Assembly: GCA_955652835.1 (NCBI GenBank)
Contig: CATPBO010000208.1
Location: forward strand, 1 to 42,049
DNA length: 42,049 bases
Direction: 5' to 3'
Source: Candidatus Dormiibacterota bacterium
Lineage (GTDB): Bacteria > Chloroflexota > Dormibacteria > Dormibacterales > Dormibacteraceae
In this document: positions 1-42,049 of the stretch, one piece after another
Numbering within the stretch: position 1 is the first letter of the stretch
Layout: every line of letters begins with the position of its first letter
Notes under the pieces: generated by a model
What the model was told of the DNA's origin: nothing
The model's database searches: none
Seen by the model: only the letters and a program-made list of their open reading frames with translations
Position numbers and translations under genes: made by a program

Positions 1-693
1 ATCGTCTCGGGTGGCACAGGTTCCGGCAAGACGACGCTTCTCAACGTGCTGTCCGGCTTCATCCCGGCCAACGAGCGCATCGTCACGTGCGAGGATGCCG
101 CCGAGCTGCGGCTCCGCCAGGTTCACGTGATCAGCCTCGAATCCAAGCCGCAAAACGTGGAAGGCCGGGGTGCGATCTCGATCCGCGACCTGGTGCGCAA
201 CTGCCTGCGCATGCGGCCCGACCGGATCATCGTCGGCGAGTGCCGTGGCCCAGAAGCTCTGGACATGCTGCAGGCGATGAACACCGGCCACGACGGGTCG
301 ATGAGCACGCTTCACGCCAACAACCCGCGCGACGGCCTCAACCGTCTGGAAACATTGGTCTTGCTCGCCGGCACCGAGCTTCCCTCTCGGGCCATCCGCA
401 GCCAGATCACATCCGCCGTCAACGTTATCGTTCAGACGGAGCGGTTGCGTGGCGGCGCGCGCAAGGTGGTGAGCGTGGCCGAGGTCATGGGGATGGTCGA
501 CGGCGAGATCGCGCTCCAGGAGATCTTCGCCTTCCGCCAGGTCGGGGTGACGCCAGACGGTCGAGCGGTCGGTTACCACACTGCCACCGGGACGAAATCG
601 ATCTTTCTCGCGCACTTCGTCTCCAACGGCGTGCAGCTGCCGGATTCGATGTTCGTGCCCACGAATCGGCCTCCGGCGGAGCAGCTCAACTAA
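1..693 (+). CDS. cpaF: CpaF/TadA-family type II/IV secretion (Tad/Flp pilus) ATPase, 5'-truncated by window edge
   Basis: Frame open from base 1: [38 protein letters not shown] (Walker A), then [46 protein letters not shown], the signature of this family. Confidence 0.95.
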
Positions 694-696
694 GCC

Positions 697-2325
697 ATGG
701 GGGTATTTGACCAGCGTGGTGAAGAGGAGGTGAAGCCCATGGAAGAGGGAGCCCGCACCGACGGCGTCCCGAAACCCGGAGTGCTGGATGCGGAGCTGCT
801 CGGCGACTTCGGGCACCAGGTGCGCAACCAGCTGAACGCAGTGGTGGGGGCGGCCGGCCTGCTCGCCACCAGCGCCTCGTCAAGCGAAGAGCGTGAGCTC
901 GCGTCGATCGTCGAGATCGGGGCAGAACAGATCGCGAGATTGGTTGACGACGTCCTCGACGCGGCGACCATACAGAGCGGCGAGTTCGAGCTTGCCCTAC
1001 ATCCGTTCGATGTGCGCGCCAGCGTCGAGACCTGCATCGGCCTCGTCGCCGACGCCGCGGGCGCCAAGAGCCTCGACCTTTCCTTTAAAGCGGCGCCGGA
1101 CGTGCCGCCCGTCATCGTCGGCGACTCGCGGCGTCTGGAGCAGATCGTGCTCTCCCTTCTGCACGGTGGGATCGAGCGCACATTCCGCGGCGGTGTCGGG
1201 GTCGAACTCGGCGTCGAGGACAAGGGTGGACTCGTCGCGCTCAGCTTCACGATCCGTGACACCGGGCGAGGGATCCCGGCAAGGATCCTCCGTGGTGGGC
1301 TCGATGGCGCGGCGAATCCTCGCGATCGCCTGGAGCCTGGCGACCGGCTCGCGGTGTTAAGCCTCGGGACCACCAGGCGGCTTGTCGAGATGATGGACGG
1401 CGAGCTGCGCGTTGAGCAAGGCGGTGTCGAGGCGGGACCTGACGCGGGCACGTCGTTTGCGTTCACGATCCTGGCTGAGGTGCTGCCGGCTTCCGTCACG
1501 ACCTCACAGCTCACGCTCGAAGCGATGCGCGTCCTGGTGGTGACCGCCGACCCCACCGAGCGGCGAGTGCTCGCGCTCCAGTCGGAGCAGTGGGGAGCCA
1601 CAGCAACGTCCGCGACGCCCGAAGAAGCGCTGGCGGTGGTGACGGCGGGGCACCCGTTTGACATCGCGGTTGTCGAGCACCGGCCCCCTGTTATCGAAGG
1701 CCTCGAGCTGTCAACAGCGCTGCGCGCGTTGAAGCGTGCGGACCAGCTGCCGATCGTCCTCATCGCGGTGGCGATGCCCGGTCCGGAAGTTGCAGAGGCC
1801 GCCGACACCGGCGTCATCCAGGCCACGCTTACCAAGCCGGTGGCGGCTCGCACGCTTCACGACGTCATGGTCCAGGTCGGCGTCCATGCAGTGCCGCCTC
1901 CCAAGCCTGAGGTCGAAGTGGTGCCAGGGGCGCTCCACGTGCTGATCGCGGATGACAATGCCCTGAACCAGAACCTCTTGAAGCGGCTTGTGGCCAAGCT
2001 CGGACACAGCGTCGATGTGGTATCAAACGGCCGCGAGGCGGTCGCGGCGGTGGCGCAGCAGCCATACGACGCGCTGCTCATGGACGTCCTGATGCCGGAG
2101 ATGGACGGCCTTGAGGCGGCTGAGGCGATCTGCCGTCGCTGGCCGCGCGGTAGCCGGCCGCGCCTGATCGCGCTCACTGCGATGGCCGGCCCAGGTGACG
2201 AGGAACGCTGCCTCAAGGCAGGCTTCGATGACTACATGAGCAAGCCGGTGCACCTGGAGGACCTGGTCGAGGCTTTCAAGGCGGCGGCCGGGTACAGGAC
2301 GACGAGAGAAAAAGCCGACCTCTAG
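697..2325 (+). CDS. Hybrid sensor histidine kinase/response regulator (HisKA-like, HATPase, two REC domains)
   Basis: H-box-like DFGHQVRNQLNAVVG; G1 box DTGRGIP; C-terminal REC with IADDN...LLMDVLMPEMDG...SKP; a first REC precedes it. Confidence 0.88.
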   Translation: MGVFDQRGEEEVKPMEEGARTDGVPKPGVLDAELLGDFGHQVRNQLNAVVGAAGLLATSASSSEERELASIVEIGAEQIARLVDDVLDAATIQSGEFELALHPFDVRASVETCIGLVADAAGAKSLDLSFKAAPDVPPVIVGDSRRLEQIVLSLLHGGIERTFRGGVGVELGVEDKGGLVALSFTIRDTGRGIPARILRGGLDGAANPRDRLEPGDRLAVLSLGTTRRLVEMMDGELRVEQGGVEAGPDAGTSFAFTILAEVLPASVTTSQLTLEAMRVLVVTADPTERRVLALQSEQWGATATSATPEEALAVVTAGHPFDIAVVEHRPPVIEGLELSTALRALKRADQLPIVLIAVAMPGPEVAEAADTGVIQATLTKPVAARTLHDVMVQVGVHAVPPPKPEVEVVPGALHVLIADDNALNQNLLKRLVAKLGHSVDVVSNGREAVAAVAQQPYDALLMDVLMPEMDGLEAAEAICRRWPRGSRPRLIALTAMAGPGDEERCLKAGFDDYMSKPVHLEDLVEAFKAAAGYRTTREKADL

Positions 2326-2657
2326 TCCTTCAGCCGGCTGTCCAGGCGGTCCTCGCGTCCCGCCCGCCGCGACGCCCGAGCCTCGAGAAAGACGACCACG
2401 ATCACTATCACACCGCCGAGCACCATCAAACCACCCAGTGCCTCGGCCTCCACGCCGCGTGGCTGGCTGATGATCTGAACCATCGCCGCGCCGAAGACCA
2501 GGATGTAGCTGACGCCAAGCAGCCTGACCCGCGGCGTCACTCCGACCTCCTCGCCTCCTCGCCACGGCCGCTTGCCGATGATGAGCAGGTATGCACCCAT
2601 GACCAGCGCGAGAGCGGCGAGCGCAAGGGAGACCATCTGAACAAGGGCTGTAGTCAC
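2322..2657 (-). CDS. Small predicted multi-pass membrane protein
   Basis: Minus ORF with three or so hydrophobic segments (MVSLALAALALVMGAYLLIIG, LLGVSYILVFGAAMVQII, LGGLMVLGGVIVIVVVFLE); start chosen at GTG 2657 to avoid overlap with hisS. Confidence 0.6.
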   Translation of the reverse strand: MTTALVQMVSLALAALALVMGAYLLIIGKRPWRGGEEVGVTPRVRLLGVSYILVFGAAMVQIISQPRGVEAEALGGLMVLGGVIVIVVVFLEARASRRAGREDRLDSRLKD

Positions 2658-2666
2658 CGGCGACTG

Positions 2667-2690
2667 ATAGTAACCGTAGGTTCTTACAAT
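2667..2690. promoter_or_regulatory. Candidate divergent -10 boxes: TACTAT (minus, 2667-2672) and TACAAT (plus, 2685-2690, hisS)
   Basis: Boxes sit 9 nt (minus gene, GTG 2657) and 10 nt (hisS, ATG 2701) from the start codons; -35 elements are weak. Confidence 0.4.
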
Positions 2691-2700
2691 CGTCACTCTC

Positions 2701-3957
2701 ATGCCACGCTCTGAGCCGATCAAGGCCGTCCGCGGAATGCGCGACATCCTGCCTCGGGAACGCGCGATCTGGCGCGTCGCCGAGAAGGCCGCTGCAGACG
2801 TCGCTCGCAGCTTCGGCTATGCGGAAATCGTGACGCCGGTGATCGAGCACGCGGAGCTGATCGAGCGCGTGGGCGAAGACACCGACGCCGTCGCCAAGGA
2901 GCTATACCGCTTCGACGACCGGGGCGGACGGCACCTCGCGTTGCGCCCGGAAGCCACCGCGGGCGTGGTCCGCGCGTACTTCGAAGGCCACCTCAACCAG
3001 GAGCCACCGCCCGCGCGCCTCTTCTTGATCGGGCCGATGTTCCGCTACAACCGCCCTCAGAAGGGTCGGTATCGCCAGTTCTTCCAGCTCGATGTGGAGG
3101 CGATCGGCAGCGACAGCCCGGCTCTGGACGCGGAGGTGATCGAGATCGCAGCCACCTGGCTGCACGAGCTCGGCCTTCGTGAGCTGAGGCTGGAGCTCAA
3201 CACCATCGGGGACTCGAAGTGCCGCCCCGCCTATCTCGAGCTCCTGCGGGCCTACTACCGTCCTTTGCAAGACCAGCTGCATGGCGACTGCCAGCGCCGG
3301 CTCGAGACCAACCCGCTGCTGCTGCTTGATTGCAAGGTCCCGCAGTGCCAGCCATTCAAAGTAGACGCGCCCCGCATCACCGACCACCTGTGCGAGGAGT
3401 GCACGGTAGCGTGGGCGGCGGTGCGCCGCCTGCTGGATGCCTCAGGGATCGAGTATCGCCTGGATCCTTACCTCGTGCGCGGCCTCGACTACTACACGCG
3501 CACGGTCTTCGAGATCTACCCCGCGAACGGCGAGGGAGCCCAGGACGCGCTGGGTGGCGGGGGGCGGTATGACGGCCTGGCGGAGGCGGAGGGCTGGCCG
3601 CCGACACCGGGCGTCGGTTTCGCGGGCGGATTGGATCGCGTGACCGAGTTGGTCAAGGCCGGCGGGGCGGAGGTGATTGCAGCTCCGGCGGCGGAGGTCG
3701 TAGTGCTTGCGGACGCCGGTCTCGATGTCGCCGCCGCGGACGTCGCTCGCATCTGCCGCACGGTGCGATCGGTCGCCGTCGACTACGAGTCGAAGAGCCT
3801 GAAGGCGAAGATGCGATCGGCGAACAAGCTCGGCGCCCGTTGGGTGTTGCTGCTCAGCGCGGCCGAGGTCGAGCGTCGTGTTGTGCAGCTGAAAGAGATG
3901 GCCAGCGGCGAGCAGGTCGAAGTCGGGTGGGCGGACCTGCCGTCACATCTCGCATGA
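2701..3957 (+). CDS. hisS: Histidyl-tRNA synthetase
   Basis: AVRGMRDILPRE; MFRYNRPQKGRYRQFFQLDVE; GLDYYTRTVFEIYP; ALGGGGRYDGLAE. Confidence 0.97.
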   Translation: MPRSEPIKAVRGMRDILPRERAIWRVAEKAAADVARSFGYAEIVTPVIEHAELIERVGEDTDAVAKELYRFDDRGGRHLALRPEATAGVVRAYFEGHLNQEPPPARLFLIGPMFRYNRPQKGRYRQFFQLDVEAIGSDSPALDAEVIEIAATWLHELGLRELRLELNTIGDSKCRPAYLELLRAYYRPLQDQLHGDCQRRLETNPLLLLDCKVPQCQPFKVDAPRITDHLCEECTVAWAAVRRLLDASGIEYRLDPYLVRGLDYYTRTVFEIYPANGEGAQDALGGGGRYDGLAEAEGWPPTPGVGFAGGLDRVTELVKAGGAEVIAAPAAEVVVLADAGLDVAAADVARICRTVRSVAVDYESKSLKAKMRSANKLGARWVLLLSAAEVERRVVQLKEMASGEQVEVGWADLPSHLA

Positions 3958-5711
3958 GCGGCTACACAGCGCCGCACTGCGGCTCGCTCCGCGCATCGGA
4001 TGAAGGGCGGGAGCTGGAGCTCTACGGGTGGGTGGCCCGGCGACGCGACCACGGAGGTTTGATCTTCATCGACCTGCGCGACCGCTGGGGCGCGGTGCAG
4101 GTGGTGTTCAACCCGACCAAAGCGCCGGACGCGCATGCGGCCGCATCCGACCTCAGGTCCGAGTACGTCGTGCGTGTCAAAGGCATGGTGGGCCGCAGGC
4201 CCACTGGTTCGGAAAACCCCCGGATGCCGACGGGCGATGTAGAGCTGACGGCTTCCGAGCTGGAGGTGATCTCCATCGCGAAGACGCCGCCATTCCAGAT
4301 TGAGGATGAGGTCGAAGCGGACGAAGCGCTGCGTCTGAAATATCGGTATCTGGATCTGCGCAGGCCGCGAATGCAGCGCATTCTCGAGACCCGGCATCGC
4401 GTCACAAAGGTCATCCACGCGTACATGGATGCCAACGAGTTCGTTGAGGTCGAGACCCCGATGCTGCTCAAAGGAACGCCCGAGGGAGCGCGGGACTTCA
4501 TAGTGCCGTCTCGACTTCATCCGGGTAACTTCTTCGCATTGCCGCAGTCGCCGCAGCAGTTGAAACAGCTGCTCATGGTTGCCGGCATGGGCCGCTACTA
4601 CCAGATTGCGCGCTGCCTCCGCGACGAGGACCTGCGGGCCGACCGAGTGCTGGAGATCACCCAGCTGGACGTTGAGATGTCCTTCTGCACGGAAGAGGAC
4701 GTCTTCAGCTTGATCGAAGGTCTCTGGGTCCGCATCTGGAAAGAGATCCTCGACGTTGACCTCGTCACTCCGTTTCCTCGACTCGATATGCAGCAATGTC
4801 TGCTGCGCTACGGCACCGACAAGCCCGACCTGCGCTACGAGCTGGAGATCGCCGATGTCACCGATGCGCTGCGTGAAACCAATGCAACGCGTCTGCGCGC
4901 TGCTTTGGATCAGGGTGGAGTTGCGCGGTGTCTCAGCGTGCCGGGCGGGCGCGACATGTCACGACGCGAGCTCGACGAGCTGGCTCTGATGGCGCAGGGC
5001 GCCGGAGCGAAGGGTCTCACCTGGCTGCCCGGGCCGCTGGACAAATTCCTAAGCGAAGGCGAGCAGGCGGCCATCAAGTCGGCAGTACAGGCCGGCTCGG
5101 ATGACCTGGTCCTGCTCGTCGCGGACCGCAAGCGCAAAGCAGAAACGGTGATGGGCTTGCTGAGGCGCGAGATCGCTCGCCGTCGCAAGCTCGCCCGGGA
5201 AGAAGAATGGCGCCCGCTGTGGGTGTTTCCGATGTACCTCTTCGAGGAGGACGACGAGGGTCGCTTGACTTACGGCCACCATCCTTTTACTTCGCCGTGG
5301 CCTGAGGATCTCGAACTGATCGAATCGAGACCCCTCGACGTCCGCGCCCGCGCATACGACAGCGTCATCAACGGCGTTGAGCTGGCGAGCGGAAGCATCC
5401 GAATCCACCAACGTGCTTTGCAGGAGCGCGTGTTCGAGATTCTCGGCATGGACAAGGCCACGATTCAGAATCGCTTTGGCCATCTTCTCGAAGCATTCGA
5501 GTATGGGGTGCCACCTCACGGCGGGATCGCACCGGGGATCGATCGACTGATGATGGTGCTGATCGGCACCGACAACATCAGGGACGTCGTCCCTTTTCCC
5601 AAGACTCAGAGCCACCAGGACTTGATGCTCGGCGCGCCCAGCCCGGTCGATGCGGCGCAGCTCGAAGAGCTCCACATCCAGGTTGTTCCCCCCAAGAAGC
5701 CGGCCTCGTAG
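3954..5711 (+). CDS. aspS: Aspartyl-tRNA synthetase
   Basis: ELYGWVARRRDHGGLIFIDLRDRWGAVQVVF; FVEVETPMLLKGTPEGARDFIVPSR; GIAPGIDRLMMVL; ATGA overlap with hisS stop. Confidence 0.97.
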   Translation: MSGYTAPHCGSLRASDEGRELELYGWVARRRDHGGLIFIDLRDRWGAVQVVFNPTKAPDAHAAASDLRSEYVVRVKGMVGRRPTGSENPRMPTGDVELTASELEVISIAKTPPFQIEDEVEADEALRLKYRYLDLRRPRMQRILETRHRVTKVIHAYMDANEFVEVETPMLLKGTPEGARDFIVPSRLHPGNFFALPQSPQQLKQLLMVAGMGRYYQIARCLRDEDLRADRVLEITQLDVEMSFCTEEDVFSLIEGLWVRIWKEILDVDLVTPFPRLDMQQCLLRYGTDKPDLRYELEIADVTDALRETNATRLRAALDQGGVARCLSVPGGRDMSRRELDELALMAQGAGAKGLTWLPGPLDKFLSEGEQAAIKSAVQAGSDDLVLLVADRKRKAETVMGLLRREIARRRKLAREEEWRPLWVFPMYLFEEDDEGRLTYGHHPFTSPWPEDLELIESRPLDVRARAYDSVINGVELASGSIRIHQRALQERVFEILGMDKATIQNRFGHLLEAFEYGVPPHGGIAPGIDRLMMVLIGTDNIRDVVPFPKTQSHQDLMLGAPSPVDAAQLEELHIQVVPPKKPAS

Positions 5712-5720
5712 TATTGGCAG

Positions 5721-5875
5721 GCTCCCGAAGGGCTGCGGGCGATGTGCGCGTTGCCCAACTAGACAGCATTAGGGACCCCGGAGTCCGGATAGCCGACCAA
5801 ATGCCCGCTCGACGGGACTTGGAAAGCCATGGCAGGGGACCCACCTGAGCTCGCTCAGGACAACCCACCCCCGTG
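5721..5875 (+). ncRNA. Candidate structured intergenic RNA or 5' leader
   Basis: 180-nt gap with successive stem-loops: CCAA-atg-CCCG-ctcga-CGGG-ac-TTGG and CCTGAG-CTCG-CTCAGG, plus a TAGTAT -10-like box at 5709-5714; no known RNA family recognised. Confidence 0.25.
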
Positions 5876-5891
5876 ACCCGGAGGGAGCACG

Positions 5892-6221
5892 TTGGACCTG
5901 CTCAGACTGATCCCTCCTGGCCTGATCGTGGGCACTTTGATGGTTCTGATTCTGTCCCAACTGTTTTTTGCCTTCCTGCCCTACCGCCGGCGCGCTTACA
6001 TACCGATCCTTCTGATGACCGCGATCGGGTTCGCGCTCGGCCAACTGTGGGATTTCATCGGCCTCTCTTCGTTCCGCCTGGGGGAGGCGAACGCGCTGCC
6101 TGCCGTCGCGTTCGCTCTTCTCCTCCAGCCCCTGGCGCGCTTTGTGCCGCGCCCAAGCCGGGAACCCAAGGAACCAAAACCGAGCAAGCCCGAAGACTCT
6201 CGACCGGCGCGTGGCCAATAG
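5892..6221 (+). CDS. Small predicted membrane protein with charged/Pro-rich tail
   Basis: TTG start with GGAGGG Shine-Dalgarno; hydrophobic IPPGLIVGTLMVLILSQLFFAFLP...IPILLMTAIGFALGQLW. Confidence 0.6.
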   Translation: MDLLRLIPPGLIVGTLMVLILSQLFFAFLPYRRRAYIPILLMTAIGFALGQLWDFIGLSSFRLGEANALPAVAFALLLQPLARFVPRPSREPKEPKPSKPEDSRPARGQ

Positions 6222-6237
6222 GAACCGCCCGGTTCCT
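6220..6237 (+). terminator. Hairpin after the 5892 gene, possible terminator
   Basis: Perfect 7-bp inverted repeat AGGAACC-GCCC-GGTTCCT overlapping the stop codon; only a weak T-rich tail. Confidence 0.4.
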
Positions 6238-6257
6238 TCTCATACACTTGCTTTTGT

Positions 6258-6283
6258 GTTTGCAGGCTTGATCCAAAGGGTAT
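6258..6283 (+). promoter_or_regulatory. SigB/SigF-type promoter: GTTTGC-N14-GGGTAT
   Basis: Matches the B. subtilis SigB consensus GTTTAA-N12-15-GGGTAT; 7 nt before the ATG of a DUF948 gene linked to a SigB-like factor. Confidence 0.6.
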
Positions 6284-6290
6284 TCACAGG

Positions 6291-6614
6291 ATGAGCGCGC
6301 AGAGCTTCATGTGGCTCGCGTTCGGGGTCGCCGCGCTTCTCGTGGCGCTGGCCCTGGCCGCGGTGCTTTTACGGCTCCGCGGCACCCTTGGGGCGGTTGA
6401 AGAGCTTTTGGAAACGACCAATGAGGAGATGAAGGAGACGCTGCCCGAGGTCCGGCAGACCATCGGGAACGTCAACGACATCACGGCCGGCGTAAACGTA
6501 GGTCTGCGGACGGCGGGCGGCGGAGCGGCGGCTGCTGGTCGCGGGATTCGTTCCGCTGCTCACGGTGTGAAGGTGGCGGGTCAGAGCCTTGTTCGAACCG
6601 TATTAGGAGGTTAG
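6291..6614 (+). CDS. DUF948 (YtxG-like) general-stress-type protein
   Basis: N-terminal TM helix then ELLETTNEEMKETLPEVRQTIGNVNDITAGV, typical of DUF948. Confidence 0.7.
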   Translation: MSAQSFMWLAFGVAALLVALALAAVLLRLRGTLGAVEELLETTNEEMKETLPEVRQTIGNVNDITAGVNVGLRTAGGGAAAAGRGIRSAAHGVKVAGQSLVRTVLGG

Positions 6615-6616
6615 CG

Positions 6617-6946
6617 ATGGCTGACGAGACGAACGGTGGCGGTGGTGGCTTTGGTTGGTTCATTCTTGGCGGCTTGATCGGTCTCGCCGCCGGCGCCTAC
6701 ATTGCTTCGGGCCCAGGACGATCCCAGGTCGACAGCCTCCGCAGCAAGACCATCGAGCTCAGCGGAAGCGAACCAGTGCAGCGCGCGAAAGACGCAGCAC
6801 AGCGTGCGCGGCAGATGGTCACCGATCCGGATCACCCGGTCGGCAAGGCGATCCAGGACGGGGTCGCGGCCGCGAAGCGCAAGCGCGAAGAGCTCGAAGC
6901 GACGGCCATGCGCAAGATGCAGCAGCCCACGGACGGCAAGGAATAA
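6617..6946 (+). CDS. YtxH-like protein
   Basis: Gly-rich TM FGWFILGGLIGLAAGAYIASGPGRSQVDSLRSKTIEL followed by an Ala/Lys-rich amphipathic region; follows DUF948. Confidence 0.65.
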   Translation: MADETNGGGGGFGWFILGGLIGLAAGAYIASGPGRSQVDSLRSKTIELSGSEPVQRAKDAAQRARQMVTDPDHPVGKAIQDGVAAAKRKREELEATAMRKMQQPTDGKE

Positions 6947-6959
6947 AGGAAGAGGACAG

Positions 6960-7382
6960 TTGGCTAAGCGCAACCTGGCTGAGCTCAAGATCCCGGCGTC
7001 GTCGGCGTTCATTCCGGTCGCCAAGCGGGTGGCCACGACGCTCGGCGGCCAGTTGGGTTTCAGCCTGGTGGACCTTGACGAGCTGACGATTGCCCTGACG
7101 CAGGCATGCGACAGCGCGATCGCCGCGGCGAGCGATCTGGGCTCGCCGGCGGACCTCAAGCTCACCTACTTCGCAACCGATCGCGCGTTGGTGGTGGACG
7201 TCGACCTGATGCCAAGCGGCAACACAGCCCTCCCCGCGCCCAAGCCAGACGCCGCCGTCGACCCGGAGCTGCAGCGACTCGCCTACGAGATGATCCGCTG
7301 CTTCGTTGACGACTTCCGGCCCCAGGTCGAGCCCACTACCGGGCACGTCAGTTTCCGGATGGTCAAGTACCTGGCGGGCTGA
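6960..7382 (+). CDS. RsbW-like (HATPase-fold) anti-sigma factor, apparently kinase-degenerate
   Basis: SSAFIPVAKRVATTLGGQLGFSLVDLDELTIALTQACDSAIAAA...GHVSFRMVKYL resembles RsbW layout; directly precedes the SigB-like factor; TTG start. Confidence 0.65.
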   Translation: MAKRNLAELKIPASSAFIPVAKRVATTLGGQLGFSLVDLDELTIALTQACDSAIAAASDLGSPADLKLTYFATDRALVVDVDLMPSGNTALPAPKPDAAVDPELQRLAYEMIRCFVDDFRPQVEPTTGHVSFRMVKYLAG

Positions 7383-7419
7383 CCGCCGCCCGCACTCAAA
7401 AAGCCGACACTAAAGGCCA

Positions 7420-8202
7420 GTGGCTGCACAACAGCGGATTCCCCGCGAAGAGCTGCGGGCGCTCCATCGTCGCTATAGGGAGACAACGGACCCGGCCGAG
7501 AAGGAGCGCATTCGCGAGCAGCTCGTCAACGCTTATCACGACTTCGTCTACTTTCTCGCCCGCAAGTTCCAGAACCGCGGCGAGCCGCTCGACGACATCG
7601 TGCAGGTTGGCTATCTCGGTCTCATCAAGGCCATCGAGCGCTTCGACCCCGACCTGGGATTTGAATTCACGACCTTTGCCACGCTGACCGTCGCGGGGGA
7701 GATCAAACGGCACTTTCGAGACAAAGGCACCGCCATCCGCTTTCCGCGCCGCCTCCAGGAGCTCCACCAGTCCGTGGTTCGCGTCAATGAACAGATGAAG
7801 AACGAGCTCGGAAGGGAGCCGACCGTGGCCGAGCTGGCCGAACGACTGGGCGTAACGCCGGACGATGTGACCGAGGCGATGGAAATGGGCCCGGCCTACA
7901 TGCCGCTTTCCCTGGACCAGCCGATCGCTTCAAGCGATGGCGGGGACAGCCGCGCTATCGCCGACCAGATCGGCGGCGCGGACCCTGAGCTGGACCGAGT
8001 CGAGATGCGCGACGTCCTCGACCGCGCGATGGAGCACTTGACACCGCGCGAGCGGGCGATCATGGCGATGAGGTTTTACGAGCAGATGTCACAGTCAGAG
8101 ATCGCTCGCCGACTCGGCATCAGCCAGATGCACGTCTCGCGCCTGCAACGGGCAGCCCTCGAGCAGTTGCGAAAGTACGTGCCGCAAGAATCCGCCTCTT
8201 AG
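7420..8202 (+). CDS. sigB: SigB/SigF-family RNA polymerase sigma factor
   Basis: DDIVQVGYLGLIKAIERFDPDLGFEFTTFATLTVAGEIKRHFRDKG; HTH MSQSEIARRLGISQMHVSRLQRAALEQLR. Confidence 0.93.
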   Translation: MAAQQRIPREELRALHRRYRETTDPAEKERIREQLVNAYHDFVYFLARKFQNRGEPLDDIVQVGYLGLIKAIERFDPDLGFEFTTFATLTVAGEIKRHFRDKGTAIRFPRRLQELHQSVVRVNEQMKNELGREPTVAELAERLGVTPDDVTEAMEMGPAYMPLSLDQPIASSDGGDSRAIADQIGGADPELDRVEMRDVLDRAMEHLTPRERAIMAMRFYEQMSQSEIARRLGISQMHVSRLQRAALEQLRKYVPQESAS

Positions 8203-8798
8203 TGGGGCTGCTCGAGTCGAAGGCACCGGCCGACCCGCTGACGCTGTTTCGGCGGTGGTATCGGGAGGTGCAAGACGCGGGCGCGCCGCAGCCCGATGCG
8301 GTCGCCCTCGCCACGGCCGGCGCCGAGGGCCCGTCGGTGCGCATGGTCCTTTTCAAAGGCATCCAGGACGGATCGTTTCTGTTCTATTCGAACTACGACA
8401 GCCGCAAGGGCCGAGACCTGGCGGAGAACAATCGCGCGGCGTTCGTCTTCTACTGGCCCGCGACTCGCCACCAGGTGCGCGTCTCGGGGACCGTCAGACG
8501 CCTGGATCGCAAGGCTTCGCTTGCCTACTTCAGAAGTCGGCCGCGCGGCGCGCAACTGTCCGCGCTGGCCTCGAGGCAGAGCCGCGCTGTGCCCTCGCGC
8601 AAGGTGCTAGAGCGTGCAGTGGCCAAGCTGGCGGAGAACTACCCCGGCGATGTTCCTCTGCCACCGGATTGGGGTGGCTATGCGCTCCGGCCGCGGTGGA
8701 TCGAATTCTGGGAGAACCGCGAGGACCGGCTCCACGACCGTTTGCGCTACATGCGCAAGACCGGCGGCGCTTGGCGGCTGGAGAGGCTCGCGCCGTAA
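8202..8798 (+). CDS. pdxH: Pyridoxamine 5'-phosphate oxidase
   Basis: VRMVLFKGIQDGSFLFYSNYDSRKGRDLAENNRAAFVFYW; QVRVSGTVRRLD; C-terminal EFWENREDRLHDRLRY. Confidence 0.95.
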   Translation: MGLLESKAPADPLTLFRRWYREVQDAGAPQPDAVALATAGAEGPSVRMVLFKGIQDGSFLFYSNYDSRKGRDLAENNRAAFVFYWPATRHQVRVSGTVRRLDRKASLAYFRSRPRGAQLSALASRQSRAVPSRKVLERAVAKLAENYPGDVPLPPDWGGYALRPRWIEFWENREDRLHDRLRYMRKTGGAWRLERLAP

Positions 8799-8812
8799 GC
8801 TAAGCCCGCCCC

Positions 8813-11380
8813 TTGACTGGGAATGAGATCCGCACACGTTTTCTAGAGCATTTCAAGAGCCGGGAGCATCTGGTCCTGCCCAGCGCGTCGCTGGTGCCGC
8901 ACGGGGACCCGAGCACGCTTTTCATCTCGGCTGGAATGCAGCCGCTCAAGCCTTTCTACCTGGGGTTGAGCGATCCGCCCGCGCCCAGGATCGCGACCTG
9001 CCAGAAGTGCCTGCGCACCGGTGACATCGAAGAGGTGGGGAAGACCGACCGCCACAACACCTTCTTCGAGATGCTCGGCAACTTTGCCCCGACCGGAGAC
9101 TACTTCAAGGAGACGGCGATCCCGCTGGCATGGGAGCTGGTCACGAGTCGGTTCGAAATGCCCGTGGACCGCCTGCGCGCGACGATCCATCCGAGCGATG
9201 ACCAGGCATATGAGATTTGGCTCGGGCAACCAGGCATGACCGCGGATCACGTCACGCGCCTCGAAGACAACTGGTGGGGCCTGGGCGCGGGACCGTGCGG
9301 ACCCGATTCAGAAATCTGGTGGGATCGCGGTAAGGAGGTCGGCTGCGGACGCGACGATTGCGTCCCCGATCATTGCGATCGCTTCACCGAATTCTGGAAC
9401 CTCGTGTTCCCTCAGTACGACCAGCGCGGCCCGATAGCAGGTACATCAGGCGAAGCTGTCATGCGCGGCGTGGCCGACGGGAGCCTCGTCCCGCTGGCGC
9501 GTCCGGCGATCGACACGGGGATGGGGCTCGAGCGCATCGCGTACATCCTGCAGGGCAAGACGAACGTCTTCGAAACAGATCTCCTGGCACCGGTCATCGA
9601 TCGCGTCCGCGAGGTGTCAGACAAGCAGGTGACTCTATCTGAGCGCATCGTCGCGGACCATGTTCGCGCTGCCTGTTTTGTGATGCTGGAGCACATCAAC
9701 CCGAGCAATGAGGGCCGCGGCTACGTGCTTCGCCGGCTGATCCGCCGAGCAACCGTGCATGCGCGGCGGTTGAACATGCACTCACAGCTGGGGGCCCTGG
9801 TCGATGAAGTAGTCAAGGTGATGGGCTCGCCGTACCCGGAGCTTCGAGACCACGAAGCCGTGATTCGCGCCGGCATCGATTCGGAACAAGGGCGATTTCA
9901 GCACACGCTCGATCAGGGGATGGAGATGTTCGAGCGCATCGTTGCCAAGCATCCCCAAACCATCCCCGGCAGCGAGGCATTCAAGCTGCATGACACTTTT
10001 GGTTTTCCAATCGATCTCACCCGCGAGCTGGCGCAAGAGCGCGGGCTTCACGTCGATGAGGAAGGGTTCAAAGCTGAGATGGCCGCTCAGAAAGAGCGAT
10101 CACGTCGCGAGATCCCCCGCGGGTGGTCAGTGGCGAAAGACCTGCCGAAATCGGAATTCACCGGCTACAACGCGGTCAGCACGCAGACGTCGATCGTCGC
10201 GTTGCGCAAGGACGGCAAACCCGTCGACCATGCGGTCGAGGGCGATGACGTCGAGGTCTTTCTCGCACGCACTCCTTTCTATGCGGAGTCGGGCGGGCAG
10301 GTCGGTGACACCGGCACGATCACAACCGAGAGCGGCGTGGTGCGCGTGGAAGATACGCAGAAACCCGCTGATGGTGTAATCGCCCATCTTGGCGCGGTGA
10401 TCACGGGCGACCTGGTGGCCGGCCAGACGGCGACCGCCGCTGTTGACGCGGGGCGTCGCCGGCAGATCGCGCGCCACCACTCGGCCACCCACCTGCTTCA
10501 CAAGGCGCTTCGTGAAACCCTCGGCGAAAACGTCGTGCAGAGGGGCTCATGGGTTGGTCCTGATCACACATCGTTCGACATCCCGTTCAACAGGGCCATC
10601 ACGAAAGACGAGCTCGTGCGGATCAATCGTCGCGTCATGGAAAAGGTGCGCGCGGCGCTGCCGTTTCACGAAAGCCAGAAGCCTTACAAAGAAGCGGTCG
10701 CGCAGGGCGCCATGCACCTGTTCGATGAGAAGTACGGCGACGTCGTGCGCGTGGTGTGCTTCGGTGATTGGACATGTGAGCTCTGCGGCGGAACCCACGT
10801 CACCAACACCGCTGACGTCGGCACTGCTGTGATCGTCTCGGAGTCCAGCATCGGATCGGGCTTGCGGCGCATCGACATGGTGGTCGGTGAAGCCGCCGAC
10901 GACCTGGTGTTTCGTGACCGCGAGCTGCTCTCGGAGCTTGCGCGTACGTTCAACACCGGCCCGGAACAGCTGCCCGCTCGGGTGCAGGCGCTGCGCGTGC
11001 AGCTAAAAGAGGCAGAGCGCGAGCTGGAGAAGCTGCGCGACCAGGTTCGGACTGCTCGCGTCGGCGGTGGGGACGGCCTGGCGATCAAGCACGGCAAGGT
11101 TGCCTACGTGACCGAAATCGTCGACGCCTCTAACCTTGACGAGTTGAAGTCCTATGCAGATCGCTATCTCGAGGCGCTGAAGTCCGGCATCGTAACCGTT
11201 GTCGGCGGTGGCCTGTTTGTCATCAAGGTGTCCAATGACCTCGTCTCCCAATACGATGCCAACCGCCTCAAAGCCTTCTTCGGCACCGGCGGTGGCCGGC
11301 CACAGCTCGCCAGCGGCAAGCTGACCGTCCCTGTCGAGGAGGCGTTCAAGCGCCTCGACCATGAGCTCGCCTCCCTATGA
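8813..11380 (+). CDS. alaS: Alanyl-tRNA synthetase
   Basis: FISAGMQPLKPFYLG; LRTGDIEEVGKTDRHNTFFEMLGNFAPTGDYFK; HHSATHLLHKALRETLG; CGGTHVTNTADVG; TTG start. Confidence 0.97.
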   Translation: MTGNEIRTRFLEHFKSREHLVLPSASLVPHGDPSTLFISAGMQPLKPFYLGLSDPPAPRIATCQKCLRTGDIEEVGKTDRHNTFFEMLGNFAPTGDYFKETAIPLAWELVTSRFEMPVDRLRATIHPSDDQAYEIWLGQPGMTADHVTRLEDNWWGLGAGPCGPDSEIWWDRGKEVGCGRDDCVPDHCDRFTEFWNLVFPQYDQRGPIAGTSGEAVMRGVADGSLVPLARPAIDTGMGLERIAYILQGKTNVFETDLLAPVIDRVREVSDKQVTLSERIVADHVRAACFVMLEHINPSNEGRGYVLRRLIRRATVHARRLNMHSQLGALVDEVVKVMGSPYPELRDHEAVIRAGIDSEQGRFQHTLDQGMEMFERIVAKHPQTIPGSEAFKLHDTFGFPIDLTRELAQERGLHVDEEGFKAEMAAQKERSRREIPRGWSVAKDLPKSEFTGYNAVSTQTSIVALRKDGKPVDHAVEGDDVEVFLARTPFYAESGGQVGDTGTITTESGVVRVEDTQKPADGVIAHLGAVITGDLVAGQTATAAVDAGRRRQIARHHSATHLLHKALRETLGENVVQRGSWVGPDHTSFDIPFNRAITKDELVRINRRVMEKVRAALPFHESQKPYKEAVAQGAMHLFDEKYGDVVRVVCFGDWTCELCGGTHVTNTADVGTAVIVSESSIGSGLRRIDMVVGEAADDLVFRDRELLSELARTFNTGPEQLPARVQALRVQLKEAERELEKLRDQVRTARVGGGDGLAIKHGKVAYVTEIVDASNLDELKSYADRYLEALKSGIVTVVGGGLFVIKVSNDLVSQYDANRLKAFFGTGGGRPQLASGKLTVPVEEAFKRLDHELASL

Positions 11381-12636
11381 CCAAGTTCAAGTTCCTACGC
11401 AAGCGCAGCGAGTACTACCGCCACTTCACGGTGCTGGACATTGGGACGGACTTGATCAAGGTCCTTGTCGTCCGCCGAGAGGGTCCGGATGGCGAAGTGC
11501 TTGGTGTCGGCCGGGAGCCGCAGGCACCCGCGGCGATGTCAGGCGGCGCGATCGCCGACCTCGAGTCGGTGATCCAGTCCAGCAACCGAGCCCTGGAAGC
11601 GGCCGAGGACATGGCGAAAACCGTGCCGGGACAGGTCGTCGTGGGCATCGCGGGTGAGCTCATCAAGGGCTTTTCGTCGACCATCGCCTATCCTCGCGAG
11701 AACTCGAAAGCGCGAGTGCGGTCCAGCGAGATCACCACGATGCTGCAGATGGTCCAGCGCCGCGCGCTGCGCGAAGCGCAGCACTTGCTGGAGATGGAGC
11801 GCAGCTACGGCCAGCTCGAGGCGCGACTTGTGCATTCGGCGATCACGAACGTCCGGGTGGACGGCTACCCCGTCACGAACCCGGTTGGATTCACCGGCAA
11901 GAACCTCGAGGTCACCGTCTTCAACACGTTTGCGCCGATGACTCACATCGATGCGATCGAGACGGTCGTGCGCGAGCTCGACCTGGAGCTAGCGGCTGCC
12001 GTCGCCCAGCCTTATGCCCTCGCACGAGCGTGCGCCAGCGAGGAGACCTGGGCGGAAGGCGGGATCTTCGTCGACGTCGGCGGTGGCACGACCGATGTCG
12101 CGCTGATCCGCGATGGTGGCGTCGAAGGCACCCGGATGTTCAACCTGGGCGGCCGAGCCTTCACCCGGCGCCTCGCGCTGGCGTTCGGTTTGAGCTACGA
12201 GGAGGCGGAAGCCCGCAAGCTCCGGCACTCAGAAGGTCTGCTCTCGGCGGACCAGCACCGCCAGGTGTCCGAGCTCTTGAGTGCCGACGCCGAGGTTCTG
12301 CTGCAGGGCCTCGCCTTGAGCATCAAGGAGCTTTCGCGTGGTGAGCGCCTGCCGACCAGCATCTTCCTCTGTGGAGGCGGAAGCCTCCTCCCGGAGCTGA
12401 CGCTGGAGATGGTGAAGAACAACTGGGCCGCCGGCCTCCCGTTCCCGCGCGAGCCGCGGATCCGGCACCTCGTACCCCCGGATGTGCGTAATCTGACCGA
12501 CTCTACAGGTCAGCTTTCGAGCCCACAGGACATCGCCCCGATGGGCCTGGCGAACCACGCTCTCCGAACTGAAGCCGAAGAGCGGGACACGGTGAACACC
12601 GTCATGCGCCGGGTCCTAGGCGGTATAAAGGTCTGA
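11377..12636 (+). CDS. FtsA/PilM-like actin-fold ATPase
   Basis: VLDIGTDLIKVLVV; GGIFVDVGGGTTDVALIRDGGVEGTRMFNLGGRAFTRRLA; FLCGGGSLLPEL (actin-fold phosphate and adenosine motifs). Confidence 0.8.
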   Translation: MTKFKFLRKRSEYYRHFTVLDIGTDLIKVLVVRREGPDGEVLGVGREPQAPAAMSGGAIADLESVIQSSNRALEAAEDMAKTVPGQVVVGIAGELIKGFSSTIAYPRENSKARVRSSEITTMLQMVQRRALREAQHLLEMERSYGQLEARLVHSAITNVRVDGYPVTNPVGFTGKNLEVTVFNTFAPMTHIDAIETVVRELDLELAAAVAQPYALARACASEETWAEGGIFVDVGGGTTDVALIRDGGVEGTRMFNLGGRAFTRRLALAFGLSYEEAEARKLRHSEGLLSADQHRQVSELLSADAEVLLQGLALSIKELSRGERLPTSIFLCGGGSLLPELTLEMVKNNWAAGLPFPREPRIRHLVPPDVRNLTDSTGQLSSPQDIAPMGLANHALRTEAEERDTVNTVMRRVLGGIKV

Positions 12637-12664
12637 AAAGGCCCCCAGGAGACTTGTAAACGCC

Positions 12665-14263
12665 ATGGCAACGAACCCGATTTACGTCGAGACGGAAGAG
12701 GAGATCCCGGAGGTGGTCGAGCGCCTTCGCCGCTTCGACGGCGAAGAAACGATGCTCGTGCTGCCGATGCGCTCCCGCATCGGTCAAAGCCGCTTCAACT
12801 TCCAGCTGCTGCGCAACTACGCCGCGCGCCTGGGGAAGCGGGTAACCGTCGTCTGCGATGATCCGGCCGTCCAGAAGATGGCGTCGGAGAGCGGTTTTGC
12901 CGTCTTCGGGGCCGTAGGTCTGCAGGGCGAGGGCATTCCTTCAGAGCCTGAAGCTCCGGAGCCGGTACGCCGCTGGTGGCAGCGGGTGCGCACCTCGCCC
13001 ACGACGCACGTGGGCATTGCGGCGCCGACCAGGTTGCTGACCAAGACGGCGACCGAGCTGAAGCCGGGCCGTTTCCTCCTCTACGTCACGGCATCGACGC
13101 TGCTACTGGTCGGCCTTTTCGGTGCGGCGATCTACGTGCCGTCTGCCTCGGTCACGCTCACCGCGCAGGCCGCCCCGTTCACCCAGAAGGACGTCGAGAT
13201 CCAGGCCCAGCCGGGCAAGGGGCCGGTCAAAGTGCGGTCGGTGGTCATTTCCCGCTCCAGCTCTCAGGGTTTCAAGACCACCGGGCTCATCCAGGTCCCG
13301 TTGGCGCCGGCCATCGGACAGGTGGTCTATACGAACAGCTGCACCGCCAACACTCACGGAGCGCCGGGCATCTATCTCTACAGAGGCCAGCGGCTGATCA
13401 ATGCGAACGGGCTTGTGTTCGCCCAGACCTCTGGCGACACCATGGTTCCGTGGGGGCAGGCGAGCTCGCTCCTGAACATCGTCGCCGTTCAGCCCGGATC
13501 GCCTGGCAACGTGGGCTCGGGGACGATCAGCGGGCCGCAGGCGATCCAGGGCAACAACTTCCAGTGCCTGAGCGTCAACAATCCTCAGGCCACAGGCGGG
13601 GGAACCGATCCATCGTCGACACCGCAGATGACGGTGTCCGACTTCGACGCCGGGCGGGCACAGCTCGAGCAGGAGCTGCACCAGAGCATCGCCCAGACCC
13701 TGAGCACCTCGGGCCAGGCGGGTGAGAAGCTCAGCGAGACGATCATCTTCGGTCCGCCCCAATACTCGACCGACCACCAGCCCAACGACAAGGTGCCAAC
13801 CTTCAGCGGGACCATGACAGTAAGTGGTGAGGGCGACTTCTACAGCGACTCGGACGTCCAGAAGGCCTTCCAGACGTACCTGTCGCAGCGGGTGCCAAAC
13901 GATCAGCAGCTGCTCACCGAGAGCCCGATCCAGGTCCAGTACCGCATCCTCAGCTCGACCCAGGGGGGCAACCTCACATTCCTCGGCACCGCCGCGGCTT
14001 ATGTCGCTCCGAAGCTCGACGAGGCGAAGATCCGCTCGCAGATCGTCGGCCGGCCGGTAGCGCAGGCGCGGTTCTACCTCGAACGCCTGCCTATCCGCTC
14101 GGTGGCGATCAAGGAGCAGCCCATGACACTGCCCCTAATGCCACTGCTGGTCGGCCGCATCTCGCTGCATTACGTGGTCCAACAGGGTGCGCCGTCGAGC
14201 GCAGCGGCGGCGGGAACCCCGGAGACCGGATCGCCGTTGGCATCCCCAAAGCCGTCGCCCTAA
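12665..14263 (+). CDS. Membrane-anchored protein with baseplate J-like extracellular region
   Basis: N-terminal cytosolic Rossmann-like segment (NFQLLRNYAARLGKRVTVVCDDPAVQKMASESGFAVF), one TM (LLYVTASTLLLVGLFGAAIYV), then a large exported part (ASVTLTAQAAPFTQKDVEI...LNIVAVQPGSPGNVGSGTIS). Confidence 0.65.
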   Translation: MATNPIYVETEEEIPEVVERLRRFDGEETMLVLPMRSRIGQSRFNFQLLRNYAARLGKRVTVVCDDPAVQKMASESGFAVFGAVGLQGEGIPSEPEAPEPVRRWWQRVRTSPTTHVGIAAPTRLLTKTATELKPGRFLLYVTASTLLLVGLFGAAIYVPSASVTLTAQAAPFTQKDVEIQAQPGKGPVKVRSVVISRSSSQGFKTTGLIQVPLAPAIGQVVYTNSCTANTHGAPGIYLYRGQRLINANGLVFAQTSGDTMVPWGQASSLLNIVAVQPGSPGNVGSGTISGPQAIQGNNFQCLSVNNPQATGGGTDPSSTPQMTVSDFDAGRAQLEQELHQSIAQTLSTSGQAGEKLSETIIFGPPQYSTDHQPNDKVPTFSGTMTVSGEGDFYSDSDVQKAFQTYLSQRVPNDQQLLTESPIQVQYRILSSTQGGNLTFLGTAAAYVAPKLDEAKIRSQIVGRPVAQARFYLERLPIRSVAIKEQPMTLPLMPLLVGRISLHYVVQQGAPSSAAAAGTPETGSPLASPKPSP

Positions 14264-14271
14264 CCACTAGG

Positions 14272-14688
14272 TTGCGGATCCTGGCGGTAGATCCGGGGTC
14301 GAAGCGCATTGGCCTTGCTGTGAGCGACCCGACCGGAACCATCGCGCAGGCGCTGACCACGGTGCCGGCCGAGCCGGCAGCGACTCTCGCATCGCGGCTG
14401 GCGGAGATCGCCAGGACGCAGGAAGCTCGTCGCATCGTCGTCGGCCTGCCGCTGCGCCTGGACGGCACGCGCGGGCCTGAGGCGGCCGCGGCTCAACAGC
14501 TGGCACACGGCTTGCGCCAGGCCGCGCGGCTGCCAGTCGACATGGTCGACGAACGCCTAACGACAGCAGCGGCGGAACGCTCCCTGATCGCGGGCGGCGT
14601 GCGCCGGGAGAAGCGCCGGCTGAGCATTGACCGGGTCGCGGCCACCCTCCTGCTGCAGGGTTATCTAGACCACAAACGTGGCGGCTGA
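14272..14688 (+). CDS. ruvX: Putative pre-16S rRNA nuclease / Holliday junction resolvase YqgF
   Basis: RILAVDPGSKRIGLAVSDPTGTIAQ; VVGLPLRLDGTRGPEA; VDMVDERLTTAAAER; TTG start. Confidence 0.95.
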   Translation: MRILAVDPGSKRIGLAVSDPTGTIAQALTTVPAEPAATLASRLAEIARTQEARRIVVGLPLRLDGTRGPEAAAAQQLAHGLRQAARLPVDMVDERLTTAAAERSLIAGGVRREKRRLSIDRVAATLLLQGYLDHKRGG

Positions 14689-14911
14689 CGAACCCCAATC
14701 CATCACGCTGATCGATGAGACCGGGCTCGAGCGCCGGTTCCACCTTCACGACGCCTTCGACGTAGAGGGTGTCCCTTACTACCTGGTCGAGGCGGAGAAC
14801 GATCCATCGCAGGTGCTTCTCCTTCGCGAAGCGGCCGGCGGCCTGGAGACCGTCGACGGCGAGGAGTTCAAAAAAGTGATCGCCGCGCTCGAGCAGGACA
14901 AGGTCGAGTGA
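14678..14911 (+). CDS. DUF1292 family protein
   Basis: ITLIDETGLERRFHLHDAFDVEGVPYYLVE...EEFKKV; lies between ruvX and mltG as in many bacteria. Confidence 0.8.
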   Translation: MAADEPQSITLIDETGLERRFHLHDAFDVEGVPYYLVEAENDPSQVLLLREAAGGLETVDGEEFKKVIAALEQDKVE

Positions 14912-15954
14912 AGCGCCTCGCGGCCATCCTCCTGCTCATCGCCCTCCTGGGCTTCGGCACGTCGAAAGGAGTCGATTGGTGGAATTTCAACGTCAACACC
15001 CCGATCTCGTCGTCCAGCCACTCGGTCCCTTTCCACATTGACTTGGGCGAAGCGCCATCGCAAATCGGGCAGGATCTCTACACCCTCGGTCTGATCCGCA
15101 GCACCATCGCCTTTGATCTGTATACGCGCGTTACCAACACAGCGCCGAAGTTCGAGGCCGGATCCTTCGTGCTCAACAAGAACATGTCCCTGGCCCAGAT
15201 CGTCGACGCGCTCCAGCATGGCACGTCCGACCAGAAGTTGATCACGTTCCCGGAAGGGTTCCCCCTCAGGGAGCAGGCCAAGGTCGTAGAAACCAAGAAG
15301 ATCGCGACCGCGGCTGAATATCTTGCGGCGGCGAAGGACCCGGCGTGGGCCTCGACGTACACGTTCCTGCCTGCGCATCCCGGCAACGCCGATGCGCCTT
15401 ACGAGGGCTACCTCTTCCCAGACACCTATCTCATCGACCCTGCCGGCGGCACGCGCGGGCTGGTCAAGCAGCAGCTCGACCAGTTCGGGGTCATCTTCTC
15501 CGCCGGCGTGCGCGCGCAGATCGCTCAGGGGACGGCCGCACGGCCGGCCGAGACGATCCAGTCGATCGTGATCCTGGCCTCGATGGTGGATCGCGAGGCC
15601 AACGCGGTCACGCCAACTGATCGTGGGAACGTCTGCAGCGTCTACTACAACCGCCTCAAGATCAACATGTCGCTGGGCGTCGATGCGACGCTGCTGTATG
15701 CGCTGGGAAGGCTGACCCCGGAACCCACGGCGGCCGAGCTGCAGCTCAACTCGCCGTACAACACCCGCACACATGCCGGTCTCCCGCCCGGGCCGATCAG
15801 CAACCCAGGTAAGGCGGCAATCCTGGCGTGCGTCAATCCGCCTCAGACCCAGTACCTGTTTTACTTCACCGACCGGCAGGGAGTCACCCACTTCGAAACC
15901 AACCAGGCGGATTTCGACCGTGACATACAGAAGTACGGCGTGAGCGGCAGCTGA
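14908..15954 (+). CDS. mltG: Endolytic murein transglycosylase
   Basis: N-terminal TM; LITFPEGFPLREQAKVV; PYEGYLFPDTYLI; ILASMVDREA; SPYNTRTHAGLPPGPISNPG. Confidence 0.95.
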   Translation: MKRLAAILLLIALLGFGTSKGVDWWNFNVNTPISSSSHSVPFHIDLGEAPSQIGQDLYTLGLIRSTIAFDLYTRVTNTAPKFEAGSFVLNKNMSLAQIVDALQHGTSDQKLITFPEGFPLREQAKVVETKKIATAAEYLAAAKDPAWASTYTFLPAHPGNADAPYEGYLFPDTYLIDPAGGTRGLVKQQLDQFGVIFSAGVRAQIAQGTAARPAETIQSIVILASMVDREANAVTPTDRGNVCSVYYNRLKINMSLGVDATLLYALGRLTPEPTAAELQLNSPYNTRTHAGLPPGPISNPGKAAILACVNPPQTQYLFYFTDRQGVTHFETNQADFDRDIQKYGVSGS

Positions 15955-16724
15955 GAGTTTTTCTTCTCGGCCACGAAATCTCCTACTCCCGAAGCCCCGA
16001 CATGCACAACGCGGCGTTTGCCGCACTGGGACTGGAATGGACCTACGAGCTGCTCGATGTGCCGCCTGCCGAATTGCCCGCGGCGGTTCAAGGCTTGCGG
16101 CACGCCGACGTGGCCGGGGCCAACGTCACGATTCCCCACAAGCAGGCCGTTATGCAGCACATGGACGGTGTGGACCCTGACGCCGTGCGGGCGCGTGCGG
16201 TGAACACGATCGTCCGCGACGGTGATCGGCTGATTGGATCGAACACGGACATCGAGGCGATTCGCTCGACGATCGCAAGCGTCGGCGTGGAGCCGAAAGG
16301 CGCCAAAGCTGTGATCCTCGGCGCGGGTGGATCGGCTCGCGCGGCAGGGGTGGCGCTCGAAGGCGCTCATGTCACCTTCGTCTCGAGGCACCCAAATGAC
16401 GGCGACGAGCCTGGCAGGTCAATCGCGTGGGACGACCCATCGCTCCATGCGCTCGTCAGGTCGGCCGATCTTCTTGTCAACGCCACGCCGCTCGGCCGTC
16501 GCGAGGAGATGCCGATCCGGCCAGCGGCTCTGCCGCGCGACGGGGCGGTCATCGACCTCGTCTATGTCACAGGTGGAACGCCCCTGGTGCGGAAGGCACG
16601 TTCGCTGGGGCTACGTACGGCTGACGGTTGGGAAATCCTGTTGGCTCAAGGCGCCAGGTCATTCGAAATGTGGACTGGGCGCCCCGCGCCCGTCAGCGCT
16701 ATGCGCGAGACTTTGCACCCGTGA
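15951..16724 (+). CDS. aroE: Shikimate dehydrogenase (non-canonical CTG start proposed)
   Basis: Reading upstream of the listed ATG gives VFLLGHEISYSRSPDMHNAAFAALGL (substrate-binding motif); later GANVTIPHKQAVMQHMD; VILGAGGSARAAGVAL; VNATPLG. Confidence 0.88.
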   Translation: MRVFLLGHEISYSRSPDMHNAAFAALGLEWTYELLDVPPAELPAAVQGLRHADVAGANVTIPHKQAVMQHMDGVDPDAVRARAVNTIVRDGDRLIGSNTDIEAIRSTIASVGVEPKGAKAVILGAGGSARAAGVALEGAHVTFVSRHPNDGDEPGRSIAWDDPSLHALVRSADLLVNATPLGRREEMPIRPAALPRDGAVIDLVYVTGGTPLVRKARSLGLRTADGWEILLAQGARSFEMWTGRPAPVSAMRETLHP

Positions 16725-17386
16725 TCTCGTCCGGTTCGCTGGTGATGACCCTGCTCTGGACGGTCGTCGGCGCGGCAGTCGGGTGGTTCGTGCGCTGGGG
16801 CTCCGTGCGACTGGCGAAGCTGGAAGACCTCGACCTCGAACCTGGCAACAAGCCATGGCAGGTGTACGGGCCACCAGTTCTCTGCGCCCTGCTGTTCGGA
16901 ATCTTTGCCTTCCACGTGAGCTCGTTCCCAATGCTCGCGCTGCGCAGCGTGTTCGTGGCCGTGCTGGTGCAGGTGATCTTCTTCGACTTCGAGTACCGCC
17001 TGATCCTCGATCGGGTGATGTTCCCGTCGATGGCACTGGCGCTGCTGGTGAGCCTGTCGGGTGATCCATGGTTCTCCGGCCATGACCGCTGGCACGGCAT
17101 CGCGACCGGCCTGGGAGCGGGGTTGCTGTTCTTGCTTCTGGCTATCGGCGGCTCGTTGATCTTCAAAACGGAGGCGATGGGGTTCGGTGACGTCAAGCTC
17201 GTCACCTTCATCGGCTTTCTGCTCGGCCCGCTGCCGACCGCGCAGGCGCTCTTCTACGGCGTATTCCTGGCCGGCGTAGGGGGCGTGACCATCATCATCT
17301 GGCGCAGATCGATGAAAGGGACGATCGCTTATGGTCCGTACCTGGCCGCAGGCACGCTGATCGCTCTCTTCCAACTGCCACAATAG
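16721..17386 (+). CDS. A24-family prepilin peptidase
   Basis: Polytopic; catalytic Asp contexts VIFFDFEYRLILDRVMFP and EAMGFGDVKLVTFIGFLLG. Confidence 0.88.
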   Translation: MISSGSLVMTLLWTVVGAAVGWFVRWGSVRLAKLEDLDLEPGNKPWQVYGPPVLCALLFGIFAFHVSSFPMLALRSVFVAVLVQVIFFDFEYRLILDRVMFPSMALALLVSLSGDPWFSGHDRWHGIATGLGAGLLFLLLAIGGSLIFKTEAMGFGDVKLVTFIGFLLGPLPTAQALFYGVFLAGVGGVTIIIWRRSMKGTIAYGPYLAAGTLIALFQLPQ

Positions 17387-17392
17387 GGTCCG

Positions 17393-17926
17393 ATGGGCAA
17401 CCTGCTCCCCGGCGAAAACCTTGTCCTCAAGGACCACCCTCACTGGGTCGTCCTCATCAAGTCGATCTGGATCCCGATCGTCCTGGTGATCATCGTGATC
17501 ATTGCCGACTTCACTTTCCTGCTGGACAACTACAGCGCTCTACCCCTTCACTTTCGGACCTATCTCACCCTTGGCGTGGTCGCGCTCGCAGGCCTCTGGC
17601 TCATCGTGGTGTGGATCCGCTGGCAGTCGACCACCTACACGCTGACCGACCAGCGAATCAAGATCGAAACCGGAGTCTTCGGCCGCCAGGAGAAGGTCAT
17701 CCCGATCGACCGAGTCCAGGACGCCACGACGAGGATGTCGCTCTTCGGGCGCATGCTCGGCTACGGACGGGTCGAGATCGACGCGGCCGGCGCGCAAGGC
17801 GCCGAGGTTCTCGACCACCTGCCTAATCCCGGCACGTTCCGCGACCAGGTCTTCATGCAGACGGAGAAGCGTCGAGGAGCGCCGGCGGCAGCTCCGGCGG
17901 TTCCGACCAATCCCAGCGGCATCTAA
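17393..17926 (+). CDS. Bacterial PH-domain membrane protein (YdbS/YdbT-like)
   Basis: Two TM helices then STTYTLTDQRIKIETGVFGRQEKVIPIDRVQDATTRMSLFGRMLGYGRVEID. Confidence 0.85.
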   Translation: MGNLLPGENLVLKDHPHWVVLIKSIWIPIVLVIIVIIADFTFLLDNYSALPLHFRTYLTLGVVALAGLWLIVVWIRWQSTTYTLTDQRIKIETGVFGRQEKVIPIDRVQDATTRMSLFGRMLGYGRVEIDAAGAQGAEVLDHLPNPGTFRDQVFMQTEKRRGAPAAAPAVPTNPSGI

Positions 17927-18423
17927 TTCGCCGTCCTTTAGCCCTCATCGGCTTTATGGGTTCGGGGAAGAGCGTCGTCGGCGCGCTGGTCGCGCAGCGC
18001 ACACAGGCGCCGTTTCACGACCTGGATCGGATGATCGAGCTCGAGGCCGGCATACCCATCCCGGAGATTTTCGCGAACGGAGGCGAGGCTGCTTTTCGTG
18101 CCCTCGAGAGCGAAGTGCTCCCCAATGCTCTGGAACCGGGGTCGGTGGTGGCGCTCGGAGGCGGTAGCCTGATGAATGACACGAACTGGCACCTCGTTGC
18201 CGCCACATCCTCCACGGTGTATCTCGAGGTTCCCTTCGACACGATGTGGGAAAGGATCCGAAAGCTCAGTGGAAGGCCGCTCGCCTCAGGGCGTTCCCGG
18301 GATGAGGTTCGGGCACTATTCGAGCTCCGCCTGCCCCGCTATGAACAGGCGCAGCACCGCGTGGATGGCGATCGCCCGCCAGGAGCCGTCGCTGATGAGG
18401 TCATCAAACTTTGGTCCGCCTGA
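17926..18423 (+). CDS. aroK: Shikimate kinase (non-canonical ATT start proposed; first canonical start is ATG 17956)
   Basis: RRPLALIGFMGSGKSVVGALVA (P-loop); FHDLDRMIE; VALGGGSLMND; RIRKLSGRPL. Confidence 0.88.
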   Translation: MRRPLALIGFMGSGKSVVGALVAQRTQAPFHDLDRMIELEAGIPIPEIFANGGEAAFRALESEVLPNALEPGSVVALGGGSLMNDTNWHLVAATSSTVYLEVPFDTMWERIRKLSGRPLASGRSRDEVRALFELRLPRYEQAQHRVDGDRPPGAVADEVIKLWSA

Positions 18424-19487
18424 TCCTCGACTCGTCGACAGGAAGCTACCCGGTGATCATCGGCAGCAGCCTCAACCGCGAGCTTCGCGCCGTCGTTACG
18501 AGGCTGGATCCGACCGGAGTGGCGATCGTCACCGACTCCAACGTCAGGCCGTGGGCGGTGAAGGTCGCCAAGACGATTAAGCGCGCCGGCCTCAAGACCG
18601 CAATCCACGTGGTCCCGGTCGGGGAGCGGTCGAAATCCATGAGCCAACTCCACGAAGTGCTTGCGTTCCTGGAGCGCCAGCGCATCGACCGCGGCGGTTG
18701 CGTGATCGCGGTGGGCGGCGGGCGGGTGGGGGACCTCGCCGGCTTCGCGGCAGCGGTGTGGCAGCGCGGCGTTCGACTTGTGACTGTGCCGACAAATCTC
18801 TTGGCCATGGTCGATTCGAGCATTGGGGGCAAGACCGGCATCAACGGGACTCGCTCGAAAAACGCGATCGGGGCCTTCTGGCAGCCGTCGGCCGTTGTCT
18901 CCGACCTTGCCTGTCTCGAAACGCTGCCGGCGGCGGACTATCGAGACGCGTTCGCCGAGGTTGTAAAGTACGCCGTGGCCATGGACCGGGGCCTGTTCGA
19001 TCTCCTGCAAAAGGAACGCCCGCGCCTTCTCGCGGCTGACCGCGCGATGCTTGAGAGGGTGGTGTTTCGATGTGTCGCGGCCAAGGCGCTCATCGTGGCC
19101 AAGGACGAGCGTGAGAAGGGACCCCGAGCGATCCTCAACTACGGCCACACGGCCGGCCATGCGCTCGAGGCCGCGACAGGCTTTCGCATCTCGCACGGCC
19201 GCGCGGTCGCTTTCGGCATGCGGGTCGCGGCCCGGATCGCTCTGTCCATGGACCTGTGCAGCAAGCGGCTCGTCGAATCCCAGGACGCGCTGCTCACCGC
19301 CTATGGACTGCCGGACAAGGCTCCGCGCGTTGATCCGTCCCGCCTCCTGTCCGCGATCCCTCGGGACAAAAAGGCGCGCCGGGGCAAGGTCGCATGGGTC
19401 CTGCCGCGCCGGCTCGGACATGCCGACTTCGGCCACGCGGTTCCGTCCGCACTGGTGCGACGAATCGTGACGCGAGCGCTCGCATGA
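18411..19487 (+). CDS. aroB: 3-dehydroquinate synthase
   Basis: AVGGGRVGDLAGFAAAVWQRGVRLVTVPTNLLAMVDSSIGGKTGIN; ILNYGHTAGHALEAATGF; HGRAVAFGM. Confidence 0.96.
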   Translation: MVRLILDSSTGSYPVIIGSSLNRELRAVVTRLDPTGVAIVTDSNVRPWAVKVAKTIKRAGLKTAIHVVPVGERSKSMSQLHEVLAFLERQRIDRGGCVIAVGGGRVGDLAGFAAAVWQRGVRLVTVPTNLLAMVDSSIGGKTGINGTRSKNAIGAFWQPSAVVSDLACLETLPAADYRDAFAEVVKYAVAMDRGLFDLLQKERPRLLAADRAMLERVVFRCVAAKALIVAKDEREKGPRAILNYGHTAGHALEAATGFRISHGRAVAFGMRVAARIALSMDLCSKRLVESQDALLTAYGLPDKAPRVDPSRLLSAIPRDKKARRGKVAWVLPRRLGHADFGHAVPSALVRRIVTRALA

Positions 19488-19921
19488 AGCGGATCGTCAT
19501 CGTCAACGGACCGAATCTAAACCTGCTCGGGAAGCGTGAGCCGCACGTGTACGGCACGCGCTCGCATGCCGACCTGGTCAAGACCGTGCGCGCGAAAGCG
19601 CGCGAGCTGGGCGTCGCCGTCAGCGTTTTCCAGAGCAACGACGAGGGCGCGATCATCGACTTTTTGCAGAAGGAGGCCCCGGGCGCGCTCGGGATCGTGA
19701 TCAACCCGGCGGCGCTATCTCACTACTCGCTTGCCCTTTTTGATTGCCTGCAGGCGCTCGAGGTTCCAACCGTAGAGGTCCACATCTCGAACATCCACGC
19801 GCGTGAAGAGTTCCGGTCGAAGAGCGTGACGGCTCGCGCCGCTAAAGGCGTGATTACGGGACTTGGCTTTGCGGGCTACGGGCTTGCGATGGAGTACCTG
19901 GCCGCCTTGGAAAAGAAGTGA
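19484..19921 (+). CDS. aroQ: 3-dehydroquinate dehydratase, type II
   Basis: IVIVNGPNLNLLGKREPHVYG; FQSNDEGAIIDFL; VINPAALSHYS; VEVHISNIHAREEFR. Confidence 0.96.
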   Translation: MKRIVIVNGPNLNLLGKREPHVYGTRSHADLVKTVRAKARELGVAVSVFQSNDEGAIIDFLQKEAPGALGIVINPAALSHYSLALFDCLQALEVPTVEVHISNIHAREEFRSKSVTARAAKGVITGLGFAGYGLAMEYLAALEKK

Positions 19922-20475
19922 TCTCAACCAGCGACTTCCGCAACGGGACAATGTTCGAGATGGACGGCCAGCTGCTGCAGGTCGTCAACGTCGAGCACAT
20001 CAAGCTGGCTCGAGCAGGCGCGGTCATCAAGGCCAAGCTGCGGAACCTCATGACCGGCTCCATCTTCGAGCACAGCTTCCGCAGCGGCGACAAGTACAAG
20101 ACGGTCCGGATCGACAAGAACGACGCAACCTACCTGTACTCAGACGGCACGCACCACTACTTCATGGACACGCAGACGTATGACCAGGTGCCGGTCGATG
20201 AAGAGCTCCTCGAGTCGGTGCTCCCGCTCCTGAAAGAAGGGAGCGTCGCTTACCTGCTGCGGTACCAGGACCGGCTCATCGGCGTCGAGCTGCCGATCAA
20301 CGTGGAGCTAAAGGTCGTCTCGACCGATCCAGGATTTCGAGGCGACACGGTTTCCGGTGGGACCAAACCCGCCAAGCTCGAGACCGGGGCCACGATCCAG
20401 GTTCCGCTCTTCATCCAGCCAGGCGACGTGATCCGGGTGGACACGCGAACCCAGTCGTATATGGAGCGTGCCTGA
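19918..20475 (+). CDS. efp: Translation elongation factor P
   Basis: STSDFRNGTMFEMDGQLLQVVNVEHIKLARAGAVIKAKLRNLMTGS; ETGATIQVPLFIQPGDVIRVDTRTQSYMERA. Confidence 0.95.
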   Translation: MISTSDFRNGTMFEMDGQLLQVVNVEHIKLARAGAVIKAKLRNLMTGSIFEHSFRSGDKYKTVRIDKNDATYLYSDGTHHYFMDTQTYDQVPVDEELLESVLPLLKEGSVAYLLRYQDRLIGVELPINVELKVVSTDPGFRGDTVSGGTKPAKLETGATIQVPLFIQPGDVIRVDTRTQSYMERA

Positions 20476-20500
20476 GGCCCCTCGCGGTAAAGTTCGCCAT

Positions 20501-20851
20501 ATGGGACAAAACGGCTCCTTAGGAGCGGTCCGTGTGGCCAACGAGGTCATCGCCAGCATCGCGGCCCTTGCCGCGTGCGAGGTCGAAGGCGTCGAAGGCA
20601 TGGATGAGGCGGCGGCGCGGCATTTCGGTGACTGGGTGCGCCGCCAGGCCGCCCACCGCGGCGTCCGCGTGCACATCGAGTCCGATCGCTCGATCCACCT
20701 CGAGGTCTTTATCACCGTGGCCTCGGAGGCGAAGCTCGCCGAGGTGGCGGCCTCAGTCCAGACCAACGTCGTCGAAGCGACAGAGCGGATGCTCGGCCTG
20801 GAAGTGGGGGAGGTCAACGTCTTCGTCTCGAGCGTCGCCTTCGCCAACTAG
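20501..20851 (+). CDS. Asp23/Gls24 family envelope stress protein
   Basis: VRVANEVIASIAALAACEVEGVEGMDE...VHIESDRSIHLEVFITV...VEATERMLGLEVGEVNVFVSSVAF; GTG start at 20468 is an alternative. Confidence 0.9.
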   Translation: MGQNGSLGAVRVANEVIASIAALAACEVEGVEGMDEAAARHFGDWVRRQAAHRGVRVHIESDRSIHLEVFITVASEAKLAEVAASVQTNVVEATERMLGLEVGEVNVFVSSVAFAN

Positions 20852-20860
20852 CAGGACCCG

Positions 20861-21265
20861 TTGGGCAAGAGACATCAGGCCAGGGAGCTGGCGCTCAAGA
20901 CGCTTTTCCAGCTTGAAGGCGCGGATGACGACCCTGAGCAGGTCGTGAGCTACCACGCGGCGGAGGGGGCGGCCCCACCCGACGTCGCAACCTTCGCGTT
21001 GCAGCTCGTACGGGGAGTGATCGCCAACCGCGAGAAGCTCGACTCGATTCTCAGCGAAGCTTCCGACCACTGGAAGCTCGGGCAGATGGCGAAAGTCGAC
21101 CGCATCATCCTGCGCATCGCGGTTTACGAGATCGCCATCGACCGCCACGTGCCGACGAAGGCCGCGATCAACGAGTCGATCGAGCTGGCCAAGACATTCT
21201 CCGGAGAGGAGGCCGGCCGGTTCGTCAACGGCATCCTGGGCCGCGTCGCCGCCACCGCGACTTGA
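20861..21265 (+). CDS. nusB: Transcription antitermination factor NusB
   Basis: RHQARELALKTLFQLE; KVDRIILRIAVYEI; VPTKAAINESIELAKTFSGEEAGRFVNGILGRV. Confidence 0.95.
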   Translation: MGKRHQARELALKTLFQLEGADDDPEQVVSYHAAEGAAPPDVATFALQLVRGVIANREKLDSILSEASDHWKLGQMAKVDRIILRIAVYEIAIDRHVPTKAAINESIELAKTFSGEEAGRFVNGILGRVAATAT

Positions 21266-21507
21266 GCCTGGCAGACCCAGAAATCCCGGTCGAGACAGCA
21301 CGCTTCGAGGATCTTCTGACGACCCTTGAGAAGACCATCGCCGAGCTGGCGGGTGGCATCGCGCCTCTCGAGGAGCTGGTCGCCGCGCACCAGCGCGCGC
21401 TTCTACTGCTGGCCGAGGCGCAGTCGCGACTTGACGAGCTCAAAGCTCGGGCAGACCTGATAACCCGATCATTAACAAGCCCCACGAACTCGGAGGCTAC
21501 GCCGTGA
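21262..21507 (+). CDS. xseB: Exodeoxyribonuclease VII small subunit
   Basis: ARFEDLLTTLEKTIAELAGGIAPLEELVAAHQRALLLLAEAQSRLDEL. Confidence 0.85.
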   Translation: MSLADPEIPVETARFEDLLTTLEKTIAELAGGIAPLEELVAAHQRALLLLAEAQSRLDELKARADLITRSLTSPTNSEATP

Positions 21508-21517
21508 GTTCGCGGGG
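21480..21517 (+). repeat. Inverted repeat spanning the xseB stop codon
   Basis: CCCC-a-CGAACTC / GAGTTCG-c-GGGG, 11 pairs around one mismatch, 14-nt loop. Confidence 0.5.
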
Positions 21518-21532
21518 ACCCCTGGTGATCGC

Positions 21533-21946
21533 GTGAAGTATCTTCTCGCCCCGCTGGTGGCATGGGCGATCGCCCAGGCGGCCAAGGTGATCCTCACCTC
21601 AATGCGTCAGCGAAGGCTCAACCTGAGAGTCCTCGCGGAGACCGGCGGGATGCCCAGCAGTCACGCCGCCATCGTGATGGGCATGACCACCGCGGTCGGT
21701 AAATATTCGGGCGTCTCTTCCGCTGCCTTCGCCATCGCCCTTATCTTCTCGTTCGTGGTCATGTACGACGCCGCCGGCCTGCGCCGCGCCGCCGGGCGGC
21801 AGGCAGCCATCTTGAATCGCCTCGTCGAAGACCTCGTCCACATGCGCGGCATGCAGGAGCAGAGGCTTCGTGAGCTGCTCGGCCATACGCCCGTCGAGGT
21901 GTTGGTCGGAGCCTTGCTTGGAATCGGCGTTGGGCTGATCCTCTGA
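21533..21946 (+). CDS. Divergent PAP2 family (DUF212) membrane protein
   Basis: LAPLVAWAIAQAAKVIL; LAETGGMPSSHAAIVMGMTTAVG; LGHTPVEVLVGALLGI. Confidence 0.93.
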   Translation: MKYLLAPLVAWAIAQAAKVILTSMRQRRLNLRVLAETGGMPSSHAAIVMGMTTAVGKYSGVSSAAFAIALIFSFVVMYDAAGLRRAAGRQAAILNRLVEDLVHMRGMQEQRLRELLGHTPVEVLVGALLGIGVGLIL

Positions 21947-21951
21947 AGGCG

Positions 21952-22668
21952 ATGCCGCGTCTTGACGTGCTGGTCACAAGAAACGGCCTGGCCGAGTCGC
22001 GCGAGCGCGCGCAGGCTCTGATCATTGCGGGGAAGGTGCGGGTGGCGGGGGAGACTGTCCGGCGCCCGGATCGTTCGGTCAGCGACGACGCCACCATCTC
22101 CGTCGAGTCGGGGCCGGACTTTGCCAGCCGCGGGGCTTTGAAGCTGGGCCCAGCCCTGGATCGCTTCCATGTCGATCCGAACGGCCGCGTCTGCGCGGAC
22201 ATCGGCGCCTCGACCGGAGGGTTCACCGACGTGCTGCTCCGGCGCGGGGCGCTGAAGGTGTTCGCGATCGACGTCGGCCGCGGCCTGATCCACTGGCGGC
22301 TGCGCCAGGACACGCGAGTCGTGGTCATCGAGCGGGTGAACGCACGCGACCTCGAGGCCTTCCCAGAGGCGGTGAGCCTGATCGTCGTCGACGTCTCCTT
22401 CATCAGCCTCGAGAAGGTGCTGCCCGCTTTGCGCCGGGCAGGGCCCAGCGCCGAGGTGGTCGCACTGTTCAAGCCGCAGTTCGAGGTTGGCCGGACGGAG
22501 GTGGGAAAGGGTGGCATCGTCCGGGACCAGGCCGCGATCGTGGCCGCACTCCAGAGGTTTCGCGACTGGTGCCCGCCCAACGGATACGAGGTCGCGGGCG
22601 AGGCCGCTTCCGAAGTCACTGGAGCCGAAGGCAACCAGGAATTCTTGATCCACCTCATGCCACTGTGA
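21952..22668 (+). CDS. tlyA: TlyA family rRNA methyltransferase / hemolysin-like (S4 + FtsJ)
   Basis: LDVLVTRNGLAESRERAQALIIAGKVRVAG; ADIGASTGGFTDVLLRRGA; VVDVSFISLEKVLPAL. Confidence 0.95.
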   Translation: MPRLDVLVTRNGLAESRERAQALIIAGKVRVAGETVRRPDRSVSDDATISVESGPDFASRGALKLGPALDRFHVDPNGRVCADIGASTGGFTDVLLRRGALKVFAIDVGRGLIHWRLRQDTRVVVIERVNARDLEAFPEAVSLIVVDVSFISLEKVLPALRRAGPSAEVVALFKPQFEVGRTEVGKGGIVRDQAAIVAALQRFRDWCPPNGYEVAGEAASEVTGAEGNQEFLIHLMPL

Positions 22669-23501
22669 AGGTCTGCATCCTGCGTGGACCGCGAGCGGAG
22701 CAGTCGGTGATCGACCACGCCATCGCCACCTTGAAGGCTCGTGGCGTCGAGGGAGTGGAAGTCCAACGCGACGGCCCCGCGAACGCGATCACCCCCCATC
22801 TCAAGGACACGTCCCTGATCGTGACGCTCGGCGGCGACGGCACGTTTCTGGCCGGGGCACGGCTGGCCGCCCCCCGAGGCATTCCGATCCTCGGTGTCAA
22901 TCTGGGCCGGCTCGGCTTCCTCACCGAGCTGGAGTCGACCGAGCTTGAAGTCGGTCTGACGAAGTTCCTCGACGGTGCGTACCGAGTCGAGGAGCGGACG
23001 ATCCTGCAGGTGACCCTCACCCGCGGCGCGCGCAGGGTGGCCCGCTCGATTGGTCTCAACGAGGTCGTGGTCGATCACTCCGGCGAGGCACGGATGCTGC
23101 GAGTCGAGATCGACGTCGGTGGCCAGCCGGTTGGCGTCATCGATTCCGACGGCGTGATGGTGGCGACGGCAACCGGTTCCACGGCCTACGCGCTTGCCAG
23201 CGGTGGACCGATCCTGGAACCGACGCTTCGCGACCTGGTGCTCGTGCCGATGAACCCGTTCGCGCTCACGGTGCGTCCCATTGTTTTTCCTCCCGGCCAG
23301 GACATCACGCTGTCAGTCCTGCGCGGGCCGGCCGAGATGCGGATCGACGGCCGCCGCGGGCGAGCAGTGTCGACCGGTGACGCCGTCCGCTGCGGATCCC
23401 ACCCTCGCCGGCTCAAGGTGGTCCGCTTCGGCCCTCCGGAACAGTTTTACCGGCAGTTGGGCGAAAAGCTCGGCTGGGGCCGCCCGCTCGTACCTAAGTA
23501 A
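22665..23501 (+). CDS. nadK: NAD kinase
   Basis: LIVTLGGDGTFLAGARLAAPRGIPILGVNLGRLGFLTE; DGVMVATATGSTAYALASGGPI. Confidence 0.95.
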   Translation: MKVCILRGPRAEQSVIDHAIATLKARGVEGVEVQRDGPANAITPHLKDTSLIVTLGGDGTFLAGARLAAPRGIPILGVNLGRLGFLTELESTELEVGLTKFLDGAYRVEERTILQVTLTRGARRVARSIGLNEVVVDHSGEARMLRVEIDVGGQPVGVIDSDGVMVATATGSTAYALASGGPILEPTLRDLVLVPMNPFALTVRPIVFPPGQDITLSVLRGPAEMRIDGRRGRAVSTGDAVRCGSHPRRLKVVRFGPPEQFYRQLGEKLGWGRPLVPK

Positions 23502-25096
23502 TGCTCAAAGAACTGAGGGTCCGCGACCTGGCGCTGGTCGCGGAGTGTCGGGTTCGCTTTGGTTCCGGCCTCAACCTCCTCACCGGCGAAACGGGCAGCG
23601 GCAAGTCGCTCATCGTCGACGCGCTGAGCCTCACGCTTGGAGCGCGAGGAGGCGCCGACCAGGTCCGCCACGGAGCCGAGCGCGCCACAGTGGAGGGCGC
23701 ATTCGAGTCCGGCGGAGCGGCTATCGTGCTTCAGCGGGAGCTCGGCAAGCGCAGCACCGCCCATATCGACGGACGGCCGGCCAGTCCCGGGCAGCTGCGC
23801 GAGCTCGGGCGCAACCTCGTCGCGCTCCATGGACAGCACGAGCATCACGCGCTGCTCGACAGCGACACGCAAACCGAGCTCCTCGACGGGTACGCTGGGG
23901 CGCTTGAGATGCGGGCCGCGGTTGCCGCGAGCCACTCAATGTGGGTTGAGGCCGGCAACAAGGTTCGCGATCTGGAGCAGCTGCGGTCGCGCGGTCAGCG
24001 TGAACATGAGTACATGCGCTGGCAGCTCGAGGAGCTGAGCGCGGCTGACCCTCGCCCGGGAGAAGACGAGCAGCTTTCAGCTGAGCGCGCAGCGGCCAGG
24101 CACGCCGCTCGCCTCGCGGAGCTCGGGCAGCAGGCGATCGACGCGCTGCGCGAGGACGGCGTGGCCCGAGCGGCCGCAGCCATCCGCTCCGCGGCAGAGC
24201 TCGACCCCCGGCTTGGCGAGCAGGCTTCGCGCCTGGAGCTGTTGGCGGAGGAGTCGTCGGACGCGGCCGCCGACCTCCGGCGGTATGGCGACGTGCTCGA
24301 TCCCGATCCCGGGCGGCTCGAGGCCGTCGAATCGCGACTGGCGGTCCTCGACGGGATCAAGCGCAAGTACGGGGCCACCCTGGAGGCCGCCATCGATGAA
24401 CGTCGCCGTCTCGAGCTGCAGATCGGCGCCACCCAAGACCTCGAAGGGGCGGTTGCAACGGCGCTGGCCGAACGCGACCGATGTCGCGCCGACCTGGAGG
24501 CGGCCGCTGGGCGGTTGACCGCGGCCCGCGAACAGGCGGCCCGCCGGATGCAGAAGGCGGTTGCCAGTGAGCTCGCCGGCCTGCGCCTCGAGGGCGCGCG
24601 CTTCGAGATCGCGCTGAGAAGTGCGGCCGAGATCGCTCCGACAGGCGCCGAGGGCGCAGAGATGATGTTTTCGGCGAACCCTGGCGAGCCGCTACAACCC
24701 CTTGCACGTGTCGCTTCAGGCGGGGAGCTGGCTCGCGTGATGCTGGCCATCAAGACCGTCGGTGCGGATGCGGACCGGCTGCCGACGCTGGTGTTCGACG
24801 AGGTCGATGCCGGGATCGGCGGCGAAGCCGCGGTCCAGGTCGGCCTGCGGCTCAGGGCTCTTGGTTCACGGCACCAGGTGCTGGTGGTCACGCACCTCGC
24901 GCAGATCGCAGCGTTCGCAGACCATCACCTGCTGGTCGAGAAATCTCCCGGCCCAGATGGGCGCAACGTGGTTTCAGTTCGCGAGCTGGCGTCGAGTGAC
25001 GAGCGCGCTCGAGAGCTCGCGCGGATGATGAGCGGCGGCGTCACCGCCAAGGCGGTGGCACGAGCCCACGAGCTGTTAGAAGAGTCGAGAAAGTAG
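23501..25096 (+). CDS. recN: DNA repair protein RecN
   Basis: LKELRVRDLALVAECRVRFGSGLNLLTGETGSGKSLIVDAL; ARVASGGELARVMLAIKT; LVFDEVDAGIGGEAA. Confidence 0.96.
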   Translation: MLKELRVRDLALVAECRVRFGSGLNLLTGETGSGKSLIVDALSLTLGARGGADQVRHGAERATVEGAFESGGAAIVLQRELGKRSTAHIDGRPASPGQLRELGRNLVALHGQHEHHALLDSDTQTELLDGYAGALEMRAAVAASHSMWVEAGNKVRDLEQLRSRGQREHEYMRWQLEELSAADPRPGEDEQLSAERAAARHAARLAELGQQAIDALREDGVARAAAAIRSAAELDPRLGEQASRLELLAEESSDAAADLRRYGDVLDPDPGRLEAVESRLAVLDGIKRKYGATLEAAIDERRRLELQIGATQDLEGAVATALAERDRCRADLEAAAGRLTAAREQAARRMQKAVASELAGLRLEGARFEIALRSAAEIAPTGAEGAEMMFSANPGEPLQPLARVASGGELARVMLAIKTVGADADRLPTLVFDEVDAGIGGEAAVQVGLRLRALGSRHQVLVVTHLAQIAAFADHHLLVEKSPGPDGRNVVSVRELASSDERARELARMMSGGVTAKAVARAHELLEESRK

Positions 25097-25767
25097 TGCC
25101 GAAGTTGTTCAGCGGCCCAGAAGATCGCCGCATCAAGCGGGCGCTCTGCATCGTCGCCCATCCCGACGACATCGAGTTCTACTGCGCAGGCGCCGTGCTG
25201 TTGATGACCCGCCACGGTGCGGTCGTCGATTTCGTCCTCGCGACCTCAGGTGACAAGGGCGCCCGTGACGCGAGCAAATCCCGCGCGAAGGTGGCTCGCA
25301 TCCGTGAACGCGAGCAGGAGATGGCGGCCGACGTGCTGGGCGTGAAACGGGTCGCTTTTCTCCGCCACCCCGACGCAGAGCTCGTCGAAAATCTCGAGCT
25401 GCGCGAGGAGTTCGTGCGCGAGATCCGCACCTCGAAGCCGGACGTTGTATTCACGTTTGACCCCAACGTTCCCTACCGATTTCATCCCGACCATAGGGTG
25501 GTGGGGCGTGTGGCCCTCGACGCGGCCTGGCCGAGCGCCCGGGATCCGCTCACCTTTCCGAAGGCCGGACGGCCTCACGAAACTGCGGAGGCATGGTGTT
25601 TCGGCGGCGTGCAGCCCACGCTGGAGATCGATGTGGGCGACGTGCTGAGCAAGAAGATCGAGGCGCGTCTCGCGCACTCGAGCCAGACGCGGAGTCCGGC
25701 CTCCCTCATGCGTCGATGGCGCGCCATCGCACGCGTGGAGAAGTTCCACCAGGTCAACCTGAGGTAG
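25096..25767 (+). CDS. PIG-L/LmbE family deacetylase
   Basis: CIVAHPDDIEFYCAGAVLLM (AHPDD motif); REREQEMAADVLGV; FHPDHRVVGR. Confidence 0.92.
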   Translation: MPKLFSGPEDRRIKRALCIVAHPDDIEFYCAGAVLLMTRHGAVVDFVLATSGDKGARDASKSRAKVARIREREQEMAADVLGVKRVAFLRHPDAELVENLELREEFVREIRTSKPDVVFTFDPNVPYRFHPDHRVVGRVALDAAWPSARDPLTFPKAGRPHETAEAWCFGGVQPTLEIDVGDVLSKKIEARLAHSSQTRSPASLMRRWRAIARVEKFHQVNLR

Positions 25768-25778
25768 CCTTACGCCTC

Positions 25779-26507
25779 GTGGAACAGCCGCTTGCTGGCC
25801 CGCGCCTCGGCGTAAGCACGCAGGTGTTCGAAGGACCGCTCGAGCTTCTCCTGGCTTTGGTAGAACGCGAGGAGCTCGACATCTTCCAGGTCTCGCTCGC
25901 GAAGGTGACCGACGCATACCTGGCGGAGATCGCCGCGCGCGAAGTCGCCGACCCGCAGGAGATGGCCGAGTTCTTGTGGATGGCCGCGCGCCTCTTGCTG
26001 ATCAAGTCGATTCGCCTGCTGCCCGGCGAGCCGCCCACCGAGGAGGAGACCGACCTCCTCGGTTGGGAAGAGGACGTCCGGCGGAGGCTCGAGGAGTACC
26101 GCGCCTACAAAGCGATGGCCGGCGAGCTCATGGAGCGAGCGCAAAACGATTCCTTCGCGTTCCCACCGCCGGCACGCCCGGTCGAGGCGGGCGGCCAGGA
26201 GGAGCCTCTGGAAGTTGAGCTGCTTCTTGTCGCCTTCAACAGCGTCCTCGCTCGCATCCCACCCCGTCCATTGGTCGTTACCGGGCGCACCTGGACGCTG
26301 CAGGAAAAGCTCGATCTGATCACCGTCCGCCTGCGGCACGGACCGATCGAGCTCGTAGAGCTGATCCTGGAGTCGGAGGATCGTCTCGAAGCCGTCGTGA
26401 CCTTCGTCGCGGTCCTGGAGCTGCTCCGGCGATCACTCGTACGCGTCCGGCAGAAGGAGCGCTTCGGCGCGATCCACGTTGAGGCAACAGAGCCGGCCGG
26501 TGAGTGA
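25779..26507 (+). CDS. scpA: Segregation and condensation protein A
   Basis: FEGPLELLLALVEREELDIFQVSLAKVTDAYLAEI; FLWMAARLLLIKSIRLLP; C-terminal VVTFVAVLELLRRSLV. Confidence 0.94.
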   Translation: MEQPLAGPRLGVSTQVFEGPLELLLALVEREELDIFQVSLAKVTDAYLAEIAAREVADPQEMAEFLWMAARLLLIKSIRLLPGEPPTEEETDLLGWEEDVRRRLEEYRAYKAMAGELMERAQNDSFAFPPPARPVEAGGQEEPLEVELLLVAFNSVLARIPPRPLVVTGRTWTLQEKLDLITVRLRHGPIELVELILESEDRLEAVVTFVAVLELLRRSLVRVRQKERFGAIHVEATEPAGE

Positions 26508-27042
26508 CGTCTCGGCCGCGCTGGAGGCGATTCTCTTCAGCTCCAACCGCCCCCTCAAGCTGCGCGAGCTGCAGCAGGCGACCGACGCGGATCGCACCGC
26601 GGTTGAGCGCGCGCTCGAAGAGCTGCGTCAGCAGCTGGAGGGACGCGGGGTGATGCTGATGAGACACCACGACGAGATTCACCTCGCGACGCGGCCGGAG
26701 TTCGCGGCTGCGGTTCGCCGCGCACTCCGCCCCGAGGTTTCTGGCAAGCTGTCTCCGGCCGCCTACGAGACGCTCGCCATCGTCGCCTACCAGCAGCCGG
26801 TCGCTCGCGCGCGGATCGAAGATGTCCGAGGGGTGAACTGCGAGAGCGTGCTGACCAACCTCGAATTGCGCGACCTGATCACCGAAGTCGGCCGCGGCTC
26901 CGGCCCAGGCCAGCCGAAGCTCTACGGCACGACGATGAGGTTTCTCCAGGTGTTGGGTCTCGAGTCGCTGGACCACCTGCCCACGCCGCGCCTCGAGGGT
27001 TCTGAAGCGAGCACAGCATCGAGCGAACGAGCTCCAACCTAG
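26500..27042 (+). CDS. scpB: Segregation and condensation protein B
   Basis: ALEAILFSSNRPLKLRELQ; LSPAAYETLAIVAYQQPVARARIEDVRGVNCESVLTNLELRDLI. Confidence 0.94.
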   Translation: MSDVSAALEAILFSSNRPLKLRELQQATDADRTAVERALEELRQQLEGRGVMLMRHHDEIHLATRPEFAAAVRRALRPEVSGKLSPAAYETLAIVAYQQPVARARIEDVRGVNCESVLTNLELRDLITEVGRGSGPGQPKLYGTTMRFLQVLGLESLDHLPTPRLEGSEASTASSERAPT

Positions 27043-27821
27043 AACGCCTGAATCGCTTCCTGGCACGATCCGGCGTGGCCAGCCGCCGTGCCGCCGACGA
27101 GCTGATCGCGTCAGGTGCGGTCCGCGTCAACGGCCAGGTTCCGCCGGCCTCAGGCCTGCTGGTCGACCCCGAAAAGGACCGGGTCACTGTGAACGGCCAA
27201 GCCGTCAAGCCGGTCACGCGCCACCGCTACATCGTGTTGAACAAGCCCCTGGGTGTGATCACGACGGCGAAGGACGAGTCATCGAGAACCACTGTGCTCG
27301 ATGTGGTCGGGGACGAAGGCAAAGGGGGCCATCGGTTGTTCCCGGTCGGGCGCCTGGACGCCGACACGTCAGGCCTGCTTCTGCTCACAGACGATGGCGA
27401 TCTCGCCTATCGCCTTACGCATCCCGCCTACAAGGTGGCGAAGGAGTACATCGCGTTTGTCACCGGCAATCCGAACACCGCTGACGTCGAGACCTTGCGC
27501 AAAGGCGTCAAGCTCGATGACGGCATCACCGCTCCCGCCGAGGTCGAGGTACTCCGAATTACGCCCGGGAGCCGCGAATCTGGGATTGCCGAGGTCCGGG
27601 TCGTGATCCGCGAAGGGCGTCACCGGCAGGTCCGCCGCATGCTGCATGCCGTTGGGCACAAGGTTCAATCACTGCAGCGGGTAGGCTTCGGCCCGTTGAA
27701 GCTGGGACGCTTGAAAGCGGGCGGCTGGCGGGTGCTGGGCGAGGCGGAGATCGCGGCCCTTCGCCGGGCGGTGGATCAAATGGGCAGCCCTAAGGCCGCC
27801 CCGCGCGCGCCGCGCAAATGA
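27018..27821 (+). CDS. rluB: Pseudouridine synthase, RluB/RsuA family (non-canonical start proposed; first canonical start GTG 27075)
   Basis: NLERLNRFLARSGVASRRAADELIASGAVRVNG (S4 domain); FPVGRLDADTSGLLLLTDDGDLAYRLTHP; EGRHRQVRRMLHAVGHKV. Confidence 0.92.
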   Translation: MERTSSNLERLNRFLARSGVASRRAADELIASGAVRVNGQVPPASGLLVDPEKDRVTVNGQAVKPVTRHRYIVLNKPLGVITTAKDESSRTTVLDVVGDEGKGGHRLFPVGRLDADTSGLLLLTDDGDLAYRLTHPAYKVAKEYIAFVTGNPNTADVETLRKGVKLDDGITAPAEVEVLRITPGSRESGIAEVRVVIREGRHRQVRRMLHAVGHKVQSLQRVGFGPLKLGRLKAGGWRVLGEAEIAALRRAVDQMGSPKAAPRAPRK

Positions 27822-28477
27822 TCGTCGCCATCGATGGCGGCGTCGCCTCCGGCAAATCAGCGGTCGGTCGCCGGGTGGCGGAAGCCCTCGGGCTTCCATT
27901 CGTCGACAGCGGCTTGATGTATCGCGCCATCACAAGGATCGCCGCGGAGCGTGGCATCGACCCGCGCGATTCCGAGGCGATCACGCGGCTGGCACGGACC
28001 ACCGACTTGAAGCTCGACGGCGAGCGCGTCTGGGCTGACGGAGTCGAGCTCACGCATGGGATCTACGACGCTGACCACGCCGAGGCGCTGCCATTGATCG
28101 CAGCCAACCCAGGCGTCCGGGAGGCCCTGGTCGCGCAGCAGAGGAGGATGGGAGGGACGGGAGTCGTGATGGCTGGGCGCGACATCGGCACGGTGGTGTT
28201 TCCGGATGCTGACCATAAGTTCTTCCTGGTCGCAAGCCTCGACGAAAAGGTCCGGCGGCGCGCAGCGCAGTACGAGCGGCGGGGCGAGCGGGTGGATGAG
28301 GAAGCGATGCGGAAAGAGGTCGCAGAGCGCGATCGCGTGGACACGCAGCGCGCGGTCGCTCCGCTGCGGCCAGCCCAGGACGCCATCGTGATTGACACCG
28401 ACCACCTCGATGTCGAGCAGGTGCTCGATGTGATCCTTAAGCACATCGCCGAGCGCTCTCAAGCGAAGACGAAATGA
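27818..28477 (+). CDS. cmk: Cytidylate kinase
   Basis: IVAIDGGVASGKSAVGRRVAEALGLPFVDSGLMYRAIT; MAGRDIGTVVFPDADHKFFLVAS. Confidence 0.95.
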   Translation: MIVAIDGGVASGKSAVGRRVAEALGLPFVDSGLMYRAITRIAAERGIDPRDSEAITRLARTTDLKLDGERVWADGVELTHGIYDADHAEALPLIAANPGVREALVAQQRRMGGTGVVMAGRDIGTVVFPDADHKFFLVASLDEKVRRRAAQYERRGERVDEEAMRKEVAERDRVDTQRAVAPLRPAQDAIVIDTDHLDVEQVLDVILKHIAERSQAKTK

Positions 28478-29175
28478 TCTACGCGTTTCTACGTGCGAAG
28501 ATGCGCCTGCTGACGCGGACCTACCTGGCCGGGCTGTTCAAGGTCGTCGGGGTCGAGAACGCTCCTCGCGCCGGAGCTCTGATCATCTGCCCCAACCATT
28601 CGGCGACCCTCGACCCGCCGATGGTCCCCGCGTTCGTTCCTCGCGGCGACACGTGGAGCATGGCGAAGTCGGAGTACTTCAGGAACCCGCTTTCAAATTT
28701 CATCTTCCGCGCCTATCACGCGTTCCCGGTGGTGCGCCACACGGCCGACCGAACCGCAGTGCGGTGGTCTCTCGACCTGCTCAATGCGGGTCACGCACTG
28801 ATCATCTTTCCGGAGGGGACTCGTGTTGAAGCCGGCGTCCTGGGGCCGCCGGAGCCGGGCGCCGGGTTCCTCGCCCAGAAGGCGGGATGCCCCGTGCTGC
28901 CGGTGGGGCTCACCGGCACGCGCGAGTGCCTGCCGAAGGGAGCGCGCTGGCCTCGCCGGACAAGGGTTTCCATCACGTTTGGGAAGCCTTTCGTGGTGCT
29001 GCCAAAGCGAGTGGACGGCACACGCGTGTCGCGCGAGGATGCTTCCGACGCGATCATGCTCGCCATCGCCGAGCTCCTACCGCCGGAGCAACGCGGACTG
29101 TTCAGCGACCTGGATTCCCTCAGAAAACGACTGGCGGGCGTAACCACTCCCATCCTCCGCAAGGGGGAGGGCTAG
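28474..29175 (+). CDS. plsC: 1-acyl-sn-glycerol-3-phosphate acyltransferase (PlsC family)
   Basis: CPNHSATLDPPMVPAF (HX4D); IIFPEGTRVEAG; VLPVGLTGTRECLPKG. Confidence 0.9.
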   Translation: MIYAFLRAKMRLLTRTYLAGLFKVVGVENAPRAGALIICPNHSATLDPPMVPAFVPRGDTWSMAKSEYFRNPLSNFIFRAYHAFPVVRHTADRTAVRWSLDLLNAGHALIIFPEGTRVEAGVLGPPEPGAGFLAQKAGCPVLPVGLTGTRECLPKGARWPRRTRVSITFGKPFVVLPKRVDGTRVSREDASDAIMLAIAELLPPEQRGLFSDLDSLRKRLAGVTTPILRKGEG

Positions 29176-29178
29176 GGT

Positions 29179-29191
29179 GGGGCCGCTCCCC
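29179..29191. terminator. Candidate terminator hairpin between convergent plsC and the AAA ATPase gene
   Basis: GGGG-CCGCT-CCCC followed by TATT, in the 28-bp gap between convergent stops. Confidence 0.35.
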
Positions 29192-29203
29192 TATTGACTT
29201 GCC

Positions 29204-30514
29204 CTATCCGATAGCGGGTCGCGCCCAGTCGTCCTCGGTAAGGCTGCCCAGGGCGGGGTTGAAGCAGGCGTCGAACGCTTCCTTAAGGGTCTGCGGGGTC
29301 AAGCGTGGAGGTTCCTGGCGATAGTTGGCGAGGTCGACGAGTCGCGCGATCAGCGCCCGCGGGTGGGAGCCGCGCAGCGGCTTTTTCCCATACAGGTTGT
29401 TAAGCAGGTACCCGATCGCCTTCTCGTCGAACGCGACGCCCTGGCGGTCGCACTCGTAGCGGAGGATTCGGCCGAACGCCTCGGGCGACGGGTTTCCGAC
29501 GCCGATCTTGTAAGCCATGCGGCGGAGGAAGGCCTCGTCGACGAGCTCGGTGGGTGAAAGGTTGGTCGAAAAGACGACCTGGCACAAGAACGGCAGCTCG
29601 ATCTTGCGACCGGATGCGGACAGGTCGAGGTAGTCGACCTTCTTCTCCATCGGGACGATGAAGCGGTTCAGGAGCCGCATGGGCGGCACCTCCTGCCGGC
29701 CGAAGTCGTCGATGACGAAGACGCCCGCGTTTGCCTTCCACTGAAGGGGCGCTTCGTAGTAGCGGTTGGACCCGTCGTAGGTGAGGTCCAGCTGCTGTAA
29801 CTTGAGCTCACCACCAGCGACGACCACCGGCCGCTCGACCTTGACAAGCCTCCGATCGATCGGCTGCTCGCCCTCGGCGATCTTGTGATAGACGGGGTCG
29901 ATCACCCGAATGATCTCGTCGCCGACGGCGACCGCATGGGGGATCTCGATCGGCGCGCCCATCAGCAGAGCCATGCGCTCGGTGATCGTGCTCTTGCCAT
30001 TGCCGGGGGCGCCGAAAATGAACAGGGAGGCGCGCGACACCATCGCGCCGCCGATCTGGTCGATCACATGCTGCTCGAGCTCAAGGGTGCCGAGCGCCTT
30101 CTTCAGGGCTGTGTCGGTGACGTTGGCCTTGCCGGCGACCTGCGAGCGGACGAGGCCGAGATAGTCTTCGAAGTTGATCGGGCAGGGCCCCAGGTAGCGC
30201 GTCTGGACCGCAGACATTTCTGCCGCGCGCTGCCGGCCCGCGCTCGACACGACGTAGTTCATGCGCACCGGAATGGGCCGGCCTTCGACAGTCGGATCAT
30301 TCGAGAACCCCATCGTGTCCATGAGCTGGGACTTCTGGAACTCTTCGATGATCGGCTGCAGCGTCTCGAACGGCAGCCCGAGCCGCGTCTCGATGGCTGC
30401 ACCACTGAGCTGGTCTGCGAATGCAATCGTCCTCAGGAGGAGGCTCGCGACGAGGTCACGGCGGACGTGAAGGTCCTCCAGCCGTTTAGGTGCCTCGATC
30501 GCCCCGGTTAACAT
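29204..30514 (-). CDS. AAA-type ATPase of unknown function
   Basis: LFIFGAPGNGKSTITERMA (Walker A); GVFVIDDFGRQEVPPMRLLNRFIVPME (Walker B); VVFSTNLSPTELVDEAFLRRM (sensor-1/Arg-finger-like); ATG 30514 start preferred over TTG 30532. Confidence 0.78.
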   Translation of the reverse strand: MLTGAIEAPKRLEDLHVRRDLVASLLLRTIAFADQLSGAAIETRLGLPFETLQPIIEEFQKSQLMDTMGFSNDPTVEGRPIPVRMNYVVSSAGRQRAAEMSAVQTRYLGPCPINFEDYLGLVRSQVAGKANVTDTALKKALGTLELEQHVIDQIGGAMVSRASLFIFGAPGNGKSTITERMALLMGAPIEIPHAVAVGDEIIRVIDPVYHKIAEGEQPIDRRLVKVERPVVVAGGELKLQQLDLTYDGSNRYYEAPLQWKANAGVFVIDDFGRQEVPPMRLLNRFIVPMEKKVDYLDLSASGRKIELPFLCQVVFSTNLSPTELVDEAFLRRMAYKIGVGNPSPEAFGRILRYECDRQGVAFDEKAIGYLLNNLYGKKPLRGSHPRALIARLVDLANYRQEPPRLTPQTLKEAFDACFNPALGSLTEDDWARPAIG

Positions 30515-30522
30515 CGGGCGCA

Positions 30523-30578
30523 AATATAGCAACCGGCGCTCGGCTTAGACCCTGCCTTCGAACATCCTTACGTAGAAT
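30523..30578. promoter_or_regulatory. Divergent -10-like boxes: TATATT (minus, 30523-30528) and TAGAAT (plus, 30573-30578)
   Basis: 8 nt from AAA ATPase ATG (30514) and 10 nt from dinG GTG (30589). Confidence 0.4.
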
Positions 30579-30588
30579 CCCCCTAGCG

Positions 30589-33321
30589 GTGCCGGAATAC
30601 GCAGCCCTCGATCTCGAGACCACCGGTCTGGACCCGGCTCGAGATCGAGTGATCGAGGTGGGGGCGGTCGCCTTCACCCCTGAGCGCGTCACAACGACGC
30701 TCGAGCGCCTGGTCGATCCCGGACGAGCCGTCCCGGAGACCGTCCTCAGGTTGACCGGGATCAAGCCCGAGGACTTGCGCGGCGCGGCCAGCCCCGAATC
30801 CGCATTACGCGAGCTGGCCGACTTCCTGCACGGCCGTCAGCCCGTCGGGCACGGCGCCCGGCTTGACGTCGACTTCCTGGCGGCGGCAGGGCTCTGGGAC
30901 GCGTCCATTGAGATCCTCGACACGCTGGACGTGGCGCGAATCCTTCTACCGTCGGCCGCCAGCCACAGCCTTCCCCTTCTGGCGACAGAGATGGGTTTCA
31001 ACCAGCCGAGACCGCACCGCGCGCTGGATGACGCCGACGCCACGCGCCAGCTGCTGCTGAGGCTGCGCGAGGAGGCGGCGGCTCTCGACGAGACGCTGAA
31101 GGAGTCGATGCTCGCGCTGGTGGCGCCCTACGGGTGGTCGATCGCCCGCTTCTTTGCCGATGCGCTCACCGCGCCCAATCCCGACCCCGGTCTGACGTCG
31201 CACCGGGTCGTCGACTCCGATCGGGGTGGGGCGGCCGAGGCGCCCCCCGACGACCCGGCGCTGATGACCGCCCTGCTCGGACCGGAGGGACCCCTGGCCG
31301 GAGTGCTGCCCGGCTACGAGCACCGCGAGCCGCAGCTCCAGATGCTGCTCGCCGTGGCCCAGATCCAGGCTCGTGGCGGAACACTGGTGGTCGAAGCCGG
31401 CACGGGCACGGGAAAGAGCCTTGCCTACCTCGTTCCCTCGATCGCCCGAACGGTGCGCCACAGCGAGCGCGTGGTCGTGTCGACCAACACTCACACGCTC
31501 CAGGAGCAGCTGATGGTCAAGGACCTGCCTGGCCTGCGCGAGTGGCTGCCCTGGGACTTCAAGGCTTGCCTGCTCAAGGGCAGGTCCAACTATGTGTCGC
31601 TGCGGCGCTGGCGCCGAACGCTGGCGGAGCCCTGCAAGGACGCGGACGAGCTGAAGTTCAAGCTCAAGGTACTGATGTGGCTGCACACGACCGAGAGCGG
31701 CGACCGCTCGGAGCTGCGCCTTCACGGGCGTGAGGAAGTGCTGTGGGCCCAGATCGCGTCTGACCCGCTGGACTGCGTCGGGATTCATTGCACGAAGGAG
31801 GACTGCTACGTGCACCGCGCCCGCGCGGAGGCGGAGGCGTCACACCTGGTCGTGGTGAACCACGCGTTGCTGCTCGCGGACGCCGAGGTGGGGGGCGGTC
31901 TGCTTCCGGAGTTCGACCACCTTGTCATCGACGAAGCCCACCACCTAGAGGAGGCCGCGACGCGAGGTTTGCGGCAGGAGGTGGACGGCCCGGGTCTGCG
32001 GGCGCTCCTCGACCGCCTCGCCACCCCAGCCAGTGGGGAGGTCCCCTCTGGTTTGCTCGCAGAGTTGCGACGCCAACCGCACCTCGGTTCGTCCGACGAG
32101 GCGTTCGGCAATGCGATGCCGATGAGCCTGGCCGCCGGAGAGCGGGTCCGCGCATTTTTCGACCAGGCGGAGCGATGGGTGGGAGCGAAACTTGGCGAGT
32201 CCGAGCGCAGGGACGACTCGGTCCGGCTCACGCCGGAGCTGCGGGACGACGCGGAGTGGGAATCGATGAGTGTCGCCGCGGAAAACGCCGTGACCGCCCT
32301 CACCGCGTTGGATGCGGGGCTGCGGCGGGCGGTGGGCGGTGTGCGCGACTGGTTGGGAGGCCTGGAGCCTGATCAGGGCATCCGTGAGCTGGAGATCATC
32401 CGCGGCCGGCTGGACGCTGCGGCGCGCGTTCTCGACGAGGCAATGCTGACACCGGATCCAAATCGCGTGTACTGGTTCACGCTGCTCGCGCGCACGGAGA
32501 ACCTGGTCCTGCGCGCGGCGCCCATCAACGTCGGATCGCTGCTGCGCGAGCGCGTGTATTCCGAGCGCCGCTCGACTGTCTTCACGTCGGCCACCCTTGC
32601 GGTGGGAGGGACATTTGACTACTTCCGGTCGCGTGTCGGTCTTGGCCCGGAGATCGAGGAGCTCATCCTGGCGTCGCCGTTCGACTTCCTCCACCAGGCC
32701 CTGGTCTGCCTGCCGACAGACTTTCCGACGCCCGAGCACGAGACATTCGACCAGGAGGTCGAGGAGGTTGTCGCCGCCGTTGCGCGCCGGGTCGGCGGGC
32801 GCACGCTCGTGCTGTTCACCTCACACCGGCAACTGAGGGACGTTCATACCGCCTTGAAGCATCGCGTCGACCTGGATGAGGTGCTGATTCTCGGGCAGGG
32901 CATCGACGGCCAGCGACGCCAGATCTTGAAGTCGTTCGAGGAGGCCGAGCGCCCATTGCTGCTGGGCACCGCGAGCTTTTGGGAAGGCATCGACGTGCCC
33001 GGTGAAAGGTTGAGCTGCGTGATCATGGTCCGCCTTCCTTTCCCCGTCCCGACCGAACCCGTATACGCAGCGCGTGCGGAGCAGGTCCGCGACGCGTTTA
33101 CGCAGCTCGCACTGCCCCAGGCGGCGCTACGCCTGAAGCAGGGCTTTGGCCGACTGATCCGGCGCTCAACCGACCGCGGGGCCGTTGTGATCCTCGACAA
33201 CCGCATCCTGGGTCGTGACTACGGCAAGGCCTTCCTGGACGTGCTGCCGCCCGCTTCACGCTTTGTCGGCCCGGCGGAGGAGATCGCAGACAGGGTTGGC
33301 GACTGGTTGGGGAGGGATTGA
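30589..33321 (+). CDS. dinG: DinG-family helicase with N-terminal DEDD exonuclease domain
   Basis: YAALDLETTGLDPARDRVIEVGAVAF; HRALDDADATRQL; LVVEAGTGTGKSLAYLVP; LVIDEAHHLEEAA; FGRLIRRSTDRGAVVILDNR. Confidence 0.93.
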   Translation: MPEYAALDLETTGLDPARDRVIEVGAVAFTPERVTTTLERLVDPGRAVPETVLRLTGIKPEDLRGAASPESALRELADFLHGRQPVGHGARLDVDFLAAAGLWDASIEILDTLDVARILLPSAASHSLPLLATEMGFNQPRPHRALDDADATRQLLLRLREEAAALDETLKESMLALVAPYGWSIARFFADALTAPNPDPGLTSHRVVDSDRGGAAEAPPDDPALMTALLGPEGPLAGVLPGYEHREPQLQMLLAVAQIQARGGTLVVEAGTGTGKSLAYLVPSIARTVRHSERVVVSTNTHTLQEQLMVKDLPGLREWLPWDFKACLLKGRSNYVSLRRWRRTLAEPCKDADELKFKLKVLMWLHTTESGDRSELRLHGREEVLWAQIASDPLDCVGIHCTKEDCYVHRARAEAEASHLVVVNHALLLADAEVGGGLLPEFDHLVIDEAHHLEEAATRGLRQEVDGPGLRALLDRLATPASGEVPSGLLAELRRQPHLGSSDEAFGNAMPMSLAAGERVRAFFDQAERWVGAKLGESERRDDSVRLTPELRDDAEWESMSVAAENAVTALTALDAGLRRAVGGVRDWLGGLEPDQGIRELEIIRGRLDAAARVLDEAMLTPDPNRVYWFTLLARTENLVLRAAPINVGSLLRERVYSERRSTVFTSATLAVGGTFDYFRSRVGLGPEIEELILASPFDFLHQALVCLPTDFPTPEHETFDQEVEEVVAAVARRVGGRTLVLFTSHRQLRDVHTALKHRVDLDEVLILGQGIDGQRRQILKSFEEAERPLLLGTASFWEGIDVPGERLSCVIMVRLPFPVPTEPVYAARAEQVRDAFTQLALPQAALRLKQGFGRLIRRSTDRGAVVILDNRILGRDYGKAFLDVLPPASRFVGPAEEIADRVGDWLGRD

Positions 33322-33992
33322 GCCGGCTGTTTGTCGTGGCAACCCCCATTGGGAACCTGGATGACGTCACCGCCCGCGCCCTGCGGGTGCTCGGCGAGGT
33401 CGGAGCCATCGCCGCGGAGGACACGCGAATCACCGCGAGGCTTCTCGCCCGGCACAGCATCCGCAAGCCGTTGATCAGCTACCGCGCACCGGTGGAGCGC
33501 CGCGGCCTGCCCCGCGTCATGGCTGAGCTCGACCAGCACGACGTCGCGCTGGTGAGCGATGCGGGGACACCCACCCTTTCGGATCCCGGTCAGGCGCTGG
33601 TCACCGCCGCCTGGGCGGCGGGACATTCTGTGGTGGCGATTCCGGGACCCAGCTCCGTCACCGCGGCCCTGTCGGTCGCGGGTTATGGCGGCCCCGGCTT
33701 CGCATTCATCGGCTACCTGCCCCGCAAGCCTGGCGATATGCGGCGGCTGCTCGCGACGCTGGCTGACGATCCACGGCCCACCGTCGCCTTCGACTCGCCG
33801 TATCGCATCAGGAAATCGCTGGCGATCATCGCTGAGGTCATGCCCGAGCGTCACGTCACCTTGACCCGCGAGCTGACCAAGCTTCACGAGGAGATCTTGC
33901 GTGGCAGCTCGGCGGAGGTCCTGGACGCCCTCGGCGACCCGCCTCGCGGCGAGTTTACCCTTGTGATCTCCGGTGGCCGAAGCAAAGACTGA
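33318..33992 (+). CDS. rsmI: 16S rRNA (cytidine(1402)-2'-O)-methyltransferase
   Basis: [67 protein letters not shown] start. Confidence 0.96.
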
Positions 33993-35736
33993 ACGAAGAA
34001 CTGTCCTGGTGGCGCCGGCATGGCCTTACGCCAACGGCCCTCGCCACATCGGCCATGTGGCCGGCTTCGCCGTGCCTGCCGACGTTCTCGCGCGCTTTGA
34101 ACGGCTTCGCGGATCGCGGGTGCTCATGGCGAGCGGGACCGACGAGCACGGCACGCCCATCACCTATGAGGCCGACAAGCAGGGCGTGCCGCCACGCGAG
34201 TTCGCCGACCGCAACAACGCGCTGATCGTCGAAGACCTCCGCCGGCTCGGAATGACTTACGACGTCTTCACACGCACCACGACCGCCAATCACCACCGCG
34301 TCACGCAGAGGTTGTTTCTCACCCTTTACGAGAAGGGCTACCTGGTCAAAGAGAAGCAGATGGGAGCTTTCGATCCGGCTTCAGGCCGGACTTTGCCCGA
34401 CCGCTACATCGAGGGCACCTGCCCGATTTGCGGTTTCCCCGAGGCCCGCGGTGACCAGTGCGATAACTGCGGCAACCAGCTAGATCCTGTCGACCTGATC
34501 AATCCGCATCAGCGCGGAAGCGATGCACCGGTGGAGTTTCGCGAGACCGAGCATTTCTTCTTTGACCTTCCCGCTTTCGGAGAGCAGCTCAAAGACTGGA
34601 TCGAGCAGCACGACAACTGGCGCCCCAACGTGCGCAAGTACTCGCTCGAGTACGTTCGCAACCTCAAACGACGCGCCATCACGCGTGACCTGGACTGGGG
34701 CGTCCCTGTTCCCCTGCCCGGTTGGGAGGACAACCCGCACAAGAAGATCTACGTCTGGTTTGACGCGGTGATCGGCTACCTGTCGGCGTCGATCGAATGG
34801 GCGGCGCAGCGCGGTGAGCCTGAGGCGTGGAAGGACTGGTGGCAAAACACCGACTCCTGGCATTACTACGTCATGGGCAAGGACAACATCACGTTTCACA
34901 CCGTGATGTGGCCCGCGATTCTCATGGGCGTGAGCGACGAGAAGCAGACGTATGAGCTGCCGGATGACATCGTGGCCAGCGAGCACCTGCACATGGAGGG
35001 CAAGAGGCTCTCCACCAGTCGAGGCCACGTCATTTACGTGCGCGATGTCCTGGACAAATACGACGCCGACGCCTTGCGGTACTACCTGATCATCGCCGGC
35101 CCGGAGAACCAGGACACCGACTTCACCTGGTCAGAGTTCGTACGGCGCAACAACGACGAGCTCGTAGCCACGTGGGGCAACCTGGTGCATCGCACGCTGG
35201 TCAACGCACACCGCAACTTCGGCGGTGTGCCCAAACCGGAGACTCTCACCCCGGCGGACGAGACTCTCATCAAGGACGTCGAGAGTGCGTTGGACCAGGT
35301 TGCCTTGCAGCTCGGTCAGTCCCACTTTCAGCTGGCTTTGAAATACGCAATGTCGACGGCGGCCAAGGTCAACGTTTATCTGGGTACCGAGCAGCCGTGG
35401 CACACGATCAAGACCGACCGCGAGAGGGCCGGCACCGTGCTGTATGTCGCACTGCGCTGCGTCGACAACCTTAAGACGATGCTGACGCCGTTTCTTCCGT
35501 TCTCCTCGCAGAAGCTGCACCGGATGCTCGGCTACGACGACGTGATAGCTGAGCAGCCTGAAGTGCGTGAGGTCGTTGAGGACGGGGCCTCGCACTCGGT
35601 CCTCACCGGTGACTACGCAAGCGAAGACCGCTGGCGACCCTCCCAACTTCCACCCGGCCGCACGCTGCCGCCTCCCGAGGCGCTGTTCAAGCGGCTGGAT
35701 GAAGTGGTCGAAGAGGAGCAGCCCGCATCTACGTAG
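33973..35736 (+). CDS. metG: Methionyl-tRNA synthetase
   Basis: [29 protein letters not shown]; zinc knuckle [40 protein letters not shown]. Confidence 0.96.
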
Positions 35737-36476
35737 ACACGCACCTCCACCTCGAAGAGCTGGGTGATCCCGGCCAGGTGGTGGAGACGGCGGTCAGGGC
35801 GGGCGTCACGCGGATGATCACCATGGGAGTCGATCTGGAGCGCAGCCGCACGGCTGTCTTGCTGGCCCACCGTCTGGATGCGGTGTGGGCGGCGGTCGGG
35901 CACTACCCCGGCGAGCACGCACCTCCTGACATGAAAGCGCTGGGAGAGCTGGCGAGGGACACGCGCGTCGTCGCCATCGGTGAGGTAGGCCTTGACTTCG
36001 AAGAACATGGCACCCCACCCCGCGACGTGCAGGGAGAGCGGCTGCACCAGATGTTCGAGCTTGCGGTGGAGCTCGACCTTCCGGTATCCGTTCACAATCG
36101 CGGCGCCGCTGCCGAAATCGCCAGCGCCATCGCTGCGCATCGGGGCCTGCGCGGTGTGATGCATTACTTCGCCCTCGAGTGGGATTGGGCCGAGCGCTTT
36201 CTCGAGCTGGGCTTCTACCTTTCGTTCGCCGGACTGGTCACGCGACCGAGTCGCCACGCCCTGCGAGGGGTCGTCAAGCAATGCCCCGCTGATCGGTTGC
36301 TCCTCGAAACCGATTCTCCTTATGGCAACGCGCACAAGCGCATGGGCGTGCCCAACCAACCCGCCTACCTGCTTGACACCGCAGAGCTTGTCTCGGAGCT
36401 GCGCGGGATGAGTCTCGAAGAGCTGGCCGCGCAGGAAAGCGCCAACGCGCTGGCTCTCTTCCGAAATATGAAGTGA
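35727..36476 (+). CDS. tatD: TatD family metal-dependent hydrolase (non-canonical start proposed; first canonical start GTG 35778)
   Basis: [12 protein letters not shown] (HxH) upstream of the listed [37 protein letters not shown]. Confidence 0.88.
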
Positions 36477-37315
36477 TCGATCCCGCCGACATCCGGCAGC
36501 TCGAGAGCCTGCTGCGCCGGCACCGCATCGACCTCAGGCATTCGCTCGGCCAGAACTTCCTGACCGACCCGGGGTTGCGCGACGCCATCGCCGAATCCGC
36601 GCGCATCACGCCCGAAGACGAGGTGCTCGAGGTTGGCGCCGGCGTCGGGACTCTGACCGTGGCGCTGGCTCCGCGATGCCGCCGGTTGGTCGCGGTTGAG
36701 CTGGACGGCCGGCTCCTACCCGCGCTGCGCGATGTCCTCGCGGGGCATCAGAACGTCGAGGTTGTGCGCTCGGACATCCTGCGCTTCAACACCCGCTCCG
36801 CCTTCCCCGACGGCAAAGAGATCGTCGCGGGCAACATCCCCTACAACCTGACCGGCGCCTTGATTCGCAAGTTCCTCGACGAACCGCCGCGACCCCGCCG
36901 GCTCTCACTGGTGGTGCAGAAGGAAGTCGCAGAGCGGTGGACGGCTTCCAGCGGCGCGAGCCTGGCTACCGTCGCTGTGCAGGTATTCGCCCAGGCCCAG
37001 GTCATCCTCACCATCCCGGCCGCCGCCTTCACACCGCTGCCCCGCGTGGATTCGGCGCTCGTGCAGCTTGATGTACGCGAGAAGCCCGCGGTCGATGTCG
37101 ATGACTTCGGCGCCTTCTTCCGCTTTGTCGAGGCAGTGTTTCAGGGCCGCCGGAAGCAGCTCGGCGGAACGTTGGGCCGGATCAGTGGCACCGGAAGCAC
37201 AGAGGCCGGGGCACGCGTGCGCAAGCTGGGTATCGACCCAGAGCGACGCCCGCAGACGCTCACACTCCCCGAGTGGCAGGCGATTTATGCGGAGTTTCGA
37301 AGTCCCGGCGGCTAA
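36473..37315 (+). CDS. rsmA: 16S rRNA dimethyladenosine transferase
   Basis: RHSLGQNFLTDPGLRDAIAESARITPEDEVLEVGAGVGTLTVAL; VAGNIPYNLTGALIRKFL. Confidence 0.96.
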   Translation: MIDPADIRQLESLLRRHRIDLRHSLGQNFLTDPGLRDAIAESARITPEDEVLEVGAGVGTLTVALAPRCRRLVAVELDGRLLPALRDVLAGHQNVEVVRSDILRFNTRSAFPDGKEIVAGNIPYNLTGALIRKFLDEPPRPRRLSLVVQKEVAERWTASSGASLATVAVQVFAQAQVILTIPAAAFTPLPRVDSALVQLDVREKPAVDVDDFGAFFRFVEAVFQGRRKQLGGTLGRISGTGSTEAGARVRKLGIDPERRPQTLTLPEWQAIYAEFRSPGG

Positions 37316-37330
37316 TCTCTAGCCCGCCAT

Positions 37331-38650
37331 ATGGAGGAACCATTCAGGTTTCCAATCGAAAGCCCGGACGCGGGTGGCTTTCGAACGGTGCTCCGGTACA
37401 CCGCGTTCAGGAATATCTGGTTCGCGCAGCTCGCCGCGCAGCTGGCCGACAAGTTCCTGCTCTTCTCGCTGATCATCCTTGCGTACAAGATCTCCGGGGG
37501 CAGCACGCCGGTGGCGATCACGCTGCTCACCTACACCGTTCCGGCTGTGCTTTTCGCGCCACCCGCCGGCGTCATCGCGGACCGCATGGACCGCAAGCAG
37601 ATCATGATGTGGTGCAACTTCGGCCGCGCTGGTGTGGTCGCGCTCATACCACTCGCCGCGCTCGTGCCGGGTCTAAAGGGCGACTTCGCGCATCTGCTCT
37701 TGATCACCCTCATCTTTTCCGCCGTCGGCCAGCTCTTCGGCCCCGCCGAGGCGGCCGTCATTCCCACGATCCTGCCGCGTTCGGCCCTCATCACGGCCAA
37801 CTCGATGGCGCTGTTGACGATGGTTTTGACGCTGGTCGTCGGCGGCGCGCTGGCGCCGGTGATCTCCAGGATCGATCTCTACGCGCCCTACTGGTGCGCG
37901 GTGGTGCTCCTGATCATCGGGGGAACCTTGATCTTCGCCTCGGACATCCCGAACCTGCAGCGGACGACCGAACCTCCTGTTGCCGATAGCCGCAACCGCT
38001 TCCACCAGATGCTGGTCGACCTCAAGGAGGGTATCGACGCGCTGCGCGCATCACGTGGACTGATGCTCGCATTCGGCCAGGTGAGCATCGCGGTGCTGGT
38101 GCTGTTCATGCTGTTCGCGCTGGCGCCCGCGTATGTGAGCAAGGTCATCGGAATCGCGGCGCAGGACACCTACGTCATCCTCGGCCCGGCCACAGGAGGA
38201 GCGATCCTCAGTGCGGTGCTCCTGGGTCAGTTCGTGCGCAATCTCGATCGCACGCGCCTTCTGGCAGGCTCTCTGATCGCGAATGGAATGACGATGCTGG
38301 CGCTGGCCGCGGTGCCCCAGGCGATGGCTCATTTTCCTGACCTTCAGGTCCACAACCGCATCACCGCGGCAGCCTTCAGCTTCCTGCTGGGCGTGGAGTT
38401 CGGGGCGATCATGATTCCCGCGATCACCTACCTGATGGAATCGACCAGCGACGAGATCCGCGGCCGCATCTTTGCGCTGCTCTACATGGTCATCAACGGC
38501 GTGACCGCGGTCCCTGTGCTCGTGGCCGCAGCCCTCTCGGACACCATCGGCACCGCACGCGTCATCGGAGGCCTTGGCGTGCTCCTGGTCAGCGGCGGTG
38601 TAGCGATCATCTTGGCCGCGACGCGCTCTGCCGAGCCACGATCAAGGTGA
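37331..38650 (+). CDS. MFS transporter
   Basis: RNIWFAQLAAQLADKFLLFSLIILAYKISGGSTPVAITLLTYTVPAVLFAPPAGVIADRMDRKQIMMW; about 12 TM segments. Confidence 0.9.
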   Translation: MEEPFRFPIESPDAGGFRTVLRYTAFRNIWFAQLAAQLADKFLLFSLIILAYKISGGSTPVAITLLTYTVPAVLFAPPAGVIADRMDRKQIMMWCNFGRAGVVALIPLAALVPGLKGDFAHLLLITLIFSAVGQLFGPAEAAVIPTILPRSALITANSMALLTMVLTLVVGGALAPVISRIDLYAPYWCAVVLLIIGGTLIFASDIPNLQRTTEPPVADSRNRFHQMLVDLKEGIDALRASRGLMLAFGQVSIAVLVLFMLFALAPAYVSKVIGIAAQDTYVILGPATGGAILSAVLLGQFVRNLDRTRLLAGSLIANGMTMLALAAVPQAMAHFPDLQVHNRITAAAFSFLLGVEFGAIMIPAITYLMESTSDEIRGRIFALLYMVINGVTAVPVLVAAALSDTIGTARVIGGLGVLLVSGGVAIILAATRSAEPRSR

Positions 38651-39197
38651 CGACGATCAGGACGACGACGATCAAGCCTCCCAAACCGATGCCGCGGAGG
38701 ATCGCTTCGAGCAAAGCGAGGTTGCTTCCCAGGAGGTAGCCGGCGGCACCGACTACAGCGGCCCACGCGAGCCCTCCCAAAGCGCTGAACAGCTGAAAGC
38801 GCCAGAACGGCATGCGGGCCATGCCCGCGAGCATCGAGCCCCACGTGCGCAGTCCCAGGACAAAGCGTGCGGCCAGGACTGCCTTATCGCCATGGCGTGC
38901 GAAGAACAGCTCCGAGTGCGCGATGTGCTCGGGGCGGATGTGGAAGATGCTGCCGAACTTCTCGACGAAAGGCCGGCCGCCTTTGAACCCGAGGAAGTAA
39001 CCGATGTCGCCCCCCGCCGTGGCGCCCAGGAACCCGAACAGGATCACCAGGAGAATGGAGTGGTGCCGCGCCGCCGCCCAGGCGGCGGCGGCAAGGAGAA
39101 GCACCTCGCCTGGAAACGGAATGCCCGCGCTCTCGATGAGGATGCCCAGCCCCGCAGCGGGGTAGCCGAGAGCATCAACAATCGCGGTTGGATTCAC
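38607..39197 (-). CDS. DedA family membrane protein
   Basis: GILIESAGIPFPGEVLLLAAAAWA; GGDIGYFLGFKGGRPFVEKFG; ARFVLGLRTWGSMLAGMARMPFWRF. Confidence 0.93.
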   Translation of the reverse strand: MNPTAIVDALGYPAAGLGILIESAGIPFPGEVLLLAAAAWAAARHHSILLVILFGFLGATAGGDIGYFLGFKGGRPFVEKFGSIFHIRPEHIAHSELFFARHGDKAVLAARFVLGLRTWGSMLAGMARMPFWRFQLFSALGGLAWAAVVGAAGYLLGSNLALLEAILRGIGLGGLIVVVLIVVTLIVARQSASRPR

Positions 39198-39201
39198 AGT
39201 T

Positions 39202-39224
39202 ACCTCCCCGCTCGCCGGGGAGGT
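39202..39224 (-). promoter_or_regulatory. Hairpin sequestering the dedA Shine-Dalgarno
   Basis: Minus-strand RNA ACCUCCCCG-GCGAG-CGGGGAGGU-AACU-GUG: perfect 9-bp stem whose 3' arm contains GGAGGU just before the dedA GTG. Confidence 0.5.
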
Positions 39225-39243
39225 CGGCCGTGTCCTTGGGAGT

Positions 39244-39266
39244 CCCCGCGCTTTTGGTGCGCGGGG
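39244..39266. repeat. Second perfect hairpin in the dedA/thrS divergent intergenic region
   Basis: CCCCGCGC-TTTTGGT-GCGCGGGG, 8-bp arms. Confidence 0.5.
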
Positions 39267-39306
39267 GCACCCGGGTGGGGGGATCCGGGCTGATTCAAAC
39301 CGTCCA

Positions 39307-39312
39307 TATACT
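39307..39312 (+). promoter_or_regulatory. Candidate thrS -10 box TATACT
   Basis: 10 nt upstream of the thrS ATG (39323). Confidence 0.4.
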
Positions 39313-39322
39313 GGACGACCCC

Positions 39323-41086
39323 ATGGACGAGTACGGCGAGCACGAGGCAACCGACGATCCACTGCAAGTGCTGCGGCACTCGACCGCGCACTTGCTTGCC
39401 GCCGCAGTCATGGAGCTCTATCCCGACGCGAAGTACGGCATCGGACCGCCGGTCCAGGACGGTTTCTACTACGACTTCGCGTTCACCAAGGCCATCTCGG
39501 AGTCCGACCTCGGCGCCATCGAATCGCGTATGCGCCGGATCGTCAATGAGGACCGGCCTTTCGTTCACGAGACGTTGTCGCGCGAAGAAGCAATCGCCGA
39601 ATTTCGCAAACGCGGCCAGGACTACAAGCTCGAGCTGATCGCAGACAAGGTCGAGGGCGACGACGTGAGCGTCTACCGCACCGGTGACTTCCTCGACCTG
39701 TGCAGGGGGCCGCACGTTCGATCGACTCGCGACCTGAAGGCATTCAAGCTGCTGCGGGTCGCGGGCGCCTACTGGCGCGGCGATGAGAAGAAGCCGCAGC
39801 TGACGCGCATCTACGGCACCTCTTGGCTGACCCCGCAGCAGCTCGACGACTATCTGAAGTTCCTCGAGGAGGCTGAGAAGCGCGACCACAAGAAACTCGG
39901 AAAGGAGCTGAAGCTCTTCATCGTCGACGAAAGGGTCGGCGCCGGACTCCCGCTGTGGCTCCCCGATGGAGCGACCATCCGTCGCGAGCTCGAGCGCTTC
40001 ATCGTCGACGAGGAGTTGGCTCGTGGATATCTGCACGTGCGCACTCCGGACGTCGCCAAGCTCGAGCTGTTCAAGCAGAGCGGCCACGCGCAGCTCTACG
40101 CCGAGTACATGTACCCGCCGATGAAGTTCGAGGACGGCGAGGAGCTGGAGCTGCGTCCCGTGAACTGTCCTCACCACATCGTCATCTACCAGTCGGACCT
40201 GCGCAGCTACCGCGACCTGCCGATGCGGATCGCGGAGATCGGCAACAACTGGAGATATGAGCGCTCGGGAACTTTGCTCGGCCTCAATCGAGTACGTGCC
40301 TTCGCGCTAAACGACGCGCACATTTTTTGCACCCCTGAGCAGCTGATGGGCGAGGTCAAGGGATCGATCGAGCTGGCGCTGTATTTCTCTGATGTGTTGG
40401 GCATCGAGGATTTCTCGTACCAGGTCTCGACGCGCGACGACGTCAAGGAGAAATGGCTCGGCACGGAAGAACAGTGGCAGCGAGCGCAGGCTGCCCTGAT
40501 CGAAGCGCTCGAATCCATGGACCAGCCCTACCGGATTGGAGTGGGAGAGGCTGCGTTCTATGGACCGAAGATCGATTTCCAGGTCAAGGACGCTCATCGC
40601 CGTGAATTCACCAACTCGACTGTCCAGGTGGACTTCCAGCTGCCAGAACGATTCGACCTCGAGTACGTCGCCGAGGACGGGTCACGCCAGCGACCGATCA
40701 TGGTTCACCGCGGCGCAGCCGGTGCCATGGAGCGGTTGTTCAGCTATCTGATCGAGCGCTACGTTGGCGCCTTTCCCACCTGGCTGCACCCGGTGCAGGT
40801 GATCGTCATCCCGATCACCGACGCGCAGCTGGATTACGCCCGCAAGGTGGCGGACCGGTTGCGCTCGCTGCGTCTTAGGGTCGAGGTCGACACCCGGCCC
40901 GAGCGCATGCAGCGCAAGATCCGCGACGGCCAGGCACGCAAGGTGCCTTACATGGCGATCGTCGGCGCGCGCGAGGCGGAAACCGAACACGTCAACATCC
41001 GCGACCGTTCCGGCAACCAGGTGGACTCATCTCTGGAGTCGTTCGCCAGCATGGTCGCGACCGAGGTCACGGAGCGCCGGCGCTAG
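39323..41086 (+). CDS. thrS: Threonyl-tRNA synthetase lacking an N-terminal TGS domain
   Basis: LRHSTAHLLAAAVMELYPDAKYGIGPPVQDGFYYDF; CRGPHV; ELRPVNCPHHIVIYQ; VHRGAAGAMERLFSYLIE. Confidence 0.96.
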   Translation: MDEYGEHEATDDPLQVLRHSTAHLLAAAVMELYPDAKYGIGPPVQDGFYYDFAFTKAISESDLGAIESRMRRIVNEDRPFVHETLSREEAIAEFRKRGQDYKLELIADKVEGDDVSVYRTGDFLDLCRGPHVRSTRDLKAFKLLRVAGAYWRGDEKKPQLTRIYGTSWLTPQQLDDYLKFLEEAEKRDHKKLGKELKLFIVDERVGAGLPLWLPDGATIRRELERFIVDEELARGYLHVRTPDVAKLELFKQSGHAQLYAEYMYPPMKFEDGEELELRPVNCPHHIVIYQSDLRSYRDLPMRIAEIGNNWRYERSGTLLGLNRVRAFALNDAHIFCTPEQLMGEVKGSIELALYFSDVLGIEDFSYQVSTRDDVKEKWLGTEEQWQRAQAALIEALESMDQPYRIGVGEAAFYGPKIDFQVKDAHRREFTNSTVQVDFQLPERFDLEYVAEDGSRQRPIMVHRGAAGAMERLFSYLIERYVGAFPTWLHPVQVIVIPITDAQLDYARKVADRLRSLRLRVEVDTRPERMQRKIRDGQARKVPYMAIVGAREAETEHVNIRDRSGNQVDSSLESFASMVATEVTERRR

Positions 41087-41092
41087 GAAGTC

Positions 41093-42049
41093 CTACAGGC
41101 CGCCCGGGATTCGGCCCGCGCAGTCACCTTGAGCCAGGACCGGGGCGATGTTGCCCGTTGTGACGTCGCCGACACGCGGTTGCAGCTGCGCGTCTCCGCC
41201 CGAGAGGACGTGCGTGCCATCGATCCACCCGCATGCAACAAGGTTCACGACACCGTTTGACGGAAACAAGGTGGTGGTCGGCGCTGTGTTTGACACAACC
41301 GCGACCTGTGTGCCGTCGGGAGAGAGGTACGCCGGCGTGTAGCCCGGGATTGCAACCGAGCTCGTTGTGGTTCCCGTCCAAGTCAAGACACTGGCTTGTG
41401 CGTTGGTCTCACATACCGCGCCGGCGGGTGATGGCGGTCCGGCGAGCACGCAGGTCGGGCCGCCGATGGTGAAGCGCCGGAAGGCTGTCGTGGGATCGAC
41501 CACGTGGAGCTCCTGGGGTCCGCAGCAGAACGGTCCGCCGCCCTGCGTGCAGGCGGGCACTTTCGCGACTACCAGGTTGCTCGTACCGTGCCAGCCGGTG
41601 GGCCAGAGCGTGTAGGCATTGGATTGGCTGTATGGGTCGACATGGTGGCCGCCACCGTTCAGGTCTTCGACGTACAGCCTGGTCGTTGCTCCATTCGATA
41701 TGAAGTCGTCGACGATCACGGCGATGCGCTGGTCGTCGGGGCTAACGGCGAACATACTGCGGCGCGCGGGACCGATTGGAACTGTGGTGGCTTTGCCCGT
41801 GTCACCGTTTGGGGCCAGGAAACGAACGACGCCCAGCGCGTCCATGAAGTACACCCGGGTGTTGCTGGTGCTGACGGGCAGGGGAACGACAGCGGCTGCT
41901 GCGTTGGCGCACGTGACCGCGCCCGGAGTGCTGGCGATGGAGCTCGAGACGACGCGGCCGGCAACCCCGACCAAGCTGACCGTGTAGCTGCTGCCGCTCA
42001 ACGGGCTCACCAGCACGCCGAATGCGCTGCCGACAGCCACAGGGGAGGG
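41093..42049 (-). CDS. Beta-propeller-like (TolB/WD40-like) secreted or surface protein, 5'-truncated by window edge
   Basis: Minus frame stays open to the window end; repeated blade-like segments (FAVSPDDQRIAVIVDD..., AYLSPDGTQVAVVSN...). Confidence 0.55.
   Translation of the reverse strand, partial: PSPVAVGSAFGVLVSPLSGSSYTVSLVGVAGRVVSSSIASTPGAVTCANAAAAVVPLPVSTSNTRVYFMDALGVVRFLAPNGDTGKATTVPIGPARRSMFAVSPDDQRIAVIVDDFISNGATTRLYVEDLNGGGHHVDPYSQSNAYTLWPTGWHGTSNLVVAKVPACTQGGGPFCCGPQELHVVDPTTAFRRFTIGGPTCVLAGPPSPAGAVCETNAQASVLTWTGTTTSSVAIPGYTPAYLSPDGTQVAVVSNTAPTTTLFPSNGVVNLVACGWIDGTHVLSGGDAQLQPRVGDVTTGNIAPVLAQGDCAGRIPGGL

Follow-up and report, generated by a model that had tools for sequence, protein, structure and literature searches.

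A predicted autoregulated operon for a SigB/SigF-type stress sigma factor in uncultured Dormibacteria

The sigma factor operon and its conservation

The window, the whole 42,049-nt stretch of DNA that was analyzed, is one contig (C208) of a 2.63-Mb draft genome (G000), 85% complete. The host is an uncultured soil bacterium of the class Dormibacteria, and its best named relatives are soil MAGs labelled Ca. Dormiibacterota or 'Chloroflexi'. Four genes on one strand follow the motif GTTTGC-N14-GGGTAT, and 7 nt separate the motif from the ATG of the first gene at 6291. They encode a DUF948 protein, a small membrane protein at the YtxH position, an RsbW-like protein, and a sigma factor (Table 1). 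The preliminary description had reported this array, and both the coordinates and the profile matches bear it out.

Table 1. Positions of the genes and promoter elements of the operon in the window
Feature	Position	Strand	Basis
TACACT, candidate housekeeping -10	6243..6248	+	TAnnnT hexamer 5' of GTTT in relatives
GTTTGC, SigB-type promoter -35	6258..6263	+	kept in 29/29 clade-A upstream sequences
GGGTAT, SigB-type promoter -10	6278..6283	+	29/29 with N16 after GTTT; variants in 5/9 clade-B loci
DUF948 protein, 107 aa, one N-terminal membrane helix	6291..6614	+	PF06103
YtxH-position small membrane protein, 109 aa	6617..6946	+	weak PF12732 in orthologues; synteny with L315
RsbW/SpoIIAB-fold protein, 140 aa, without kinase residues	6960..7382	+	AlphaFold2, Foldseek, profile alignment
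SigB/SigF/SigG-family sigma factor, 260 aa	7420..8202	+	TIGR02980

For comparison we used 42 genomes from 14 genera of the same order and family as the window genome. Clade A comprises the genera in which the RsbW-like protein shares about 70-95% identity with that of the window (g1, g2, g5, g7, g10, g11, g12), and clade B comprises those near 50% identity (g3, g4, g6, g8, g9, g13, g14). The order DUF948-YtxH-RsbW-like-sigma is kept in related loci of the order; the preliminary description had named a lack of such conservation as a refutation. As far as the loci extend, clade A reads aspS, a 109-aa membrane protein gene, DUF948, YtxH, RsbW-like, sigma, pdxH, alaS, and pilM. Clade B retains the four operon genes together with alaS and pilM, while pdxH is variable. 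In the window, the sigma stop codon and the pdxH start share one base (8200-8202); the spacing of these two genes differs among relatives, and pdxH was not found there in several clade-B loci. The 109-aa membrane protein (5892-6221), which belongs to no known family, adjoins the operon throughout the order, and membrane proteins of like size occupy its position in two further loci (L064 and L315). Directly 3' of its gene is an inverted repeat, GGAACCG-CC-CGGTTCC (6221-6236), a possible terminator, and some relatives carry like repeats.

The sigma factor is a member of the SigB/SigF/SigG family, scoring 275.8 bits against TIGR02980 (cut-off 234.35), with regions 2, 3, and 4 all present (PF04542, PF04539, PF04545). 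Its 209 bits against the SigB equivalog model TIGR02941 fall below the cut-off of 315, so it is not a Bacillus SigB equivalog, and it reaches no equivalog cut-off among SigB, SigF, and SigG. The best PDB match is 8x6g_H (6e-49). It is the sole SigB/F/G-type sigma factor that the genome search recovered; the runner-up shares 36% identity with it across part of its length.

The first two genes are less easily named. The DUF948 protein passes the PF06103 cut-off by a narrow margin (38.4 bits against 37.2), and the clade-B counterpart tested falls below it. A Pfam search returned no PF12732 match for the window's YtxH-position protein, and the best of 15 orthologues reaches only E=0.089, so we abandoned a Pfam-based YtxH label for it. 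The name is weak by sequence but is backed by synteny, because a clear YtxH gene (1.8e-14; 54.4 bits, cut-off 37.5) occupies the equivalent position in a distant member of the Chloroflexota outside the class (L315). That locus (L315/L327, G069:C65) runs from an 87-aa membrane protein through a DUF948-sized protein and YtxH to a related sigma factor, with no RsbW between. Its DUF948-sized protein has no Pfam DUF948 match, and no SigB-type motif was found at the locus.

A predicted SigB-type promoter and other copies of its motif

Written out, the motif at 6258-6283 is GTTTGC-AGGCTTGATCCAAA-GGGTAT, with the GTTT -35, the GGGWAW -10, and a spacing in the known range of SigB-type promoters. The promoter consensus of this sigma family is KTTTW-N12..17-GGGWAW (PMC9847131). 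It is the sole GTTT-N14..18-GGGWAW site of the window, where 0.35 are expected by Markov-1 resampling, and GTTTGC-N13..15-GGGTAT occurs once in the whole genome, in front of this operon. All 29 distinct clade-A upstream sequences contain GTTT-N16-GGGTA with identical spacing (0.01 expected from shuffles). Five of nine clade-B loci examined carry a variant motif whose spacer is N16 or N17, two of them having AGGTA; a search of the upstream regions of L129, L133, L138, and L139 found none. The conservation in clade A supports the SigB-type promoter of the preliminary description, and autoregulation is its natural reading.

All 29 clade-A sequences also have a TAnnnT hexamer 5' of GTTT, mostly TAAGAT at -15. 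Its counterpart in the window, TACACT, 15 nt 5' of GTTT, is a candidate housekeeping -10, with no -35 shown for that promoter. The start point of the SigB-type promoter is predicted at or near the ATG. The DUF948 start lacks a Shine-Dalgarno sequence, whereas the YtxH-position gene has a strong one and the RsbW-like gene also has one, as would be expected if the first gene were leaderless. The operon mRNA from the SigB-type promoter is thus probably leaderless.

To find other copies, the 42 genomes were searched with unanchored and start-anchored patterns against a reversed-pattern control. G000 alone gave two matches against three in the control. Across all 42 genomes, the unanchored search gave about 127 matches against 54, and 73 against 36 when a start codon was required. 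Because the enrichment is modest over the 42 genomes and absent in G000, we relied on whether sites recur at orthologous genes. The preliminary description had named a motif no more frequent than by chance as a refutation: the motif exceeds chance in its conservation but not in its counts in the window genome, and support for the motif is conservation, not frequency.

The most regular recurrence is at a gene for a conserved 112-aa protein of no known family: 25 of the 30 loci examined, every one of the 25 from clade A, have the motif 5' of it with hardly any shift in position (0.1-0.2 expected). Of the five loci without it, four are in clade B, and in the fifth, from clade A, the match starts at residue 31. 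In the window genome, the site (G000:C13:2449-2484, L189) is 7 nt before the gene, which itself lies 3' of a DedA gene. The site falls within the DedA reading frame in some genera and is embedded in unrelated upstream sequence in g2; selection on coding sequence is thus not enough to account for it. Just 3' of the 112-aa gene, weaker matches indicate a second related gene. In front of clpB, the strict form of the motif is found at 6 of 29 loci and the relaxed form (GGGWA) at 14, with 0.06 expected; in genus g2, it precedes a group-2 sigma gene in 10 of 14 cases (0.02 expected). Genes for hsp20, lon, and msrA have it 5' in one or two genomes each. The protein families of these last targets were confirmed in Pfam. 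Most candidate sites are 5-13 nt before the start codon, suggesting that these mRNAs, too, may be leaderless; the start-anchored pattern is biased to sites near start codons, and the 112-aa and group-2 sigma sites were already in the unanchored search. The site-bearing upstream regions of hsp20 are nearly identical in two genera (L185, L186), which may mean transfer or contamination, so these sites may not be independent. Two other recurrent matches were not retained. A GTTTAA-N14-GGGTAW match 5' of an rpoB-like gene (L170-L180), seen among the matches only in g2, overlaps a G+C-rich hairpin with a varied stem. The match GTTTAGGGCGTGGACTACCCGGGTAT, identical in several genera, is presumably antisense 16S rRNA and was set aside. 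The remaining copies indicate a predicted stress regulon centered on protein quality control, and with it a promoter code for the uncultured Dormibacteria.

The motif could instead serve another sigma factor or be some other conserved element, leaving the operon without autoregulation. The single-genome counts, not above control, speak for this; yet the motif fits the promoter class of the sigma family (PMC9847131; GTTT-N17-GGGTAA for SigF), and the genome offered one SigB/F/G-type sigma. We regard this alternative as very improbable and the four genes as, in all likelihood, an autoregulated stress operon. They would form the core operon of a general stress sigma factor of SigB/SigF type. Assuming that sigma factor and promoter pair as their classes suggest, the protein would read the GTTT-N16-GGGTA promoter before DUF948, giving positive feedback, and a housekeeping promoter just 5' would probably supply basal expression. 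It would also read the promoters of clpB and the 112-aa gene and, depending on the genus, those of the group-2 sigma, hsp20, lon, and msrA genes.

The RsbW-like protein and a separate RsbU-RsbV-RsbW locus

Against PF13581, the window's RsbW-like protein scores E=0.034, which misses the cut-off, while its best orthologue reaches 1.1e-11. The AlphaFold2 model is confident (pLDDT 86), and in Foldseek its best match is RsbW (6m37, 1.4e-9), with UsfX (8ih8) and SpoIIAB (1l0o) also matched, which places the protein in the RsbW/SpoIIAB fold. When its profile is aligned to RsbW 6m36, TQACDSA stands opposite SEACTNA of RsbW. The catalytic Glu is Gln in all 15 aligned sequences, the Mg-binding N-box Asn is usually Ser, and the glycine boxes are absent in the alignment. 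With these kinase residues lost, we infer that the protein does not phosphorylate RsbV; it would most likely hold the sigma factor while having no phosphorylation target at all. The Glu-Asn pair is also broken elsewhere in the class, where other families show different combinations, for example with Glu kept and Asn changed to His.

The preliminary description had called the unit self-contained. As regards the switch, this does not hold: the unit has no RsbV or phosphatase, its RsbW-like protein lacks both kinase and ATP-binding residues, and a canonical set of RsbU, RsbV, and RsbW is encoded elsewhere. On contig C90 of G000 (L116, L124), a gene for a receiver-SpoIIE (PP2C) phosphatase is divergent from rsbV and a kinase-type rsbW, and no sigma gene was seen on this 4.5-kb contig. 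The set recurs in clade A, where it keeps the N-box E and N, the DxG and GRG motifs, and the DS(T/S)GL serine of RsbV. We looked for a STAS gene adjoining the sigma operon and saw none. A STAS match is missing altogether in 9 of the 42 genomes, eight from clade B (three of them 94-96% complete) and one from clade A (85% complete), so control by an RsbV in trans is not universal.

In the window's clade, the kinase-type RsbW of the separate locus would phosphorylate RsbV, and the receiver-PP2C phosphatase would take the phosphate off again. Unphosphorylated RsbV would then bind the RsbW-like protein and free the sigma factor, as for SigF of Mycobacterium smegmatis. We lean, by a small margin, towards such partner switching in trans acting on the kinase-less protein. 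The model as a whole, a sigma core operon with autoregulation, a regulon, and a switch in trans, is the best overall explanation and, in our judgment, reasonably probable.

The RsbW-like protein might also be an antagonist rather than an anti-sigma factor, induced by the sigma factor, pairing with another RsbW and so boosting sigma activity. RsbW3 of M. smegmatis is such a case, being kinase-negative, having a GTTT-N17-GGGTAA promoter, and raising SigF activity via RsbW1 (PMC7693655). The Dormibacteria are similar in that a SigB-type promoter precedes the operon with the kinase-less homologue and that a second RsbW is encoded. Yet an anti-sigma factor gene usually lies beside its sigma gene, as the RsbW-like gene directly does here, and the protein persists in genera without detectable RsbV. 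We consider this role unlikely.

A third possibility does away with partner switching. The RsbW-like protein would be an adaptor or fixed anti-sigma factor, with its hold set by DUF948 and YtxH as sensors of envelope stress. The DUF948 and YtxH-position genes are co-conserved with the sigma gene, in L315 the corresponding pair directly precedes a related sigma gene, and the eight clade-B genomes have no detectable STAS protein. However, YtxG and YtxH of Bacillus subtilis are not known to us as SigB regulators. They are listed there as SigB targets (PMC7824861), and in clade A, RsbU, RsbV, and RsbW are all retained, their motifs intact, at a locus where no neighboring sigma gene was seen. This reading is about as doubtful as the antagonist one. 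A narrower form, in which only the sister genera without detectable RsbV restrain sigma through the RsbW-like protein without a partner switch and DUF948 and YtxH govern release, appears slightly less likely still. If true, it would describe a stress sigma circuit that has given up RsbV phosphorylation. Either way, these genera offer a natural experiment on whether partner switching is dispensable.

Comparison with known systems

The closest parallel to the proposed circuit is SigF of M. smegmatis, with chaB-rsbW1-sigF at one locus and rsfB-rsbW2 together with RsfSR acting in trans. There, SigF is bound by RsbW1, which shows no kinase activity, while RsfB gains its phosphate from RsbW2 and loses it to the receiver-PP2C protein RsfR (PMC7693655, PMC10950880). 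Both systems have a kinase-negative RsbW beside the sigma gene and, elsewhere, a kinase-type RsbW next to an RsbV-type gene with a receiver-PP2C phosphatase close by. In our set, this split, with RsbV, kinase-type RsbW, and receiver-PP2C away from sigma, is found in clade A, whereas most clade-B genomes lack STAS. The promoters are alike as well: rsbW-sigF has two, one SigF-dependent, in front of chaB (PMC7693655), and here one sigma-dependent promoter of the GTTT-N-GGGTA type is accompanied by one that would be independent. A likely target gene heads the operon in each case, chaB in M. smegmatis and the DUF948-ytxH pair in Dormibacteria, so that joining a target gene to a sigma operon has a precedent in chaB-rsbW-sigF (PMC7693655). 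The Dormibacteria differ from M. smegmatis in that some sister genera have no detectable RsbV, the position of most sites points to leaderless mRNAs, and no histidine kinase was identified. Taken together, the comparison suggests that the design of a kinase-less RsbW with a kinase in trans occurs in another phylum.

B. subtilis sigB is similar in sigma family and promoter class. RsbW of B. subtilis is a kinase and RsbV is encoded within the sigB operon, whereas in Dormibacteria the neighboring RsbW-like protein lacks kinase residues and RsbV is elsewhere. The B. subtilis sigB operon has a sigma-A and a sigma-B promoter, and ytxG/ytxH are in the SigB regulon (PMC7824861). The ytxGHJ (csb40) operon differs from ours in that no ytxJ-like gene is present here, regulator genes follow instead, and YtxH membership rests on synteny. 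It is alike in having DUF948 and then YtxH behind a SigB-type promoter, a likeness that would tie the otherwise unexplained pair within the sigma operon to SigB-type control beyond Bacillus.
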